From Chryseolinea sp. H1M3-3 (GTDB lineage: Bacteria; Bacteroidota; Bacteroidia; Cytophagales; Cyclobacteriaceae): a stretch of DNA of 64,000 nucleotides. This document shows, one piece after another, positions 1 through 64,000 of the stretch. The stretch spans positions 682,001 through 746,000 of the forward strand of contig NZ_JARKMY010000018.1 of NCBI RefSeq assembly GCF_029360725.1, given 5' to 3'. The number at the start of each line of letters is the position of its first letter. Positions within the stretch are counted from its first letter, which is position 1. The position numbers were made by a program, and so were the translations under genes. Under the pieces are notes generated by a model. The model saw only the letters and a list, made by a program, of their open reading frames with translations. It was not told the DNA's origin and searched no databases.

Positions 1-477
1 CAACGCATGTTCATACCGTTGCACGATTTGAATCACCTGAGGCTGTGTCCAATAATTGACTACATTATTTAACGCATTCCAATTACAGGTTGCATCATGC
101 ATTTCCACCATAGGAATCATTTGATGTTTGATGCAATTTTTTATCAGAGAATCGAGTTGATTTAATGACGATGGCGTTCCATTGCTATAGGTTGCCTGCC
201 AAACAATTCTTACACAATTTGAATTTGTTTTTGCAATTTCCGGAAAGTAATTCCTTCCATAAGGATCATTCTCATCAAACACGCTCATTTTATTAACACC
301 TTTCAGAATAACTGTCTCACCACAAGGGTCAGTTAGTTTTGTTCCCACCACCTTGAAAGTCGACGCTGCCGGATTGGGGGTGTCGTCTGAACTGCAGGAC
401 AGCATGATCAATACGACAACCAGCATAAAAACTGAGATTAGAGCTCGTGGACTGCATATCGTTTTATTAATGAACAT
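1..477 (-). CDS. GH5-like glycoside hydrolase lipoprotein, N-terminal part (gene runs off left edge)
   Basis: The first 159 residues of a protein are read leftward from an ATG at 477, and the frame stays open to base 1. The N-terminus is a lipoprotein signal (hydrophobic stretch, then LSC at residues 26-28, followed by Ser and Asp residues), so the protein is probably outer-membrane anchored. The mature part shows motifs typical of GH5 TIM-barrel glycanases, especially endo-mannanase-like members: LKGVN on the first strand, NCVRIVW on the second, and MIPMVEMHDAT on the third. The catalytic glutamates would lie outside the window. Substrate cannot be read from this fragment; mannan or another beta-1,4-glycan is an inference. 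Confidence 0.7.
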   Translation of the reverse strand, partial: MFINKTICSPRALISVFMLVVVLIMLSCSSDDTPNPAASTFKVVGTKLTDPCGETVILKGVNKMSVFDENDPYGRNYFPEIAKTNSNCVRIVWQATYSNGTPSSLNQLDSLIKNCIKHQMIPMVEMHDATCNWNALNNVVNYWTQPQVIQIVQRYEHAL

Positions 478-829
478 ATTTAGTAGCTTAACACAAAGGT
501 GGTTAAAAGTATGACGAGATAGAGCAATAGAAAAGCAACGTGGCGATTGATTTTCGTTTCACAAACATTTAACAATTCCTTTACCCGCGTTTGCATTGAG
601 CTGAATTTAAATTATGATTATGCTTCAGATACAAAATAACCATTTCCGGGTAGGGCGATCAATAACCTTTTTGGGTGAGTAAATTATGCCAGTTTTTGTT
701 GGCCTCATCAGGTCGATCACTAAGGCTAATTAAAAGCTGCCGCTTTGAACCTCGAAAATTATCCTGCCGATTTTGTAGTATAATTTTTAAATTTGAGAAC
801 ATCTCCATCAAATATTTACAATCAATAAA
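478..829. other. intergenic region between divergent lipoprotein genes
   Basis: These 352 bases separate the leftward GH5-like gene from the rightward FGE-like gene, so they should hold two divergent promoters. TAAATTTG at 788-795 fits the Bacteroidota -7 consensus TAnnTTTG, but I found no TTTG element at the usual distance upstream. A 61-codon leftward frame (659-844) overlaps the start of the FGE gene; it resembles nothing I know and I do not call it. Confidence 0.4.
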
Positions 830-1957
830 GTGAGAAGCAAACAAAAAATACTAATGCTCCTGATATTCTCAACTTGCTTCTTAACAAGCTGCAAGGAAAA
901 ACAAGACAGGGATGGACGCGCAAGTGAACAAACAATGGACAGCATTACCTGTTGCGGGGAGTCTTTGCCTAAACGCTTTTCATCGCCACCATCCACAACT
1001 ATTCCAACAACACAAAATGGAACCTCCCATGAGGGCATGGTATGGATTGAAGGGGGCACATTTTCAATGGGTGCATCTGACAACGATGGACGCAGGGATG
1101 AGTATCCCGCCCACGAGGTGAGGGTAAAAGGATTTTGGATGGATGCCACAGAAGTAACCAACGCTCAATTTTCAAAATTTGTTGAAGCAACCGGATATGT
1201 GACAACCGCTGAAAAGGTGCCCGATTGGGAAGAACTAAAAAAACAATTGCCTCCTGGTACGCCCAAGCCTGCGGATAGCCTCCTGGTGGCTTCATCCATT
1301 GTTTTTGTTTCACCTGCCCGTCATGTTTCTTTACATGAAGTAAATGAATGGTGGCAATGGAAAAAAGGCGCTAACTGGAGACATCCACGAGGTACTGGCA
1401 GCAGTATTAAAGGAAAAGAAAATTATCCTGTCGTACACGTCTCCTGGGATGATGCAAACGCATACGCTGCATGGGCAGGCAAGCGGTTACCAACGGAAGC
1501 AGAATGGGAATATGCAGCTCGCGGCGGCGTAACAAATCAGCCTTTCTTTTGGGGTGCTGAAGACGCAGAACAAGGATCACCAAAAGCCAATACGTGGCAA
1601 GGACAGTTTCCTAATGTTGACACAGGTTGGGATAAATTCGAGGGACTCGCCCCAACGAAGAGCTTTGCTCCAAATAACTTCGGACTATATGATATGGCAG
1701 GAAATGTCTGGGAGTGGTGTTCTGATTGGTACCGACCCGACTATTATGGCCAACTTTCAGCCAGTACAGCAATAAATCCTCAGGGGCCAGAAACGGGTTA
1801 CGATCCTGATGAACCAACTGTTCCGAAGCGTGTAGTTCGGGGTGGGTCATTTCTTTGTCATTCCTCTTATTGTTCAGGCTATCGTGTGTCCGCCAGAATG
1901 AAAACATCCGCCGATACCAGTTTGGAGCATACAGGCTTTCGCTGTGTTGCTAATTGA
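830..1957 (+). CDS. formylglycine-generating enzyme (SUMF1) family lipoprotein
   Basis: A 375-residue protein beginning at GTG 830; an in-frame ATG at 854 would still leave a signal sequence. The lipobox LTSC near residue 21 predicts membrane anchoring. From about residue 70 it is a full FGE-sulfatase domain: MVWIEGGTFSMG, then DEYPAHEV, DATEVTNAQF, PVVHVSWDDA, RLPTEAEWEYAARGG, LYDMAGNVWEWCSDWY and a closing GFRC. The family oxidises a Cys in a C-x-P-x-R motif to formylglycine and so activates sulfatases, although many bacterial members are non-enzymatic. Here both active-site cysteines of the human enzyme have counterparts, Cys343 and Cys348, in GGSFLCHSSYCSGYR. That favours a true maturase. 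A sulfatase with the required motif lies at 36944-38620. Confidence 0.85.
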   Translation: MRSKQKILMLLIFSTCFLTSCKEKQDRDGRASEQTMDSITCCGESLPKRFSSPPSTTIPTTQNGTSHEGMVWIEGGTFSMGASDNDGRRDEYPAHEVRVKGFWMDATEVTNAQFSKFVEATGYVTTAEKVPDWEELKKQLPPGTPKPADSLLVASSIVFVSPARHVSLHEVNEWWQWKKGANWRHPRGTGSSIKGKENYPVVHVSWDDANAYAAWAGKRLPTEAEWEYAARGGVTNQPFFWGAEDAEQGSPKANTWQGQFPNVDTGWDKFEGLAPTKSFAPNNFGLYDMAGNVWEWCSDWYRPDYYGQLSASTAINPQGPETGYDPDEPTVPKRVVRGGSFLCHSSYCSGYRVSARMKTSADTSLEHTGFRCVAN

Positions 1958-2596
1958 TTAAATGATTTTCTCCCGTATCGCTTTGGCTACTGCTTCAGGG
2001 CCGCATTGAACATGTAGCTTTTGGTAAATATTTTTCAAATGACGTTTTACTGTTTCCGGTGAAATCGAAAATTCAATTCCAATCATCCGATAAGAAAATC
2101 CCCGAGCCAATAATTCCAGCACCTGTTGTTCGCGATCAGTAATATGATAATCGTTCTTCGATGGTTGCTTAGATTCACGAAATGCCTGCAACACCCGCTT
2201 GGCAATTCCAGGAGACATTGGTGCACCGCCCTCATGTACTTCCCGTATGGCATTTACAAGATGGGCCCAAGAATCTTTTTTTAATAAATAGCCATCAGCA
2301 CCCTTTGTGAGGCATGTAAACAATCTGTCATCATCATCAAAAACCGTGTGCATAACCACACGAATGCTGACATCAACTTCCTTTATCAGTTGAACGCCTA
2401 CAATTCCACTGCGCCCAGGCATGTCGATATCCATGATAACAACATTGGGCCTATCCTTTTTTACATCTTCAGTAACGTGGCTACAGTCGGGGTAAGAACC
2501 AGAGATACAAAATCCATCTGTATGTCCAATCAGCAATTCCAGCAGATCCCTCAGCTTTGTGTTGTCTTCATAAATCGATACTCGAATAGGTTCCAT
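1958..2596 (-). CDS. NarL/FixJ-family response regulator
   Basis: A 212-residue two-domain regulator. The N-terminal receiver (about 1-125) has the acidic pocket E10/D11, phospho-acceptor D56 in MDIDMPG, and the conserved Lys in LLKKD. The C-terminal LuxR-type helix-turn-helix (about 150-212) contains DREQQVLELLARGFSYRMI and SPETVKRHLKNIYQKL. It lies 74 bases downstream of, and on the same strand as, the propeller histidine kinase ending at 2671, so the two are very likely a cognate phosphorelay pair. The target genes are unknown; the adjacent FGE-like gene is convergent and abuts it directly at 1957/1958. Start ATG at 2596. Confidence 0.9.
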   Translation of the reverse strand: MEPIRVSIYEDNTKLRDLLELLIGHTDGFCISGSYPDCSHVTEDVKKDRPNVVIMDIDMPGRSGIVGVQLIKEVDVSIRVVMHTVFDDDDRLFTCLTKGADGYLLKKDSWAHLVNAIREVHEGGAPMSPGIAKRVLQAFRESKQPSKNDYHITDREQQVLELLARGFSYRMIGIEFSISPETVKRHLKNIYQKLHVQCGPEAVAKAIREKII

Positions 2597-2670
2597 AAAA
2601 ATATTTAAAGGGGCCTCGTTACGTTTACAAGGAAATCATTAGTCTACGCTTCATCAATACCCCATTAGGG

Positions 2671-5600
2671 TCACCTGGCTACAGGAAATTCCAGTTTAAT
2701 GGATGTGCCCTTGCCGCTACCTGATTTAATATCTATAACGCCGTTTAAACTCTTGGCGCGCTCTTTCAAATTTCGAATTCCATTGCGATCTGTTGTCGCT
2801 GTTGGATCAAAGCCCACGCCATTGTCTTCAACGGTCAATAAAATTTTCCTTCTATCCATACAAATACCGACAAACGCTTCCGTGCATTTAGAATATTTTA
2901 CCAGATTGTTAACAGCCTCCTTAAAAATCAAGTAAATATTTCGCCTTTGTTCCATCGATAATTTAACATCGTCCAATCGTTCGGGAATATCAAATTTGAA
3001 CGCGATCTGTTTAGCCTCAAAGAGCTCCGATGCATAACGCGTCATGCGTGCAATTAAGCTGGAAAGCGAATCATTTTTTGGACTGATATTCCACACTATG
3101 TCATCTAAAGAACCACTGATCTGCCGCACGTCGTCCATGATACGATCCACCAGAGCGCTTGATGCATGCTGCACAGGCAGTTCTTTCTTTGCGAGCGACC
3201 CCATAATGCTGATCCCACTGAGTGTTGATCCTAATTCATCGTGGAGGTCTGCAGAAATCCGATTTCTAACCCTTTGCAGGTGCAGTAGTTGATTAATACG
3301 ATATTGATAAAATGCATAAAGCACACCGGCAATAAACAAACTGATTAGAATTTTAAACCAAACCGTTTGATAAAATGCAGGGAGGACCTCAATTTTCAAA
3401 TCGAGTGTATCTTCGTTCCAGTTCCCTAAAGCATCACCAGCTTTCATGTGAAGGATGTATTCGCCGGGGTTGAGATTTGTATAATTCGCGACGTGCTTTG
3501 ATCCGATATAATTCCAATCTTTTTCAAACCCTTCCAGATAATAAGCATATTGGTTGTCATCTTGTTTCCGATAATTAAGTGCTATAAAATCAATGCTAAA
3601 CACGTCTTGCGAAGGCTGCAAGCGAATAGATTCCGAAGGATTTGCCAAATACTCCGTGTGATGAATTTTAAAACTATTAACGACCAGCGGAGGTGGATCG
3701 AGGCGTTTCAGAACATCACCGACCTTCACGAGATTAAAACCTTGAATATGCCCCACCAGCAGCTCACGTTTATTATGCGTGATATAGACTCTGCCGGTGG
3801 TATTGTTGCTTAGCAGACCATCATTCATGGTAAACCGAATCAGTCTGTCATTGGTGGTGTTAATGCAATACAAACCTTCATGATTCCCGACCCATAGATT
3901 CCCTTGAAAATCCTCAACAAGTCCCTTTATCTCGCGGTCACTGAATCCATCTTTTGCATTAACAACCTTGCTGATTTTTCCTACCTCAGGCATCATTGTA
4001 ATACTTCCCCAACGGGCCGCCCATACGTTGCCGTTGTGATCCTCGAGTAAGGTATTAACTGTTGGATCATCGACTCCTGCAGGTAAGGTTTCCGGATCAG
4101 CACGAACAAACTCCTTTCGTACATCATCATAGTAATAAACACCTTTATAACAACCAATCCAAAGCCGGCCCTTCGTATCAATCATCATGTCATTGATGAG
4201 ATTGTTATTCTGTACAACGTTTCGCATGACTTCTTTTGTCCAAGGGGTAATCTCCTGTTGCGAAGTCTCATCAACAGCATGGATTCCCTCGTCTGAATTG
4301 CCCACCCACAACTTGCTATCTTGAAAGCGCCCGTACATGAAAAAAGGAACGGAAAAAAACTGATCTGTTATCCTGGCTAACGGCGGGTTCAAAAATTTTC
4401 CGGACAATAAATGATAAACGAAAATCCCGGGTCGTTGATAGTCCCATCGGTTCGTGCCGATCCAAAGCGTGCCATCCTTTCGCTGCTCAATCCACCGGGT
4501 TTCCGCCGCCGCGCTCGGATAAACAATTTTGGAAAAGGAATTCTTCTGTCTGTCCCATCGAAGTAAAACATTATTCGACATACCAAGATAAAAAATATGC
4601 TCAAATCCTGGTCGGTTATCCTGGTGGACAACGTTCACGGTAAGCGCCTGCGGCAAAATATTTTGGGGGATTGTGATTACCTGAATCACATTGCTCAGGG
4701 GGTGATACTTTATTATTCCATCCGATGTACAAACCCAAACAATTCCATCTTGGTCCCTGTATATAAAATTGACTTCGTAAGATTTTGGGAGAATATCTGG
4801 AAAGAAGAAAAATCTTTTTTGCTCTGGCCTGAATATTCCAAGACCGTGGCTGTCGCCAACCCAGAGTATGCGTTTTCCATTTTCGTCCAATCCTTCTTCT
4901 ACGGCAAGGATCTTATTTGCCATTCGCCCGGTTTCAAATAGCTCGAAAGCATGTGTACGCGGATCGAATTTTATCAATCCTAAGTTGTATGTACCAATCC
5001 ATAAAAATCCATCCTGATCCCGCGTCGCTTTCGACATCAGCATATCCTTTAACTGTCCGGCCGGACTATCTGCACCTAATACACAGATTAACGTGTCCCG
5101 TTGACGATCATAGCGGAATAATCCATTGTCTCTGCCAATAACCCAAAGGTTGCTATCAAGATCTTCCACGAAAGCACCTTTTAGCCAAACAAAATTGGTT
5201 TGGCGAAATGGGTAATGTTTACGCTTTCCGGTTTTCAAATCAAGCCGGTTCACACCATGATGATCACTAAACCATCCCTGGTCATAGACATCGATGTAAA
5301 AATCGCCTGTACTTCCAACATGTTTGTCTGAATCACCAAGTACACGCCCCATGCGCATGGTGCTTAAATCGATTTTTGAAACACCACTACGATCGGATGA
5401 CAACCAAATATTGTTGCTTTCGTCTGGCTCAATTCCAGTCACGAAATTGGTAGTATAGTCATTAAAGCTTTTAAAGGTAACTCCATCGTATCGAAGCGGG
5501 CATTGCCTGGTGCCAAACCACATAAATCCCAACTGATCGCGGGTCGCGGAAAACACAGAATTACTAGGCAATCCTTCTTTGGAAGTGATTAGTTCAAAAG

Positions 5601-5703
5601 TTATGGTGGGTAATTGACACCAGCCTTTTTGGTTTTTCGTAAAAAGAAAAAGGAAGAGTAGCGCAACGACTGCCCGCAACATCATTTTCATGTTGAGCAT
5701 CAT
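2671..5703 (-). CDS. two-component regulator propeller histidine kinase (Reg_prop, Y_Y_Y, HisKA_3, HATPase)
   Basis: About 1010 residues from ATG 5703; the frame is open to a TTG at 5748, but the later ATG cluster (5703, 5700, 5691) directly precedes a good signal sequence. The periplasmic part is a long series of propeller blades with repeats such as DQLGFMWFGT, DQDGFLWIGTYNLG and DTKGRLWIGCYKG, followed by a Y_Y_Y-type domain (YAYYLEGFEKDWNYIG). A single membrane helix near residues 770-790 leads to a NarX-type kinase core with the phospho-acceptor His821 in ADLHDELGST and an ATPase domain (NGVGFDP, GIRNLKERAKSL). Such architectures often sense polysaccharide fragments in Bacteroidota, but the ligand here is unknown. 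The partner is the regulator at 1958-2596. Confidence 0.9.
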   Translation of the reverse strand: MMLNMKMMLRAVVALLFLFLFTKNQKGWCQLPTITFELITSKEGLPSNSVFSATRDQLGFMWFGTRQCPLRYDGVTFKSFNDYTTNFVTGIEPDESNNIWLSSDRSGVSKIDLSTMRMGRVLGDSDKHVGSTGDFYIDVYDQGWFSDHHGVNRLDLKTGKRKHYPFRQTNFVWLKGAFVEDLDSNLWVIGRDNGLFRYDRQRDTLICVLGADSPAGQLKDMLMSKATRDQDGFLWIGTYNLGLIKFDPRTHAFELFETGRMANKILAVEEGLDENGKRILWVGDSHGLGIFRPEQKRFFFFPDILPKSYEVNFIYRDQDGIVWVCTSDGIIKYHPLSNVIQVITIPQNILPQALTVNVVHQDNRPGFEHIFYLGMSNNVLLRWDRQKNSFSKIVYPSAAAETRWIEQRKDGTLWIGTNRWDYQRPGIFVYHLLSGKFLNPPLARITDQFFSVPFFMYGRFQDSKLWVGNSDEGIHAVDETSQQEITPWTKEVMRNVVQNNNLINDMMIDTKGRLWIGCYKGVYYYDDVRKEFVRADPETLPAGVDDPTVNTLLEDHNGNVWAARWGSITMMPEVGKISKVVNAKDGFSDREIKGLVEDFQGNLWVGNHEGLYCINTTNDRLIRFTMNDGLLSNNTTGRVYITHNKRELLVGHIQGFNLVKVGDVLKRLDPPPLVVNSFKIHHTEYLANPSESIRLQPSQDVFSIDFIALNYRKQDDNQYAYYLEGFEKDWNYIGSKHVANYTNLNPGEYILHMKAGDALGNWNEDTLDLKIEVLPAFYQTVWFKILISLFIAGVLYAFYQYRINQLLHLQRVRNRISADLHDELGSTLSGISIMGSLAKKELPVQHASSALVDRIMDDVRQISGSLDDIVWNISPKNDSLSSLIARMTRYASELFEAKQIAFKFDIPERLDDVKLSMEQRRNIYLIFKEAVNNLVKYSKCTEAFVGICMDRRKILLTVEDNGVGFDPTATTDRNGIRNLKERAKSLNGVIDIKSGSGKGTSIKLEFPVAR

Positions 5704-5860
5704 TATTTTCACCCAATTTACTATCCATTCGGAAATAAACCTTGACAAACACTGTTTGATTTATTTTGTTTTATCGTCCAGGTGATTTCTTCGGCCCGTA
5801 TAAATACGACATCATTTCTTTGCATTCCGAAAATTTTATCTATAGTTTTATAATAATTGA

Positions 5861-5896
5861 GCCCATCAATTTACCCTATCCAGGGCGTTGATGGGC
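5861..5896 (+). terminator. terminator-like hairpin in the leader of the Rcp1-like gene
   Basis: GCCCATCAA (5861-5869) pairs perfectly with TTGATGGGC (5888-5896), and an inner CCCT (5874-5877) pairs with AGGG (5882-5885) around ATCC. TTCGTTTTATTT follows on the plus strand, so this resembles an intrinsic terminator for rightward transcription. No annotated rightward gene ends here: the kinase to the left is transcribed away, and the next gene begins at 5947. It may therefore attenuate the downstream operon or end a short RNA. Confidence 0.55.
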
Positions 5897-5946
5897 TTCG
5901 TTTTATTTAATATATGTAGCGAAGATGTGTTAACCCCAATTATGCT

Positions 5947-6381
5947 ATGAATGAAAAGGAAGTTGAAATTCTTATTGTAGAAGATAACCCGGATGATGCG
6001 GAGCTTGCAATCCGTGCGCTTAAAAAAAGTCACCTCGCAAATAATGTCATTCATTTGATTGATGGTGCGGAAGCTATTGATTTTCTATTGGGACTAGGAA
6101 AGTATGAAGGTCGTGATATCAATAACATACCGAAGGTGATCCTACTCGACCTCAAAATGCCTAAGGTAAACGGTCTAGAGGTATTGATGCGGATTAAATC
6201 CGAATCACACACAAAATCAATACCCGTTGTAATTTTGACGTCTTCAGCTGAAGATCCCGACATAAAACGCTCATACGAGCTGGGCGCCAATAGCTATATC
6301 GTTAAGCCAGTTGAATTTAACAACTTCGCAAAGATCATCTCCGACTTAGGCATGTATTGGCTGGTTATTAATAAGATATAA
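5947..6381 (+). CDS. Rcp1-like single-domain response regulator
   Basis: A 144-residue stand-alone receiver with no output domain. It begins EILIVEDNPDDAELAIRAL, the Rcp1/CheY-like signature of receivers partnered with phytochrome-type and PAS kinases. The phospho-acceptor is D68 in LLDLKMPKVNG; Thr/Ser switch residues are in VVILTSSAED and the conserved Lys in YIVKPVEFNNF. It is the first gene of a co-directional group with a TonB-dependent receptor (49 bases downstream), a YfiR-like protein and a CHASE8 kinase whose core would be its natural partner. The terminator-like hairpin just upstream may control entry into this group. Confidence 0.85.
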   Translation: MNEKEVEILIVEDNPDDAELAIRALKKSHLANNVIHLIDGAEAIDFLLGLGKYEGRDINNIPKVILLDLKMPKVNGLEVLMRIKSESHTKSIPVVILTSSAEDPDIKRSYELGANSYIVKPVEFNNFAKIISDLGMYWLVINKI

Positions 6382-6430
6382 CGATTTTTTTCTGAAGACA
6401 ATCATCAGGATAGATCAAAACAACACCGTT

Positions 6431-8359
6431 ATGGAAATGAAAAGATTTTTTTATATCATATTCTGCTTCATAATCCTGCCCATGGGCATTTACGCTCAGG
6501 ATCACAATAACACCACTGCGTCTGCTGCTGTGAAGCTAAAAAAGCTGAGCATCGAGGAACTAATGGATGTCGAAGTAATGTCTGTCTCCAAACGTCCGGA
6601 GAAACTAGCAGAGGTAGCTTCTGCTATTCAAGTGATTACAGGCGAAGATATCCGTCGGTCGGGAGCGACGAGTATACCAGAAGCGTTGAGGCTCGCTTCC
6701 AATTTACAAGTAGCACAAGTTAACGCAAGCCAGTGGGCAATCAGTGCAAGGGGTTTTAATAATGTGCTTGCTAACAAATTACTTGTTATGATCGATGGTC
6801 GGACCGTATATACGCCGATGTATGCGGGCGTTTTTTGGGATGTTCAAAATATCATGCTGGAAGATGTGGAACGAATAGAGGTCGTTAGCGGGCCTGGTGG
6901 AACGCTTTGGGGAGCAAACGCAGTGAATGGTATAATTAACATTGTAACGAAAAATGCGCAAGATACGCAGGGTCTATTGGCAGAAGCAGGCGTAGGCACT
7001 GAGTTGCGTGGTTATGGAGCCCTTCGTTACGGGGGTAAACTTTCCAAAAATGTTTACTACCGTCTTTACACGATGGCCTATAAAAAAGGAAGCACCGCCA
7101 CTTTAGAAGGCGATGATGCAAACGACGAGTGGACAATGGCGCAGAGCGGGTTTCAGCTGGACTGGGAAGGCGAAAAAGACCAGCTTAAAGTACAGGGGAA
7201 TCTTTATGATGACCGACCAAATCCAGATGGCGTTTCCGATATCAGGGCGAGCGGCCAAAATGCACTGGCAAGATGGACGCACTCTTTTTCCAACGGATCG
7301 GATTTCAAAATTCAAATATATTATGATCATACGTGGCGCGATTTTAGAAATGGCTTTGCCCAACGACTGAAAACGTATGATGTTGATGCTTACCATCATT
7401 TTCGACTTGGCAAACGCCAGGAAATCACTTGGGGGTTTGGCTACCGGCTTATGGCAGACCGTTTTAGAAATCTGGACCTATTGAGGTTCGAGCCTGGCGA
7501 AAGAAACCTGCACGTCTACAACATTTTTATTCAGGATAAGATTAACATTGTTCCTGAACGCCTAGACCTTACGATAGGCGCTAAACTTGAACACAATTCT
7601 TACACTAAATGGCAATTTCAGCCAAGTTCGAGACTGGCATTCTCGCTGACGAAAAGTCAAACGCTGTGGGCCGCAGTTTCGCGGGCCGTTAGAAATCCTT
7701 CCCGCATTGACACCGATTTTTTATTAAATGCAGCACCTGGCGTCCCCTTTCTGCAGGGTAATAAGGATTTCAAATCTGAAGAAGTCCTCGCTTACGAACT
7801 TGGATGGCGTATGCAATATGAAACATCATTCACGCTTTCGCTTGCAACATTTTACAATATTTATGATAATCTAAGGACTGCTGAACCAGGTCCGCCGCCA
7901 TTAAATCTTCCAATAACAATATCCAACGGTGTTGAAGGAAACACGTATGGTGTGGAATTTATGGGGAGCTATCAACCATTGGCCTGGTGGCAACTTCGAG
8001 GAGGATATACATTTCTAAAAAAAGAATTAACAATCAAACCAGACAGCAGAGATCTAAATGGAGGAAGGGTAGAAAGTAACGATCCGGAGCACCAGTTTTT
8101 GATTCAATCCATGATGGACCTGCCGGGAAAGACAGAACTGGGATTTGTTGTTCGCCATATAAAAGAATTACCTGAGCCCAGGGTAGCTGGTTATTGGGGG
8201 CTTGATGTGCGACTGGCCTGGCGGCCGAATGATATGCTCGAGTTTAATGTTGTAGGACAAAATATACTTGACGAAGAACATTTGGAATTCATTCCTGCTT
8301 CGCCAACACCAAGAAACATGCAGCGTGGCATTTATGGAAAGATTGTGTGTCGCTTCTAG
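6431..8359 (+). CDS. TonB-dependent receptor (associated with YfiR/CHASE8 kinase)
   Basis: A 642-residue outer-membrane receptor with a signal peptide (cleavage near IYAQD). The segment LKKLSIEELMDVEVMSVSKR is typical of a TonB-receptor subfamily found beside YfiR-like genes. The plug (about 50-170) contains the TonB-box-proximal VITGEDIRRSG, GFNNVLANKLLVMIDGR and VERIEVVSGPGGTLWGANAV; the remainder is a 22-strand type barrel ending in Phe. No carboxypeptidase-regulatory prefix and no SusD partner are present, so this is not a SusCD pair. It may carry an iron chelate or another small ligand, or act as the outer-membrane arm of the adjacent sensing system; the substrate is unknown. Confidence 0.85.
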   Translation: MEMKRFFYIIFCFIILPMGIYAQDHNNTTASAAVKLKKLSIEELMDVEVMSVSKRPEKLAEVASAIQVITGEDIRRSGATSIPEALRLASNLQVAQVNASQWAISARGFNNVLANKLLVMIDGRTVYTPMYAGVFWDVQNIMLEDVERIEVVSGPGGTLWGANAVNGIINIVTKNAQDTQGLLAEAGVGTELRGYGALRYGGKLSKNVYYRLYTMAYKKGSTATLEGDDANDEWTMAQSGFQLDWEGEKDQLKVQGNLYDDRPNPDGVSDIRASGQNALARWTHSFSNGSDFKIQIYYDHTWRDFRNGFAQRLKTYDVDAYHHFRLGKRQEITWGFGYRLMADRFRNLDLLRFEPGERNLHVYNIFIQDKINIVPERLDLTIGAKLEHNSYTKWQFQPSSRLAFSLTKSQTLWAAVSRAVRNPSRIDTDFLLNAAPGVPFLQGNKDFKSEEVLAYELGWRMQYETSFTLSLATFYNIYDNLRTAEPGPPPLNLPITISNGVEGNTYGVEFMGSYQPLAWWQLRGGYTFLKKELTIKPDSRDLNGGRVESNDPEHQFLIQSMMDLPGKTELGFVVRHIKELPEPRVAGYWGLDVRLAWRPNDMLEFNVVGQNILDEEHLEFIPASPTPRNMQRGIYGKIVCRF

Positions 8360-8482
8360 TGATAAGACCATGCCTGGATAAGAATGGTTTATGTAACTTT
8401 GCTTTAATTTTGGGTCAATTGGCGGGCAAAAATCAGATAAAATAAATGTCTTGGAATTTTGATAAGCAATGAAATAAGGAAC

Positions 8483-9058
8483 ATGCGGCTGGCAAAGGAA
8501 TATTGTTGGAAAGGGTTGACGACAGGTGCCAATGTTGTCGCGATTTTTTTATTGCTGTTTTTATCAACCGCATTGACACCTCCTCAAAAAAAGATTGCCG
8601 CTGCCGAACATGAAGTGAAGGCAGTATATCTTTTCAATTTCGCACAGTTTGTTGTATGGCCGTCCGACGTTTTCGAATCGCCAGCCAGCCCGATCGTGAT
8701 CGGTATTTTAGGAAAGGATCCATTTGGATCCTACATCGAGGAAACAGTAAAGGACGAAATCATCAATGGTCATTCACTGGTAATACAACGCTACGGCAGC
8801 GCGAAGGAGATTAAGAATTGTCACATACTATTTATCCATGCGAGCCTCACGCCCAGGCTGGATAACATTTTAAATGAATTGAAGGGTAAGGATATTCTTA
8901 CTGTGAGCGATGCTAAAGATTTCACAAAACAAGGAGGAATGGTCCGTTTCATAAATGAAAGAAGTAAAATAAAACTTGAGATAAATCTGAACACCGTCAA
9001 AACCACGGGTATTACAATCAGCTCCAAACTTTTGCGCTTGTCTGAAATAGTTGAATGA
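8483..9058 (+). CDS. YfiR family periplasmic regulator (DUF4154)
   Basis: A 191-residue protein. The frame is open from a TTG at 8459, but ATG 8483 closely follows AAGGA and precedes the hydrophobic export segment VVAIFLLLFLSTAL. The mature domain has the family pattern EVKAVYLFNFAQFVVWP, PIVIGILGKDPFG, CHILFIHAS and the closing GGMVRFINERSKIKLEINL. In Pseudomonas, YfiR binds the periplasmic CHASE8 domain of the diguanylate cyclase YfiN and holds it off. The next gene, 10 bases downstream, encodes a CHASE8-like sensor joined to a histidine kinase, so the same inhibitory pairing is inferred here, with phosphorelay as output. Confidence 0.85.
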   Translation: MRLAKEYCWKGLTTGANVVAIFLLLFLSTALTPPQKKIAAAEHEVKAVYLFNFAQFVVWPSDVFESPASPIVIGILGKDPFGSYIEETVKDEIINGHSLVIQRYGSAKEIKNCHILFIHASLTPRLDNILNELKGKDILTVSDAKDFTKQGGMVRFINERSKIKLEINLNTVKTTGITISSKLLRLSEIVE

Positions 9059-9068
9059 AAGTAATTTC

Positions 9069-10901
9069 ATGAAGGAAAAGGAAAGTCCCATTCAGCGAAA
9101 ACTGATCAATGTTATCATGATCTCCTGTGGAGCGGTAACCTTGCTGACTTGCATTGCTTTTTTTGCTTATGAGTTTATCACCTTCCGGCAAACAACGTTG
9201 CGTCAACTTTCCACTTTGGGTGAAATTATTTCTGCCAACAGTACAGCAGCTATAGCGTTTAATGATCCCGCAGATGCGAATGAAGTCTTGTCTGCATTAA
9301 AAGCTGAAAAGCAGATTGAGGCAGCGTGTTTATATGATAAAAGTGGGGTCCTCTTTTCCAAATACCCGCCGGATCTACCCGACACTGCATTTCCCTCTAC
9401 TCCGGAGAATGTGGGCTACCGGTTTGAAAAATCTAATGTCATAGGTTTTCAGCCTGTCATTCAGGCGAATCAAAGGCTTGGTACGTTATACATCAGGTCG
9501 AACATACAAGCCTTGTATGATCGTTTCGAATTCTATAGCCTCATCGTTCTATTGATTATTGCCGGCGCATTTATCATTACTTACATACTTTCAAAGGGAC
9601 TTCAACAGCGTGTTTCTAAGCCGATACTTGCGCTCGTTGAAACAGCGAAAATCATTTCTAGTCAACAGGACTATTCCGTCCGCGCAAAAAAGGTTAGCGA
9701 TGACGAACTTGGCTTGTTAACGGATGCCTTTAATCAAATGCTTACGCGCATAGAAAAGCAAACGGTAGATCTAAGCGAAAGTGAAGAGCGCCTTCGTGCC
9801 GTGCTGGATTCGTCCATCACCGCTGTTATTGTTATGGATGTTCATGGTGTGATCATCGACTGGAATGAGCGGGCCGAAAAAATGTTTGGCTGGAAGAGGC
9901 ATGAAGCGCTCAACCGGGACCTTGCAGATACAATCATTCCGCATAACCTGCGTGAGGCACACCGGTCGGGGCTTAAACATTTTTTGGCCACTGGACGTGG
10001 TTCAGTTTTTAACCGACTGATTGAGATTGTAGCATTGCACCGGAATGGAAGTGAATTCTCTATCGAATTGGCGGTAAGCCGGCTTAAAACAAATGATGTT
10101 GTTACGTTTTGTGGCTTTATTACAGACATCACCGAACGCAAGCGTGCTGAAGAAGAAATTAAACTGTTCAGTCAAAAACTTGAGCAAATGGTGGCGGACC
10201 GAACCAAGGAATTAGAACTTGTGAATAAAGAGTTAGAGTCGTTCTCGTATTCCGTTTCGCACGATCTGCGGGCACCATTACGCGCGATTCATGGATATGT
10301 AAACATATTTGCAGAAGAGTATGCAAACAAATTTGATGACGAGGCAAAAAGGCTAACGAACATCATCATGAGTAACACCCAAAAGATGGGTCGGCTGATC
10401 GACGATTTGCTTGCGTTCTCACAGTTGGGACGTAAGGAGCTTGTAAAAACACAAACTTCGATGACGCAAATGGTGAAGAGTATCTGTGAGGAACAAAAGC
10501 GATCGGAAACCGACCGATCGATTGAATTCACTATTCATGAATTGCCCTTTGCTTTTGTTGACACCGTCACCATCCGGCAAGTTTGGGTGAATCTCATCTC
10601 GAATGCGGTTAAGTACACCCGGCACAAACCCCACGCGACTATTGAAATCGGCGCTAATGAAGAAGGTGATTACCAAGTTTACTATGTCCGGGATAACGGC
10701 GCTGGGTTCGACATGCTTTATTATGATAAGCTTTTCGGGGTTTTCCAGCGGCTTCATTCACAAAAAGAATTCGAAGGCACTGGTGTTGGCCTTGCGATCG
10801 TTCAGCGTATTGTACTCAGGCATGGTGGCAAGGTTTGGGCTGAGGCGGAGCCGAATGTCGGCGCAACATTTTATTTCTCATTACAACAATACGTTGAATA
10901 G
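9069..10901 (+). CDS. CHASE8-HAMP-PAS sensor histidine kinase
   Basis: A 610-residue kinase from ATG 9069; the frame is open from TTG 9051, which would overlap YfiR. Two membrane helices (about 13-35 and 155-175) flank a periplasmic domain with CHASE8 hallmarks: ANSTAAIAFNDPADANEVL followed by ACLYDKSGVLFSKYPPD. A HAMP segment (RVSKPILALVETAKIISSQ) and a PAS domain (MDVHGVIIDWNERAEKMFGW) follow. The kinase core has His398 in SVSHDLRAPLRAI and an ATPase domain with NLISNAVKYTRH, DNGAGFD and GTGVGLAIVQRI. In YfiN the same input domains drive a GGDEF domain; here the output is kinase. Likely partner: the Rcp1-like receiver at 5947-6381. Confidence 0.88.
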   Translation: MKEKESPIQRKLINVIMISCGAVTLLTCIAFFAYEFITFRQTTLRQLSTLGEIISANSTAAIAFNDPADANEVLSALKAEKQIEAACLYDKSGVLFSKYPPDLPDTAFPSTPENVGYRFEKSNVIGFQPVIQANQRLGTLYIRSNIQALYDRFEFYSLIVLLIIAGAFIITYILSKGLQQRVSKPILALVETAKIISSQQDYSVRAKKVSDDELGLLTDAFNQMLTRIEKQTVDLSESEERLRAVLDSSITAVIVMDVHGVIIDWNERAEKMFGWKRHEALNRDLADTIIPHNLREAHRSGLKHFLATGRGSVFNRLIEIVALHRNGSEFSIELAVSRLKTNDVVTFCGFITDITERKRAEEEIKLFSQKLEQMVADRTKELELVNKELESFSYSVSHDLRAPLRAIHGYVNIFAEEYANKFDDEAKRLTNIIMSNTQKMGRLIDDLLAFSQLGRKELVKTQTSMTQMVKSICEEQKRSETDRSIEFTIHELPFAFVDTVTIRQVWVNLISNAVKYTRHKPHATIEIGANEEGDYQVYYVRDNGAGFDMLYYDKLFGVFQRLHSQKEFEGTGVGLAIVQRIVLRHGGKVWAEAEPNVGATFYFSLQQYVE

Positions 10902-11085
10902 TTATTTGCAGGCTAATGCGAACTTTTGGATTTTTTTTCTAAATGCCCTAATTTTAATGAGCCCATCTACCTAGATCACACACAACGTCATGCAATAGTG
11001 TGCATGTTGACAAACTGCGCGTGGAATTCCTCAGGGAATTGAACCAGGCAGTAGTATTATTAAACGAATGAAGTTAAATAGTTAG

Positions 11086-12588
11086 ATGGACATTCTTGAT
11101 TCCATATTAGATAACATCGATCAATCCGTTATTATCACTAATCGCGAGGGCAAATTGTTGTTTTTTAACAATGAGGCCGCTCACACGCTTAGCACATTAA
11201 CCGATAAAACGCTTAAGCTGGGAGAAAATCTACTTTCCTATGTCAGTAAGGACCGTAAAAAAATCGTAAATCAGATTTTTAACGACCTGGCTACCAAAAA
11301 GCAATCCATAAAGTCGTGGGCGGAGTATACCCAATTGAATGGCCTTACGATGCACCTGGAAGTGAATTATATTCCCGTATTTGGTGAGCAGGAAGACCTC
11401 TCCTACATCAGTGTATTGGCACGGGATATTACGGCCGCTAAAATTTTTGAAAAAAAAATTCGCGCACAAGCGGCTAACGTCGAAAATTTAATCAAGAAAG
11501 CCAATGCTTTGATTATAGGCACCGATAGCCGGGGATATATAACAAATTGGAACGATCACTGTTCAATTATTACCGGCTTCGAAAGAAATGAGGTGTATGC
11601 CAAGAGGCTGACAGAAGTGGTTCTTCATGAGAGCTCCCGCCATGGATTTAATGACGTAATTACCCGGACCCTGGCGATGGAGCCGATCTCCAATTACGAA
11701 ACAAAAATGAAGACAAAAAATGGTCGAACCTTAACTTGTTTGCTGAGTGCCACTCCGCAGCTCACGACCACTGGCCAGGCCGTTGGAATAACCTTTGTAG
11801 GGCAGGACATAACCGAGTTGGTTGAATATAAGCGATCTTTGGAAGACAAGATAGAGGAGCGTACTGTAGAGTTGCGCTTCGCATTGCAAAAAGAAAAAGA
11901 ACTGGTAGAAATGAAGTCTCGATTTGTTTCGATTGCCTCGCACGAATTTCGGACGCCATTATCTTCCATTCAATTTGCCGCGAATTTTTTAAAACAATAC
12001 AGTCATAGGATCGACGAGCCTGAGCGACATCAAAAGCTTGACAACATTGTGACGCAGGTAGAGCACATGGTTTCTTTATTGGATGACGTGCTGACCTATG
12101 GGAAAAGTGATGCGGGGAAAATCAGTCTTATCCTTTCAACGGTCAACCTGGCCGACTTCATTAACAAAATCGCTGAAGAAGCCGGTTATTCAACAAAGAA
12201 TACCCATAAAATCCTGGTCGAATTTTATGATACCCCACTGGACATTGAAACCGACGAAAAATTGCTTCGAAGTATCATTTCCAATCTCCTGACGAACGCC
12301 ATTAAATTTTCGCCCCACCGTGAACGCGTTTATGTGTCGATCACGGGGATGGGGAATAAGCTTAGGATCTCCGTTCGGGACGAAGGTATTGGTATACCTC
12401 CTGAAGAGATGGAGAAAGTATTTGAGCCCTTTTTACGTGGTAAAGGCGTATCGTCCATTCCCGGAACCGGTCTCGGCTTATCGATCACAAAAAAGTCAGT
12501 AGAATTGCTTGGCGGGTCTCTTAAGGTTGAAAGTGAAGTGCAAAAAGGAACTACATTTACAGTGGTAATACCTTATAAAACTTTGTAA
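11086..12588 (+). CDS. soluble PAS-PAS histidine kinase
   Basis: A 500-residue kinase without predicted membrane helices. Two PAS domains (about 5-115 and 135-245) include IITNREGKLLFFNNEA and IIGTDSRGYITNWNDHCS, the latter followed by VGQDITELVEYKRS. A coiled linker leads to the HisKA domain with His286 in SIASHEFRTPLSSI and an HATPase domain (NLLTNAIKFSPH, DEGIGIPPEEMEKVFEPF, GTGLGLSI). The response regulator starts 4 bases after its stop, so the two are translationally linked and almost certainly cognate. The signal is probably cytoplasmic (redox, ligand or light-type PAS input); nothing in the PAS sequences identifies a cofactor. Confidence 0.9.
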   Translation: MDILDSILDNIDQSVIITNREGKLLFFNNEAAHTLSTLTDKTLKLGENLLSYVSKDRKKIVNQIFNDLATKKQSIKSWAEYTQLNGLTMHLEVNYIPVFGEQEDLSYISVLARDITAAKIFEKKIRAQAANVENLIKKANALIIGTDSRGYITNWNDHCSIITGFERNEVYAKRLTEVVLHESSRHGFNDVITRTLAMEPISNYETKMKTKNGRTLTCLLSATPQLTTTGQAVGITFVGQDITELVEYKRSLEDKIEERTVELRFALQKEKELVEMKSRFVSIASHEFRTPLSSIQFAANFLKQYSHRIDEPERHQKLDNIVTQVEHMVSLLDDVLTYGKSDAGKISLILSTVNLADFINKIAEEAGYSTKNTHKILVEFYDTPLDIETDEKLLRSIISNLLTNAIKFSPHRERVYVSITGMGNKLRISVRDEGIGIPPEEMEKVFEPFLRGKGVSSIPGTGLGLSITKKSVELLGGSLKVESEVQKGTTFTVVIPYKTL

Positions 12589-12592
12589 CATC

Positions 12593-13255
12593 ATGTCAGA
12601 AAAAATTAAAGTGTTATTGGTCGATGATCATAAGTTAATTCGTGACGGATTATCATCGATGTTGCAAAAGTTACCAGATATCACCATTGCGGGCTCTGTA
12701 TCGTCGGGTGAAGAAGCCATTAATGAATCAAGAAAAAACAGGCCCGATGTTATTCTCATGGATATTCTAATGGGCGGAATGAACGGTATCGAAGCCACCC
12801 GATGGATAAAAGAATTTGATCCAGCCATCAAAGTATTATTAGTAACAAAGGAAGTTAGTAAAGAGTACGTGTCGGCAGGAATAAAATCCGGTGTGGACGG
12901 TTACCTTCCCAAAGATATTACAAGTGAAACGCTGATTGAAGCGATCAGGAGTGTGTATAGCGGCAACAAATATTTTAATGACGCAATTATGAAATTGGTT
13001 TTTGAAGATTTTTATACGCAGGAAAAAGCAAAACCCAATGTAAAAAAATTGCCGAACGAACTGACGAATCGAGAGTATGAAGTTTTATGTTGGGCTGCAT
13101 CCGGAAAAACAAATAAAGAAGTGGCTGAAGGTCTCTTTATCAGTGTGAAGACTGTTGAAACGCACAAGACAAAAATTCTTGAAAAATTAGGGTTACGAAA
13201 CACTTCGGAACTGGTGAAGTATGCGATATCGAATAACATCATATCGCTTGACTAA
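12593..13255 (+). CDS. NarL/FixJ-family response regulator
   Basis: A 220-residue regulator. The receiver has D11/D12 and phospho-acceptor D57 in LMDILMGGMNGIEA; the usual MP after the DxxM element reads MG. The conserved Lys lies in YLPKDI. The C-terminal LuxR-type helix-turn-helix comprises ELTNREYEVLCWAASGKT and SVKTVETHKTKILEKLGL. It follows its PAS kinase by 4 bases. The next gene, a receiver-kinase hybrid, is convergent and ends only 9 bases away, leaving no room for a separate terminator. Targets cannot be inferred. Confidence 0.9.
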   Translation: MSEKIKVLLVDDHKLIRDGLSSMLQKLPDITIAGSVSSGEEAINESRKNRPDVILMDILMGGMNGIEATRWIKEFDPAIKVLLVTKEVSKEYVSAGIKSGVDGYLPKDITSETLIEAIRSVYSGNKYFNDAIMKLVFEDFYTQEKAKPNVKKLPNELTNREYEVLCWAASGKTNKEVAEGLFISVKTVETHKTKILEKLGLRNTSELVKYAISNNIISLD

Positions 13256-13264
13256 GGGGTTGGC

Positions 13265-14383
13265 CTACGCAATATGATTGGGTAATTCCATCTCTACGCG
13301 TGAACCTTTGCCATAAGTTGAATGAATGGCTATTCTACCGTTTAGCTTGCTGATTGTTTCTTTAACTATATACAAGCCGAGTCCGGCTCCCTTGCTTTTT
13401 ACAGTGCCTCTAAAAAACATATTAAATATTCGGGATTTAAACTCCTCCGGAATACCTATTCCATTATCCTCAACGGATACTATCGCTTTCTCTTTTGTAA
13501 TCAGAACACTGATGTTTAAAATGCACTTTTCCTTACTTAAGTCCTTGTAGTTGATGGCATTCGAAATCAGATTATTCATGATAACGGTAAGTCTATACTC
13601 ATCAGAGTAAAATGCACCATCGGCTTTGATGGTGATGTTATTCTGCATGATCTCAAAACCTTCGAGGTATTTCAGCCTTTCCAGGCTGTTTTCGACAATC
13701 CCTCTGAAATCAATTTTCTGATAAACAATTTGTTGTCTTGAATTTCTTGAGTAATCTAAAATTTCCTTTAGCGTATCATCCAGCTTTGCAATGCTATGAT
13801 TCATCATGGAAAAATATTCCTGAAAGTAACTTCCCCTGTCCATATCCTCGCGGCTTGCTAAGTCCACCAGTCCCAGCACTGACATTAACGGTGCACGAAG
13901 ATTGTGAGAAACACTGTAGATAAAGCTGTCCATTTCCTGGTTGACCTTCACCAACTCCTCATTTTGAACACGCAACTCGGCTTCGGCTTTTTTTCGCTGT
14001 TCCTGAAGTTCTTTTTGCTTTAGTGCATTTTGGATAGCCAACGGCAATCGCACGAGATTGGATTTTAATAAGTAATCATCTGCGCCTTCTTTCAAACATG
14101 TTACGGCAAATTCTTCCGATACCGTACCTGTGACAAGGATGAAAGGAATGGATAAGCCTTTTTGTTTACATATCTTTAACGCCTCTAAAGAATTAAACTG
14201 AGGCAAGGAATGATCCGAGAGAATAACATCTGGACTAAAACTTTTAATGGCCTCCGCGAAATCTTCTTTTGTATCCACCCGTCTGCTTTCGAAGGACATA
14301 CCGGATTTGATCATCGACCGGCCAATAAGTTCAGCATCGTCTCGCTCATCTTCCAACATCAAAATTTTAAGTTTATTATTCAT
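13265..14383 (-). CDS. receiver-histidine kinase hybrid
   Basis: A 372-residue soluble protein in the order receiver then kinase, the reverse of classical hybrid kinases. The receiver (about 1-125) has E11/D12 and D57 in VILSDHSLPQFNS, with Lys in YLLKSN. A coiled-coil linker (about 128-150, ELQEQRKKAEAELRVQNEEL) leads to HisKA with His160 in SVSHNLRAPLMSV and an HATPase domain with NLISNAINYKD, DNGIGIPEEF and GAGLGLYIVKE. Proteins of this layout act as intermediates in phosphorelays: the receiver accepts a phosphate and tunes the kinase. No cognate output gene is adjacent on its strand. Confidence 0.88.
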   Translation of the reverse strand: MNNKLKILMLEDERDDAELIGRSMIKSGMSFESRRVDTKEDFAEAIKSFSPDVILSDHSLPQFNSLEALKICKQKGLSIPFILVTGTVSEEFAVTCLKEGADDYLLKSNLVRLPLAIQNALKQKELQEQRKKAEAELRVQNEELVKVNQEMDSFIYSVSHNLRAPLMSVLGLVDLASREDMDRGSYFQEYFSMMNHSIAKLDDTLKEILDYSRNSRQQIVYQKIDFRGIVENSLERLKYLEGFEIMQNNITIKADGAFYSDEYRLTVIMNNLISNAINYKDLSKEKCILNISVLITKEKAIVSVEDNGIGIPEEFKSRIFNMFFRGTVKSKGAGLGLYIVKETISKLNGRIAIHSTYGKGSRVEMELPNHIA

Positions 14384-14655
14384 AACCTTTTCCTTTAAAG
14401 TGGAGCGATACGTCTAAGCCAACGTTTATAAAGATCTCAGGTCATCAATATTAAGATTTTTGAACTTTGATCTATACCTAATTCTACTGAAAAAGTCGAA
14501 CAATCAACCTTTAAAGTCAACTTATTTATATAAAATTTTAAACTCATGGTAACCGTTTTTTCGTAGTACATAATCGACTCTTCAACGGTACATCCATCCG
14601 CTGAAAGGATTAACTTATTTTTTTTTACGGAGAAACCGATTTCTGCTATTGTAAT

Positions 14656-15903
14656 TTAAAAAGCACCGTTGATTTCGTCAATTGAAATATTAAAAAGTTT
14701 CTGCACGATAGGGTCTAGCTGCTGGCGTAATCCTTTGATGTGAAAAGTAGTATGCACGTGTATAACCGATTCTTCAGGCTTTAACGCGGCAGCTGGTGAT
14801 GACGTCTCCAGTTCATAAAACGGTCCTAACGGCTTAGCACCGGGCGCAGGAGGCCCATCGTTGTATGCATTTACAGCGTCTCCCCTGTACGGTTCTTTTT
14901 GTATTTCCCACAACGAATTTACATACGCTGTTGCGTTAGTCGGCTTCGTATATTTTACTACTGTTAAGATATTGTTATCAGCGTCATAACTCCCTAACCA
15001 CTGAGGTGCGTTCTCGGGAGTAAGGCCAATCTTGCTCCGGTAGGCTCCATCTGCTTTAAATAATACAGCTTTTCCAACAAGCTTTAATCTGTCATCAGGA
15101 ACTTGTCCAAAGTATGTATCATTCACTATGTTTCTCAACATTGTTTCTTTTCCTTGATAGGGCACGATGATTGTGGCTGCAGGAGACGGGTTAAACATTC
15201 CTAGTATCCAAATTGATAACAGGCCCGATTCCTTCGTCCACGGTTCTGATCCAATGTTTATCAGTTCATTAATTGACTCAAATGCCACCAGTGAAACATC
15301 CGTTGCGGAATCAAGTCCAAGTCTGTTCAACGCATTTTGCTTCTCGATAATTTTCACCGTACGTTTTATGCCGATGTTAAAAATCCTGCCCGTGTAATTT
15401 CGGAGTTCTGCTTCTTTTGTAAACACAGCCTCGTTTTGCGTTGATGAAGCAACGGTATACGTATCAAGATCGATGACCCGGGGAACGTGCCAGTTGTCAA
15501 GATTAAATTCAGCACCCTTATTAAAGTAGATGGAGAATTGTCCACCTTCCGGACCTAACCAAATCCGATCTTCACCTCCATAGGCGTTCATATGTTCGGA
15601 TGTATCCCCTGAGATAAATAATTCTTTATTGATCCAGCCATAACTTAACCCGTCATTGCCTTCTGACGTACTGGTCATCGCGCGTCCTTGCAACGCTGCG
15701 GATACTGCTAATTTCCCATTTCCCGAAGCGTCCTGCAGGACAATTACGTCAATGTATTTTTTTAAAAATTCTACATCCTCCTGGAACGTGGATATCTTTT
15801 TCGTGCTATCGGCTGAAGCCTGATTCTCTGTGACAGTGCTCATTTTTTGAGTGCATCCCAACAGGATTGCGATTAATGCAATTGGAAAAAAAAGTATTTT
15901 CAT
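14656..15903 (-). CDS. lipoprotein resembling the DUF6786 family
   Basis: A 415-residue lipoprotein with lipobox LLGC near residue 17. The mature protein is rich in beta-strand-like segments, with motifs such as YGWINKELFISGD, GGEDRIWLGPEGGQFSIYF, LDNWHVP and a C-terminal PLGPFYELETSSPA. These fit the secreted DUF6786 family, which I recall as aldose-mutarotase-like in fold; I could not confirm either. The EDR.WLGPEGGQ segment would suit a carbohydrate-binding sandwich. It stands alone: 207 bases separate it from the iron operon upstream on the same strand, and a hairpin at 15999-16029 sits between them. Confidence 0.55.
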   Translation of the reverse strand: MKILFFPIALIAILLGCTQKMSTVTENQASADSTKKISTFQEDVEFLKKYIDVIVLQDASGNGKLAVSAALQGRAMTSTSEGNDGLSYGWINKELFISGDTSEHMNAYGGEDRIWLGPEGGQFSIYFNKGAEFNLDNWHVPRVIDLDTYTVASSTQNEAVFTKEAELRNYTGRIFNIGIKRTVKIIEKQNALNRLGLDSATDVSLVAFESINELINIGSEPWTKESGLLSIWILGMFNPSPAATIIVPYQGKETMLRNIVNDTYFGQVPDDRLKLVGKAVLFKADGAYRSKIGLTPENAPQWLGSYDADNNILTVVKYTKPTNATAYVNSLWEIQKEPYRGDAVNAYNDGPPAPGAKPLGPFYELETSSPAAALKPEESVIHVHTTFHIKGLRQQLDPIVQKLFNISIDEINGAF

Positions 15904-15998
15904 AAGGAATAAATTATTGAGAAGTATTCCAAGTTAACGGTTACAATTTCATTGTCAAAAAATGATGAGTTGTGTTGGATTAAACGGTGGTGCTCTAA

Positions 15999-16029
15999 AT
16001 GCGTGTTCACACAGACGTGAACCGCGCAT
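15999..16029 (-). terminator. hairpin downstream of the iron-acquisition operon
   Basis: GTTCAC (16005-16010) pairs with GTGAAC (16017-16022) around ACAGAC, extended outward by ATGCG (15999-16003) with CGCAT (16025-16029) across small bulges. It lies about 80 bases past the stop of the FecA-like receptor on the minus strand. Only a weak T-rich stretch follows, so it is a possible terminator or 3-prime stabilising element, not a clear one. Confidence 0.35.
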
Positions 16030-16110
16030 GGGCAAGACGGGCGCATAGCTCAGAGATGTCTTGTTAAAGGGCTCACCTTGCATTGAATAACCGCACAATG
16101 AACCGTTGGG

Positions 16111-18519
16111 CTAAATTCTAGCTTTCAGGGTTACAAAGAAGGTTCGTCCATCAGAAGGCAAAATTCCAGGCCCTGGATAACCCGTTGCTCTCCGCGTGTA
16201 ATACATGTTGTTAGTTAAATTGTTCACGCTGGTTTCAATTCCAAATTTCTTAAACGTGTAGGAAAGGGTTACATCCATCACGTAATAAGATGGTATTGTA
16301 CCGCCTACGGCGGCCGAGCTTACCTCCTTTTCTGCGTTGGTGGCGTCGGAATATTGCTGAGATAAGTAGGTGTACTGAAATGAACCTTTCAGATTTTTGT
16401 AACCAACGCGCACGCCGGTTTTTAAATTTACCGAGGGCACAAACTCCACCTTCTTCCCTGTGATGCCTGGTGCCTGGCTAGACTTGTATTCAGAGCCAAT
16501 GAAAGCCACGTTACCAAAAAGTATGCCCGTCCATGGTGTTTCTTTGGAATGAAGTAAACCAATCAGGTCACCCTCGCCATATGCCTCAACGCCCTGGATA
16601 ACCGCATGTCCGATATTTCCTCTTCTTCTTTTATCCTGCACGAGTATTTCGCCTATGCGGTTGTCATAATTCAGATAGAACAGACTGACATCATAATTAA
16701 AAAGCGCTGTCTGTTCACTTCTAACACCAAGGTCAACAGAATATCCTTTTTCATCTTCCAGGTTTGGATCTATTTCCGCAGAGGGATTTGAAATCCGCAT
16801 ATCATTGAAGGTAATGGAGCGATAGTTTTGCGATATGTTGGAATAAATATCAATGAATGGCGTTGCTTTATAACTAACGCCTAAGCCTGCTAAAAGAAAC
16901 TGACGCCCTTTGTTAAGCTTTTCATCGAAACGGGTTACATCTATTATATTTCCTGCCAAGTCCTTAGAAACCCAGCCATAATATCCTTCTGCAACGGTAT
17001 TGATATGCTCAAAGCGAATACCTGGTGTTAATGACAATTTATCATTTATGTACAGGATGTTTTCAAGAAATACAGCTGCATTTTTATTAGGAAAACGATA
17101 ATCGTATGTAATTGCTTCATCAGAAGTTATGTAGTTGAAATCTGCATTGGCGCCTTTGCTTCCAAATCCTTGCGTACTGTGATTAAAGCCATGGTAATAT
17201 CTCGCCCCTACCAATAATACAGACTGGATTTTGCTGAGCTGATATCTTTTTAAGTAACGAACCTCGGCACCCCAGTTTTCAAAATCACCCTTAATCAAAT
17301 CTCGTTCGCTGTTATCGTCTTCCATTGCCACGCGGTTGGGCCGGAAGCCAACAGCATAGCGGTTTGCAAACAGGCTGAATACCCGTGCATTAAACTCACT
17401 CGTAGCGTTGAACTTATGATCAATATGCAATGCAAACAAATTCCAGTTCACTTTGAACCAATTCCGTTCACGATTTGTCTGGCGTGCATTCTCAAGAAAC
17501 ATCCCGTCTGTCAATCCACCGGGCTGTTGCGCCAGGTATCCCATTTTTGTTACATCAATTCCGATGCTTGTATTCGGGTTTATCGCATAATTGATATTTG
17601 CGTAGAATGTATGGTTGTCGAACTGAGAATTTTTACGCCATCCGTCCCCTCTTTTATATTGAAAGAAAGTATAGTAACTGAGTTTGTTTACAGTGCCACT
17701 CACGCTTGTAAAAGCATTATAAAATCCGTAGGAACCAACGGTCTGGCTGGCTGACAACTCCAGTTTCTTGTCAGGTACAGGTTTTTTCATACTAAAGTTA
17801 ATGAGCCCGCCAAACTGGGTTCCATATTGAAGCGATGCAGCCCCTCTTACAATCTGAATTTTGCCAATACCTTCTGTTGGCGGTGTGTAATAACTTTCGG
17901 GATACCCCAACGCATCGGCGCTGATGTCGTATCCATTTTGACGCACATTAAAATTAGCGGTACGATTGGGATCCAAACCACGGCCCCCGATACTTAATTG
18001 AATACCAGCGCCATCGTTTTCCCAAATGTTGAGCCCGGCCACACGTGAGTACACCTGACGTGCATTATTGGTAGCGAGATTAGCCACCAGTTTTTCGGGC
18101 ACAATAACTTCTGATTTTTTTCCCTCATAGATTCCGAGGTTCTCAACGGCACGCATACGCGTAACACCAAAATTGTCTGAGGCATCGGTAATCATTACCT
18201 CTTGGAGCGTCTCGCGAAAAGGGGTTAAGTAAGAGCGTACGACCGCATCGTTATTTGATATAATGACCTCTTGGTTTGAATATTTATATCCTGGTCCTGT
18301 AAAGTGTAACGTGTATTTGCCGTTGGCCAAATCTTCGAAAACAAATCGTCCGGCTTTGTCTGTGGGTGCACTTTTAGTGCCACCATTCAAATAGACGACG
18401 CATTCATTTACCACCACGCTATCTTCTTCAGAACGGACCACACCAGACAGCCGATGCTGTGCTGCTGCACTAAATGCGATGAAGCAAAAAAACAGAATAC
18501 TAGAAACCTTTGATTTCAT
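16111..18519 (-). CDS. FecA-like TonB-dependent receptor with carboxypeptidase-regulatory N-terminal domain
   Basis: An 802-residue receptor. The frame is open to 18573, but ATG 18519 starts a clean signal peptide (MKSKVSSILFFCFIAFSAAAQ) and overlaps the stop of the HTTM gene by 20 bases, so the two are translationally coupled. After a CarboxypepD_reg-like domain (about 22-105), the plug includes ENLGIYEGKKSEVIVPEKL and QIVRGAASLQYGTQFGGLI, features of ferric-dicitrate-type receptors. The barrel runs to a terminal ARI. It is the last gene of the DUF4856-imelysin-HTTM operon; a role in uptake of iron or an iron chelate is inferred from these neighbours and the upstream Fur-like sites. Confidence 0.85.
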   Translation of the reverse strand: MKSKVSSILFFCFIAFSAAAQHRLSGVVRSEEDSVVVNECVVYLNGGTKSAPTDKAGRFVFEDLANGKYTLHFTGPGYKYSNQEVIISNNDAVVRSYLTPFRETLQEVMITDASDNFGVTRMRAVENLGIYEGKKSEVIVPEKLVANLATNNARQVYSRVAGLNIWENDGAGIQLSIGGRGLDPNRTANFNVRQNGYDISADALGYPESYYTPPTEGIGKIQIVRGAASLQYGTQFGGLINFSMKKPVPDKKLELSASQTVGSYGFYNAFTSVSGTVNKLSYYTFFQYKRGDGWRKNSQFDNHTFYANINYAINPNTSIGIDVTKMGYLAQQPGGLTDGMFLENARQTNRERNWFKVNWNLFALHIDHKFNATSEFNARVFSLFANRYAVGFRPNRVAMEDDNSERDLIKGDFENWGAEVRYLKRYQLSKIQSVLLVGARYYHGFNHSTQGFGSKGANADFNYITSDEAITYDYRFPNKNAAVFLENILYINDKLSLTPGIRFEHINTVAEGYYGWVSKDLAGNIIDVTRFDEKLNKGRQFLLAGLGVSYKATPFIDIYSNISQNYRSITFNDMRISNPSAEIDPNLEDEKGYSVDLGVRSEQTALFNYDVSLFYLNYDNRIGEILVQDKRRRGNIGHAVIQGVEAYGEGDLIGLLHSKETPWTGILFGNVAFIGSEYKSSQAPGITGKKVEFVPSVNLKTGVRVGYKNLKGSFQYTYLSQQYSDATNAEKEVSSAAVGGTIPSYYVMDVTLSYTFKKFGIETSVNNLTNNMYYTRRATGYPGPGILPSDGRTFFVTLKARI

Positions 18520-19849
18520 TTTTAAAAGGTAAAATCCATGCTTTGTGATCAAATGAATCTTCTTGTTTAGCAAGATCTGTTAATGGATCAATCAAGGGCT
18601 TTCCAAGGCGACCATTGAGTACTACATACGAATCAACGTATACGGACGGCGAAGACCATCCGGAATTCGAAAAGTGATCACGCAAAATATGAGCATATTG
18701 CAAAATCATATCGGGTTGCGTTGCCATCATTTTTTCTTGCAGCGGCGTTAGAAATTCTGTGTTGTCTACCACGGCAATCTTCCCTTTTTCGTCTTTAATG
18801 GTGAACTGGGCATGCCCTGCTTTTTCCATCAGCATAACGCGCCAGGAGAACCTGTACCCTTCTTCCGTCCAAAACAATTCGTCAGGATACATCATGTAGC
18901 GAAACGGCATGAGTAACTGAATGATGAAGAATACGCTGAAGATCGAAATCAACAGCGATTGTCGCACAGGTTTGAACTTGAAATTATTGTTTGGAAACAT
19001 CAACTCTTTTGTTTTTCCAAACAACGAGGCGATCAGTACAAGAATCATCTTATGGACGTCTGCGGAAAAGAAAATCAACGCTGTGGCTATCATGATGTAG
19101 GGGAACATTCCAATTGGAAAAAGAATCGCCGTAAGGACATGAAAACTGATGACGGCGCAATAAGCAAGCAATCTGGTGGAACGTTTCAACAACAAAAAGG
19201 GTATACTTAAATCATACAGACAACCCACCCAACAAAACAGGTAGGCCACCCACGTATAATTAAATATCCATCCGATAATCGGCAGGTCATTTTTAGACGG
19301 AAGCCAGATGCGCAACGGTTGGGCTTCCAACAGCCATTCGCTGTTAACTTTTGCCAGCCCAGCGAAAAAATAAATCATACAAACAAAAAGTTTGATGGAA
19401 TCAATACACCATTGCGGGATGGTATTTGCTGCCAATGACTTATTCCGGTACGCGTCTGCGGAAAAATAAACATGTGCTGGTAAGAATGTCATCAACAGGC
19501 AAATCATGCTGATGAAGTAATAATGATTTAGATAAGTGCTTTTGTCGATTAGCTCGATGTATGTAAAACTTAAGAACAATGCGATACTTGAAAAGCGATA
19601 GAACAATCCAAGGGAAAACATCAAGGCTGACAACGCACAAATCGCAAAAAGAACGTAGATATATTCTCCAGGCGCAGTGACAAACTCAAACCCATAAAAC
19701 GGAAAGAAATATTTTGGTTCAATGTAAAGTTCATGGATCCATCCTCTTGCCCAGAAACGAATCAAACTTACAAAAAGCAACAGTCCAAGCGCTATTCTGA
19801 AAACAGCTAGCGGCGCGGCGGACGTTGATTTCTGAAGATAATTTTTCAC
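18500..19849 (-). CDS. HTTM-domain membrane protein (vitamin K-dependent gamma-carboxylase-like)
   Basis: A 449-residue multi-pass membrane protein starting at GTG 19849. It opens with FRIALGLLLFVSLIRFWARGWI and YIEPKYFFPFYGFEFV, the characteristic N-terminus of the HTTM family, whose founder is the membrane domain of vitamin K-dependent gamma-carboxylase. About eight to ten hydrophobic segments are visible, then a soluble C-terminal tail of about 130 residues (from FRYMMYPDELFWTEEGYRFSWR). No bacterial substrate is established. It is the third gene of the iron operon (16 bases after imelysin), so it probably modifies or assists one of the neighbouring surface proteins; that is inference. Confidence 0.75.
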   Translation of the reverse strand: MKNYLQKSTSAAPLAVFRIALGLLLFVSLIRFWARGWIHELYIEPKYFFPFYGFEFVTAPGEYIYVLFAICALSALMFSLGLFYRFSSIALFLSFTYIELIDKSTYLNHYYFISMICLLMTFLPAHVYFSADAYRNKSLAANTIPQWCIDSIKLFVCMIYFFAGLAKVNSEWLLEAQPLRIWLPSKNDLPIIGWIFNYTWVAYLFCWVGCLYDLSIPFLLLKRSTRLLAYCAVISFHVLTAILFPIGMFPYIMIATALIFFSADVHKMILVLIASLFGKTKELMFPNNNFKFKPVRQSLLISIFSVFFIIQLLMPFRYMMYPDELFWTEEGYRFSWRVMLMEKAGHAQFTIKDEKGKIAVVDNTEFLTPLQEKMMATQPDMILQYAHILRDHFSNSGWSSPSVYVDSYVVLNGRLGKPLIDPLTDLAKQEDSFDHKAWILPFKNEIKGF

Positions 19850-19865
19850 ACGCGTTTTTTACATT

Positions 19866-21008
19866 CTAGTCCCCGTCGTTATCTGTATAGGTGATGGTGA
19901 TGCTCATGGCAGACGACATATCCACTTTTAGATATCTCACAGCCGTTTGCATATTGGTATAGACGTCAACCATGGCTTCGTTATCAGTTCCGATTTGTTG
20001 TGATAAGTCAGGCATCAATTGGGCCAACTTGCCATTGATGGTTGTAAACTGATTGTCAATAATGGTAGATAAAAGTGTTCCGGTATTAGCATCTTTTGCA
20101 TCCAAAGCATTCAAATAGGATTTAAAGGATGGCCCTTCTGTTCCACCATTAAAGCTTTTTCCATTGAAAAAATCGATCGCTGCCTGATGAGCGATTTGTG
20201 CGAGGACTCGTGAAATATCTTTTTTATAAAAGGCTTCAACTTTTTCAGGAAAAGGTGAGCCAACGATTGTTCCAATAACGCCGGCGGGAATTCCAATTTT
20301 TCCGGAACGAATGAACCGTTCATAATGTAGAACATAGGCATTTACAACAGCGCCCATAGACGATCCAATATCCAATCCGGTGCTTGCGATGAACGTATCA
20401 CGGTAGGCTCCATTCCATTCTGTAATTACATTATTGATCAAGGTTTGCATTCTCAAAACAATTCTTTCAATGTATGCCAGTCTTTTAGCAGCATCAGCAT
20501 CAGTGGTGTATTTTTCAACAATAGCGGCATCATCGTCACCCAAACCATTCAACAAGTAATCCAGGGCAGGAAACCCCTGGCGGGCGTATGACGAGGGCAA
20601 ATCAAGGTTTGCGGATGGATCGCTGATATTGGATGTAATCCCAGTGACATCGGCAGGATAGATATTGAAAAAGTTACGAATGGTGTATTTATCGGCAGGG
20701 CCAAATTCAAACAATTCTGCTTTTTGCCATTCGGTATAAGCATCTATCCAAGCATTTCGAAATTCCTGTAGCGTTGCAACGGTTGGCGTAGCTGTAAATG
20801 CCTCTGACCGCGTAATCATTAGATCCAACCGACTGCTAAAGTTGGTATAGGAAGGCTTAATGATGTTATCCGCCCAATGGGTGAGAATTGCTTCCCGGTC
20901 TTTTGTATTGTCGACGGGTGTAGGATTATCATCATCGCCTCCACATGCTGAAAGCAAAAGTGCTAAAACAAATACAAAGAGGTGTTTAGATTTTCCGATC
21001 ATTATCAT
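19866..21008 (-). CDS. imelysin family lipoprotein
   Basis: A 380-residue lipoprotein (lipobox LSAC, then GGDDDN) with the imelysin fold, a helical duplication related to the iron-uptake proteins EfeO and IrpA. Recognisable segments are FRNAWIDAYTEWQKAELFEFGP and ARQGFPALDYLLNGLGDDD. The motif that is GxHxxE in classical members here reads GFPALD, so His and Glu are replaced by Pro and Asp. Metal binding, if any, must use other residues such as the N-terminal Asp cluster or acidic C-terminus. It lies between DUF4856 and HTTM genes in a compact operon behind two Fur-like sites, supporting a role in iron capture at the cell surface. Confidence 0.85.
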   Translation of the reverse strand: MIMIGKSKHLFVFVLALLLSACGGDDDNPTPVDNTKDREAILTHWADNIIKPSYTNFSSRLDLMITRSEAFTATPTVATLQEFRNAWIDAYTEWQKAELFEFGPADKYTIRNFFNIYPADVTGITSNISDPSANLDLPSSYARQGFPALDYLLNGLGDDDAAIVEKYTTDADAAKRLAYIERIVLRMQTLINNVITEWNGAYRDTFIASTGLDIGSSMGAVVNAYVLHYERFIRSGKIGIPAGVIGTIVGSPFPEKVEAFYKKDISRVLAQIAHQAAIDFFNGKSFNGGTEGPSFKSYLNALDAKDANTGTLLSTIIDNQFTTINGKLAQLMPDLSQQIGTDNEAMVDVYTNMQTAVRYLKVDMSSAMSITITYTDNDGD

Positions 21009-21074
21009 AATTTAAAAATGACAAATGGATTGACGGAGTATCCATCAATCCATTCAGTGTTGCTGCTGAAAATG

Positions 21075-22253
21075 TTATTGTATGTTGAATTTATTTTTGA
21101 TCGCATCAGCTGCAGTGTTGATTTTGTCTGCGTCGAGGTCCCAAAAACCATTGGCAGAACCTATGAGACCATTGATGAGATTATCTGAAAATGCTGCATC
21201 GACGTTGTGAATTTTGGCAAAACGCAGCGAGTATATAAAACCGATGCCCTCCCCGATCGCATGTGCGCGGGCGGCGTCCGTTGTACCCGTCTTCCATTTT
21301 CCTAAGTAGCCTAGGGCCGCGTTGGCGATGGCCTTTTCAAATTCTGTGCGGATGAAGGTAGCCTGTTCCTGTAACAGTGCGTTGTCATTATTAACAATCG
21401 CAGCCCTTCCTTTTAGGAACGCCGGGTAAATGTTTGCGTAGTTTGCTTTGTTGTATTCCCATATATAAGAGCCTGCGCCAAACTCGGTGGTCTTTCTTTC
21501 GTCATTGGTAGCACCCTCCAGGTAAATTGGATTCAGCGTTAATAAACCGTAGGCTTCATCCCAATTGTGTTCAAGCTTTGTATAATTTTCGTCGTCAACC
21601 AGCGCGTGGTTATCCGCATTTAACCCTGCATCCAATAAGATATTTCCAATGTAATCAAGTTGTAATGCACCGATGAGAGACTTCTGAATGATTTGCGCAA
21701 TCTCAATTCCTCTTTCATCTACCAAATAATTGCCTAGTTTTCCCGCTACACCTTGCGAAGCTGTATTGGCAACGAAATGACTTGCTTCCTCAATTTCATC
21801 AAAGTATTCTTCAATAGTGGTTCGAACTTCTTCGGCCGCGGTGCTGGACAAAGAGGAGGCTACTACATTGCGCAGCTGGACGCTCGATGCATTGAGTTGG
21901 TCGCCATCCACATTGATTGTTGTCGTGGAGATGTCCGTGAATGGGTTTCCCACATTTGAGAACATGTTTTTCAGAACAGGCGCATCGATGTGTTCATTGG
22001 CACCAATATGAGAAGTAGAATAGTAATTGAGTGCCTGAAACATCTTATGCCGGTCGTTACCTTCCGAGAAATCCACAGTTGTGTTTCCGTCAGCATCAAC
22101 AAACAAGTCTGAATAGTTTGTTTGGGGGGTAAGAACGTTATAATCAATGGCCGTACGAAGATGTGGTTTTGCATCATCATCATCACAGGCGAATAAACCA
22201 ACCGCTAATAGCCCTGCAAGAACGGTCCGGGAGGAGATTAAATAGCTTTGCAT
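21075..22253 (-). CDS. DUF4856 lipoprotein, first gene of iron operon
   Basis: A 392-residue lipoprotein: lipobox LFAC followed by a run of Asp (CDDDDAKPH). The mature protein begins YNVLTPQTNYSDLFVDADGN, and helical segments follow. Similarity to DUF4856 is by its recurring partnership with imelysin and HTTM genes and by segments such as YYSTSHIGANEHID, SQGVAGKLGNYLVDERGIEI and GEGIGFIYSLRF. Function is not known; the acidic N-terminus and partners suggest metal binding. It is the promoter-proximal gene, 66 bases before imelysin. The paired 23-bp dyads at 22285-22332 end 32 bases upstream of its start. Confidence 0.75.
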   Translation of the reverse strand: MQSYLISSRTVLAGLLAVGLFACDDDDAKPHLRTAIDYNVLTPQTNYSDLFVDADGNTTVDFSEGNDRHKMFQALNYYSTSHIGANEHIDAPVLKNMFSNVGNPFTDISTTTINVDGDQLNASSVQLRNVVASSLSSTAAEEVRTTIEEYFDEIEEASHFVANTASQGVAGKLGNYLVDERGIEIAQIIQKSLIGALQLDYIGNILLDAGLNADNHALVDDENYTKLEHNWDEAYGLLTLNPIYLEGATNDERKTTEFGAGSYIWEYNKANYANIYPAFLKGRAAIVNNDNALLQEQATFIRTEFEKAIANAALGYLGKWKTGTTDAARAHAIGEGIGFIYSLRFAKIHNVDAAFSDNLINGLIGSANGFWDLDADKINTAADAIKNKFNIQ

Positions 22254-22284
22254 TAGTAAATTAATAAGTTCGGCTGCAAAGATA

Positions 22285-22332
22285 TTATTTAGACCGGTTC
22301 AAAATAAGCTTATTTAGACTTTTTATAAATAA
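22285..22332 (-). promoter_or_regulatory. two tandem Fur-like dyads upstream of the iron operon
   Basis: Two 23-bp elements of the form TTATTTA-N9-AAATAA type lie in direct succession: 22285-22307 (right arm AAAATAA, one mismatch) and 22310-22332 (right arm TAAATAA, perfect). Both share TTATTTAGAC, repeated at exactly 25 bp. They lie 32-79 bases upstream of the DUF4856 start, where a repressor would block transcription. The A+T-rich arms and GAC/GTC shoulders fit a Fur/DtxR-type operator, matching the operon content. The protein bound is inferred. Confidence 0.6.
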
Positions 22333-22410
22333 TTTATATAGAAGAGCTTCGGTTCAAAGCGGTTGCACGTCCTGAGACGGCCTTTAGCCGGGTAACTAAT
22401 TGATAAGTAA

Positions 22411-22827
22411 CTATTTGTATTTTTCTTTGAGGTTGTCCACGGACATTTTGATCAGCCTTTCAAGAACATCGGAATTTACATCTGCCAATCGTTTTATATA
22501 GAGGCAGCCCTTTCCAGCCTTGTGTTTGCCAAGTTCTTGTAAGAGTTCTTGCTGGGTTGAGGAGCCCGGCATTACATAAAGGGAGATATTCTGCTTGCGA
22601 GGTGAAAATCCGGTTAAGCAGGAGAAGCCTTCGTGACCACTATCATATTTATAATGATATATGCCAAATCCGACTATGCTGGTCCCCCACATTTTCGGCT
22701 TCGCCCCCGTAATCTTCTTCATCATTTTGACAAGGGCGAAACAATCATCTCTTCTGTTCTCGTCCGGAATGGTCTCCAGGAAACTTTCAACGGATACCTC
22801 AGTAGGTTTTGTTTTTTGTTCAGCCAT
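22411..22827 (-). CDS. DUF1801 domain protein
   Basis: A 138-residue cytoplasmic protein with the DUF1801 (YdhG-like) pattern: VESFLETIPDENRRDDC, then MMKKITGAKPKMWGTSIVGFG, the GFSPRKQNISLYVMPG core, and a C-terminal GKGCLYIKRLADVN. The biochemical role of the family is unknown; members are small, often solitary, and frequently found near YCII-like and reductase genes, as here. It diverges from the RibD-like reductase gene at 22934 with 106 bases between. Start ATG 22827. Confidence 0.8.
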   Translation of the reverse strand: MAEQKTKPTEVSVESFLETIPDENRRDDCFALVKMMKKITGAKPKMWGTSIVGFGIYHYKYDSGHEGFSCLTGFSPRKQNISLYVMPGSSTQQELLQELGKHKAGKGCLYIKRLADVNSDVLERLIKMSVDNLKEKYK

Positions 22828-22933
22828 AATATTGATCTTAATATCCTTGAATCCTCAAATAATTTCGAAAATAAATGTCCAATTCGGTGAACCTCATTTG
22901 TAAAGGGGGTAGATCAATTTAAAAAAGAAATTT

Positions 22934-23488
22934 ATGAGAAAACTAACTGTATTCAATTTCATGACCTTAAATGGATATTTTAAGGGAGCCAATGAAGATA
23001 TCACCTGGCACAGACATGGCCAGGAAGAAAGTGAATATGCTGCTGAAGGAGCGAAATCTGAAAGCATCATTCTTTTTGGACGCAAAACCTATGAAATGAT
23101 GGCGAGCTATTGGCCGACACCGATGGCCATGCAAAACGCTCCGGGGGTGGCCAAGGGTATGAACAAATCCGAAAAAATTGTCTTCTCAACAACATTGAAG
23201 AAGACAGATTGGCAGAATACCCGACTGATTAAAACCGATATTATTGGTGAGGTAAAGAAGTTAAAAAAGACGTCCGGAAAAGATATGGTAGTTTTGGGAA
23301 GCGGCAGTATCGTTACACAGTTTGCACAGGCAGGAATAATTGACAACTATCAATTTATGATAGACCCTGTGGCATTGGATGACGGCGCCACGATCTTCAA
23401 AGGAATTACCACAAAGCTTGACCTTAAATTGACAGACACAAAAATTTTCAAAAGCGGTGTCGTGCTGTTGTGCTACCGACCTTTATAA
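22934..23488 (+). CDS. dihydrofolate reductase-like (RibD C-terminal domain) protein
   Basis: A 184-residue protein of the DHFR-like family represented by the RibD C-terminal domain and YyaP/YwjB proteins. It begins MRKLTVFNFMTLNGYFKGA with the substrate-binding MTLNGY turn; ILFGRKTYEMMASYWP is the conserved fold centre, and MVVLGSGSIVTQFAQAGIID corresponds to the NADPH-binding GSG loop. These proteins probably reduce a pteridine- or flavin-like substrate, but none has been fixed for this subfamily. It is followed by a YCII gene 28 bases downstream and then an ECF42 sigma gene, a grouping common in Bacteroidota. Confidence 0.82.
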   Translation: MRKLTVFNFMTLNGYFKGANEDITWHRHGQEESEYAAEGAKSESIILFGRKTYEMMASYWPTPMAMQNAPGVAKGMNKSEKIVFSTTLKKTDWQNTRLIKTDIIGEVKKLKKTSGKDMVVLGSGSIVTQFAQAGIIDNYQFMIDPVALDDGATIFKGITTKLDLKLTDTKIFKSGVVLLCYRPL

Positions 23489-23516
23489 AAATAAATTCAA
23501 TTCATAAGAAAGACAC

Positions 23517-23870
23517 ATGGACGAATATTTAATATTGATGCGCCTTGATCTTATTACTAAAGACGCACAGCCGTCGCCTGAACAGATGCAAGCTTACATG
23601 AAGATGTATAACGACTGGGTTGGCGGCATCGCAGCACAAAACAAATTTCTGGGCGGCAAGGGCCTGGCAACCGAAGGTAAAGTGATAAGGTCAAATAATG
23701 TAATTACGGATGGGCCCTACGCAGAAACGAAGGAATCATTAGCCGGTTATATCATGATCAAGGCAAAAGATATCGACGAAGCCGTTAGTATCGCAAAAGG
23801 TTGCCCGATTTTAATGGGTGAAGGCAATACTGTGGAAGTAAGAAAAGTTGTATCTGTCCATCATAAATAA
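23517..23870 (+). CDS. YCII-related (DGPF domain) protein
   Basis: A 117-residue protein with the YCII fold. It shows the diagnostic ITDGPYAETKESLAGYIMIKA element and GCPILMGEGNTVEVRKV at the C-terminus. The reaction is unknown in most members; some YCII proteins are chlorothreonine- or muconolactone-related enzymes with a His-Asp pair. DGPF proteins are the standard genomic neighbours of ECF42 sigma factors, and one begins 136 bases downstream. The protein is probably part of that sigma regulon or its targets. Confidence 0.85.
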   Translation: MDEYLILMRLDLITKDAQPSPEQMQAYMKMYNDWVGGIAAQNKFLGGKGLATEGKVIRSNNVITDGPYAETKESLAGYIMIKAKDIDEAVSIAKGCPILMGEGNTVEVRKVVSVHHK

Positions 23871-24006
23871 TCACCTTCTCAATGAAGACTTCTTCGACAG
23901 CGTAAAAAAATATTATCATACTAAGGCCTGGAGAATCAAAGTCTCTAACTAACTAGGTACTACGTCTCAGGTTGATGTATGAAATAATGAGTGTAAAGGC
24001 TGAACG

Positions 24007-25236
24007 ATGCACAAGGAAGAACTCATCCCTCATTTATTCCGGACGGAATACAGAAAAATTGTATCCGTTCTTGGGAAGCGTTTTGGATTTGCTCAGCTTG
24101 AAACAGCCGAAGACATTGCCAGTGATACTTTCCTTACCGCTACCCAATCGTGGGGAATTGAAGGAATTCCGGAAAATCCAACGGCTTGGCTATATAATGT
24201 AGCAAAAAACAAGGCGAAGAATTTTCTTCATCGTAAAGCATTGTTTGATACGAAAATATCGTCTGTTGTAAAAGGCCAGACAGATGGACTTTATGAATTT
24301 GAAATTGATCTTTCGCCTCAAAACATCAATGACAGTCAACTGCAAATGATGTTTGCGATATGCCACCCTGCTTTGCCACCTGAAGGACAAATCGGATTGG
24401 CTCTCCGGATTCTTTGCGGTTTTGGGATTGAAGAGATAGCAGACGCATTTCTCACGAACAAGCAAGTTATCAATAAGCGATTATTTCGGGCAAAGGAAAA
24501 ATTGCGCGAGGAAAATATCAGCATTGAATTTATCGAAGCCGATATTGACGAAAGATTATGGCCAGTATTGACGACGATCTATTTACTATTTAATGAAGGC
24601 TATCATTCGCTCAGTCAAAGTAAAACCATTCGAAAGGAATTATGCCTTGAAGCCATTCGGTTATGCACCATGCTCGTGGAAAATGAGCCAACGAACAAAC
24701 CACAAGTGAATGCCTTACTTTCTTTAATGTGTTTTCATACCTCCCGGTTTGATTCACGAATATCAACTTCGGGTGAGATTATTTTATATGAAGAACAGGA
24801 TGCAAGTCTTTGGAACTCTGATTTTATCAGCAAGGGCGTATATTTCTTAAACCGTGCGGCTACGGGTGACAGCATTTCAAAATATCATTTAGAAGCAGGC
24901 ATCGCTTACTGGAATACAAGGCAATCTGATACTGATGAAAAATGGGAAAACATTTTACAACTCTATAATAAATTACTGCAACTGGAGTATTCGCCTGTTG
25001 CTGCTTTGAACCGGACCTACGCGCTCGCAAAAGCAAGAGGTAAAAAGGCAGCGCTTGCAGAAGCTGAAAAGTTAGACTTAGTGGATAATCCATTTTATTT
25101 CGGGTTGCTGGGAGAATTATACACAGGCATTGACAATGCCAAAGCCTTATTAAGTTATCAAAAAGCGTTCGACCTGGTAAAAACTGAGTCTGGAAAAAGC
25201 GCTGTATTAAAAAAGATTGGACAACTCAACCTATAA
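24007..25236 (+). CDS. ECF42-type RNA polymerase sigma factor with C-terminal DUF6596/TPR-like extension
   Basis: A 409-residue sigma factor, about twice the usual ECF length. Region 2 includes FRTEYRKIVSVLGKRFG and AEDIASDTFLTATQSW; region 4 includes GFGIEEIADAFLTNKQVINKRLFRAKEKLR. From about residue 180 a long helical domain follows (LWPVLTTIYLLFNEGYHSL, then EAIRLCTMLVENEP and CFHTSRFDSR), ending in TPR-like repeats (YNKLLQLEYSPVAALNRTYALAK). The long extension and adjacent DGPF gene identify group ECF42, which lacks an anti-sigma factor; the extension is thought to control activity. None is seen here either. Start ATG 24007. Confidence 0.88.
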   Translation: MHKEELIPHLFRTEYRKIVSVLGKRFGFAQLETAEDIASDTFLTATQSWGIEGIPENPTAWLYNVAKNKAKNFLHRKALFDTKISSVVKGQTDGLYEFEIDLSPQNINDSQLQMMFAICHPALPPEGQIGLALRILCGFGIEEIADAFLTNKQVINKRLFRAKEKLREENISIEFIEADIDERLWPVLTTIYLLFNEGYHSLSQSKTIRKELCLEAIRLCTMLVENEPTNKPQVNALLSLMCFHTSRFDSRISTSGEIILYEEQDASLWNSDFISKGVYFLNRAATGDSISKYHLEAGIAYWNTRQSDTDEKWENILQLYNKLLQLEYSPVAALNRTYALAKARGKKAALAEAEKLDLVDNPFYFGLLGELYTGIDNAKALLSYQKAFDLVKTESGKSAVLKKIGQLNL

Positions 25237-25426
25237 CCATTCACTTTGCAATCGCCGATTCAATTAATAGTAGATGATTATCCAAATTGATTAGTCGGCT
25301 CATCACCATTCAATCCGAAAATCTGCTGGTTCAGTCACACCAACCTCACGGTTCACTCCCGGACGTAAAGCCATACAAGGTTCCCTGTGTTTTAATAAGC
25401 GAGAATAAAACAAAACCTCAAGCTTT

Positions 25427-26854
25427 ATGAAACATCATGGTAAAACCGTAAACAGATTATGGATTAGTTCCCGGTTGGGAATGGTCATTCTTTTTTTGAC
25501 CTCCCTCACATTTTTCGCAAGTTGTGACGATGACGACAATGACAACACCCCTACAGCAGATCAGAATATTGTACAAGTTGCCCAAGGTAATTCGAATTTG
25601 TCGACCCTCGTTGCTGCATTGACAAAGTATCCTGACCTTGTTGCAACCTTAAGCGGCAATGGCAGCTTCACCGTATTTGCTCCAACCAATACAGCTTTTA
25701 ATAATTTATTGTCGGCCATCGGCCAGACAAGCCTGGACGACATTCCTGAAGATGTTTTGAAGAATGTTCTTCAATATCATGTGGTCACAACGGGCGCATT
25801 AAAAGCTAGTCAGTTGATGGCTGGTGATGTAGAAACAGCAAACACAGAAGATATTGCGGTAACCACCGCCGGCGGTGTGAAGCTCAATGGTACTGTGAAC
25901 GTTACAACTGCAGACGTAACGACCTTGAATGGGGTGGTTCATATTGTGGACGCCGTATTGGTACCACCATCCATTGCACCCGTCGTCGGAACCATCGTTG
26001 CTCCTGCATATTTCAATAAGGATTTCACAACACTGATTGCCGCAGTGAAAGCTGCAGACCCCAGCATACTCTCAACATTGTTAAGCAATGGGCCATCGAA
26101 CAAAAAACTAACGCTCTTTGCACCTACTAATGAAGCATTTACAGCAGCGGGCATTACGACGCTACCTGATGAAGCCACATTAAATTCAGTTTTGAAGTAT
26201 CATGTCATTGATGATGAAGTTTTAGCAGCAGAATTACCTTCAGGCAGTGCAGCTATCCCGACGCTAAATGGGGATTTTTATCTTAGCAACAACGGAGCGG
26301 CTGGCGTTTTTATCAACGCAAAATCTAAGGTAGTCGCAACAGACATTACCGGATCAAATGGTGTTGTGCATGTTATTAACAGAACTTTAGTACCACCCTC
26401 AAAATCGATCGCACAACTCGCGATAGATCTTTCTACGGGTGCTAATCCGGAGTTTACACAGTTGGTTGCCGCCCTTGGACGGACGGGCGGAACGGCAACG
26501 GATCTGCTGGAAGCGGCCAGCAACGGCGAGGCTAACATAACAGTTTTTGCACCGACAGATGCTTCGTTCCAACAATTGTATACTGCTTTGGGTGTAGCGG
26601 GTGTTAATGATATTCCACTGGAAACATTAAGCGCCGTCCTTCAACATCACATTGTGGGGGCTCGTGTTTTTTCGACAGATCTCACGAACGGTAACGTAGC
26701 AACTTTGAATGGCAATGTAGCAATCAGCGCAACCAATAGTACTGTGACTGATGGCAAAGGAAATGTTGCTAATCTTAGTTCCAACGCACCACTCCTGGAT
26801 GTATTGGCGACAAACGGTGTCATTCATACGATAGATCGTGTATTATTACCGTAA
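25427..26854 (+). CDS. lipoprotein with three fasciclin (FAS1) domains
   Basis: A 475-residue lipoprotein: lipobox FASC at about residue 33, then an acidic tether (DDDDNDN). Three FAS1 repeats follow at roughly 45-185, 195-325 and 330-475. Each has the H1-type TVFAPTNTAF element (LFAPTNEAF and VFAPTDASF in the second and third) and the H2-type NGVVHIVDAVLVPP element. The YH motif between these elements is present as LQYHVV, LKYHVI and LQHHIV. FAS1 domains mediate adhesion, so a surface adhesin or matrix role is likely. It is monocistronic, with a hairpin terminator 27 bases after the stop. Confidence 0.92.
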   Translation: MKHHGKTVNRLWISSRLGMVILFLTSLTFFASCDDDDNDNTPTADQNIVQVAQGNSNLSTLVAALTKYPDLVATLSGNGSFTVFAPTNTAFNNLLSAIGQTSLDDIPEDVLKNVLQYHVVTTGALKASQLMAGDVETANTEDIAVTTAGGVKLNGTVNVTTADVTTLNGVVHIVDAVLVPPSIAPVVGTIVAPAYFNKDFTTLIAAVKAADPSILSTLLSNGPSNKKLTLFAPTNEAFTAAGITTLPDEATLNSVLKYHVIDDEVLAAELPSGSAAIPTLNGDFYLSNNGAAGVFINAKSKVVATDITGSNGVVHVINRTLVPPSKSIAQLAIDLSTGANPEFTQLVAALGRTGGTATDLLEAASNGEANITVFAPTDASFQQLYTALGVAGVNDIPLETLSAVLQHHIVGARVFSTDLTNGNVATLNGNVAISATNSTVTDGKGNVANLSSNAPLLDVLATNGVIHTIDRVLLP

Positions 26855-26880
26855 TTGAAAATAGTGTTAATTTTGTTTAC

Positions 26881-26909
26881 CGCCCTGCCTTTGTTACTTC
26901 GGCAGGGCG
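26881..26909 (+). terminator. hairpin terminator of the fasciclin gene
   Basis: CGCCCTGCC (26881-26889) pairs perfectly with GGCAGGGCG (26901-26909) around an 11-base loop. The sequence after it, TAACTTTATG, is only weakly T-rich. Its position between the fasciclin stop and the LytS start supports termination of the fasciclin mRNA. Confidence 0.7.
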
Positions 26910-26966
26910 TAACTTTATGTCACCTTCATTGATTCCTGGTTTTTAGTCACCATTCAATTCAATTTC

Positions 26967-27992
26967 GTGTTTAGCCTTCGGTACCGGTACTTGTTCATTC
27001 TTCTCCTAGCCGTTTATTCTTTCCTGAATATTCTTTTCACGGTCGGTACCAAATTGCTTGACGTTGAGATTCCCTATTTCTATTTATTTGGTCTCATCGG
27101 AGTAGAGATTTTGCTGGTTTGGGAATTAAACCGCTTCGTAGAACGGCGGCTAACTTTCCTCCATCAATTGCTTGGGAAAAAAATCCATGCTTTAATCATT
27201 CTTTTTGTTTGCAGTATGGTGAACGTGGTCATTGCCTCCATCCTTTCATTGGGCGCATTGTATGCCGTGTTACAACATGATATTGTATGGAGTACCAATC
27301 ACCTTGTGCTGGTACTGGCATTTGGATTCCGTGTCAACTTATTTCTTAATTGCCTCAATGCCATTTATTACTATATGGAACGGTTGAAAAAATCTGAGCT
27401 GAAAGCCGAGCGATTGGAAAAAGTTAGCATCGAAGCTCAGTTTGAAGCTTTGCGGAATCAGATCAATCCGCATTTTCTTTTTAATTGTTTCAATGCCCTT
27501 TCAACATTGGTTTATAAGGATGCCGATACATCTGCAAAATTTATCGCGCAACTTTCAAAGGTTTACCGATACCTTTTGTATAACCAGGAGAAAAAGATCG
27601 TATCACTAAATGAAGAGCTGGAGTTTATGGATTCCTATTTATTTCTTTTAAAAATCAGGTTTGGTGATAATATCTCAATTGAAAAAAATATTTCAGCTGA
27701 TGCTAATAAATTTTTCATTGCCCCCGCATCCCTTCAAATGTTAATTGAGAATGCGATCAAACACAACGTGGTTTCCACAAAAAATCCATTAAAGATTAAA
27801 ATCAGTTCACAAAATGGGTCGATAGAAGTTATCAATAATATCCAGGAAAAGGCTGTGAAGGAAGATTCGACTTTTATCGGGTTAAAGAATATTAAGAAGC
27901 GTTATGAATTTTTAAGTGACACGCCTGTGGAGATTGTAAAAACTCATGAGGAATTCAGGGTTAAAATTCCTTTACTTCAATTGGAGAACTGA
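26967..27992 (+). CDS. LytS-family sensor histidine kinase
   Basis: A 341-residue membrane kinase starting at GTG 26967. Four hydrophobic segments (about 7-27, 38-56, 72-95, 108-130) form the input domain, with no recognised extracellular domain. The His_kinase domain has His169 in LRNQINPHFLFNCFNALS, then the ATPase element LQMLIENAIKHNVV and a shortened GLKNIKKRYEFL box. The LytTR regulator starts 3 bases after its stop, so this is a transcriptionally and translationally linked pair. Stimulus is unknown; relatives respond to envelope or peptide signals. Confidence 0.9.
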   Translation: MFSLRYRYLFILLLAVYSFLNILFTVGTKLLDVEIPYFYLFGLIGVEILLVWELNRFVERRLTFLHQLLGKKIHALIILFVCSMVNVVIASILSLGALYAVLQHDIVWSTNHLVLVLAFGFRVNLFLNCLNAIYYYMERLKKSELKAERLEKVSIEAQFEALRNQINPHFLFNCFNALSTLVYKDADTSAKFIAQLSKVYRYLLYNQEKKIVSLNEELEFMDSYLFLLKIRFGDNISIEKNISADANKFFIAPASLQMLIENAIKHNVVSTKNPLKIKISSQNGSIEVINNIQEKAVKEDSTFIGLKNIKKRYEFLSDTPVEIVKTHEEFRVKIPLLQLEN

Positions 27993-27995
27993 GAA

Positions 27996-28760
27996 ATGAA
28001 AGCATTGATTATAGAAGATGAGGTATTGGCCGCTGAACGATTGACAACATTGTTGGCTGAATGCGATTCAAGTATCCAGGTAATAGGTCAACTCGATTCC
28101 ATCCAGGACGTCATAGCATATTTTCAGTCGGGCAAAAATGCAGACATCGTATTCCTGGATATTCAATTGGCAGACGGAAAGAGCTTCGAAATTTTTGACA
28201 AGGTGAGGATTGAGGTGCCTATCATATTTACCACAGCGTTTGATCAATATGCATTGCAAGCTTTTAAGCTACATAGTATTGACTACCTTCTGAAACCTAT
28301 AGAGGTAAATGATTTGCGCCATGCGATTGAAAAATTTAAAAAATTATCAGCATCCAAAATCAGCCTCAATGAATCTGAGATCAGCGCATTGAAAGATCTT
28401 TTATCCCAAAAAAGCCATAGGTATAAGCAGCGCATATTAGTTAAAGCAGGAAACAAGCTACAATACAAACCCACACATTCAGTAGCCTACTTTTTCGCCG
28501 AGGGAAAAACCGCGTACATGATTGGAAAAGATGGTCGCAAACATATGATCGATCACACACTGGAGGAACTTGAACAAATGCTTAACCCCGAATATTTTTT
28601 CAGGATCAGTCGCAAATTTATCGTGAACTTCGAGGCTGTAACGGAAATTAAAGGACTGATAAGTTCGCGCCTTGAAGTTAAGCTTAATCAAACTTTTGAA
28701 CATGAACTGTTGGTAAGCCGGGAGCGTGTTCACGAATTTAAAGCCTGGTTGGACCGATAA
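27996..28760 (+). CDS. LytTR-family response regulator
   Basis: A 254-residue regulator. The receiver has E7/D8 and phospho-acceptor D55 in VFLDIQLADG; its MP element reads QLADG, as in many AlgR/LytR-type receivers. Conserved Lys lies in YLLKPIEVNDL. The C-terminal LytTR DNA-binding domain (about 145-254) includes RILVKAGNKLQYKP, VAYFFAEGKTAYM, FFRISRKFIVNFEAV and LLVSRERVHEFKAWL. It is the partner of the LytS-type kinase immediately upstream. The next gene is convergent, with 2 bases between stops. Confidence 0.92.
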   Translation: MKALIIEDEVLAAERLTTLLAECDSSIQVIGQLDSIQDVIAYFQSGKNADIVFLDIQLADGKSFEIFDKVRIEVPIIFTTAFDQYALQAFKLHSIDYLLKPIEVNDLRHAIEKFKKLSASKISLNESEISALKDLLSQKSHRYKQRILVKAGNKLQYKPTHSVAYFFAEGKTAYMIGKDGRKHMIDHTLEELEQMLNPEYFFRISRKFIVNFEAVTEIKGLISSRLEVKLNQTFEHELLVSRERVHEFKAWLDR

Positions 28761-28762
28761 CA

Positions 28763-29125
28763 CTAAGGTCGCTTCTTTGCAGCCCGTCCCAAATATTTAA
28801 ATGCATCTACCATTAAAATTGTACCCGTAATTCCAATGGCTCCGCCTGACACTAAGAGTATCTTACCCAGGTCATCATTTTTTCTACCTAACATCAGACC
28901 TCCTGCAATGGTGACGGAATAACCAAGCGTGGCCATTCCGATACCACGTTTGAATTTGTTCTCCGCTTTTCCCAGGTTCATTTGAATGTTATTTACATCC
29001 TTGTTCAAAGCCAGTACGTCCTTTTTCAGCTGTTCGATCTCCATCGATTGTGAAGAAGGGCTCTGCTGACCGAAAAGATGATTTAGAGAAAATGTAGATA
29101 GTAAAATAATGATGAGTGCCTTCAT
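28763..29125 (-). CDS. small exported protein with coiled coil and glycine-rich membrane segments
   Basis: A 120-residue protein from ATG 29125; the longer frame to 29185 lacks a plausible signal. MKALIIILLSTFSLNHLFGQQ is a signal peptide. A heptad-like stretch (MEIEQLKKDVLALNKDVNNIQMNLGKAE) suggests a coiled coil, followed by two glycine-rich hydrophobic segments (GIGMATLGYSVTIAGGLML and ILLVSGGAIGITGTILMV). I recognise no family. It may be a small membrane protein that oligomerises through the coil. It is convergent with the LytTR gene. Confidence 0.6.
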   Translation of the reverse strand: MKALIIILLSTFSLNHLFGQQSPSSQSMEIEQLKKDVLALNKDVNNIQMNLGKAENKFKRGIGMATLGYSVTIAGGLMLGRKNDDLGKILLVSGGAIGITGTILMVDAFKYLGRAAKKRP

Positions 29126-29259
29126 AGATTTGATGATTACAAAATTGATTTCGTGAAGATTATTGAGGCTGAAAAAAAGCGTCATTAATGTATCGACATG
29201 ATTAACTTATAAAGTAATTACTTGTTCTAAGAACGAGTGAAAAAATTCAAGTGTGGCGT

Positions 29260-31698
29260 ATGAATAAAACACTGTTGGCTTACCTATATACTTTATTGTT
29301 GCTTTTCTCCGGTAAAGTTGTCTTTTCCCAAACTGGCGTCATTACAGGTGTTATCAAAGATCGCGACACGCAGGCAACGCTTGTGGGAGTGTCTGTTGTT
29401 TTGGAAGGCACTGAGCAAGCCGTCGGTGCGGCCTCCGAACTGGACGGGAGTTATAAAATTGTTGCCCCAACGGGAAGCTATACGATAAAAGCATCCTTTG
29501 TCGGGTATAAAGACTTAAAAAAATTTAACATTGTTCTTACTTCAGGAAATGCCAGTATTGTGAATTTTGAATTAGAGGAAGAACTGACAACCCTAAATGA
29601 AGTTGTCGTACAAGGGGGCCGGACTGCTGCGGTGGCCACACTTGAAAGTCCGCTGTCAATTCAAAAATTATCGACCGAAGAGATCCGCAGCAATCCGGGA
29701 GGTAATTTTGATATTTCAAGAGTTATTCAATCGTTGCCCGGCGTAAGTTCCAGTCCCGGTGGCGTTCGAAATGACATTATTATCCGCGGCGGCGCACCGA
29801 ATGAAAACGTGTATTACCTGGATGGAATCGAAGTGCCCGTCATCAATCATTTTACCACCCAAGGCAGTTCAGGTGGTCCCCAGGGAATTTTAAATGTATC
29901 GTTCATTGAAGATGTGACACTGAGTACCAGCGCATTCAATGCCAAGTACGACAACGCACTCTCGTCTGTCTTTCAGTTTGTGCAACGCGATGGTAACAAG
30001 GAACGACTTCAAGGGAATATCCGTTTGAGCGGAACAGAACTGGCCACAACCTTTGATGGACCCATATCATCGAAAACAACCTTCTTAGCGTCAGCGCGAA
30101 GGTCGTATTTACAATACTTTTTTAAGCTGATCGACTTGCCCATCAGGCCAAGTTACTGGGATTTCCAGTTTAAGATTACCCACCAGTTGAATGCAAAGAC
30201 CACACTGACAGCAATCGGACTTGGCGCCATCGACGACTTCACTTTTGCCGTACCTAAAGAAAGTACCCCGGAAAAAGAATATGTGTTACGATCCAATCCC
30301 TTGATCAACCAAAACAGCTATACAGTAGGCCTTGCGTTAAAGCGGCTTTTAACGAACGGTTATCTTAATATCGCTTTAAGTCGTAACTATTTCTCGAATC
30401 AGCTCGATAAATTTGAAGATGGTCAAAACGAGATTGAATCTCTTCGCACGCTTAAATCAACCTCTGACGAAATTGAAAATAAATTGCGCGTTGACGTTAA
30501 TAAATCAGTGAACGGCTGGAAATATTCTTACGGACTAACATTTCAGTATGTTCAATTCACGAATAATCTCTTCAACAAATTCCGGAAAGAAATCACGGAT
30601 GAAAATGGGAATATCATTCAACCAGGGTCAATCATTAATTTTAATACTGCCATTGACTTCATAAAATATGGTGCGTTTACACAACTGACCAAAACATTTT
30701 TTGATAACCGCTTCAGTGTTTCGGGAGGCGTTCGTACCGATTTAAATTCTTTTACTACGGATGGAGGTGATCCAGTTCAGACAATTTCACCAAGAGTATC
30801 ATTTTCATATGCCGTCAACGACCAATGGAACATCAATGCATCACTCGGGCAATATTATAAAACACCGATCTACACTGTATTAGGATTTAAAGACAATCAG
30901 GGGAATTATGTCAACAAGGACAGTAAGTATATCCGATCTACCCATTATGTAGCAGGAATAGAGTATCTGCCCAATGATGGATTTCGTTTTACTGCCGAAG
31001 GTTTTTATAAAAATTATGATCATTATCCAGTATCCATCAATAGAGGGATTTCGCTTGCCAATGAAGGGGCAGAATTTGGCGCTATAGGAAACGAAGCCAT
31101 CAGCAGTACTGGTAAAGGAAGGTCGTTTGGTGTTGAGCTTTTCATTCAGAAGAAGCTTACAAAAAATACGTTTTATGTCATCTCTTATACCTGGTACAAA
31201 AGCGAGTTCACCGGGGCAGATGATGAGCACATAGCCTCTGCGTGGGATAACAGAAACCTTGTATCTGGGTTGCTCGGAAAAAAATTCAAGAAAGGCTGGG
31301 AATTTGGGTTGAAATTCCGCTACGCCGGTGGGGCTCCTTATACGCCTTTTGATCTTGAAGCGTCGCAGCGCAATTACTTAAGTTTGGGAACAGGCGTACT
31401 GGATCTATCGCGTCTAAATGCTGAACGTCTTGATTCTTTTAATCAGCTCGATTTACGAATAGATAAGAAGTGGAATTATAAAAGGTTAACCCTGGATTTG
31501 TATCTCGATATCCAGAACTTATTGGTTTCGAAAACTCCTTCCGCACCAGATTATACTTTTGAGCGGAATGAAGATAGCACCTATAAAACAACTGATGGAG
31601 AACCTATAAAGGCTGATGGATCCAACGCTATTCCCATCATTTTAAAAGATGACGATCCGTTTTTTGTACCGACAATAGGCTTTATTCTGGAATTCTAA
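29260..31698 (+). CDS. TonB-dependent receptor with carboxypeptidase-regulatory N-terminal domain
   Basis: An 812-residue outer-membrane receptor from ATG 29260 (the frame is open from a GTG at 29251). After the signal peptide (cleavage near VVFSQ), a CarboxypepD_reg-like domain runs GVITGVIKDRDTQATLVGVS to about residue 110. The plug has SLPGVSSSPGGVRNDIIIRG and VYYLDGIEVPVINHF; the barrel ends GFILEF with the terminal Phe required for assembly. No SusD gene follows. The next gene is an unrelated membrane protein. Substrate is unknown. Confidence 0.88.
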   Translation: MNKTLLAYLYTLLLLFSGKVVFSQTGVITGVIKDRDTQATLVGVSVVLEGTEQAVGAASELDGSYKIVAPTGSYTIKASFVGYKDLKKFNIVLTSGNASIVNFELEEELTTLNEVVVQGGRTAAVATLESPLSIQKLSTEEIRSNPGGNFDISRVIQSLPGVSSSPGGVRNDIIIRGGAPNENVYYLDGIEVPVINHFTTQGSSGGPQGILNVSFIEDVTLSTSAFNAKYDNALSSVFQFVQRDGNKERLQGNIRLSGTELATTFDGPISSKTTFLASARRSYLQYFFKLIDLPIRPSYWDFQFKITHQLNAKTTLTAIGLGAIDDFTFAVPKESTPEKEYVLRSNPLINQNSYTVGLALKRLLTNGYLNIALSRNYFSNQLDKFEDGQNEIESLRTLKSTSDEIENKLRVDVNKSVNGWKYSYGLTFQYVQFTNNLFNKFRKEITDENGNIIQPGSIINFNTAIDFIKYGAFTQLTKTFFDNRFSVSGGVRTDLNSFTTDGGDPVQTISPRVSFSYAVNDQWNINASLGQYYKTPIYTVLGFKDNQGNYVNKDSKYIRSTHYVAGIEYLPNDGFRFTAEGFYKNYDHYPVSINRGISLANEGAEFGAIGNEAISSTGKGRSFGVELFIQKKLTKNTFYVISYTWYKSEFTGADDEHIASAWDNRNLVSGLLGKKFKKGWEFGLKFRYAGGAPYTPFDLEASQRNYLSLGTGVLDLSRLNAERLDSFNQLDLRIDKKWNYKRLTLDLYLDIQNLLVSKTPSAPDYTFERNEDSTYKTTDGEPIKADGSNAIPIILKDDDPFFVPTIGFILEF

Positions 31699-31891
31699 GA
31701 ATTGTCCGTCTGGTAATCACGTAAATGATAAACCCTGGCGGAATTAGCGCTATATTACATTACAATGCCTTGTATTTTTAGTTGCTTCTCGTTGTTCGAT
31801 TTGCATTGATTGACTCTTGCCGTGCTACTGTCGCCCTCCTGCCAGACCTCCGTAACACATAAGAAGTTTGTAAATTTTTAAACCATTTAAT

Positions 31892-32578
31892 ATGTGTTTT
31901 TCAGCCGGAGCTAGTTTTGGCGCGAGTGCCGTTTTAGGTGCATTGAGCGTTGCCACTCTTAAAAATGTTAAGGGATCAGCGCAAGTACCCTTTGCCATGA
32001 TTCCGCTTATGTTCGCTGTTCAACAAGCAGCCGAAGGCATGTTATGGATTGGACTCTCAGGAACAGAACACGAATCGTGGCGCCATTTTCCAATATATAT
32101 TTTTCTCATCTTTGCCCAGCTTATATGGCCCATATGGGTACCGTTATCCATCTGGCGGCTGGAGAAAGACCCGACGCGAAAAAAGATACTTGCCGGGTTA
32201 TTGTCGATCGGCATTATCATCTCCGTATACCTCTTGTACTGCATGTTTGTTTATGACATTAAGGCGGAAATCCATGAAGGGCATATCCGGTATATTCTTA
32301 ATTTTCCGTTAGCCTTTGCGGCCATCAGCAGTGTGTTTTATTTTATGCCAACTGTCTTGCCGCTTTTCGTTTCAAGTTTTAAAGGAATGTGGCAACTGGG
32401 TCTGGCTATATTGTCTTCCTTTATTGTCACGAAGATCTATTTTGACGAGCATTTAATTTCAGTGTGGTGCTTTTTTGCGGCGATCATCAGTATGTTGATC
32501 TTAATTGTGCTCATCCTCTCCCGACGGGAAGCAGATAGGCAACGCAACCTGGAAAATGAAAGCACGCTGTCACAATGA
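31892..32578 (+). CDS. DUF6629-like multi-pass membrane protein
   Basis: A 228-residue integral membrane protein with about seven hydrophobic segments. The opening MCFSAGASFGASAVLGAL is a hallmark of a family annotated DUF6629, and FAVQQAAEGMLWIGL and WPIWVPLSIWRLEKDPTRKK fit it as well. Function is unknown. The C-terminus (SRREADRQRNLENESTLSQ) is cytoplasmic and charged. It is monocistronic, and its convergent neighbour on the other strand is the SiaC-like gene ending at 32619. Confidence 0.75.
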   Translation: MCFSAGASFGASAVLGALSVATLKNVKGSAQVPFAMIPLMFAVQQAAEGMLWIGLSGTEHESWRHFPIYIFLIFAQLIWPIWVPLSIWRLEKDPTRKKILAGLLSIGIIISVYLLYCMFVYDIKAEIHEGHIRYILNFPLAFAAISSVFYFMPTVLPLFVSSFKGMWQLGLAILSSFIVTKIYFDEHLISVWCFFAAIISMLILIVLILSRREADRQRNLENESTLSQ

Positions 32579-32618
32579 TGTAATGCTTATTAAAGCAAAG
32601 GAGGTTCGCAAGCCGAGA

Positions 32619-32987
32619 TTATGTCGTATAGGTTTTAAACTCAAAAGGAAGTTCTATAATCTCCGCGTACTCGTGACCCATTGCTTCCATATCATCATCG
32701 TCGTCGCGTGCGCACCATATGATTTTGGTTCCTTTAAGTTTTTCCAGCGATAAAAGAATGTCTTGTATAAGTTTGGAAGACGCTGTATTTATATATTCAA
32801 GCTTAAGCACTAGTTCCGTAATGGGGTTAGGCTCTTTCTTATACAACTCAATCCATTCAAGCGCGGGTCTAAAAAATTCAACACAATCTTCTGGTAGTGA
32901 GCGGCCCTTGATTTCAAATACACCAGTCTCTTTATTGAAGATAATTTCCGGGGTATCATCTGATCCCTCGATGTGCAATGTGTTCAT
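32619..32987 (-). CDS. SiaC-like regulatory phosphoprotein (DUF1987)
   Basis: A 122-residue anti-sigma-antagonist-like protein. The start LHIEGSDDTPEIIFNKETGVFEIKGRSLPED and KLEYINTASSKLIQDIL match the DUF1987/SiaC family. In Pseudomonas, SiaC is phosphorylated on Thr in the corresponding segment by SiaB and dephosphorylated by SiaA; unphosphorylated SiaC activates the diguanylate cyclase SiaD. The matching Thr is in the NTASSK segment here. No SiaA, SiaB or SiaD gene is nearby, so its partners, if any, are elsewhere. Confidence 0.85.
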   Translation of the reverse strand: MNTLHIEGSDDTPEIIFNKETGVFEIKGRSLPEDCVEFFRPALEWIELYKKEPNPITELVLKLEYINTASSKLIQDILLSLEKLKGTKIIWCARDDDDDMEAMGHEYAEIIELPFEFKTYTT

Positions 32988-33740
32988 ATTAAATGTAGAT
33001 TAAGCCTTAACTATCAATTTAAGTAATATCTCCATCAAAAACTTCAGTGAGTGTGACGGACGGATGTGAAAAGGCAGCGTTGCTCCGTTGTTGGATGTAA
33101 TAATCCCAAATCGGTGATGCGCTAATTGGGCATTGTGTTGAATATAGAGATTAATATTACTTACGCTCGCTGCTGTAGATTGAGCAAGAACCCATACCAA
33201 TTGTTAATTCTTATTAAACCATTGTAAATCAAGGTTATTTTCAGAAAATTTAAGAAGAAGTAATGTCCTACCTTACCTCAACAGATTGATGTTAGATTAA
33301 TGGAGAAGTCACAAAAATACAAGCACCACGCCTAATCGATAATTTAAGAGTATGGTGTTTTAATCATTTCATTAATTGTATTCTACATCGCCTATACCCT
33401 GCATTTTGCCATCCATTTTAACAAGACAAAAACAAAGCTTTCTAATAATCAAATCCTCGTACAAATATTCTCATCTGGCTAATTCCATTTTTCTGGATAA
33501 TGATCTTGAAGACATTGCTGCGCCCCATGCTAGATCGAACGGGAACAAAAATCGAAAAAATATCCCCGGATTTTATGAAAGTGAAATTGGCGTCTGGGGT
33601 TATGACGACTCTCGTTCTCAGGATGGTGCTGGGGATGAATGCAGTGGCGGCGATGATTGATAATTTTTTCGCTGTATTTACTTAGCAAAAGTAAAACTAA
33701 TGCATTACTTTCACGTTTGTTAAGTAAATATCAAAAAAAA
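32988..33740. other. gene-poor region between the SiaC-like gene and the PadR gene
   Basis: The stretch of 753 bases contains no gene I can support. A 66-codon leftward frame (33000-33200) ends just before the SiaC start and finishes LPFHIRPSHSLKFLMEILLK, which looks protein-like but is not recognisable; it may be a gene remnant or a short upstream ORF. Rightward frames at 33376-33660 and 33500-33685 overlap each other and resemble nothing known. The right end holds the PadR operator-like repeat. Confidence 0.35.
33677..33728 (+). promoter_or_regulatory. inverted-repeat operator upstream of the PadR gene
   Basis: TTTACTTAGCAAAAGT (33677-33692) is inverted as ACGTTTGTTAAGTAAA (33713-33728), matching at 14 of 16 positions over a 20-base spacer. 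The left arm with the next bases is itself a dyad, TTTACTT-N5-AAGTAAA (33677-33695). It ends 12 bases before the PadR start codon, a position suited to autorepression. Regulation by the adjacent PadR protein is inferred from position. Confidence 0.6.
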
Positions 33741-34070
33741 ATGAAAGATCATTCCCTAGGTGAATTTGAAGAGCTGGTATTGCTTATGGTTGCTGCCCTT
33801 CATCATGATGCTTACGGTGTTTCCATTCTCGAAAACCTGGAGCAGCATTTGCGAAAAAAGCTGAACATCAGCGCGGTCCATGTCGCGTTGAAGCGCATGG
33901 AAGACAAGGGGTTTGTTAAGTCAAAGTTCGGAGGTATTACCGAGGAGCGCGGTGGACGGAGGAAAAAGTTTTACGTCCTAACAGCGCTGGGAAAACGCGT
34001 CCTTGATTATCAGTATTCACTCCGTACCAGTCTTTATAATCAGATCCCAAAAATTGCTTTCCATTCATGA
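33741..34070 (+). CDS. PadR-family transcriptional regulator
   Basis: A 109-residue winged-helix regulator from ATG 33741; the frame is open to 33657, but the extra residues do not belong to the family and would cover the operator. The core reads LGEFEELVLLMVAALHHDAYGVSILENLEQ, then HVALKRMEDKGFVKS and RGGRRKKFYVLTALGKRVL, the standard PadR N-terminal domain. It overlaps the permease gene by ATGA (34067-34070). PadR-permease pairs of this kind are common in Bacteroidota; the regulator probably represses its own operon, with an unknown inducer. Confidence 0.9.
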   Translation: MKDHSLGEFEELVLLMVAALHHDAYGVSILENLEQHLRKKLNISAVHVALKRMEDKGFVKSKFGGITEERGGRRKKFYVLTALGKRVLDYQYSLRTSLYNQIPKIAFHS

Positions 34071-36721
34071 AACCGCAGCCTCCGAAACATGCGCTAAAGT
34101 TTTTTCGCTGGTTCTGCAGAGAGGACTATCTCGAAGAACTGGAAGGAGATCTTACCGAGGTTTTTTACAAAAAGTATGCTGCATCACCTGGTAAGGCGAG
34201 ACGGGAATTTACTTGGAGCATTATAAAATATTTCAGACCTGGATTTATAAAATCCTTCAAATCAACTCACAATAATTCTTTCGCGATGTATAAAAACCAT
34301 CTCAAGATCAGCTGGCGAAGTCTACTGAGGCAAAAAATGTATTCTGTTATTAAAGTAGGTGGGCTAGCGCTTGGCCTTGCCGCGTGTTTTTTAATTTCAT
34401 TATTCATTCTCGATGAGTTACGTTATGACAGTCATTATGCTAATTACGAACGGATCTATCGCGTTGTTGGCGTATTTAATGACAATGGAAATATGTCGAG
34501 AGAAGTATGGTTTCCTGCGCCCTTCGCTCCTGCATTGAAACAAGACTATCCAGAAGTAGAACTCTCAGGACGGTATAACGCAAGTGCACTATTTGGCGCG
34601 GGGACAGCACAAGTTCGAAAAGACGGCGACATCGAGAATTCCTTTGAAGAGGGAATTGTCTACTTCGATCAATCGCTGCTGGAAATATTTAGCTTGCCTA
34701 TGGTTTATGGAGACCTAACAACTGCATTAAAAGAGCCGGGGACCATCGTGATCACGCAGCAAATAGCCGAGAAGTATTTTCCGGGAGAAGATCCCACGGG
34801 AAAACTTTTAATTGTGAATGATAAAGATACCGAACCGTATAAAATTGGCGGTGTCGTGAGCGACTTTCTTCCTACGTCGCATATTCAGTTTGATTTTCTC
34901 ATCACTATGACTGGTAGAGAATTTTTTGAGGGAGAACAAAGTACGTGGGATGCTTCCAATTATCCGACGTATGTTTTATTAAGACCGGGGACCGATGCGA
35001 AAGCATTGGCGGAAAAAATGATGAAAGGCATCGTCGAGAAATACTATTTACCAGCCATGCTTGCCACCGGACAGATGAGCGAAAAAGATATCCGCGAAAT
35101 GATGGGGCATGCCCACCTTGAATTGCAGCCCGTCACTGATATTTACCTAGACTCAGACGTAGGTGATTCATTGCAGCATGGCGATATGCGCTTCATCTGG
35201 CTATTCGGAACCATCGCCATATTTATTCTCATTATTGCCTGCATTAATTTTATCAATCTCTCAACAGCCAAATCTGCAAACCGGGCGAAAGAAGTAGGAC
35301 TTCGAAAAGTTGTAGGCTCGTTTCGTGGCAACATCATTACCCAGTTCCTTACGGAGTCATTTCTTTTCAGCTTTCTCTCGTGTGTAATAGCGGTAGCGGT
35401 CGCCGTCTTGTTGTTGCCGTATTTTAATATGCTTTCAGGCAAGTCAATCGTCTTGCCCTGGACTGAATGGCAGCTAATGCCTATTCTTTTCATCGTCGTC
35501 CTAACGGTAGGAATACTGGCCGGCCTATATCCCGCCTTTTATTTGTCGTCCTTTAAACCGATCCAGGTACTCAAGGGTGACCTGAGCCGGGGAAGCAAAA
35601 GTTCCAGCATGCGAAGTACACTGGTTGTGTTTCAATTCACAACCTCCATAGTACTGATCGTAAGCACTTTTATTATTCATCGTCAGATGGATTATATTCT
35701 AAACAAGGAATTAGGTTTTGAAAAAGATCAGGTCCTGCTCGTGCAAGGCGCAGGTACTTTGGGCGGACAGATAAACACCTTTAAAAAAGAGTTACTGCAA
35801 TTACCTCAGGTCAAATATACCTCCGTGAGCGATTATTTACCGATCAGAAATACCAAACGTAATGGGAACAGCTTCTGGAAAGAAGGACGAACAAAAGAAG
35901 ACAAAGGAATTGGCGGGCAGATATGGCGTGTGGATCACGATTATATTCAAACCATGGGCATGGAGATTGTAGAAGGAAGAAATTTTAATGTCCAAATGGC
36001 CACAGATTCGCAGGCTGTTATTGTCAACCAGACGATGGCCAAAAAACTAGGCCTTCAGGTCCCTGTGGGCCAACGCATAACAAATGGCTGGGAAATTCGG
36101 AATATTATTGGTGTGGTAAAGGATTTTCATTTTGAATCGCTGAAGGAAAACATTCAACCCCTCTGTCTCGCGATCGGGAACAGTCCCGAGATTGTGTCTG
36201 TCAAGACCAGTTCAACGGATATGCATGGTACGCTGGAGGCAGTTGCAAAAGTTTGGAAAAAATTAGTTCCACATCAACCCTTCCGGTACACGTTTCTTGA
36301 CCAGCGGTACGCTGCCATGTACGATGATGTTAGAAGGATGGAAAGAATCTTTACCAGCTTCGCTGTGTTTGCAATACTTGTTGCCTGCCTTGGTCTCTTT
36401 GCTCTTTCGGCATACATGGTTGAGCAACGCGGCAAAGAGATCAGTATCCGGCTCGTACTGGGGGCTTCGATGAACAGTATATTTCATTTGCTTACCGGAA
36501 ACTTCATCAAGCTTGTAGTCGTGTCGTTTATTATCGCCACGCCTTTGGCCTGGTATATTATGCAGAAATGGCTGGAAGGTTATGTTTACCGGACAGCGAT
36601 TGGCCTGGACGTGTTTATATTGTCGGGTGCAATAGCAATTCTCATTGCCCTCCTCACGGTAAGTTACCAATCTGTCCGGGCAGCGCTGGTGAAACCCGTG
36701 GAGAAATTGAGATCGGAATGA
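34067..36721 (+). CDS. FtsX/MacB-type permease with N-terminal permease prefix domain
   Basis: An 884-residue ABC-type permease. Residues 1-80 form the prefix domain found in PadR-linked permeases (CREDYLEELEGDLTEVFYKKY). Then come two repeats of a membrane helix, a MacB-like periplasmic domain and three FtsX helices: LKISWRSLLRQKMYSVIKVGG and later the conserved NFINLSTAKSANRAKEVGLRKVVGS and QRGKEISIRLVLGAS. No ATPase domain is present in the gene or next to it. Substrates of MacB-like systems include peptides, lipoproteins and toxic compounds, but the MacB fold also works as a mechanotransmitter. The PadR link suggests induction by a small molecule. Confidence 0.88.
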   Translation: MKPQPPKHALKFFRWFCREDYLEELEGDLTEVFYKKYAASPGKARREFTWSIIKYFRPGFIKSFKSTHNNSFAMYKNHLKISWRSLLRQKMYSVIKVGGLALGLAACFLISLFILDELRYDSHYANYERIYRVVGVFNDNGNMSREVWFPAPFAPALKQDYPEVELSGRYNASALFGAGTAQVRKDGDIENSFEEGIVYFDQSLLEIFSLPMVYGDLTTALKEPGTIVITQQIAEKYFPGEDPTGKLLIVNDKDTEPYKIGGVVSDFLPTSHIQFDFLITMTGREFFEGEQSTWDASNYPTYVLLRPGTDAKALAEKMMKGIVEKYYLPAMLATGQMSEKDIREMMGHAHLELQPVTDIYLDSDVGDSLQHGDMRFIWLFGTIAIFILIIACINFINLSTAKSANRAKEVGLRKVVGSFRGNIITQFLTESFLFSFLSCVIAVAVAVLLLPYFNMLSGKSIVLPWTEWQLMPILFIVVLTVGILAGLYPAFYLSSFKPIQVLKGDLSRGSKSSSMRSTLVVFQFTTSIVLIVSTFIIHRQMDYILNKELGFEKDQVLLVQGAGTLGGQINTFKKELLQLPQVKYTSVSDYLPIRNTKRNGNSFWKEGRTKEDKGIGGQIWRVDHDYIQTMGMEIVEGRNFNVQMATDSQAVIVNQTMAKKLGLQVPVGQRITNGWEIRNIIGVVKDFHFESLKENIQPLCLAIGNSPEIVSVKTSSTDMHGTLEAVAKVWKKLVPHQPFRYTFLDQRYAAMYDDVRRMERIFTSFAVFAILVACLGLFALSAYMVEQRGKEISIRLVLGASMNSIFHLLTGNFIKLVVVSFIIATPLAWYIMQKWLEGYVYRTAIGLDVFILSGAIAILIALLTVSYQSVRAALVKPVEKLRSE

Positions 36722-36804
36722 TCACGTTATCTTTCAAAGCAGCAGGCAGCGACGTCGCCTCATGTGGGAAAACGACGTAGTGCTATTTTTATCGCATATG
36801 GCTA

Positions 36805-36829
36805 AAATGCGTCAGGATTTGACGCATTT
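36805..36829. terminator. bidirectional terminator hairpin
   Basis: AAATGCGTCA (36805-36814) and TGACGCATTT (36820-36829) form a perfect 10-bp stem over a 5-base loop GGATT. It lies between the convergent ends of the permease (36721) and sulfatase (36944). T-rich bases follow on both strands, so it likely ends both transcripts. Confidence 0.7.
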
Positions 36830-36943
36830 ATTATTAGGAGTCTCAAATGACCCTTGTTTTGATCCTGTCGAATACAACACATAACGTTTGCCTATGTTTT
36901 TTGTATAATTACCCAAGTGAGGTCATCTTCCTGAGCCCGCTTT

Positions 36944-38620
36944 TCAGTTCTTTTTTCTTCTTTCGAAAATTTTATCGGCCATTTCCTTTGTAACTCCGAA
37001 CACCTTACCAGCGGACGCATCTTTCATAAACTGGTCGACATAACGTTGACTAAGTTGCGTATTGTCTTTGTATTTTTTTCTCAGCCTCTCAAGTCTTGCG
37101 TGCAGATCTTTTCTCACGTTGGCGTAGGCTGGATCATCGTACACATTTTTTAATTCCATTGGATCTTTTTTTCGATCGATCAATTCCCATTTATCCTCCA
37201 CAAAATAATAATGGATAAGCTTGTAATCCTTGGTAACAATCGCATAGTGGCGGTTGACCATATGTTCGGCGGGATACTCATAATAGTGATAGTAGACCGC
37301 ATCTCTTGTCCATTTATCCGATTGACCTGTGAGCACAGGAATAATGCTTTCACCCTGCATATCGGTAGGCGCCGGAATTCCAGCAGCCTCCAGAAACGTC
37401 TGAGCGAAATCCAGGTTTTGGACAAGCTCATCGGAACGGCTACCTGCTTTGACTTTTCCAGGCCATGCTACAAGGAGCGGCGTTTTAAAGGATTCATCAT
37501 AGACAAAACGTTTGTCAAACCAACCGTGTTCTCCCAGGTAAAATCCCTGGTCGGACGTATACACGATGATTGTGTTTTCCATGAGGTTATTGGCTTCAAG
37601 GTAGTCCAGCAACCGTCCGACATTTTCGTCAACGGCTTTGATTGTACCGAGGTAGTCTTGCATATAGCGTTGATACTTCCAACGCATTTTATCCCCATCG
37701 GTCATGCTTGGATAAGCCTTTTTAAAATCTTCGTTGACCTTGCTGTAGACCTTTTTAAAATTTTCTGCCTGCGTAGGATTCAATCGGCTGAACTCATATT
37801 TATATCGTTCTTTGTCAAATCCGATTTCGGGGATTCCAAGCTCATCCATTACCTCGGGAAAAACTTTATTATCGCCAGCCCAACTCATGTGCTTGCGTAT
37901 ATTCATTTCCGCCTCAGCAACGGGAGAAGTTCTGCCTGAATAATCATCAAACAGTGTTGCCGGCTCCGGAAATTTTTTGTTGGTAAATTCCTCTAAATGA
38001 CGCTCTGCCATTAACCACGAACGATGCGGCGCTTTGTGTAAATACATTAGCATAAACGGCTGATCAGCATTCCGCTCTTTTTTGAGCCAATCTAACGTCA
38101 TATCCGTAACGATGTCGGTGACATACCCTTCAACCCGGATGTTTCCCTGATGCTTCGTAATAAAATCAGGATTGTAATACGCGCCCTGCCCGGGAAGAAT
38201 TTTAAACTGATCAAATCCTTTGGGATTGTTTCCAAAATGCAGTTTACCAAACATCGCGGTTTGATAACCTGCCCGCTGAAGCAGTTGTGGGAACGTGATG
38301 TTTGTTGTATCAAAGTGAAAATGATTGTCGATTTTTCCGTTAAGATGGGAATGCTTTCCTGTAAGGATAGTTGCACGCGAAGGCGCACATATGGAATTCG
38401 TTACACTTGCATTGGTAAAAAGCATACCCATGCTGGCTATTCTATCGATGTTGGGTGTTTGGATCAATCGTTTATCGTATGCCGATATAGCCTGATATGC
38501 ATGATCATCCGACATGATAAAAATAATATTCGGTCGTTTGGAATTTTGGGTTGCCTGAGAGAATACGCTTTCGATTTGCATCAGAAGCAAAGTGCACAGC
38601 GCGACAAAATATTTGACCAT
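36944..38620 (-). CDS. type I sulfatase, exported
   Basis: A 558-residue sulfatase from ATG 38620; the frame is open from a TTG at 38641, but the later ATG gives a clean signal (MVKYFVALCTLLLMQIESVFSQ). The metal-binding motif IIFIMSDDHAYQA precedes the active-site element NSICAPSRATILTGKHSH, where Cys78 would be converted to formylglycine by an FGE-type enzyme. YTSDQGFYLGEHGWFDKR holds further metal ligands, and a C-terminal sulfatase subdomain follows. The closest profile I recall is N-acetylglucosamine-6-sulfatase-like bacterial members, which act on sulfated glycans. Its likely maturase lies at 830-1957. Confidence 0.9.
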   Translation of the reverse strand: MVKYFVALCTLLLMQIESVFSQATQNSKRPNIIFIMSDDHAYQAISAYDKRLIQTPNIDRIASMGMLFTNASVTNSICAPSRATILTGKHSHLNGKIDNHFHFDTTNITFPQLLQRAGYQTAMFGKLHFGNNPKGFDQFKILPGQGAYYNPDFITKHQGNIRVEGYVTDIVTDMTLDWLKKERNADQPFMLMYLHKAPHRSWLMAERHLEEFTNKKFPEPATLFDDYSGRTSPVAEAEMNIRKHMSWAGDNKVFPEVMDELGIPEIGFDKERYKYEFSRLNPTQAENFKKVYSKVNEDFKKAYPSMTDGDKMRWKYQRYMQDYLGTIKAVDENVGRLLDYLEANNLMENTIIVYTSDQGFYLGEHGWFDKRFVYDESFKTPLLVAWPGKVKAGSRSDELVQNLDFAQTFLEAAGIPAPTDMQGESIIPVLTGQSDKWTRDAVYYHYYEYPAEHMVNRHYAIVTKDYKLIHYYFVEDKWELIDRKKDPMELKNVYDDPAYANVRKDLHARLERLRKKYKDNTQLSQRYVDQFMKDASAGKVFGVTKEMADKIFERRKKN

Positions 38621-38741
38621 GGGGCGTTGGATTGTGTTCAAAAATCAAAATACAGTATTTCCCGATAAAAATTTAAGCAAACCTTCTCAAATCTTTGTTG
38701 AGGGCAAGTTATCATCTGAAGGGTTTGATTTCAATAGGCTG

Positions 38742-39330
38742 CTTCGAAGTCTGTTATCCGGGTGTCTGCGTTTGTTGGCGACGCGTATACTTCGCGAAAC
38801 GCTAGTTGGGATCTATCAAACTGAAGTTTTTATTTATAAGCGTCTGCATTCAAAGCCTGTTATCCGAGAGCCTGCGGTTGTTGGTGGAGCTCACGCAAGG
38901 GGCTCTTCACAACACCAACAACGGCTGGGCGAGTGCTACTTCGAAGTCGGGTTATCCAGATGTCTGCAGTTATTAGTGACGCATACGCTTCGCGCAACAG
39001 CGTAGTTGGATCTATTAAATCGAAGTTTCTATTTTTAAGCGTCTGCATTCAAAACCTGTTATCGAGAGCCTGCGGTTGTTGGGGGAGCTCACGCAAGGGG
39101 CTCTTCACAACACCAACAACGGCTGGGCGAGTGCTACTTCGAAGTCGGGTTATCCAGATGTCTGCAGTTATTAGTGACGCATACGCTTCGCGCAACAACG
39201 TAGTTGGATCTATTAAATCGAAGTTTTTATTTTTAGCGTCTGCATTCAAAGCCTGTTATCCGAGAGCCTGCGGTTGTTGGTGGAGCTCGCGCACCAGGCT
39301 CCCGCAACACCAACAACGGCGGGCGCATCG
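38742..39330. repeat. 198-bp tandem repeat, three units, each carrying a hairpin
   Basis: Anchor GAGCCTGCGGTTGTTGG begins at 38868, 39066 and 39264, exactly 198 bp apart. The palindrome ACTTCGAAGT is at 38938 and 39136, with a diverged copy near 38751. Units two and three are nearly identical; the first is diverged. Each unit holds GTTGTTGGTG (38877-38886 and 39273-39282; one mismatch at 39075-39084) with CACCAACAAC (38913-38922, 39111-39120, 39308-39317), and an inner GAGC/GCTC. In unit three the loop differs but both stems are kept. Since 198 is a multiple of three, frames remain open on both strands (66 codons leftward), but I do not believe these are genes. Confidence 0.85.
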
Positions 39331-39371
39331 CTTAACAGGGAAGTGTAAGGACAACTATATGGAATAGTAAA

Positions 39372-39947
39372 TCAATACGACTTATCCATGGATTTTTCGA
39401 ATATTGTTTCGTTACCAGGTCGATTGATCGCCGTAGCAATGATTTTGATTCCCGAGAACGCAGGTAGCGGCTGGGTGGTAACGTATGTCCATTCTTTGGT
39501 CCCGGGCTGATATTCAGCATCTCCAGCGTCGATGATACGGTCACCGTCCATGACAGTGATGGTGACCCGAATTGTTTTCAGGTTGTCGAAGACCACCACG
39601 GAAATTGTACTTCCGACAGACCCGGCAAATGCGGTTATCCTTACATCTAAAATTTTGGGAGGTATGAGATAGTCGCTTACAGCCTCGGATAATGCACTGC
39701 TGAACGGTTTATCGCCAGCCATCTGCTGATATGCAGCCTTTGCTACAGGGTCTTGCATTTTTACTTTCGCATATTCGGTAGCACGACCAAAGCGTTCGCG
39801 GTGTGCTATTTGTTTTACAGACAAGACCTGCTCGCTTGTTGACCTTCTTGTTGCTATGGTGACGCCACGTACCACACGAAATACGATTTTCTTTCCAAAC
39901 TTGCCGCTCATGCCTTCGGTCAAGTCGTTTTCTTTAATAATAGCCAT
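39372..39947 (-). CDS. unrecognised protein beginning MAIIKENDLTEGMSGKFG
   Basis: A 191-residue protein from ATG 39947; the longer frame to 40028 adds residues of low complexity. It lacks a signal peptide or membrane segment. The N-terminus is basic and Gly-rich (GMSGKFGKKIVFRVVRGVTIATRRS); residues 50-95 look helical (HRERFGRATEYAKVKMQDPVAKAA); the C-terminal third is beta-like, with TVMDGDRIIDAGDAEY and a closing AINRPGNETIFEKS. I have a general impression that short Bacteroidota proteins of this build exist, but know no function. It stands between the tandem repeat and the phased 11-bp repeats. Confidence 0.6.
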   Translation of the reverse strand: MAIIKENDLTEGMSGKFGKKIVFRVVRGVTIATRRSTSEQVLSVKQIAHRERFGRATEYAKVKMQDPVAKAAYQQMAGDKPFSSALSEAVSDYLIPPKILDVRITAFAGSVGSTISVVVFDNLKTIRVTITVMDGDRIIDAGDAEYQPGTKEWTYVTTQPLPAFSGIKIIATAINRPGNETIFEKSMDKSY

Positions 39948-40110
39948 GATAAAATAAAATTTAAGGTTAAGTAATTGATTTGGTATCGCCTCCCGATAGC
40001 CGCGGTGTTTCGTAGAAGTGATCCCCAAAAGTATAGCAGCAGGCCGAAACCTATTTTCGGGCTAATTTTTTTCTTAACTATCCCTTCCTTTTTTTAGACT
40101 GCCATAATTA

Positions 40111-40195
40111 CAGGTTTGTGAACAAAACCTGACTCTAGCTAAGGGGTAGCTAAGGGTTAGCTCTACTGTCTGTAAACTGACAGGTGGGTTTAGCT
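40111..40195 (+). promoter_or_regulatory. dyads and phased 11-bp repeats upstream of the DoxX-like gene
   Basis: CAGGTTT (40111-40117) is inverted as AAACCTG (40125-40131). Next, AGCT recurs at 40137, 40148 and 40159 within TAGCTAAGGG-type 11-bp direct repeats, and again at 40192, three periods later. CTGTC (40166-40170) is inverted as GACAG (40179-40183). One helical turn per repeat suggests a protein bound along one DNA face, just before the start at 40223. Confidence 0.45.
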
Positions 40196-40222
40196 AGGTA
40201 GGTATTTTGTTCGGGCCACTGG

Positions 40223-41122
40223 ATGGAAGAGATTACTGGCTACGTCGTTGCCTATTATGCATGTTTTATACAATTGGTTAAAGATCCTTCCATCTTAGAT
40301 TTACGATCAAACCCCTTTTTGATGATCGTTTCGGTAAGGCTAGCTCAAGTATTTTTTGCCATCAGTCTAATATCATGGGCACTTCAGCATTTTATCTTAG
40401 GCGAATTTGTTACGGGCAGGCCGCCCCTGTGGCCGGAGGCATTACCCGGCAAATTGCTCTTTGCTTATGCTTGCGGAATTATTTTGCTGGTTGCCGGAAT
40501 CTCCATCCTTACTCACTGGAAACCTATACTTACCGTAACGTGTGCTGGCATGATAATTTTAGTGTGGGCGGCTTTGAGAAATATCTATGCGTTAATTATC
40601 AGCCTTGATTATGGTATTATACTCACGAATACAAACAAAGCGTTAACAATCGGATTTGGTGCGCTACTGGTCGCGTCTACGTTCAGAGATACTGAACCCA
40701 CAGTGACTAAATCCTTGCTTCAAAGGATCATTGACCGGTTAGCACCTTTGTCGAAGTATTTTATCGGATTGTTTTTACTCGTAAGCGGTATTCAACATTT
40801 CCTGTTCGCATCCTTTGTAAAGTTTCTTGTTCCTGCGTGGATTCCCTTTCCGGAGTTCTGGACATACCTGGCTGGGGTGGCCTTAATTGCAGGCGGACTT
40901 GGCATCATCACTAATATTCAGCGAAAACTTGCCGCTACGTTATCCGGCTATATGATTTTCATATGGCTGATCGTTCTTCATATTCCACGTGCATTGGGAG
41001 CAGAGGGAAATGCGAACGAAGTTACCGCTGTTTTTGAGGCCTTGGCGACGAGTTCGCTTTTGTTTATCATAGCGATGACATCGAATCGGGAGCAAAAGGA
41101 TGAGGATCTCAGTTCACGTTAG
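40223..41122 (+). CDS. DoxX-like membrane protein with internal duplication
   Basis: A 299-residue membrane protein with about eight hydrophobic segments. Two halves repeat the same DoxX-like pattern: LISWALQHFILGEFVTG with PLWPEALPGKLLFAYACGI in the first, and LLVSGIQHFLFASFVKFLVP with WIPFPEFWTYLAGVALIAGG in the second. DoxX relatives are usually single four-helix units of about 130-150 residues, so this is a tandem fusion. Proposed roles of DoxX proteins include quinone-linked or thiol redox chemistry; none is demonstrated here. It is a single-gene unit, with repeated elements upstream of its start. Confidence 0.65.
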   Translation: MEEITGYVVAYYACFIQLVKDPSILDLRSNPFLMIVSVRLAQVFFAISLISWALQHFILGEFVTGRPPLWPEALPGKLLFAYACGIILLVAGISILTHWKPILTVTCAGMIILVWAALRNIYALIISLDYGIILTNTNKALTIGFGALLVASTFRDTEPTVTKSLLQRIIDRLAPLSKYFIGLFLLVSGIQHFLFASFVKFLVPAWIPFPEFWTYLAGVALIAGGLGIITNIQRKLAATLSGYMIFIWLIVLHIPRALGAEGNANEVTAVFEALATSSLLFIIAMTSNREQKDEDLSSR

Positions 41123-41252
41123 CCTAGGCGGCTAGTACTGATCCTATGGACGGCAAGTTTTACGTTCCTGGATGATCCACACCTCACGGTTTTTGGCCAG
41201 CTCGCTTTTTAGGTAATCCGATGGGCCATTGTTTCCACGAATTAATGACTGT

Positions 41253-42113
41253 TCAAACCACTTTCATATCTCCTGTTCCACTGCTGAAGACAAATTTATC
41301 TACGATTTTAGCATCGGTAAATACAGCATTCGCCTTGTCTATTCCTGCCTTCACTGAAATGGTTGTTATCGGTATCGCTTCTTGCATTGGGCGATATTGC
41401 TTCGCCGTATCGACGAGCTGATATCCCAATATGTTGTCGAGAAAAACCTCTAATGCTCTTGCGAAAAAATAAACCGGCGTCGTAAAGTTCTTGCCAGAAT
41501 CTGTGGTGATCACCGTCTTTTTCTTATTGGCAATATTACCGATGGATTGCTGAGAAGAACATGAAGCAATAAGAAAGGCAGTGGCAGCGTATCGTTTATG
41601 ATTTATCAGCTTAGTGAGTTCCTTATTCCTGATGACGTGGGCCAGGTACTTATTGTCTTTAGTCACCTTGACCCGGCAAGGATTTAACGGTGCCTCTATC
41701 AGTTTATTTGTGCGCTTATCAACCAGTGGAATTGTATGCCCGATATAGATCACCAGAGCGTTTTTTGAAAATAATGATGCAGTAAGATCCTTTGTTGCTT
41801 TTTTTATATTGCTCCCATCGATGATTACGTGAAGATTGATGCCGAGCATTTCCCATCTGTTTAAAATTGAGTCCTTCACATTTTTTCCGGTAATATACCA
41901 CTCAATAAAATCGTCGGTTGACTTTCCCGAAGTGATATCGTAGGTACCGAGGTACATATGTAAAAACACATCCGTAATCAGGTTGCTGGCCGGTTGTCCC
42001 TGGCCAGTACTTGTTGAACCAGCTTGTTTCGAATAAAGCGGTGCTGGTTTCTGGCTGTTGGTGTAACCACCACCGGGGCTTTGCCCCTGTGCATAGCCGA
42101 TATCATTTCCCAT
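41253..42113 (-). CDS. caspase-like (CHAT/peptidase C14-type) protein
   Basis: A 286-residue protein. Residues 1-45 are Gly/Ser/Gln-rich and probably disordered. The rest reads like a caspase-fold hydrolase: GINLHVIIDGSNIKKATKDL is followed by NALVIYIGHTIP with His126, then ELTKLINHKRYAATAFLIASCSSQQ with Cys185, and VITTDSGKNFTTPVYFFARAL, where caspases carry a post-catalytic strand and helix. The His-Cys spacing of 59 residues is plausible for the family. The usual GHG and DACHSG motifs are degenerate (GHT, IASCSS), so activity is not certain. It begins 3 bases after the stop of the large gene, implying translational coupling. Confidence 0.6.
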   Translation of the reverse strand: MGNDIGYAQGQSPGGGYTNSQKPAPLYSKQAGSTSTGQGQPASNLITDVFLHMYLGTYDITSGKSTDDFIEWYITGKNVKDSILNRWEMLGINLHVIIDGSNIKKATKDLTASLFSKNALVIYIGHTIPLVDKRTNKLIEAPLNPCRVKVTKDNKYLAHVIRNKELTKLINHKRYAATAFLIASCSSQQSIGNIANKKKTVITTDSGKNFTTPVYFFARALEVFLDNILGYQLVDTAKQYRPMQEAIPITTISVKAGIDKANAVFTDAKIVDKFVFSSGTGDMKVV

Positions 42114-42116
42114 ACG

Positions 42117-44936
42117 CTACGTCAAGGGATATTCGGGAAGTTTATCAGTCTCATTACGAAGGTAAACCAATTTGGTAGGGATAACGATCTCCCACGGCGT
42201 ACCGACAAACAGCGCACCTACGGCGTGTTTTAAATTTTGAGTACTCGTCCCTTCGTAATTTCTTTCTACTGTTATATTCCAGGAAGAAGTATTTGTTGCT
42301 ATAGCCTGTTCGATGCGTACGATGCGATAGATTTCATAGTCAACCAAAATCTCACGGTTGATATCATTTTCGAGGTTCAAGGAATGTATCTCATTGTTAA
42401 CCAAGTCCCAATAAAAAGTGCTATCGGTTAGTTTAAAAATGTTACTGCCACTTGTAACTTCAATCAAACCAGGTCTGTCTGTGTAATCACATTGCTTCGC
42501 TTCCTTTAATTCCTGAATCATGGAAACATATTCGTCATCACCGGACACGGGCGGCATTCCGCTTGAACCCCAAATCTGTCCGGTCTTCAGAAACCAGCTG
42601 AAGATTTCTTCCATACCGCGACGCACAGGAACCTGCAGTCTTGCTGCACCGGCCATTAAAAATTTATCAAACAACGGATCGCCTGAGTCTTCGTCTATCA
42701 GCTCGGGCCATTTACACTTCCGGGCCCACATACTGTGATAAAACAAATAGGTGAGATAATTCCATTCAAATACCTGTTCGAAAAATTGAATGACAGGCGC
42801 ATCCTTTTCCAGTTTTTCAAAATTGATCTCCGGATATCCGCAAGGGGACACCCGTTCCATCATCGAACCCATACCATTAAAATAATTGCACATCAGGATG
42901 GCAATTACATGGCGTTTTAATTCGTTCCTTTCAATTTCACGGTTCAGAAAGGGATTCCTTCCCTTTATCTGGACCAACGGACTCACCTCACTGTTTGCTG
43001 CTTTGAATGCTTCCAGTTTACGATTGTAATCGGCAGCAATCAGGTTATATATTTTCGCCTGCCATTTTTCAAATGCCTCGTCTGTAAGTTTACATTTTAG
43101 ACTGGCAGTTCCACTCAATGAAAATCCTAACGTGGTAAAGCCGGACAGAGAAAGTGTTACCGCGCCTTGCTCGCCGTTCATAGCAACTGTGCCCGAAGCC
43201 GGCCAATTAAAATTAGGTTGACCTCCACCCTGCGAGCGTTCATTCATGAAACGGTGGAATATTAAATCTTTTCCGACGTGTACAGATATTGCTGCTTCGT
43301 CGTAAGGGTCGGTACCCTTTGGATGTCCGGTTGAACACAAAATATTATAATCCAGCGCTACAACCTTATATCCATTTGGCACTTCGGGAGACCGAAAATC
43401 GTGCGATGAGAATCCAGCAGTTTTCCCCGCATCAGTTTCACTAACGTTTTGACTAAACGCAAATTGAATATAGATCACTTCTTCCGGCGGCTGGATTTCT
43501 TCTGTGGTAGCGATGGCGTATTGATTCAAAAAGTCTCCATAGTTAATTCTCGAAATTGCAAGCGGCGTAATAGCCGGCTTTTCGGGTTCATTTTTCTTCT
43601 TATCCTGGTCCTTTTTCAGTTGAAACAGTTTTTTAAAAGTTGCAGCGGGCTCGGGAACTATTAAGTCAAACATCATGTGTTTGCTTAGATTGAAAACCTG
43701 GGCATGTGTTACCTTGTTGACCCAGTAGTACATTCCAGCCCGATGAGTCGATCCGGCCTGGGTGTTGTCTATGCTATGTTTGTTGACTTCCTCCAGTTCG
43801 TTAATGATTTTGCTGATTTGAAGGCGTCTGACCTTTTCTTGTATTTTAGAAACAGAACGATCAATAATTTCTTTTGAATAAGCGCGGGCTATATTTTCTG
43901 ATTGTGACTTTGCAAAGTCACCTGTAACATTTGCATGTGGATTAATGGTAACAGCCTCGCCATATTTGATTGTCGCTGTCACGCCTGCATCAACATTCAC
44001 TTTCGAGTCAATGGTGTTTTTAACTTCCGATTGCAATGAAAATTTCTCGCCCACCTGGTGGTCTCTTTCCTCAACCGTAATCGTTTCATTTTCTGATTCA
44101 AGTGTATCTTCTGTCCGGTAGAAATTTCTGTGTCTCCGTACCTTTTTTTCACCTGCAAGAATATTTTCAATGTTAGCGATGTCACCAGCTTCGTACCTGG
44201 CAAGTTGTTCCTTTACGATAAACAAATCGGCTACATAAGTACGAATGCATATACAATGTCCGTTGGGCGATTGGCACGATTCATTGCATTTGCACTCACA
44301 GAGCCGGGCTCCGGCCGCATCGTTGGAAACAGGCGGCTTAGAAATCACAGACCTTGATTTGTCAGGGTTGTTTTCACAACATCTGGATCGTAGTACACCC
44401 GTTGGCAGTAATATGGGTAAAACTAATATTTCATTTAAAAGCCTTTCGCCACCTTTAACGCCCCACCCATCCGAAGTGAACGTGATGCAATGTTGATAGA
44501 CATGACATGTGCGGATGAGGCGTTGATAATCCAACGAATAATTCGAAGGCAGGTCGTTATTGTAGATCGACCAAAGCAAACTGTCTGCTATCCTCCGCCA
44601 CTCTTTAAGGAGATCAGGTTCCTCGTCTTCCTTGATGCCTTTAACAAATGCTTCAAAATCTATCCACTTGATGGGACGCGCTTTAAATCCGAACCACTCA
44701 TATAAAGCCAGAAGAATTGGGTGCACCTCACGTGTGCCGTAAATGAAATGCTTTGACTTGTCAAGGCGTTGGAAGATGGCGGCATATGCTGTTTTACCGC
44801 ATTCAATCTTTTTCAATTCATGTGACAAGTCAGACAAACTGTTGTCGGGGTACAATGGGATACCAACTTTAAACTTTTGTTCCGCGGGAAGTTTTTGAGC
44901 TTGTCTTAATTGCTGGAACCGGGTAATTTCTTCCAT
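42117..44936 (-). CDS. large unknown protein (939 aa) with Cys-rich knuckle and coiled coil, partner of the caspase-like gene
   Basis: ATG 44936 is chosen over TTG 44942. There is no signal peptide or clear membrane segment. Residues about 205-225 form a Cys cluster (LCECKCNESCQSPNGHCICI), which may bind metal. YEAGDIANIENILAGEKKVRR introduces a charged, probably coiled segment to about residue 395. A beta-rich middle (EEVIYIQFAFSQNV, DYNILCSTGHPKG) and later segments REIERNELKRHVIAILMC and AARLQVPVRRGMEEIF follow. I have a weak memory of similar large proteins with an AGEIAHIENVL-type element in diverse bacteria, but no function. Translation runs directly into the caspase-like gene, so the two probably act together. 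Confidence 0.6.
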   Translation of the reverse strand: MEEITRFQQLRQAQKLPAEQKFKVGIPLYPDNSLSDLSHELKKIECGKTAYAAIFQRLDKSKHFIYGTREVHPILLALYEWFGFKARPIKWIDFEAFVKGIKEDEEPDLLKEWRRIADSLLWSIYNNDLPSNYSLDYQRLIRTCHVYQHCITFTSDGWGVKGGERLLNEILVLPILLPTGVLRSRCCENNPDKSRSVISKPPVSNDAAGARLCECKCNESCQSPNGHCICIRTYVADLFIVKEQLARYEAGDIANIENILAGEKKVRRHRNFYRTEDTLESENETITVEERDHQVGEKFSLQSEVKNTIDSKVNVDAGVTATIKYGEAVTINPHANVTGDFAKSQSENIARAYSKEIIDRSVSKIQEKVRRLQISKIINELEEVNKHSIDNTQAGSTHRAGMYYWVNKVTHAQVFNLSKHMMFDLIVPEPAATFKKLFQLKKDQDKKKNEPEKPAITPLAISRINYGDFLNQYAIATTEEIQPPEEVIYIQFAFSQNVSETDAGKTAGFSSHDFRSPEVPNGYKVVALDYNILCSTGHPKGTDPYDEAAISVHVGKDLIFHRFMNERSQGGGQPNFNWPASGTVAMNGEQGAVTLSLSGFTTLGFSLSGTASLKCKLTDEAFEKWQAKIYNLIAADYNRKLEAFKAANSEVSPLVQIKGRNPFLNREIERNELKRHVIAILMCNYFNGMGSMMERVSPCGYPEINFEKLEKDAPVIQFFEQVFEWNYLTYLFYHSMWARKCKWPELIDEDSGDPLFDKFLMAGAARLQVPVRRGMEEIFSWFLKTGQIWGSSGMPPVSGDDEYVSMIQELKEAKQCDYTDRPGLIEVTSGSNIFKLTDSTFYWDLVNNEIHSLNLENDINREILVDYEIYRIVRIEQAIATNTSSWNITVERNYEGTSTQNLKHAVGALFVGTPWEIVIPTKLVYLRNETDKLPEYPLT

Positions 44937-45368
44937 ATACAAATTTTTATGTGCGGTTAAATTATTATTACTAAAGTTGAGCTGGAGGATGTTTACGCGA
45001 CCTATACAGTAACATGCTTACACCCTTAGTAACGACAACAAAAAGCCCACCCGTGCTAACTTTAAAAAAAGCTGCAACGGATGGGCTCCGTCGCTAAGGT
45101 AGAGAATTTAATTTATTTAGGAACTCCCGATGATTAGGGATGTCTTCTGAAACAACAGACCGATTCAAACAGGATTTTGGTTAGTCTGTGTTCGATGTTC
45201 TTGATCGATACTTAAAAACTGCATATCGAATATTGACACCCGAACAAGGAATGATGAGCGATCGCAAGTATCCTATACGTTGCAAAAGCACCATCAGTAC
45301 ACATCTGCCAGTGCCAAGGTCGTAAGCATCATCACAATAGACACGGCATACCGGATGCCACCAAACGC
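44937..45368. other. intergenic region between the unknown operon and the dehydrogenase
   Basis: Both neighbours are leftward, so this stretch holds the 3-prime end of the dehydrogenase transcript and the promoter of the unknown two-gene operon. A terminator hairpin at 45044-45087 lies within it. Short frames at 45181-45372 are not convincing genes. I see nothing else. Confidence 0.4.
45044..45087 (-). terminator. terminator hairpin downstream of the quinoprotein dehydrogenase
   Basis: AGCCCACCCGTGC (45044-45056) pairs with GCAACGGATGGGCT (45074-45087), with one mismatch and one bulged base. On the minus strand the stem is followed by TTTTTG. It is 280 bases past the dehydrogenase stop and directly before the promoter of the unknown operon, so it would separate the two transcripts. 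Confidence 0.6.
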
Positions 45369-47552
45369 TCAAGGCAAAGCAAACGCCATGATGGACCCTG
45401 CAGGATTTTCTTTGTCGCCAGCCACTGAGATTGCGACATATTGTTTGCCGTCGCTAAAGTAAGTACTTGGTGTAGCGTTAGCGACGGCAGGCAGGGTAGT
45501 TTCCCACAACAGCTCACCGCTGTCTTTATCGTATGCACGAAATTTCTTGTCGTGCGTACCACCGATAAATACAAGTCCACCGGCAGTGACGATAGGGCCA
45601 CCATAACCTTCGGAGCCCGTCTCAGGCGCACCCTTTTCCTGCAGCTCCGGATGGTTCCCTATAACAACTTTCCACCGATATTCGCCGGTATTCAAGTCGA
45701 TGGCATTCAACGCACCCCATGGCGGCTTAATCGCAGGTCGACCTTCAACATCATTGAAATGACTAAAGGCGGTAACATTCAAATAAACTGAAGTTGTATC
45801 CGCTGCTTTCTCAGGATTGTCACTAACGGCCAGCCTATTCGTATGGACCTCAAACAGGTCAGCTTCTTTTCGTGATGGACGTTGCGAGGTGATATCAAAA
45901 AGGTACGCAATGATAGATTCCTCATTTCCGTTGATCAAATTTTCAAATGCCGGCATTCGGCCGCTGCCTTGTTTAATTTTTGATAGTGTAGCCTCCTTTG
46001 TCAGTTTGTCTTTAATGTTTTGCAATGAAGGATAATCTGGTTCATTTCCGCGACGATCACGCCCGTGGCATCCGGCACAATGCTTCATGTAAATTGCTTT
46101 GCCCTGGTTGAAAGGCGATTGTGCCGAAATATTTTTTTCAGGACTAACTTTTTGCAAATGATCGATTTCGGGAGAGTCGGTTGACTTCACATAAAATGTT
46201 CCTGATGCGGGATCGAAGGCACCACCGCCCCAATTGGAGCCGCCGCGTGTTCCGGGAATCATTAATGTACCACGAAGATCGGGTGGCGTAAATAATCCTT
46301 CATAGCGCAGCGACCGGAATTTTTTTACGAGAGAATCATGCGCCACAGTCGTATAGCTGGTCAAATCATTTTCAGTCATGTGTTGACGTGAATACGGTGC
46401 AGGCTTCAAAGGAAATGGCTGCGTAGGCCACGCTTGCTCCCCAGGTACATATGAAGGGGGCACTTTTCGTTCTTCAATTGGAAATAACGGTATGCCTGTA
46501 TCACGATTCAGAACAAACAGAAATCCGGTTTTCGTTGTCTGTGCGACTGCGTCGATCTTTTTCCCCTCCTGTTCGACCGTCACGAGATTGGGAGGCGCCG
46601 GGAGATCATAATCCCAGAGATCGTGATGGACAGTTTGAAAATGCCATTTGTAAGTGCCCGTTCTTGCATCCAATGCTACAACGGAGTTACCATAAAGATT
46701 TTGGCCAATGCGGTCGCCTCCATAAAAATCATAAGAGGGTGAACCGAGCGCTAAAAATACCATACCCCGTTTTTCATCGAGACTCATACCCGCCCAGTCG
46801 TTTACCCCACCGACATATTTCCAAGCATCTTCTGGCCAGGTTTCATATCCCGGCTCCCCGGGATGAGGTATGGTATGAAAAGTCCATTCCAGTTTTCCCG
46901 TCAATATGTTATAGGCACGAATATACCCCGGTTCAGCTCCATACAGTTCTGAAACTTCTGCGCCGAGTATCAATAAATTTTCAAAAACAACTCCCGGAGA
47001 AGTTGGTATTACAGAAATTTTAGTGGGATCACCACGCAATCCGACGTTCATGCTGACCTTGCCGCCTGTTCCGAATGTCTTGATCAATTCTCCCGTCAAC
47101 GCATTTTGTGCAAAAAGATTATCACCGGCGGTGTAGAGTATGCGTTTGTCATCACCATTTTCCCAATAAGCAACGCTACGGTATACGCCGCCTCCTTCTC
47201 CCCCATCAAACGGATCAAACGACCACATTTTTTCACCCGTCGAAGCGTTGATGGCATACAATCTATGCCGGGCCGATGTGGCGTACATTACACCGTCAAT
47301 GATGATAGGATTGCATTCGCTATTGGAGATTCTTTCTTTACTGCGGGCGTCGTTGGGATAGAAGGTCCACGCTGGCTGTAAATTTTTTACATTGCTTTTG
47401 TTAATCTCCTCCAGCGGCGAATAGCTTGTGCTTGCCGCGTCCGCTTTATACATGCTCCAGGTTCTGGTCTTTTGATCAGATCTGCAACCTGCCGCTGCGA
47501 ATAAAACGATATAAAAAACTACTGAACCGTATTTCCCTAGAAGAAAATTCAT
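45369..47552 (-). CDS. quinoprotein (PQQ-type) dehydrogenase with embedded cytochrome c, lipoprotein
   Basis: A 727-residue lipoprotein (AAAGC, Cys23). The eight-bladed propeller of PQQ dehydrogenases is evident: WSMYKADAASTSYSPLEEIN, then AWTFYPND, LYAINASTGEKMWSF, GSPSYDFYGGDRIG, HFQTVHHDLWDYDLPAPPNL and, at the end, GGLVFIGGTHDKKFRAYD. These fit the membrane-bound glucose/quinate dehydrogenase group. A cytochrome c domain is inserted at about 480-560: KHCAGCHG with Cys492, Cys495 and His496, and MPAFENL providing an axial Met. It would oxidise a sugar or alcohol in the periplasm and pass electrons through its own haem to the respiratory chain. Whether the cell makes PQQ cannot be seen here. 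Confidence 0.85.
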   Translation of the reverse strand: MNFLLGKYGSVVFYIVLFAAAGCRSDQKTRTWSMYKADAASTSYSPLEEINKSNVKNLQPAWTFYPNDARSKERISNSECNPIIIDGVMYATSARHRLYAINASTGEKMWSFDPFDGGEGGGVYRSVAYWENGDDKRILYTAGDNLFAQNALTGELIKTFGTGGKVSMNVGLRGDPTKISVIPTSPGVVFENLLILGAEVSELYGAEPGYIRAYNILTGKLEWTFHTIPHPGEPGYETWPEDAWKYVGGVNDWAGMSLDEKRGMVFLALGSPSYDFYGGDRIGQNLYGNSVVALDARTGTYKWHFQTVHHDLWDYDLPAPPNLVTVEQEGKKIDAVAQTTKTGFLFVLNRDTGIPLFPIEERKVPPSYVPGEQAWPTQPFPLKPAPYSRQHMTENDLTSYTTVAHDSLVKKFRSLRYEGLFTPPDLRGTLMIPGTRGGSNWGGGAFDPASGTFYVKSTDSPEIDHLQKVSPEKNISAQSPFNQGKAIYMKHCAGCHGRDRRGNEPDYPSLQNIKDKLTKEATLSKIKQGSGRMPAFENLINGNEESIIAYLFDITSQRPSRKEADLFEVHTNRLAVSDNPEKAADTTSVYLNVTAFSHFNDVEGRPAIKPPWGALNAIDLNTGEYRWKVVIGNHPELQEKGAPETGSEGYGGPIVTAGGLVFIGGTHDKKFRAYDKDSGELLWETTLPAVANATPSTYFSDGKQYVAISVAGDKENPAGSIMAFALP

Positions 47553-47827
47553 TTCATAACTATTTTAACAATATGACTTTTACTTGTCCCGCAGCATGAT
47601 TGGTGCGTACCTTAACAAAAGAGATGGTACTAAACCAATCCGATAAAGTTTTTCATGACGCGCAAAGTTGTCAAGGAATTAAGATAAGTTAAATTTTGTT
47701 TTCTTTTGTCTGTTGCTTCAACAGTTTTATGAATGGAGCGTGGCGATGAAAACACACACACGCTGCTGATTTTTTTGCTTACTTCGTCATCATTTAAGCA
47801 ATGACAATTTAAGATTAGGAGAGGTTA

Positions 47828-50800
47828 ATGAAATACGTTACGGAAATTTTTCAATTATCGGCGACAGATTTGTCCAACCACCTCGGTTGTCATCATCTCA
47901 CCCAGCTTAATCGCCTGGTCGCACAGGAAAAAATCAAAAAGCCTGCATGGTATGATCCTTCGCTTGAGATTCTCATCCAACGTGGTCAGGAGCATGAGGC
48001 AGCTTACGTCCAGCATTTGATTCGTAAAGGATTAAGTGTTGTCACGCTGCGTGGGCAGTCGTTAACGGCGACGACCGATGCGATGCAGAAAGGTGCTGAT
48101 GTTATTGTGCAGGCAAGACTTGATCATGAGCAGTGGATGGGCTATGCTGATATACTACTGAAAGTACCTGGTGCAAGTAAATTTGGAAACTGGGCTTACG
48201 AAGTTCAAGACACGAAGTTGGCGCAAAACACAAAAGCTGCTACGATTCTACAGCTGTGTCTATATACCGAACTGTTGTCTGAACTTCAAGGAAACTTTCC
48301 TGAAAAAATGCATGTGGTGAAACCAGGAGAAAATTTTCCAAGTGAAGAATACAGATACGCTGAGTTTCAGGCATACTACAGGCAGGTAAAGAAAAATTTT
48401 GAGCGTATTATGAATGGTCCTGGAGCTACAACGTATCCGGATCCAGTGGAACATTGCAGTATTTGTGCATGGTGGCAGGTGTGCGATAGAAAACGGCATA
48501 GCGATGATCACCTGTCTCTGGTTGCGGGGATTCGTTCTCTTCACATGGTTGAATTGCAGAGGCAACAGATCACTACACTGGAACAATTCGCAAACGTGGA
48601 GCGCCTTGAGAAACCCGAGCGCGGAAACAAGGAAACATTTTTGCGTAAGCAATCGCAGGCAAAAATTCAGCTAAAAGGAAGGCAGCAAAATCAGTTGTTA
48701 TTTGAACATTTGCCGGAAGAAGCAGGGCGCGGATTGCATCGCCTTCCCGAGCCAAATGCAGGTGACATTTATTTTGACATTGAAGGTGATGCATTTTATG
48801 AAGAAGCCGGATTAGAATATCTGTTTGGCTATGCGTATCATGACAATGGGGCGTTGGTTTATAAAAAAATATGGGCCTCAAATCGCGGCGAAGAAAAAAA
48901 AGCGTTTAGTGAATTTATGCAGTTTGTTGCTGCAAGATGGAAGCGATATCCACGCATGTATGTCTATCATTTTGCGCCATATGAGCCAACAGCAATCAAA
49001 AGATTGGCGCGAGTGCATGCATTGTTTGAAAAGGAAACGGATGTTTTGCTTCGCGCGGAACGTTTTGTTGACATACACGCCGTTTTCAAAGAGGCATTGC
49101 TAGCCAGCGTCGAAACATACTCACTGAAGGAACTGGAAAAATTTACCGGGTATACCCGTAATGTAGTATTGCACGAAGCGAGCAGCGCACGAAAGTTGGT
49201 GGAGATTGCGCTTGAACTTCATGCCTTCGACACATTGTCACCTGCAACAATTAAGACAGTTGAAGATTACAATGAAGATGATTGTCTGGCCACAGAAGCA
49301 TTGCATCGTTGGCTCGAAAAAATACGACAAGATCTTATACAATCCGGAAAGCAGTTTCAACGACCAGAATTAAAAACCGGCGAGGCGAATGAAAATACAC
49401 AGCAACTGGATACCCGATCCGCTGCGTTGTACGAGGCACTAACGAAGAGACTACCGGAAGATCGGTTAGCATGGGATGAGGAGCATGAAGCCAGGTGGTT
49501 GCTGGCGCACCAGTTGGATTACTTCCGCCGGGAAGACAAGAGCGCATGGTGGGAATTTTTCCGGGTCCATGAACTCGAATATGAAGCGCTGCTCGACGAA
49601 CGGAAAGCAATCGCCGGCCTTCGATTTGTTGAAGAACTACCAAAGGGAAAACGGGAAAAGAATCCAACCCATCGCTATACATTTCCTCCTCAGGAGGTAA
49701 ATATAGATGAGGATGATGAACTGATTGAAGTAAAGGGTGAAAAGATCGGAACCGTGAAAGCCATCTCGCTTGAAAATTATACCATTGATATTAAGAAAAC
49801 TGAAAAGAGCATTGGCTTGCATCCTGCGTCCGTACATGTATTAGACGTCATTCGAGCCGGATCGCTTGAAACATCACTGATGGATCTGGCAGCAGCAATT
49901 GACGAAGAAGGATTGGGACGAACGTGGCCTTATTATGCTGCAAAGGATCTGTTGATGCGAAGGAAACCAAAAATGCTGGATGGGCACGATGGTGCATATT
50001 TGCTGCAAAACGAAGACCTGGTTCATGGTGCAATCCGACTTGCGTTAAGTCTTAACAGAAGTTACCTGGCTATCCAGGGCCCTCCTGGTACAGGCAAGAC
50101 CTATACAGGAGCAAGTATGATTTTCGAGCTGGCAAAGGCAGGTAAAAAGATCGGCGTAACCGCTGTAAGTCACAAGGTAATTCGAAATCTGGCTATGGCT
50201 ACCCTTAGGTTGGCAGGAGAGCGAAGTGTGAAGATAAACTTTGTACACAAAGTGAATGAAAAAAGTGATGAGGTGACCGAGGGCATTGTGGAAGTCGACA
50301 AATCAGATAAGGCACTTCAGGCTTTAAAAGAGGGGAAAATTGTTTGTGGAACGGCGTGGCTATGGGCGGAAGATAGTTCACGTGAATCGCTGGATTATTT
50401 ATTTGTAGATGAGGCCGGTCAAATGTCGCTGTCGCACGTTTTAGCAGCATCAAGGGCGACGCAAAACCTCATCTTATTGGGCGATCCACAGCAACTTGAA
50501 CAACCGCAGAAAGGGTCGCATCCGGAAGGGAGTGATGTTGCTGCATTGAGCTACATTCTCGAAGGCCATCCAACGATGCCGGAAGGGAAAGGATTGTTTT
50601 TGGGAGTCACGAGGAGGCTGCATCCTGCGATTTGCCGGTTTACGTCTGAAATTTTTTACGAAGACAGACTGACTTCGCTTGCAGGCCTGGAGAACCAAAT
50701 CATCAGCGGAGATACAACTTTTGATGGCGCGGGACTTTTTTACATCTCGGTAAGTCACAGCGGTAATCAAAATAAATCACCTGAAGAAATAAAGGTGATT

Positions 50801-51214
50801 ACATCGGTAGTGGAAAATCTTCTTCGATCAGGAAAGTGGACGGACAATACGGGTGTGACAAGACCCCTTCACAAAAAAGATATTCTGATTGTTGCACCAT
50901 TCAACGCACAAGTAAGCGCACTTCGCGAAAAATTACCGGACATAGAAATTGGTACGGTGGACAAATTTCAGGGACAAGAAGCACCGGTAGTGATTTACTC
51001 CATGACATGCTCCACGCCAGAAGATGCGCCACGCGGTATGGCTTTTTTATATAGTCCAAACCGTTTGAATGTAGCGACCAGTCGCGCGAAAAGCATTTGC
51101 ATATTAATTGCGTCACCACAATTGTTAGCGCCAGATTGTCGAACAATCGATCAAATGCGCTGGGCGAATGCATTGTGCCGGTATAGAGAAATGGCGACGG
51201 AGGTTAAAATTTAA
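47828..51214 (+). CDS. TM0106-family RecB-like nuclease fused to RNase H-like domain and SF1 helicase
   Basis: A 1128-residue fusion from ATG 47828 with an unusually good Shine-Dalgarno (AGGAGAGG). The N-terminal nuclease (about 1-225) has Asp108, then YEVQDTKL with Asp128 and Lys130; Cys21 with Cys210, Cys213 and Cys219 match a Cas4-like iron-sulfur arrangement. The RNase H-like part begins with IYFDIEGD (Asp317/Glu319) and ends YNEDD near 481-485, fitting a DEDDy exonuclease. A DNA2/UPF1-type helicase follows, with GPPGTGKT (751-758), VDEAGQ (Asp861/Glu862), GDPQQLEQP and NVATSRAK. It should process DNA ends or structured nucleic acid; a defence role is possible but not shown. Confidence 0.85.
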   Translation: MKYVTEIFQLSATDLSNHLGCHHLTQLNRLVAQEKIKKPAWYDPSLEILIQRGQEHEAAYVQHLIRKGLSVVTLRGQSLTATTDAMQKGADVIVQARLDHEQWMGYADILLKVPGASKFGNWAYEVQDTKLAQNTKAATILQLCLYTELLSELQGNFPEKMHVVKPGENFPSEEYRYAEFQAYYRQVKKNFERIMNGPGATTYPDPVEHCSICAWWQVCDRKRHSDDHLSLVAGIRSLHMVELQRQQITTLEQFANVERLEKPERGNKETFLRKQSQAKIQLKGRQQNQLLFEHLPEEAGRGLHRLPEPNAGDIYFDIEGDAFYEEAGLEYLFGYAYHDNGALVYKKIWASNRGEEKKAFSEFMQFVAARWKRYPRMYVYHFAPYEPTAIKRLARVHALFEKETDVLLRAERFVDIHAVFKEALLASVETYSLKELEKFTGYTRNVVLHEASSARKLVEIALELHAFDTLSPATIKTVEDYNEDDCLATEALHRWLEKIRQDLIQSGKQFQRPELKTGEANENTQQLDTRSAALYEALTKRLPEDRLAWDEEHEARWLLAHQLDYFRREDKSAWWEFFRVHELEYEALLDERKAIAGLRFVEELPKGKREKNPTHRYTFPPQEVNIDEDDELIEVKGEKIGTVKAISLENYTIDIKKTEKSIGLHPASVHVLDVIRAGSLETSLMDLAAAIDEEGLGRTWPYYAAKDLLMRRKPKMLDGHDGAYLLQNEDLVHGAIRLALSLNRSYLAIQGPPGTGKTYTGASMIFELAKAGKKIGVTAVSHKVIRNLAMATLRLAGERSVKINFVHKVNEKSDEVTEGIVEVDKSDKALQALKEGKIVCGTAWLWAEDSSRESLDYLFVDEAGQMSLSHVLAASRATQNLILLGDPQQLEQPQKGSHPEGSDVAALSYILEGHPTMPEGKGLFLGVTRRLHPAICRFTSEIFYEDRLTSLAGLENQIISGDTTFDGAGLFYISVSHSGNQNKSPEEIKVITSVVENLLRSGKWTDNTGVTRPLHKKDILIVAPFNAQVSALREKLPDIEIGTVDKFQGQEAPVVIYSMTCSTPEDAPRGMAFLYSPNRLNVATSRAKSICILIASPQLLAPDCRTIDQMRWANALCRYREMATEVKI

Positions 51215-51250
51215 TGGAAAATTTTATCTCCAATTTAGTATATTAGTTTC

Positions 51251-51346
51251 ATGAAAATTAAGCCTGAAAATGCGTACTTAATTGAATGGGCTATTTATTG
51301 TGCTCTTTTTATAGGCTGGTTAATTCACAGGGTTATTATGTATTGA
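51251..51346 (+). CDS. putative 31-residue membrane microprotein
   Basis: An ATG at 51251 opens a frame of 31 codons (to TGA at 51344-51346), 36 bases after the helicase. It starts MKIKPENAYLIEW and continues with a hydrophobic helix, AIYCALFIGWLIH. Such single-helix microproteins often bind membrane complexes. It may be a real gene or chance: only the arrangement of a charged head and one helix supports it. Confidence 0.35.
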   Translation: MKIKPENAYLIEWAIYCALFIGWLIHRVIMY

Positions 51347-51460
51347 GCAATTTCTTTATTCTCACACTTGTCGTTTCCATAAAACGCTGTCAGTGCACAA
51401 GCATCTCTACTTCCTTCTACGCAACGTCATGAATTCGTCTACAATGACCACACTCTGAAA

Positions 51461-52621
51461 TCAAAGCCAAAATGTTAACCTATCCAGGAGTTCATTCTCA
51501 AATTGACCGGCGGTGCTCCTGGTGTACATCCTAATAGATTTCTGGCCTTCGGTGCCGTGCATAATGAACATTGAATGGCAGGATGTCGTCAACTGTCCAC
51601 CCCTTGATGCATAGCCACAGCCAAAGTTGTCCCCACAAGAGTCATCGGTGATTCTATACGCAATGTTTGTATCACCAGGCACATAATCATGTGTTCCATA
51701 ATAGCTAACCAACTCTGACTTGGTATCGATCTTTGGTTGCCAAGTACAAGGGTCGAATGTAGCCGGATCTTCTCCAGGGTTACTGATATATGAAGTCCTT
51801 TCCAGTGTCTCCCGATAAAACAAACCATCCGAATAAAACTCAAACCATTCGTACGCGATAGAGTAGAACAACGAGATTGGTATTTCGACATCATAGTATG
51901 GCTGTTGGTTGGCATCATACTTAGGGCAGTACGTATTTAAACAGCAATCCTTAAACGTGAAGTTATTCGGATACGTCTCGCCGCGGGCATTAAGATTTAC
52001 CAACGAATCTTTCATATTTAGAATCACGGACCATTCCCAATGCCATGAATGCTCTAAAATATTGCAGCTATCAACCGAAGGATTTTCCACCGTTAGAATT
52101 CGTTCAATGATATCGATCGGTTGCCCATTATCATCGTACGCGGTTATCTCTATCGGTACTTCGACTGCACCTGAGGAAATCTCCTCTTCAATTTTCTCCG
52201 GATCAATCTCGAAGATTATCACGGATACTGTATCGCTTTTTTCTTCAGTATCAATGCGAACATCATAGTAAAAGGAAGAACCTTTTGCAGCAAAGAATAT
52301 TCCCTTTACAGGTCTGGACTCAGGATGCGAAATGCGAATAAGGTCCTTTATTCCCGGTATCGTGTAGATCGTATCCTTGCTACTGGTCTTAATCAACGAA
52401 GTATTTGCTACGGTCGGCACACTTCCTATCACTTTGGTGACTTCCGTAAATGAAAATGCCTCAAGCACTGCATCGGCATCTTCCGGCGAAAATTCTTCTT
52501 CGGTTTCCTCTTCTTCTTTGGGCGTCACTTCGTCCTCAGCAGGATCAGAACAGCAAAACAGAAACAACAATGCCAGCACAGAGAGTCGTGCAGCACCCAG
52601 CCAACACATAGAGGTTTTCAT
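51461..52621 (-). CDS. cysteine-containing lipoprotein of unknown family
   Basis: A 386-residue lipoprotein, with FLFCCSD at the predicted lipidation site (Cys23 or Cys24) and an acidic tether (PKEEEETEEEFSPEDADA). The mature part looks like beta-sandwich modules in the first half and, from about residue 195, a Cys-rich second half (DSCNILEHSWHWEW, KDCCLNTYCPKY, DSCGDNFGCGYASRG), which probably forms disulfides. I recognise no family. It is monocistronic; a sensor kinase operon lies upstream on the same strand. An outer-membrane surface role is likely from the acidic tether. Confidence 0.6.
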   Translation of the reverse strand: MKTSMCWLGAARLSVLALLFLFCCSDPAEDEVTPKEEEETEEEFSPEDADAVLEAFSFTEVTKVIGSVPTVANTSLIKTSSKDTIYTIPGIKDLIRISHPESRPVKGIFFAAKGSSFYYDVRIDTEEKSDTVSVIIFEIDPEKIEEEISSGAVEVPIEITAYDDNGQPIDIIERILTVENPSVDSCNILEHSWHWEWSVILNMKDSLVNLNARGETYPNNFTFKDCCLNTYCPKYDANQQPYYDVEIPISLFYSIAYEWFEFYSDGLFYRETLERTSYISNPGEDPATFDPCTWQPKIDTKSELVSYYGTHDYVPGDTNIAYRITDDSCGDNFGCGYASRGGQLTTSCHSMFIMHGTEGQKSIRMYTRSTAGQFENELLDRLTFWL

Positions 52622-52734
52622 ATATTTTTTTACACTAAAGTAGCCCGAGTTACATGGCTGTCACACTCTCGCTAAGTGACTGGCGGCATTCGTTAAGTAG
52701 ATGGCGGAAAAGGGTAAGTGATTATTTGGTGAGG

Positions 52735-53478
52735 CTACAGGCGGTTCAATAAGGACAAGAATTCATCCTTTCGTCGTCTTGAAATATCCACATGATGATC
52801 ATCCGTAAGAATTACATACCCACCTTCTCCCCTAACGTAGCGTTTCACATGACGGAGGTTGATAAGGAAGGAATTGTGCACCCGGCAAAATCCTGATTCT
52901 GATAAAAGATCTTCAAAATCTTTCAAAACCCGGGTGACAAGTTTTGTCTTCCGGTTGGTAAGATAGATCATCGTATAGCAACTGTCTGCTTTACAAAAGA
53001 CGATGTCTCTTACATCAAAAAAATCGATGCCTTCGGCGCTGGGAACAGCTACCCGATCAATACTGCCTGATTTATGTTGGGCGTTGTGTAGTGCTGACTG
53101 AACAGAAAAATTATTTTGACTCTTCCGTTCTTTCACGCGTGTTATCGCTCTGACAAGCTCGTCCACATCTACCGGTTTAAGAAGATAATCCAGTGCACTA
53201 AATTTTATCGCTTTGATGGCATACCGGTCGAACGCGGAGACAAATATCACATCAAAGGAAACAGAAGATAATTTCTCCAATAATTCGAATCCAGACATAC
53301 CGGGCATCTGAACGTCCAGAAACACTAAATCAGGTTTTGATTGTTTGATTGCTTCCAAGCCCTCCAAAGGATTTGAGCAGGCACAACTTACAGAAATTTC
53401 CGGGCAATACTTTTCGATAGCTTCCTTCAAATCTTCAAGCCCGTCTTTTTCATCATCGATAAGAATTGCGTTAATCAT
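52735..53478 (-). CDS. LytTR-family response regulator
   Basis: A 247-residue regulator. The receiver has D8/D9 and phospho-acceptor Asp55 in VFLDVQMPGMSGFELL, with Lys in YLLKPVDVDEL. The C-terminal LytTR domain includes RVAVPSAEGIDFFDVRDIV and GFCRVHNSFLINLRHVKRY, followed by GGYVILTDDHHVDISRRRKDEF. It is encoded 12 bases after the TPR sensor kinase (stop at 53491), so the two form a pair. Targets cannot be seen. Confidence 0.92.
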   Translation of the reverse strand: MINAILIDDEKDGLEDLKEAIEKYCPEISVSCACSNPLEGLEAIKQSKPDLVFLDVQMPGMSGFELLEKLSSVSFDVIFVSAFDRYAIKAIKFSALDYLLKPVDVDELVRAITRVKERKSQNNFSVQSALHNAQHKSGSIDRVAVPSAEGIDFFDVRDIVFCKADSCYTMIYLTNRKTKLVTRVLKDFEDLLSESGFCRVHNSFLINLRHVKRYVRGEGGYVILTDDHHVDISRRRKDEFLSLLNRL

Positions 53479-53490
53479 GTGTTATAAAAT

Positions 53491-55455
53491 TTATGACAGT
53501 GGAATGCAGATTTCAATACGTGTACCCGTGGCGACATTAAAAGTGTCATTCAGATCAACAATTTTCACCAAATCCTGTAAACGTTCTTTGCCAATCAGTC
53601 TTAGTCTCTCCTCCGTAATTTTGATACCTATTGATTTCGTTTTATCGGAATTATTTTCTTTAAACGCTTCAGACATTACTCTACCCACTCCGTTATCTTC
53701 GATGGTACACAATAAGGCCTCATTGTATTCTTTAACCGCAATTTTTATCCGACCCTGCTCATCGACGTTCTTGTGCATCAATCCATGCCAGATTGCATTC
53801 TCCACGAAAGGCTGCAGAACCATTGGTGGAAGAAATGTGTTTTCCTTTTCAATTTTTTCATCAACAAAAATTTCGTATCCAATCTTGCCTTTGAAACGTA
53901 ATTCCTCCAGTTGAATGTAAGCTTCAATCAAAGCCAATTCATTCTGCAGCGATACGCGATTAGCCTCACCGTTCTCCAAGATCAACCTCACCAATTTTGA
54001 AAACTTCTTCAGGTATAATGAAGCGTTCTCATTTTCTCGCTTCACAATCATGCGATTGATCGAGTTAAGGCAATTGAACAAAAAGTGCGGATTGATCTGT
54101 GAACGAAGCGCCTTCATCTCCAATTCAGTCAATTGTTGCTTGAGGTTTACTTCTTTGATTTCATTATTTTTTTTCGTTAGCAACAAACGCTGTCGAAAAA
54201 TGTAAATAGTAAGGGTTGACAGGATAAACAGAATTACAAAGCCAGCGATAAAAATCTTCGTAATTATCGATTGACGTTGTGCTGCCATTTGTTGTATTTC
54301 CTTCTCTTTGGCGAGCAGTGTAATTTGTTTTTCCTTCTCCGAAACGTCGTATCGTATCTCGAGTTCATTTACTTTTTTGATTGTCTCTTCGTTCAAGATG
54401 CTATCTTTAAAAATCTCATACTGTTTAAAGTGCGCCAATGCCTTCTGAGGATTACCAACACGCTCATACAGGGTAGCCAAATTGCTATGTACATCGCGTT
54501 GCATAGGCTTTGATCCGATTTGGCGAGTTAATTCAAGGGCTCTTAAAAGATAGGGTTTTGCCTCCTCAAATTTTTTCAATTGAAGATAACCCCGGCCCAC
54601 ACCAATCAAGCTGCGTGATAAATCTTCCGGGCGGGAAAGTTTTTCACGAATTGCCAACGCCTCCTGATGATAAATTAACGCACTATCATATTGTTTCATT
54701 TTATCAAAAAGATAGGCAAGATTTGCCAGGGAGAAAGCAATGCCCGATGTCTTTCCGGTAGCCCTATCAATCTCTAATGCCTGCAGATAATATTTTTTTG
54801 CTTCGCCAAAATTTTCAAGCATTGAATGTGTGTTGCCGAGGTTTACAAGCACATCTGTTTTGTCACTCAGGGCGTTAAGCGAATCAAAAATTATTAAAGC
54901 CTGGCTGAAGGTCCGAATTGCGTCTTGATATGCCGCTGTCTCTTTCAATATAATCCCGATAACATTTAAAGTATAACCAACACTGTAGTAATTACTGTCG
55001 GCTTCTTCAACGGCGAGACTCCTATAATATGCGGCCAGGCTTTTTTCATAATTTCCATAATGTGATTGGACGACACCAATTAGATAAAGCGCTCCGGCCA
55101 CCCGTGACGAATCTCCCTTATGCTCATAGTAGAGAAGATATTTGTTAAGGTGACTTAAGGCCTTAGGGTAGTCAGTCTTTAAACGGGCTATTATTCCATG
55201 ATAGTAATGCGCTCTTATGATACCTGTGCTATCCTTGAGTTCTGTTGCCAATAACTGCACACTATCTGCGTAGTAGGCGGCTGAATCCGGTAGGTCTCTT
55301 TTTAAGTAATCCCAGCAAATTTTGCTATAGATGTTAACTTTTTCAGACTCCGCTGACGTTGCCTTCAAAAGATTCAACAAACTATCCAAATTCGATTGAG
55401 CACTTAAAGACAACGTGGACCCCATCATCAACAATAAAGCTATCAATCGAGGCAT
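53491..55455 (-). CDS. TPR-repeat sensor histidine kinase (LytS-type core)
   Basis: A 654-residue kinase from ATG 55455; the frame reaches a TTG at 55476, but only the ATG gives a clean signal sequence (MPRLIALLLMMGSTLSLSAQ). Residues about 40-370 are TPR repeats (YPKALSHLNKYLLYYEHKG, NFGEAKKYYLQALEIDRATG, KFEEAKPYLLRALELTRQIG), probably periplasmic. A membrane helix near 390-410 (IITKIFIAGFVILFILSTL) and coil lead to a His_kinase core with His457 in LRSQINPHFLFNCLNSI and an ATPase domain with PFVENAIWHGLMH, DNGVGR and GIKITEERLRLI. TPR sensors of this kind may read protein partners; ligand unknown. Regulator: 52735-53478. Confidence 0.9.
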   Translation of the reverse strand: MPRLIALLLMMGSTLSLSAQSNLDSLLNLLKATSAESEKVNIYSKICWDYLKRDLPDSAAYYADSVQLLATELKDSTGIIRAHYYHGIIARLKTDYPKALSHLNKYLLYYEHKGDSSRVAGALYLIGVVQSHYGNYEKSLAAYYRSLAVEEADSNYYSVGYTLNVIGIILKETAAYQDAIRTFSQALIIFDSLNALSDKTDVLVNLGNTHSMLENFGEAKKYYLQALEIDRATGKTSGIAFSLANLAYLFDKMKQYDSALIYHQEALAIREKLSRPEDLSRSLIGVGRGYLQLKKFEEAKPYLLRALELTRQIGSKPMQRDVHSNLATLYERVGNPQKALAHFKQYEIFKDSILNEETIKKVNELEIRYDVSEKEKQITLLAKEKEIQQMAAQRQSIITKIFIAGFVILFILSTLTIYIFRQRLLLTKKNNEIKEVNLKQQLTELEMKALRSQINPHFLFNCLNSINRMIVKRENENASLYLKKFSKLVRLILENGEANRVSLQNELALIEAYIQLEELRFKGKIGYEIFVDEKIEKENTFLPPMVLQPFVENAIWHGLMHKNVDEQGRIKIAVKEYNEALLCTIEDNGVGRVMSEAFKENNSDKTKSIGIKITEERLRLIGKERLQDLVKIVDLNDTFNVATGTRIEICIPLS

Positions 55456-55714
55456 AACGTAACTATTTAATCGCAATGATTAAGTCACCCATTTATCAAA
55501 TAAAATATTCTCGCACCCCTCTATCGAATACAATACACTTTCAATTTATCACTTTTCGCTTGGAAAATATAGGCGCAAAATGAGCTAAAAGAAAGAACTT
55601 TTAATAGGGATAGATTTAGCCCGGCGTCATGCGCCAACTACGCCGTTGATGAAGTTTTTTGCATACTAAAATTGTAAGGACGTATACATGAATCCCTTCC
55701 TTTATGGCAATACG

Positions 55715-56221
55715 CTAAAGTTTTGCTAAATATTCTTTTGCCTTTCCAAGATGTTCATCATCCAACTGCACAAAGGGTCGTCCGATGCCTGTTGTAAGCA
55801 ATTGGGAAATGCTTTGTAATGTTTGGTCCCAGCCTTGTTCACAAACCGCCCAACATTCTACTGTTGGGTTTAATCCGATATGCGTATGTTTAAGTATGGT
55901 AACAGCGTCACCAGGCTCAATTTCCCAGATGATGGTGTTGCCAACCCATTCAGCCTTGTTTTTGAGGGGTACCATTCCAGGTGGAACTTCGATGTGTTGA
56001 TCTATGCATAGCCATTCAATCTTCCTATCCATAACTACTTCAATTATTCTCATGGTTTTGAAAGTAGTACCAAAGCGAACTGTGAATTCATCACCGTTGC
56101 TTTTAGATAACCCTGCAAAATCCTTTGACCACCAGTCCGGTATACGCTCAGTGACTGCCTCAAATACTTCACGGGGTGGAGCGGCTACAATGATCGACTT
56201 TTGATAATTGGAGTTTTTCAT
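55715..56221 (-). CDS. SRPBCC (START/AHSA1-like) domain protein
   Basis: A 168-residue single-domain protein. It begins KSIIVAAPPREVFEAVTERIPDWWSKDFAG, the usual AHSA1-like start, then FTVRFGTTFKTMRIIEVV, IEWLCIDQHI, NTIIWEIEPGDAVTILKHTH and a helical C-terminus (WDQTLQSISQLL). The fold holds hydrophobic ligands or modulates client proteins; no substrate is known. It is monocistronic, and two similar 16-bp dyads just upstream suggest that a TetR-type repressor controls it. Confidence 0.85.
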   Translation of the reverse strand: MKNSNYQKSIIVAAPPREVFEAVTERIPDWWSKDFAGLSKSNGDEFTVRFGTTFKTMRIIEVVMDRKIEWLCIDQHIEVPPGMVPLKNKAEWVGNTIIWEIEPGDAVTILKHTHIGLNPTVECWAVCEQGWDQTLQSISQLLTTGIGRPFVQLDDEHLGKAKEYLAKL

Positions 56222-56253
56222 TTCTTCTTGTTTTAATAGTAAAACCTAATTTT

Positions 56254-56295
56254 GTAACTGTTCGGTTACAAATATATAAGTAACCGATCAGTTAC
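56254..56295 (-). promoter_or_regulatory. two TetR-like 16-bp dyads upstream of the SRPBCC gene
   Basis: GTAACTGTTCGGTTAC (56254-56269) and GTAACCGATCAGTTAC (56280-56295) have the same GTAAC/GTTAC arms and start 26 bp apart. They lie 33-74 bases before the start at 56221. Dyads of this form are typical TetR-family operators. No TetR gene is present in the window, so the repressor would be encoded elsewhere. Confidence 0.6.
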
Positions 56296-56349
56296 GCAAT
56301 GTCTTTACAGATATTTTTTTTGATAATTGGAACTGCTTAATGTTAACAT

Positions 56350-57771
56350 TTACCGATATGCATATAAGTAACCGTTGAAGGTTGGTACATATATAGTACC
56401 GTCATACCCGATGGTTATGCCTACAGAGAAAAAAGGAAGTCCTGGTAAATGTTCGCGATCAAGTTCTTGTCCTGACCGTACATCGATAATTACTAAATCA
56501 TATTTCAATTGCCCAACTTTAACTGTGGCGTAAGCCAGGTTGTTTGCAGTTTGTGTAACAATTCCTCGATTTTGCAAAGAGTCGTTCCGCCAAAGTAATT
56601 CAGCTGATGTTCCTTTGTCTCTTATGGCCAAAAGGCCTGCATTTTTGCCGCCTGCCGGGATGATCAATCCTTTTGGTGATGTGGACTGGCTACCACCCGG
56701 TTCATACCCGATATTGAATGACCAAATATTTTCTCCGGAGCCGGCGTCAAGTGCGTGAATTGAAACATCATTGTCGTTTACGTAAACTTTTGAACCGTCA
56801 ATGGAGAGGTCAGGGCTTGACGCGCTACCTCCTGACAAAGATTGATTTGTCCACAATGCTGTAACAGAAGGCACCGGGTCTTCCGCGTATACCATAGCCG
56901 TTAATGATGCCTGAGCCGTTCCTGGCGCCCAAAAAGTAAAAAAGAATCTTCCGGAATGTAGATCAAACGCCAGAGTGTTTGCGCAGGGACATTTTTCCGA
57001 GCCACGCATACAGGCTATCGGATCAAAATCAGAAAGTGTTGAATCATTTGGTATCAGGCTAACGGGCTGCATAACAGTCTCACCCGTTTCGCGATCCAAT
57101 ACATATATTCTTCCGATATGCGTAATAAAGATCAACCGACCGGTTTGGGTAAACTGCGCGGATAACGGAAAACCAATGATGGGGGTTTTCCATAACAATG
57201 TTCCTGTATCGCTAAAGGCGTTCATGGCGCTATCATCGGCAATAAAAATTCTGCCTTCGTTATCCAATAAAGCAGATGACGCGACAGCGTATTGGTTTAC
57301 CTCATCAGTACACCAGATAATTTCTCCTGTATTGGCATCCAATGAATACAGATGACAACCATCGGCACTTGTGGTAATATAGACATGCCCTTTTGCATCT
57401 GATGTCGGTCCCAAATTTATCGTTCCATCAAATTTCTTTTGCCAAGCCAAAGACACTTTGCCTGGTCCCGTTTCATTAGAATAATCTGAATTCCTGGCGT
57501 CGGCGTGAACCGCTGACCATCCCAACCCATAGACGTTCGTCGAATCGTTTTGAAATGAATTAGAATCGTGGCAATTAATATTGAATAGGGCTATACTGAT
57601 CACCAGTAATTTTTGAACAAGCCATTTCCAGGTAGTCTCTTTAATTATTTTCCTTCCCTCATTTCCGTAGCTGCGTGTTTTTAATCTTCTCGTAATCCTT
57701 TTCGGGAGTTCATCAAAGTACCCTTTAGGTGCGATAAAAATAGTGGTGATATCTAACTTTTTCATTTCCAT
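56350..57771 (-). CDS. PQQ-like beta-propeller protein with a cytoplasmic-type leader
   Basis: A 473-residue protein. Residues 1-40 (with APKGYFDELPKRITRRLK) are charged and not a signal peptide; the first membrane-like segment is WLVQKLLVISIALFNINC at about 50-67. From about residue 80 it is a PQQ-like propeller with repeats such as GHVYITTSADGCHLYSLDANTG, FSDTGTLLWKTPI, IGRIYVLDRETGETV, VSIHALDAGSGENIWSF and GTIYVPTFNGYLYAY. Such propellers bind other proteins as scaffolds as often as they bind PQQ; no PQQ-dehydrogenase active-site features are evident. The GYFDELP leader is common at the N-terminus of Bacteroidota membrane proteins. Alternative start ATG 57765. Confidence 0.75.
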   Translation of the reverse strand: MEMKKLDITTIFIAPKGYFDELPKRITRRLKTRSYGNEGRKIIKETTWKWLVQKLLVISIALFNINCHDSNSFQNDSTNVYGLGWSAVHADARNSDYSNETGPGKVSLAWQKKFDGTINLGPTSDAKGHVYITTSADGCHLYSLDANTGEIIWCTDEVNQYAVASSALLDNEGRIFIADDSAMNAFSDTGTLLWKTPIIGFPLSAQFTQTGRLIFITHIGRIYVLDRETGETVMQPVSLIPNDSTLSDFDPIACMRGSEKCPCANTLAFDLHSGRFFFTFWAPGTAQASLTAMVYAEDPVPSVTALWTNQSLSGGSASSPDLSIDGSKVYVNDNDVSIHALDAGSGENIWSFNIGYEPGGSQSTSPKGLIIPAGGKNAGLLAIRDKGTSAELLWRNDSLQNRGIVTQTANNLAYATVKVGQLKYDLVIIDVRSGQELDREHLPGLPFFSVGITIGYDGTIYVPTFNGYLYAYR

Positions 57772-58155
57772 ATTTTATTTGCATAAACATGGAGCGAAGA
57801 AATAATGATAGTCGTTTGTAGGTAGTACAAAGTAGTGCGACGCTGAATAAATCAACATTGAAACGTCATTATACGCCAGAGAAGTTAATATTCATGGTCA
57901 TAAGTGTAGCTCGAAAGTCTTAGGAAAGTACTTCACATTAGCGCAAGAGAACCCAGATGAGTCCGTGCGCAGAATAACTCTGATGGATTTTTCAACGGTA
58001 AAAAATGAAGGTTCTTGAGTAATGCCGATTACCTCAAGCTTTGTAATCGTTTGGGTTGTTGGTTCGCCAAACGCGGGAGCTGTTCTCAGGATTTCAGCAT
58101 CGGCTTAAAGCTAGCAACTACCAGTGACAAGGCTGCTGCCCACGTTGACCCATTA
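57772..58155. other. intergenic region upstream of the propeller gene
   Basis: Both neighbouring genes are leftward, so this 384-base stretch holds the propeller promoter and the 3-prime end of the NTF2-like gene. The rightward frame from about 58015 runs into that gene on the other strand and resembles nothing known. I see no RNA gene or repeat. Confidence 0.4.
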
Positions 58156-58665
58156 TTAGTTCGGCATGTAACGGGAGGGAATTTTCAGTTGATCAGATTC
58201 GCGGTCCCATATAATGGAATTTACTTTCCATTTCCCATCAACGTAAATCAGTTGTATCAAATTTATGCCCTTTCGAGTCGCTTCTTTATCCTTAAATGAA
58301 AACCTTATCTCATACGTACTTAATCGTTGCGCAACCTTTCCGAATATATCCGTCTCACTAAAAATTTCCTTTTCGTCCACCGCCTTCACGCCTTGTTTAG
58401 CGATGTTATTCCGGACACCTTCAATGTATTGTGCGACAGTCCATATCTGTGGAGCGGTACCGAAATTTGCAATCAGCCTGGAGTCGGCAGCGAAGAATGT
58501 TTCGATCTTGGCGGCATCTTTCCACTCACCGTCATCAAATGAAAGTCCTTTGTACAAATGCTGAACGACCGAATCAATTTTTTTGAGGTCGGTATTTTGT
58601 TGCGCATGGGTTGTACAGCACAAAGCGAGCAATGACAAAGTCAACATCAATTTCTGATTCGTCAT
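58156..58665 (-). CDS. exported NTF2-like (SnoaL/DUF4440-type) protein
   Basis: A 169-residue protein with a signal peptide (MTNQKLMLTLSLLALCCTTHAQ). The mature part has the NTF2-like layout: an N-terminal helix (LKKIDSVVQHLYKGLSF), KIETFFAADSRLIANFG, and curved-sheet segments STYEIRFSFKDKEATRKGIN and LIQLIYVDGKWKVNSIIWDRE. The family contains isomerases, dehydratases and binding proteins, and no active-site residue can be chosen from the sequence. It stands alone. Confidence 0.75.
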   Translation of the reverse strand: MTNQKLMLTLSLLALCCTTHAQQNTDLKKIDSVVQHLYKGLSFDDGEWKDAAKIETFFAADSRLIANFGTAPQIWTVAQYIEGVRNNIAKQGVKAVDEKEIFSETDIFGKVAQRLSTYEIRFSFKDKEATRKGINLIQLIYVDGKWKVNSIIWDRESDQLKIPSRYMPN

Positions 58666-58887
58666 ATATACTTATGATTTAGATAAGGTTGTAATATCAT
58701 TTTTTCCGTCCGCCTTTGTGGATTTGTACTTGATTGTGCAACGCAGCCTGGCGGAACGTAAATATTCGCGAGCTGATTTTAATTACAAGATAAAGCAGAA
58801 GTGAAAAAAATCAAACTCCCTGAATCCCGGCGGAATTAACTGTACATAAATCTCGTTGGTCAAAGCCCACCAGAAACAAATAGCCTG

Positions 58888-59520
58888 CTAGTTGTTTAAT
58901 GACTTATAATAAGCGCAAACATCTTTCATCACGCATTCAGCGTGCTTTGGGTTCGTCGGACGGCAAGTTTCGCGCCCTAGAAAAGAGATCGCCATGCCGG
59001 CTTCTCCCCAGTCCTTGGGATCGAGCACATCCATCATTTGTTTTTCGATTTTCTTGGGGTCAGTACCGGTAGCAATGCCGAGGCGGGGAGCTACCCGAAC
59101 GACGTGGAGGTCCACAATAATACCCGCTGCTTGCACGCCAGATTCGCGCATAATGACATTGGCAGACTTGCGGCCAATGCCGGGAAGCGCGGTCAGTTCT
59201 TCCATGGTCAGTGGAATATTTTTGTCGTCTTTAACCTGAGCTGCGAGACTCATTAGCCACTTCGACTTGTTACCGAAGTTTCGGACTTTACCAAGCAACG
59301 CATGCAAGTCACCCTCCTTCGCCCTTGCGAGCGATTTGACGTCTGGAAATGCTTTAAAAAAATCAGGAGCAACTTTATTGATGTGTGCATCAGAATCCTG
59401 CGCTGCCAGGATCACCATTACCACCAGTTGGTAGGTGTTACCATAGTCTAGAGGAAACTTTTTCCCTTTGTATTTTTTGATAAGGGGTTGAATATCCTTT
59501 TGCCAATTTCTGTCCGCCAT
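58888..59520 (-). CDS. endonuclease III-like DNA glycosylase/AP lyase
   Basis: A 210-residue DNA repair enzyme. ATG 59520 is chosen over the frame open to 59574, since MADRNWQKDIQPLIKKYKG matches the family start. The helix-hairpin-helix LPGIGRKSANVIM carries catalytic Lys118, and VDLHVVRVAPRLG carries Asp137, matching K120 and D138 of E. coli Nth. It should excise oxidised pyrimidines. In the iron-sulfur loop the C-x6-C-x2-C-x5-C pattern reads Cys186-x6-His193-x2-Cys196-x5-Cys202: one ligand is replaced by His. The upstream gene diverges at 59714. Confidence 0.85.
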   Translation of the reverse strand: MADRNWQKDIQPLIKKYKGKKFPLDYGNTYQLVVMVILAAQDSDAHINKVAPDFFKAFPDVKSLARAKEGDLHALLGKVRNFGNKSKWLMSLAAQVKDDKNIPLTMEELTALPGIGRKSANVIMRESGVQAAGIIVDLHVVRVAPRLGIATGTDPKKIEKQMMDVLDPKDWGEAGMAISFLGRETCRPTNPKHAECVMKDVCAYYKSLNN

Positions 59521-59713
59521 ATGCTTTTGTATTGAATGGGCATGAAAGATACGGAGCTTAGCATTGCGTGACAACCGGAATTTTCATATCGCCGCAGCGA
59601 AGGAGGATCATTATATCAATTCGCTGAAACCGGCTGATCTGAAGTTAACCGCAGCAGGTGTGTTGGCCATGCGGGTTGTGGTATTTAATTATATTCGTAA
59701 AAGTTTAACTTTT

Positions 59714-60430
59714 ATGCGACGCATATTATTTTTCATGATCCTCGTTGGCTTTGCCGTTTCCCTTCAGCGATGTGATATTGAGGGAACATGTGGTACTTAC
59801 CGCCTTATTACGCAGATTGATCTTCATCAAACCAACGGTGGGAATGCGACATTCATTTATCATCCTGATGGATCACTTCAGAAGGTATCAGGTCGTTATC
59901 AGCGCGATGACAACTTTTTTTATGATGCCAGTGGGCGATTGATCCGGGCAGAGGTAGGCAGCGAGAACGGTGGAACATTTTTGTTTGCGTATGATGCGAA
60001 GGGACGCGTGATTTCAATGCGCCAGGAAGCGGACTTTATTGATTCAACTGTTTTTGTGTATGACGATAGCGACAGGGTGGTCAAAACCATTTTCTATAAG
60101 GTCAATCCGGAAATTTTTTACTACTACGATATTGAATACCCGGATGCAAGCACCGTAAAGAAAACCGTTTACTTACGGGATCCGGACACAAAGGAGTTTA
60201 GATTAGGTTATGTTGATACTTATACGATGGATAATCATCCGAGACCTCACCCGCAAGAGTACTATCTCTACCAGTTTCCAATAGAAGAATTTTTTCTTCC
60301 GCATAATCCGATTTCCATTCAAAGTACGTATGCAGGTGGCAAGGTGATCACGAAATCGTTCACGTATAATGCAGCCGGTTATCCCGTTTCGGAAGATGAC
60401 TTGTTTACCTATGTCTATGGTTGTGAATGA
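59714..60430 (+). CDS. exported YD-repeat-like protein
   Basis: A 238-residue protein from ATG 59714; upstream in-frame codons to 59564 overlap the endonuclease promoter and are rejected. MRRILFFMILVGFAVSLQRC is an export signal; Cys20 may be lipidated, although Arg at -1 is unusual. Short RHS/YD-like motifs follow (FFYDASGRLIRAEV, FAYDAKGRVISMR, FVYDDSDRVVKTIF, FTYNAAGYPVSEDD). In Bacteroidota such proteins form small surface beta-sheets of unknown role. The gene is monocistronic. Confidence 0.7.
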   Translation: MRRILFFMILVGFAVSLQRCDIEGTCGTYRLITQIDLHQTNGGNATFIYHPDGSLQKVSGRYQRDDNFFYDASGRLIRAEVGSENGGTFLFAYDAKGRVISMRQEADFIDSTVFVYDDSDRVVKTIFYKVNPEIFYYYDIEYPDASTVKKTVYLRDPDTKEFRLGYVDTYTMDNHPRPHPQEYYLYQFPIEEFFLPHNPISIQSTYAGGKVITKSFTYNAAGYPVSEDDLFTYVYGCE

Positions 60431-60741
60431 TAATGGATATTAGTCTTGCACAAACGGTATGCGTAGGAACCGATAAGAAGTGAGAGGTGCCAATCGCTAT
60501 TGATAGATAAAAGTATATCCACCACGTTGGTATGACATTAGTTAACTGATCTATAAAACCGCCTTTCGAGTAAGTCATTCACGAAATGAATATGATAAAT
60601 ATAGCGACTTCATTTACTGTCCGCAATCAGACATTATCATGCGCATCCGGACGCGTGGGTTAGAAGGAAATGCGCATGGCGCGTATTCAAGTGATTAATC
60701 TATATGGCAGATTTCTTGTATTAGGAACCAAAACCTAAGCC
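60431..60741. other. intergenic region upstream of the second FtsX permease
   Basis: The 311 bases hold the permease promoter. The only structure I see is ATGCGCAT, found twice, near 60638 and 60670, separated by CCGG- and ACGCG-rich sequence. No gene, terminator or known binding site is evident. Confidence 0.35.
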
Positions 60742-63126
60742 ATGATTAAACATTTCTTCAAGATTGCTTTGAGAAATTTAGAACGTCACAAAGCATATTC
60801 CCTGATCAACGTCATTTGCCTGGGACTGGGAACTACTTGTGCGATCTTGATATTTACTTTCGTCAGGTATCATACTACGTTTGATAACTTTCATACCAAA
60901 AAAGGTCGGATATATCGTATTACCACTGAATTTCACCAGGATGTGATAGCCCGGGAGCCGAACGTCCCCCAACCTATCGGAAAAGCATTTAACGAAGATT
61001 ATTCCTTTGCCGAAAAAGTAGGCATGATATACAGCACTTCTGATCTGCTTGTGACGCTGCCGTCTTCCGAAGACAATAAGAGATCTAAGGAGAACGTAGC
61101 TTTCACGCAACGGGAGTTTTTTGATATACTCGATTTCCCATTAATACAAGGCGACAAAAGTACAATCCTCACCGAGCCGAACACGGCAGTTGTTACGCAG
61201 CGGATTGCAAGGAAATATTTTGGCGATCAAAACCCGGTTGATAAACTCATCCGCGTAAATAACAAATGGGACTTTAGAATTACCGGAGTCTTACAAGACC
61301 TGCCCATCAATACCCATCGACGGGATGAAATTTATTTATCATACAGCAACCTGAAAGATCACAATTCATGGTTGGCCGGCGATAGTTGGAGAGGTGTTGC
61401 CGGAGGAATGCATTGTTTTGTTTTGCTTAAACCTAATGTTTTACCCTCGGACGTAGATCAAGCTTTCGCTACGCTCTCAAAAAAATATTATAATGAACGG
61501 GATGCAAAAGTATTTCAGTTCAAGCTCCAACATATAGCAGACATACATTTGAATCCCGCGTTGGAGGGCTATGTAGCTAAGAAAAATTTATTGGCTTTGT
61601 CGCTGATCGGCGTTTTTTTACTTATAACGGCTTGTGTGAATTTTGTCAATCTGGCTACTGCGCAGGCACTCGGCCGGTCTAAAGAAATTGGCGTTAGAAA
61701 GGTATTGGGAAGCAGGCAAAAACAACTCTTCTGGCAGTTTATCGCCGAGACAGCATTGATCACAGTTATGGCATTGGTGTTAGCACTTGCCTTAGCTCAA
61801 TTGGCACTCCCTTATTTAAATCAGCTCTTCGACGTACAACTTCAGCTCAACATCTTCCACGACGTTTACATGGTTGCCTTTTTACCTATCCTGCTTGTTG
61901 TCGTAATCTTGCTTTCCGGGTGTTATCCTGGATTAATACTCGCAGGATTTCAACCTGTTCTGGCGTTGAAAGGGAGGCTATCACAAAAACACGTCGGAGG
62001 TATCTCCATGAGGAAAGGACTGGTCGTTACGCAATTTGCAATCTCACAGTTGCTCATCATTGGTACCATTGTAATCGCAAATCAGATGCGTTACTCGCGG
62101 CAGGCAGATTTAGGTTTCCAGAAAGATGCTATCGTAATGTTGCCAGTGCCTGAAAGAGAAGCCACAAAAATAAGTACCCTTAACACCGAAATGTCCAGGA
62201 TAGCCGGGGTGGAAAAGGTTGCCTTTTGCAGCGACGCGCCAGCATCGACCGGGTGGGCAAGTGTGACTGTTCGGTTTGACTCGCGTACCGCAGAAGAGGA
62301 TTTTGATATTTCTGTGAAAGCAGGTAACGACCAATACCTTTCGACGTTTGAACTGCAACTAATTGCAGGAAGAAACTTGCAGCCTTCTGATACTGTTCGG
62401 GAATTTCTCTTGAATGAGACTGCTGTAAAAAAACTTGGTATACGCTCACCCCAAGAAGCGGTTGGAAAAAAAATGCAAATTGGCCTCAGCAACAGCAAAG
62501 GAACTGTGGTTGGTGTGGTGAAAGATTTTCATAATAATTCCTTCCATGAAGCGATCGATCCGCTTTGTATCACCACCTCCAACGATTGGTATTTCACTTG
62601 CGCCATAAAAATAACTGCTGCAAATGTTTCGCATACCATAAGCGTTGTTGAAGACGTTTGGAAGAAAACTTTTCCTGATCAGGTGTATGAATATAATTTC
62701 CTCGATGAACAAATTGCCCAATTCTATGAACTCGACAACATGATGCTGAAACTTATCCAGGCCTTTGCCAGTATTGCCATTCTCATCTGTTGTCTTGGAT
62801 TATATGGATTGGTTTCTTTTATGGTTGTTCGGAAAACAAAGGAGGTGGGTGTCCGGAAGGTGCTAGGTGCCAGTGTTGAGAACATCGCATGGTTATTCGG
62901 CAAAGAATTTATTCGTCTTTTACTCCTGGCTTTTGTAATTGCCGCGCCCTTTGCATGGTGGATCATGAATAATTGGCTGGATACGTTCGCCTATCGGATT
63001 CAGATCGGAGCGGGAATTTTTATCCTGGCAATATTGATCACATTTGCTGTGGCCGTGGTTGCTGTTGGATACAAGTCTATGGTTGCAGCGCTGATGAACC
63101 CGATACAATCGCTACGAAGCGAGTGA
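60742..63126 (+). CDS. FtsX/MacB-type permease
   Basis: A 794-residue permease with a MacB-like layout, without the PadR-linked prefix domain found in the first one. It begins FFKIALRNLERHKAYSLINV and has two sets of FtsX helices and periplasmic domains. The coupling-helix signatures are SKEIGVRKVLGSRQKQLFWQFI in the first half and TKEVGVRKVLGASVENIAWLF in the second, and the C-terminus ends NPIQSLRSE. No ATPase gene is adjacent. It resembles the permease at 34067-36721 throughout and is an independent copy. Substrate unknown. Confidence 0.88.
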   Translation: MIKHFFKIALRNLERHKAYSLINVICLGLGTTCAILIFTFVRYHTTFDNFHTKKGRIYRITTEFHQDVIAREPNVPQPIGKAFNEDYSFAEKVGMIYSTSDLLVTLPSSEDNKRSKENVAFTQREFFDILDFPLIQGDKSTILTEPNTAVVTQRIARKYFGDQNPVDKLIRVNNKWDFRITGVLQDLPINTHRRDEIYLSYSNLKDHNSWLAGDSWRGVAGGMHCFVLLKPNVLPSDVDQAFATLSKKYYNERDAKVFQFKLQHIADIHLNPALEGYVAKKNLLALSLIGVFLLITACVNFVNLATAQALGRSKEIGVRKVLGSRQKQLFWQFIAETALITVMALVLALALAQLALPYLNQLFDVQLQLNIFHDVYMVAFLPILLVVVILLSGCYPGLILAGFQPVLALKGRLSQKHVGGISMRKGLVVTQFAISQLLIIGTIVIANQMRYSRQADLGFQKDAIVMLPVPEREATKISTLNTEMSRIAGVEKVAFCSDAPASTGWASVTVRFDSRTAEEDFDISVKAGNDQYLSTFELQLIAGRNLQPSDTVREFLLNETAVKKLGIRSPQEAVGKKMQIGLSNSKGTVVGVVKDFHNNSFHEAIDPLCITTSNDWYFTCAIKITAANVSHTISVVEDVWKKTFPDQVYEYNFLDEQIAQFYELDNMMLKLIQAFASIAILICCLGLYGLVSFMVVRKTKEVGVRKVLGASVENIAWLFGKEFIRLLLLAFVIAAPFAWWIMNNWLDTFAYRIQIGAGIFILAILITFAVAVVAVGYKSMVAALMNPIQSLRSE

Positions 63127-63223
63127 CGATATGATGAAAATTATGTTCTACTTTTTTGGAATAGAGGCTAACTATCCCTATTCGGAAACAAAGTTGTTTG
63201 CTCATATCTGCATTCGAGGGTTA

Positions 63224-64000
<777 letters not shown>

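What the first reader, a model, noticed from the sequence alone, without database searches (positions are those of the whole stretch)
41253..44936. Two-gene operon of a caspase-like protein and a large Cys-rich unknown protein
The 939-residue gene stops 3 bases before the caspase-like gene starts, so the two proteins are likely made in fixed ratio. The smaller protein has a plausible caspase dyad (His126 and Cys185) with the surrounding strand and helix pattern. The larger has a metal-binding-type Cys cluster, a coiled coil and several short conserved-looking elements but no domain I recognise. Paired with a caspase-like hydrolase, it could be a sensor, a scaffold or a substrate, as in bacterial caspase defence systems.
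Basis: partly seen in the sequence, partly recalled or inferred. Interest (0 to 1): 0.72.

Follow-up and report, generated by a model that had tools for sequence, protein, structure and literature searches.

The report
Swappable enzyme paired with pore-like carrier
The big protein belongs to a widespread bacterial and archaeal family, for which we found no description, that sits next to an exchangeable enzyme (here a caspase-like protein) and looks like a pore that could carry that enzyme across a membrane.

Summary
The operon is real: a 939-residue gene (CORE) ends 3 bases before a 286-residue gene with a caspase-type His126/Cys185 pair. CORE residues 237-828 are a conserved module without a Pfam, NCBIfam or PDB family; 385 stretches in genome contigs encode it (capped list), and the 80 kept span 14 named phyla, one archaeal. 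The gene after CORE varies: protein-arginine deiminase, patatin, phospholipase D, amidase, M23 peptidase, Het-C, Ntox28, C14 caspase and others, exchanged repeatedly on the CORE tree. So this pair is one instance of a constant-partner/variable-effector system. The only clear homologue of the small protein also sits beside a CORE and keeps both residues; in the window's subfamily, cargo of different kinds shares a Tyr/Gly/Gln-rich N-terminal tail, a putative loading tag. CORE has very long predicted strands and, inside a low-confidence insert, the module's strongest beta-amphipathic signal around a conserved turn, as in pore hairpins. Best explanation: CORE is a beta-pore-type carrier for the neighbouring enzyme; pore, delivery and target are inferred, not shown. 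The caspase call is probably right (poor model); the defence role is unproven. Main rival: an intracellular cell-death system.

The parts
42117..44936 (-). CORE gene, 939 aa from ATG (941 aa from TTG at 44942; residue numbers in this report use the 941-aa form)
   Evidence: open frame; homologues
44886..44933 (-). N-terminal stretch of CORE (EEITRFQQLRQAQKLP), a divergent form of the family's LFRFVxLRPP-like start
   Evidence: a pattern chosen after seeing the data matches 52 of 92 COREs; L015 and L016, the nearest relatives, do not match it either
44247..44300 (-). Cys cluster CxCxCxxxC...CxC, residues 215-232, putative metal site
   Evidence: conserved in window, L015, L016, L020, L023; in 75 COREs with the anchor motif the matching 75-aa stretch holds a median of 0 Cys and at most 4 outside L020 and L023
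42459..44234 (-). Conserved CORE module, residues 237-828
   Evidence: no Pfam/NCBIfam/PDB family
43914..44009 (-). Putative membrane beta-hairpin, residues 312-343, turn at Y327-G328
   Evidence: largest beta-amphipathic excess over shuffles in the module, low charge, inside the low-confidence insert 281-375
42207..42473 (-). C-terminal inserted domain, residues 824-912, phage tail-fibre type by alignment with relatives
   Evidence: L017, L018, L021, L024 match phrog_1980 (tail fibre) in the corresponding stretch (E 5e-7 to 0.003); window, L015, L020, L022, L023, L025 do not match it; alignment
41253..42113 (-). Cargo gene: caspase-like (clan CD-like) protein, 286 aa
41988..42113 (-). Tyr/Gly/Gln/Ser/Pro-rich N-terminal tail of the cargo, putative loading tag
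   Evidence: similar tails on cargo in L015 and L016
41736..41738 (-). His126 codon
   Evidence: conserved in L015 homologue; position checked
41559..41561 (-). Cys185 codon
   Evidence: conserved in L015 homologue; position checked

Best explanation
The locus is a constant-partner/variable-effector system. CORE is a protein without a recognisable signal peptide that oligomerises and inserts a beta-hairpin from each subunit into a membrane, forming a beta-barrel pore. The enzyme encoded next door is its cargo: it binds CORE (in this subfamily probably through its Tyr/Gly/Gln-rich N-terminal tail and CORE's variable N-terminal part) and is carried to or through the membrane of a target cell, where it acts. 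In this window the cargo is a caspase-like cysteine protease. Shown: the constant module, the variable neighbour, cargo exchange, conservation of His/Cys in the one homologue, similar tails, the amphipathic hairpin pattern. Inferred: oligomerisation, pore, binding, translocation, target cell, proteolysis.
For: Constant module: 385 stretches encode it (capped list), the 80 kept spanning 14 named phyla. A same-strand ORF of 200 aa or more starts -30 to +60 nt from the CORE stop in 55 of 86 loci, against 4 of 86 on the opposite strand and 19 of 86 on the upstream side. Of 36 neighbour proteins chosen for scanning, 12 match a Pfam family over its cut-off, in ten kinds: C14 caspase, PLD x2, PAD x2, Amidase_3 with SPOR, M23, patatin, Het-C, Ntox28, PT-TG, DUF2515. 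On a tree of 89 COREs (63 labelled, 19 classes) cargo class needs at least 23 changes where 18 is the least possible; starred branches force more than one origin for PAD, the 361-aa class, patatin, PLD, Het-C, M23 and the 386-aa class. The L039 cargo amidase begins at residue 7 without a signal peptide, yet its substrate lies outside the cytoplasm (recalled). By a crude test none of 92 COREs starts like a signal peptide. CORE model: strands of 17 to 30 residues flank a low-confidence insert; in that insert seven of the module's eight largest beta-amphipathic excesses over shuffles lie at 316-332 (z 15-17), windows with 6-21% charged residues on both sides of a conserved Y-G turn. Tail-fibre-type domain in some COREs. 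Tails of cargo of different kinds: 0 of 500 shuffles reach the observed score in 4 of 10 pairs.
Against: No CORE member matches a known pore-forming or translocation family. The fold search is weak: top hits are short matches to phage-tail and viral capsid proteins; one binary-toxin pore (9jsg) is at rank 33 with TM 0.08-0.12 and probability 0.63, which is not a match. Raw beta-moments at 295-300 and 365-366, in highly charged stretches, are as high as in the hairpin, and the 67 sequences are related, so the z-scores overstate independent evidence. 24 of 36 scanned neighbours have no Pfam family over cut-off. 1 of 73 first-neighbour ORFs (L059) does begin like a signal peptide. Seven split-CORE loci carry a Trypco1-type gene, known from intracellular conflict systems. 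No secretion route is identified. Two of ten tail pairs have p 0.072 and 0.082, one 0.046, without correction for many tests.
Confidence: 0.5

Rival explanations
1. Intracellular conflict (cell-death) system: CORE is a sensor, adaptor or membrane-damaging part inside the producer, and the neighbouring enzyme is the effector that kills or arrests the infected cell.
For: Trypco1-type genes beside 7 of 7 split COREs (4 of 4 scanned match Pfam; the seven are related); Trypco1 was named in conflict systems with peptidase effectors (PMC7159879, passages; also PMC10907252, passages). PADLOC effector-type models match 3 of 10 proteins scanned: caspase L020, phospholipase L040, DrmC-type L033. No signal peptides by a crude test; the window unit has no immunity gene.
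Against: Neither window protein matches a PADLOC model; the window unit has no third component; peptidoglycan hydrolases and Ntox28 occur among cargo; tail-fibre-type domain in some COREs.
Confidence: 0.28
2. Protease-activated pore, as in bacterial gasdermin operons (recalled): the small protease cleaves CORE and thereby frees its pore-forming part.
For: Caspase-like gene after a pore-like protein in the window and L015 (second cargo gene there) and, as second gene, in L020.
Against: Many neighbours are not proteases, so cleavage cannot be the general mode; none of the four Pfam families that matched any of 68 COREs is a gasdermin.
Confidence: 0.1
3. CORE is a carrier or adaptor for a contractile injection system (eCIS or T6SS) rather than a pore.
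For: Phage tail-fibre-type domain in some COREs.
Against: A sheath match at E 0.001 in 6 of 12 CORE-bearing genomes (4 over the family's cut-off) and none in the window's own genome.
Confidence: 0.07
4. The small protein is not a protease; the His/Cys pair is coincidental or a remnant and the protein is a structural partner of CORE. (This rival concerns the cargo and can hold together with any of the others.)
For: Only two sequences known, low-confidence model, no profile match.
Against: Both residues conserved at 24% (BLAST) to 34% (MAFFT) identity, CHAT as best fold match, other CORE loci carry His/Cys cargo including a clear C14 caspase.
Confidence: 0.2

Closest known systems
Binary (A-B) toxins with a pore-forming B component and a separately encoded enzyme A (C2/iota type; recalled)
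   Same: Constant pore-like component beside a separate enzyme; long strands with an amphipathic hairpin
   Different: None of the four Pfam families that matched any of 68 COREs is of this kind; one fold hit to such a pore is far too weak; wider range of organisms and cargo
[quoted passage not shown] 2012, PMC3482391; passages seen)
   Same: Constant part with exchangeable toxic domains; overlapping cargo (caspase, Het-C, Ntox28)
   Different: Cargo is a separate gene, not the C-terminus of one polypeptide; the constant part is none of the trafficking domains in the passages seen; no immunity gene in the window unit
NTP-dependent conflict systems with Trypco1 (eLife 2020, PMC7159879; passages seen)
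   Same: Trypco1-type component beside split COREs; caspase-type effectors; constant parts with variable effectors
   Different: No AAA+/MoxR/vWA family among the 36 neighbours scanned; not searched further out, and the record of L007 lists an 'ATP-binding protein' downstream of its patatin
SAVED-CHAT / CHAT caspase-like proteases (PDB 8tl0)
   Same: Best fold match of the cargo; His/Cys dyad
   Different: Window cargo is 286 aa with no room for a SAVED sensor; match is weak because the model is poor
Bacterial gasdermin-protease operons (recalled)
   Same: Pore-like protein next to a caspase-like protease
   Different: Cargo class varies; no gasdermin match of CORE

Membership tests
Clan CD (caspase-like) peptidases | His and Cys catalytic dyad after adjacent core strands, conserved among homologues | tested here: met
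   H126 and C185 conserved in the L015 homologue; strand-H and strand-C in the model. Only one homologue known.
Clan CD (caspase-like) peptidases | Caspase-haemoglobinase fold | tested here: inconclusive
   pLDDT 42; best PDB match SAVED-CHAT prob 0.80, E 0.013
Clan CD (caspase-like) peptidases | Profile match to C14/CHAT or relatives | tested here: not met
   no Pfam match at E 1; PDB sequence search gave two unrelated chance hits, the profile none
Clan CD (caspase-like) peptidases | Cys-dependent proteolysis | not testable with these tools
   needs assay
Binary-toxin B components / other known beta-pore toxins | Sequence profile of a known pore family | tested here: not met
   no such match among 68 COREs at E 0.01 in Pfam or NCBIfam; that the libraries hold such models is recalled
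Binary-toxin B components / other known beta-pore toxins | Amphipathic beta-hairpin flanked by long stem strands | tested here: met
   (pattern only; membrane insertion not shown)
Binary-toxin B components / other known beta-pore toxins | Same fold as a solved pore | tested here: inconclusive
   weak Foldseek hits; model mean pLDDT 71 with 281-375 below 50
Polymorphic toxin system | Constant component with exchangeable toxic cargo | tested here: met
   exchange shown; toxicity of the cargo is inferred from families
Polymorphic toxin system | Cargo fused at the C-terminus of the constant part | tested here: not met
   window cargo is a separate gene; no toxin domain in any of 68 COREs scanned to their C-terminus
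Polymorphic toxin system | Immunity gene next to the toxin | tested here: inconclusive
   window unit has only two genes; L090 Ntox28 cargo is followed by a 172-aa gene, not identified
Known anti-phage defence system | PADLOC model match of the unit | tested here: not met
   0 for both window proteins; 3 of 10 proteins of other loci match effector-type models
eCIS/T6SS effector | Contractile sheath in the genome | tested here: not met
   none in G000; E 0.001 match in 6 of 12 CORE genomes, 4 over cut-off

The most novel reading that the evidence does not exclude
CORE is a new, cross-phylum family of beta-barrel protein-delivery pores, found in bacteria and archaea, that carry separately encoded, freely exchanged enzymes recognised by short docking tails: a general two-gene 'pore plus payload' weapon in environmental prokaryotes, with clan CD proteases, deiminases, phospholipases and cell-wall hydrolases as payloads.
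Probability: 0.35. Interest if true: 0.9.

Novelty: new variant of a known kind. Interest (0 to 1): 0.74.

Why it matters
A conserved protein module, encoded in hundreds of genomic stretches from at least 14 phyla, has no family model in the Pfam and NCBIfam copies searched and no name that we could find, yet it stands beside a very wide set of effector enzymes. If it is a delivery pore, it would add a general route by which enzymes without signal peptides reach other cells, with cargo predictable from gene adjacency. If it is an internal death system, it would be a large unrecognised one. Either way a pull-down and a liposome test would show the direction, and the cargo tails give a handle on how payloads are chosen.

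Tried and rejected
Isomerase hit of the large protein (Lyx_isomer, E 0.033, below cut-off): chance. Single-sequence scan of genome contigs: no relative, because its patterns came from unconserved parts; repeated with an alignment. Phage records: no match. Co-occurrence with a contractile sheath: not general. Profile comparison of the small protein's pair alignment with the 361-aa His/Cys cargo family: no similarity, so their common clan is judged from the H/C pattern only. PDB sequence searches for CORE and the two His/Cys alignments: nothing beyond chance; two unknown cargo families likewise. Locating an empty site in congeners: the flanking dehydrogenase is present in all five, but the genes next to it differ, so no clean empty site. 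Literature: ten searches, of which I saw the listings, showed no paper on this family; passages of three papers were seen. The library lacks most subscription papers and preprints, so this is weak evidence of novelty. The glycoside-hydrolase nature of one L016 cargo rests on a weak PDB match (E 7e-4) plus recall.

Dropped rows: L060 is missing from the 92 loci because its CORE frame runs open to the contig end. L005 (other strand), L014, L015, L016 and L034 were left out of the module set (87 rows); L015 and the window were added for the tree (89 rows). L014, L016 and L034 have CORE in two pieces. The structure alignment A3 holds the window and 67 loci of the two related-loci scans; left out were loci from other tools, near-copies, L069, L016, L034, L060 and the two Legionella loci. 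Several first-downstream ORFs in GC-rich loci are likely wrong frames (for example L007, L012, L031, L058, L067, L093); for L031, L067 and L058 the real gene was checked, for L007 the record's annotation. Tree labels come partly from BLAST clusters; the cargo of L008 and L067 lies upstream of CORE. For the tail test the L016 second cargo was read from an internal Met that fits the other tails, not from its first start.
Full report
OBSERVATION. One search lists both frames. The large gene (here CORE) runs 42117-44936 from ATG, or from a TTG at 44942; residue numbers below use the 941-aa form. The small gene runs 41253-42113, three bases after the CORE stop. H126 and C185 are as stated. The unit has two genes: the next gene downstream (40223-41122) is on the other strand, and the next large one upstream (45369-47552, a PQQ-dehydrogenase-like protein by inspection) lies about 430 bases away. 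Neither protein matches Pfam above its cut-off, and neither matches PHROGs or PADLOC.

THE LARGE PROTEIN IS A WIDESPREAD FAMILY. Of 59 genomes searched (the own included) two have a match: the own and one congener, where CORE has a different, 1660-aa neighbour. A tblastn of plasmids found 14 records from Alphaproteobacteria, Betaproteobacteria, Gammaproteobacteria, Actinomycetota, Bacteroidota and a haloarchaeon; 13 match through residues of about 237-825 or most of them, the last through 620-842. Phage records gave none. These 80 fall in 14 named phyla, one archaeal, plus one without a name. Three contigs of a viral collection also carry it. In 296 Bacteroidota genomes (the own included) 11 have it, up to four copies each, so it is an accessory gene. 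No member of a 68-row alignment has a meaningful Pfam or NCBIfam match, and the profile finds nothing in the PDB. The seven fetched plasmid records that carry annotation call it hypothetical protein.

ITS NEIGHBOUR IS VARIABLE. Of 92 loci with a closed CORE frame, 84 have a same-strand ORF of 60 aa or more starting within -90 to +130 nt of the CORE stop, median gap 13 nt; some of these are wrong frames in GC-rich DNA. With a stricter rule (200 aa or more, -30 to +60 nt, 800 nt of sequence on both sides) 55 of 86 qualify, against 4 of 86 for the opposite strand and 19 of 86 for the upstream side. I chose 36 neighbour proteins for Pfam; 12 match over cut-off: C14 caspase (L020, second gene), PLD (L022, L033), PAD (L056, L075), Amidase_3 with SPOR (L039), M23 (L047), patatin (L040), Het-C (L041), Ntox28 (L090), PT-TG pre-toxin (L029) and DUF2515 (L015); 24 have none over cut-off. 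BLAST clusters extend these labels: patatin ORFs in 7 loci, PAD in 7 (an eighth, L058), a 361-aa His/Cys family in 6 (two more, L031 and L067) and others. On a quick tree (LG+G4, SH-aLRT only) of 89 COREs, 63 labelled in 19 classes, at least 23 changes of cargo class are needed (18 is the least possible; shuffled mean 49), and starred branches force more than one origin for PAD, the 361-aa class, patatin, M23, the 386-aa class, Het-C and PLD. So cargo is mostly inherited with CORE and repeatedly exchanged; a clear case is L039 (amidase) beside L067 (361-aa class, upstream in that locus).

THE CASPASE-LIKE CARGO. The only clear homologue is the second cargo gene of Sphingomonas sp. LaA6.9 (L015), E 1.7e-11, with H and C conserved. 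No other came from 296 Bacteroidota genomes. The structure predicted from two sequences is poor (pLDDT 42) but has strand-His126 and strand-Cys185 in the clan CD order; Foldseek puts the SAVED-CHAT protease first (probability 0.80, E 0.013, TM 0.33) and the next match at 0.18. Other CORE loci carry His/Cys cargo: the C14 caspase of L020, the second cargo of L016 (DUF4347 match below cut-off, E 0.0056) and the 361-aa family. A profile comparison did not link the 361-aa family to the window protein. I put the probability of a clan CD protease at about 0.8.

THE TAIL. In the window's subfamily (window, L015, L016) the five cargo proteins begin with a stretch rich in Tyr, Gly, Gln, Asn, Ser and Pro, although their bodies are of at least three kinds (caspase-like, DUF2515, and a weak match to a cellulase-type enzyme). 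Of ten pairs of tails, four are never matched in 500 shuffles of the same letters, four have p between 0.006 and 0.046, and two are 0.072 and 0.082, uncorrected. I read the tail as a docking or loading tag. This is an inference.

THE ARCHITECTURE OF CORE. The N-terminal third varies between subfamilies but often starts with a motif like LFRFVxLRPP (52 of 92 by a pattern chosen after seeing the data). In seven loci the N-terminal part is a separate upstream gene, so it is separable; all seven have a related small gene beside them, and 4 of 4 scanned match Trypco1. The window, L015, L016, L020 and L023 share a Cys cluster at the junction; elsewhere few or no Cys are found there. The model of the window CORE (mean pLDDT 71, pTM 0.52) has strands 234-261, 266-282, 374-390 and 401-430, an insert 281-375 with pLDDT under 50, several strands between 489 and 619 and helices 621-684. 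In that insert, across 67 relatives, the beta-amphipathic moment exceeds its shuffles more than elsewhere in the module (seven of the eight largest z-scores, 15 to 17, at 316-332), where charge falls to 6-21% per window from mostly 25-55% around it, with the conserved turn Y327-G328. Raw moments in charged stretches at 295-300 and 365-366 are equally high. The low-charge double stretch with a turn is the sequence pattern of a membrane beta-hairpin of pore formers (recalled). Fold search was not decisive: phage-tail and viral capsid proteins first, one binary-toxin pore at rank 33 with TM 0.08-0.12. In 12 of 68 COREs, the window included, the C-terminal part is longer by an inserted domain that in four relatives matches a phage tail-fibre family, best E 5.4e-7; the window itself does not.

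MECHANISM. Shown are a constant module, an adjacent exchangeable enzyme, no signal-like start in any of 92 COREs by a crude test, and a peptidoglycan amidase without a signal peptide among the cargo. A carrier that makes a pore explains them together. An internal death system explains the Trypco1 link and the caspase, patatin and PLD cargo, but less well the cell-wall hydrolases and Ntox28. A protease-activated pore is possible for this window but cannot be general. Published work notes that constant components in polymorphic toxin systems serve trafficking of the effectors (PMC7159879, passage), and that caspase-like and Het-C domains occur as toxins of such systems (PMC3482391, passages).

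NOVELTY. Ten literature searches, seen as listings, showed no description of this family, in a library that lacks most subscription papers and preprints. As a kind, constant part plus variable effector is known; this constant part, as a separate pore-like protein with separate cargo genes and tails, is not one I can match. I therefore call it a new variant of a known kind.

Noticed in passing
L041, L049, L053, L068, L072, L073, L085: In all seven loci where CORE is split into two genes, a related 107-113 aa gene sits beside it; four of four scanned match Trypco1.
   Followed up: partly
L005:1695-6677 and L088:10792-13812: A 1660-aa and a 1007-aa cargo of one unknown family, in a congener of the window's organism and in a cyanobacterium.
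   Followed up: no
L090:11716-14256 and following gene: Ntox28 cargo in Chryseobacterium defluvii is followed by a 172-aa gene that could be its immunity protein.
   Followed up: no
L095-L097: CORE on three contigs classed as viral in IMG/VR; may be prophage or mis-sorted host DNA.
   Followed up: no
L007 (Natronorubrum bangense plasmid): A haloarchaeal plasmid carries CORE followed by a patatin, so the system crosses domains.
   Followed up: partly
window 38738-39325: Three copies of a 198-bp tandem repeat, 90% alike, in the stretch between two genes.
   Followed up: no
window 39372-40028 (-): A 218-aa protein without a Pfam match near the operon.
   Followed up: no
window 45369-47552 (-): The dehydrogenase-like gene next to the operon has a homologue (62-81% identity) in all five congeners searched; the stretches taken around it show no CORE beside it.
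   Followed up: partly
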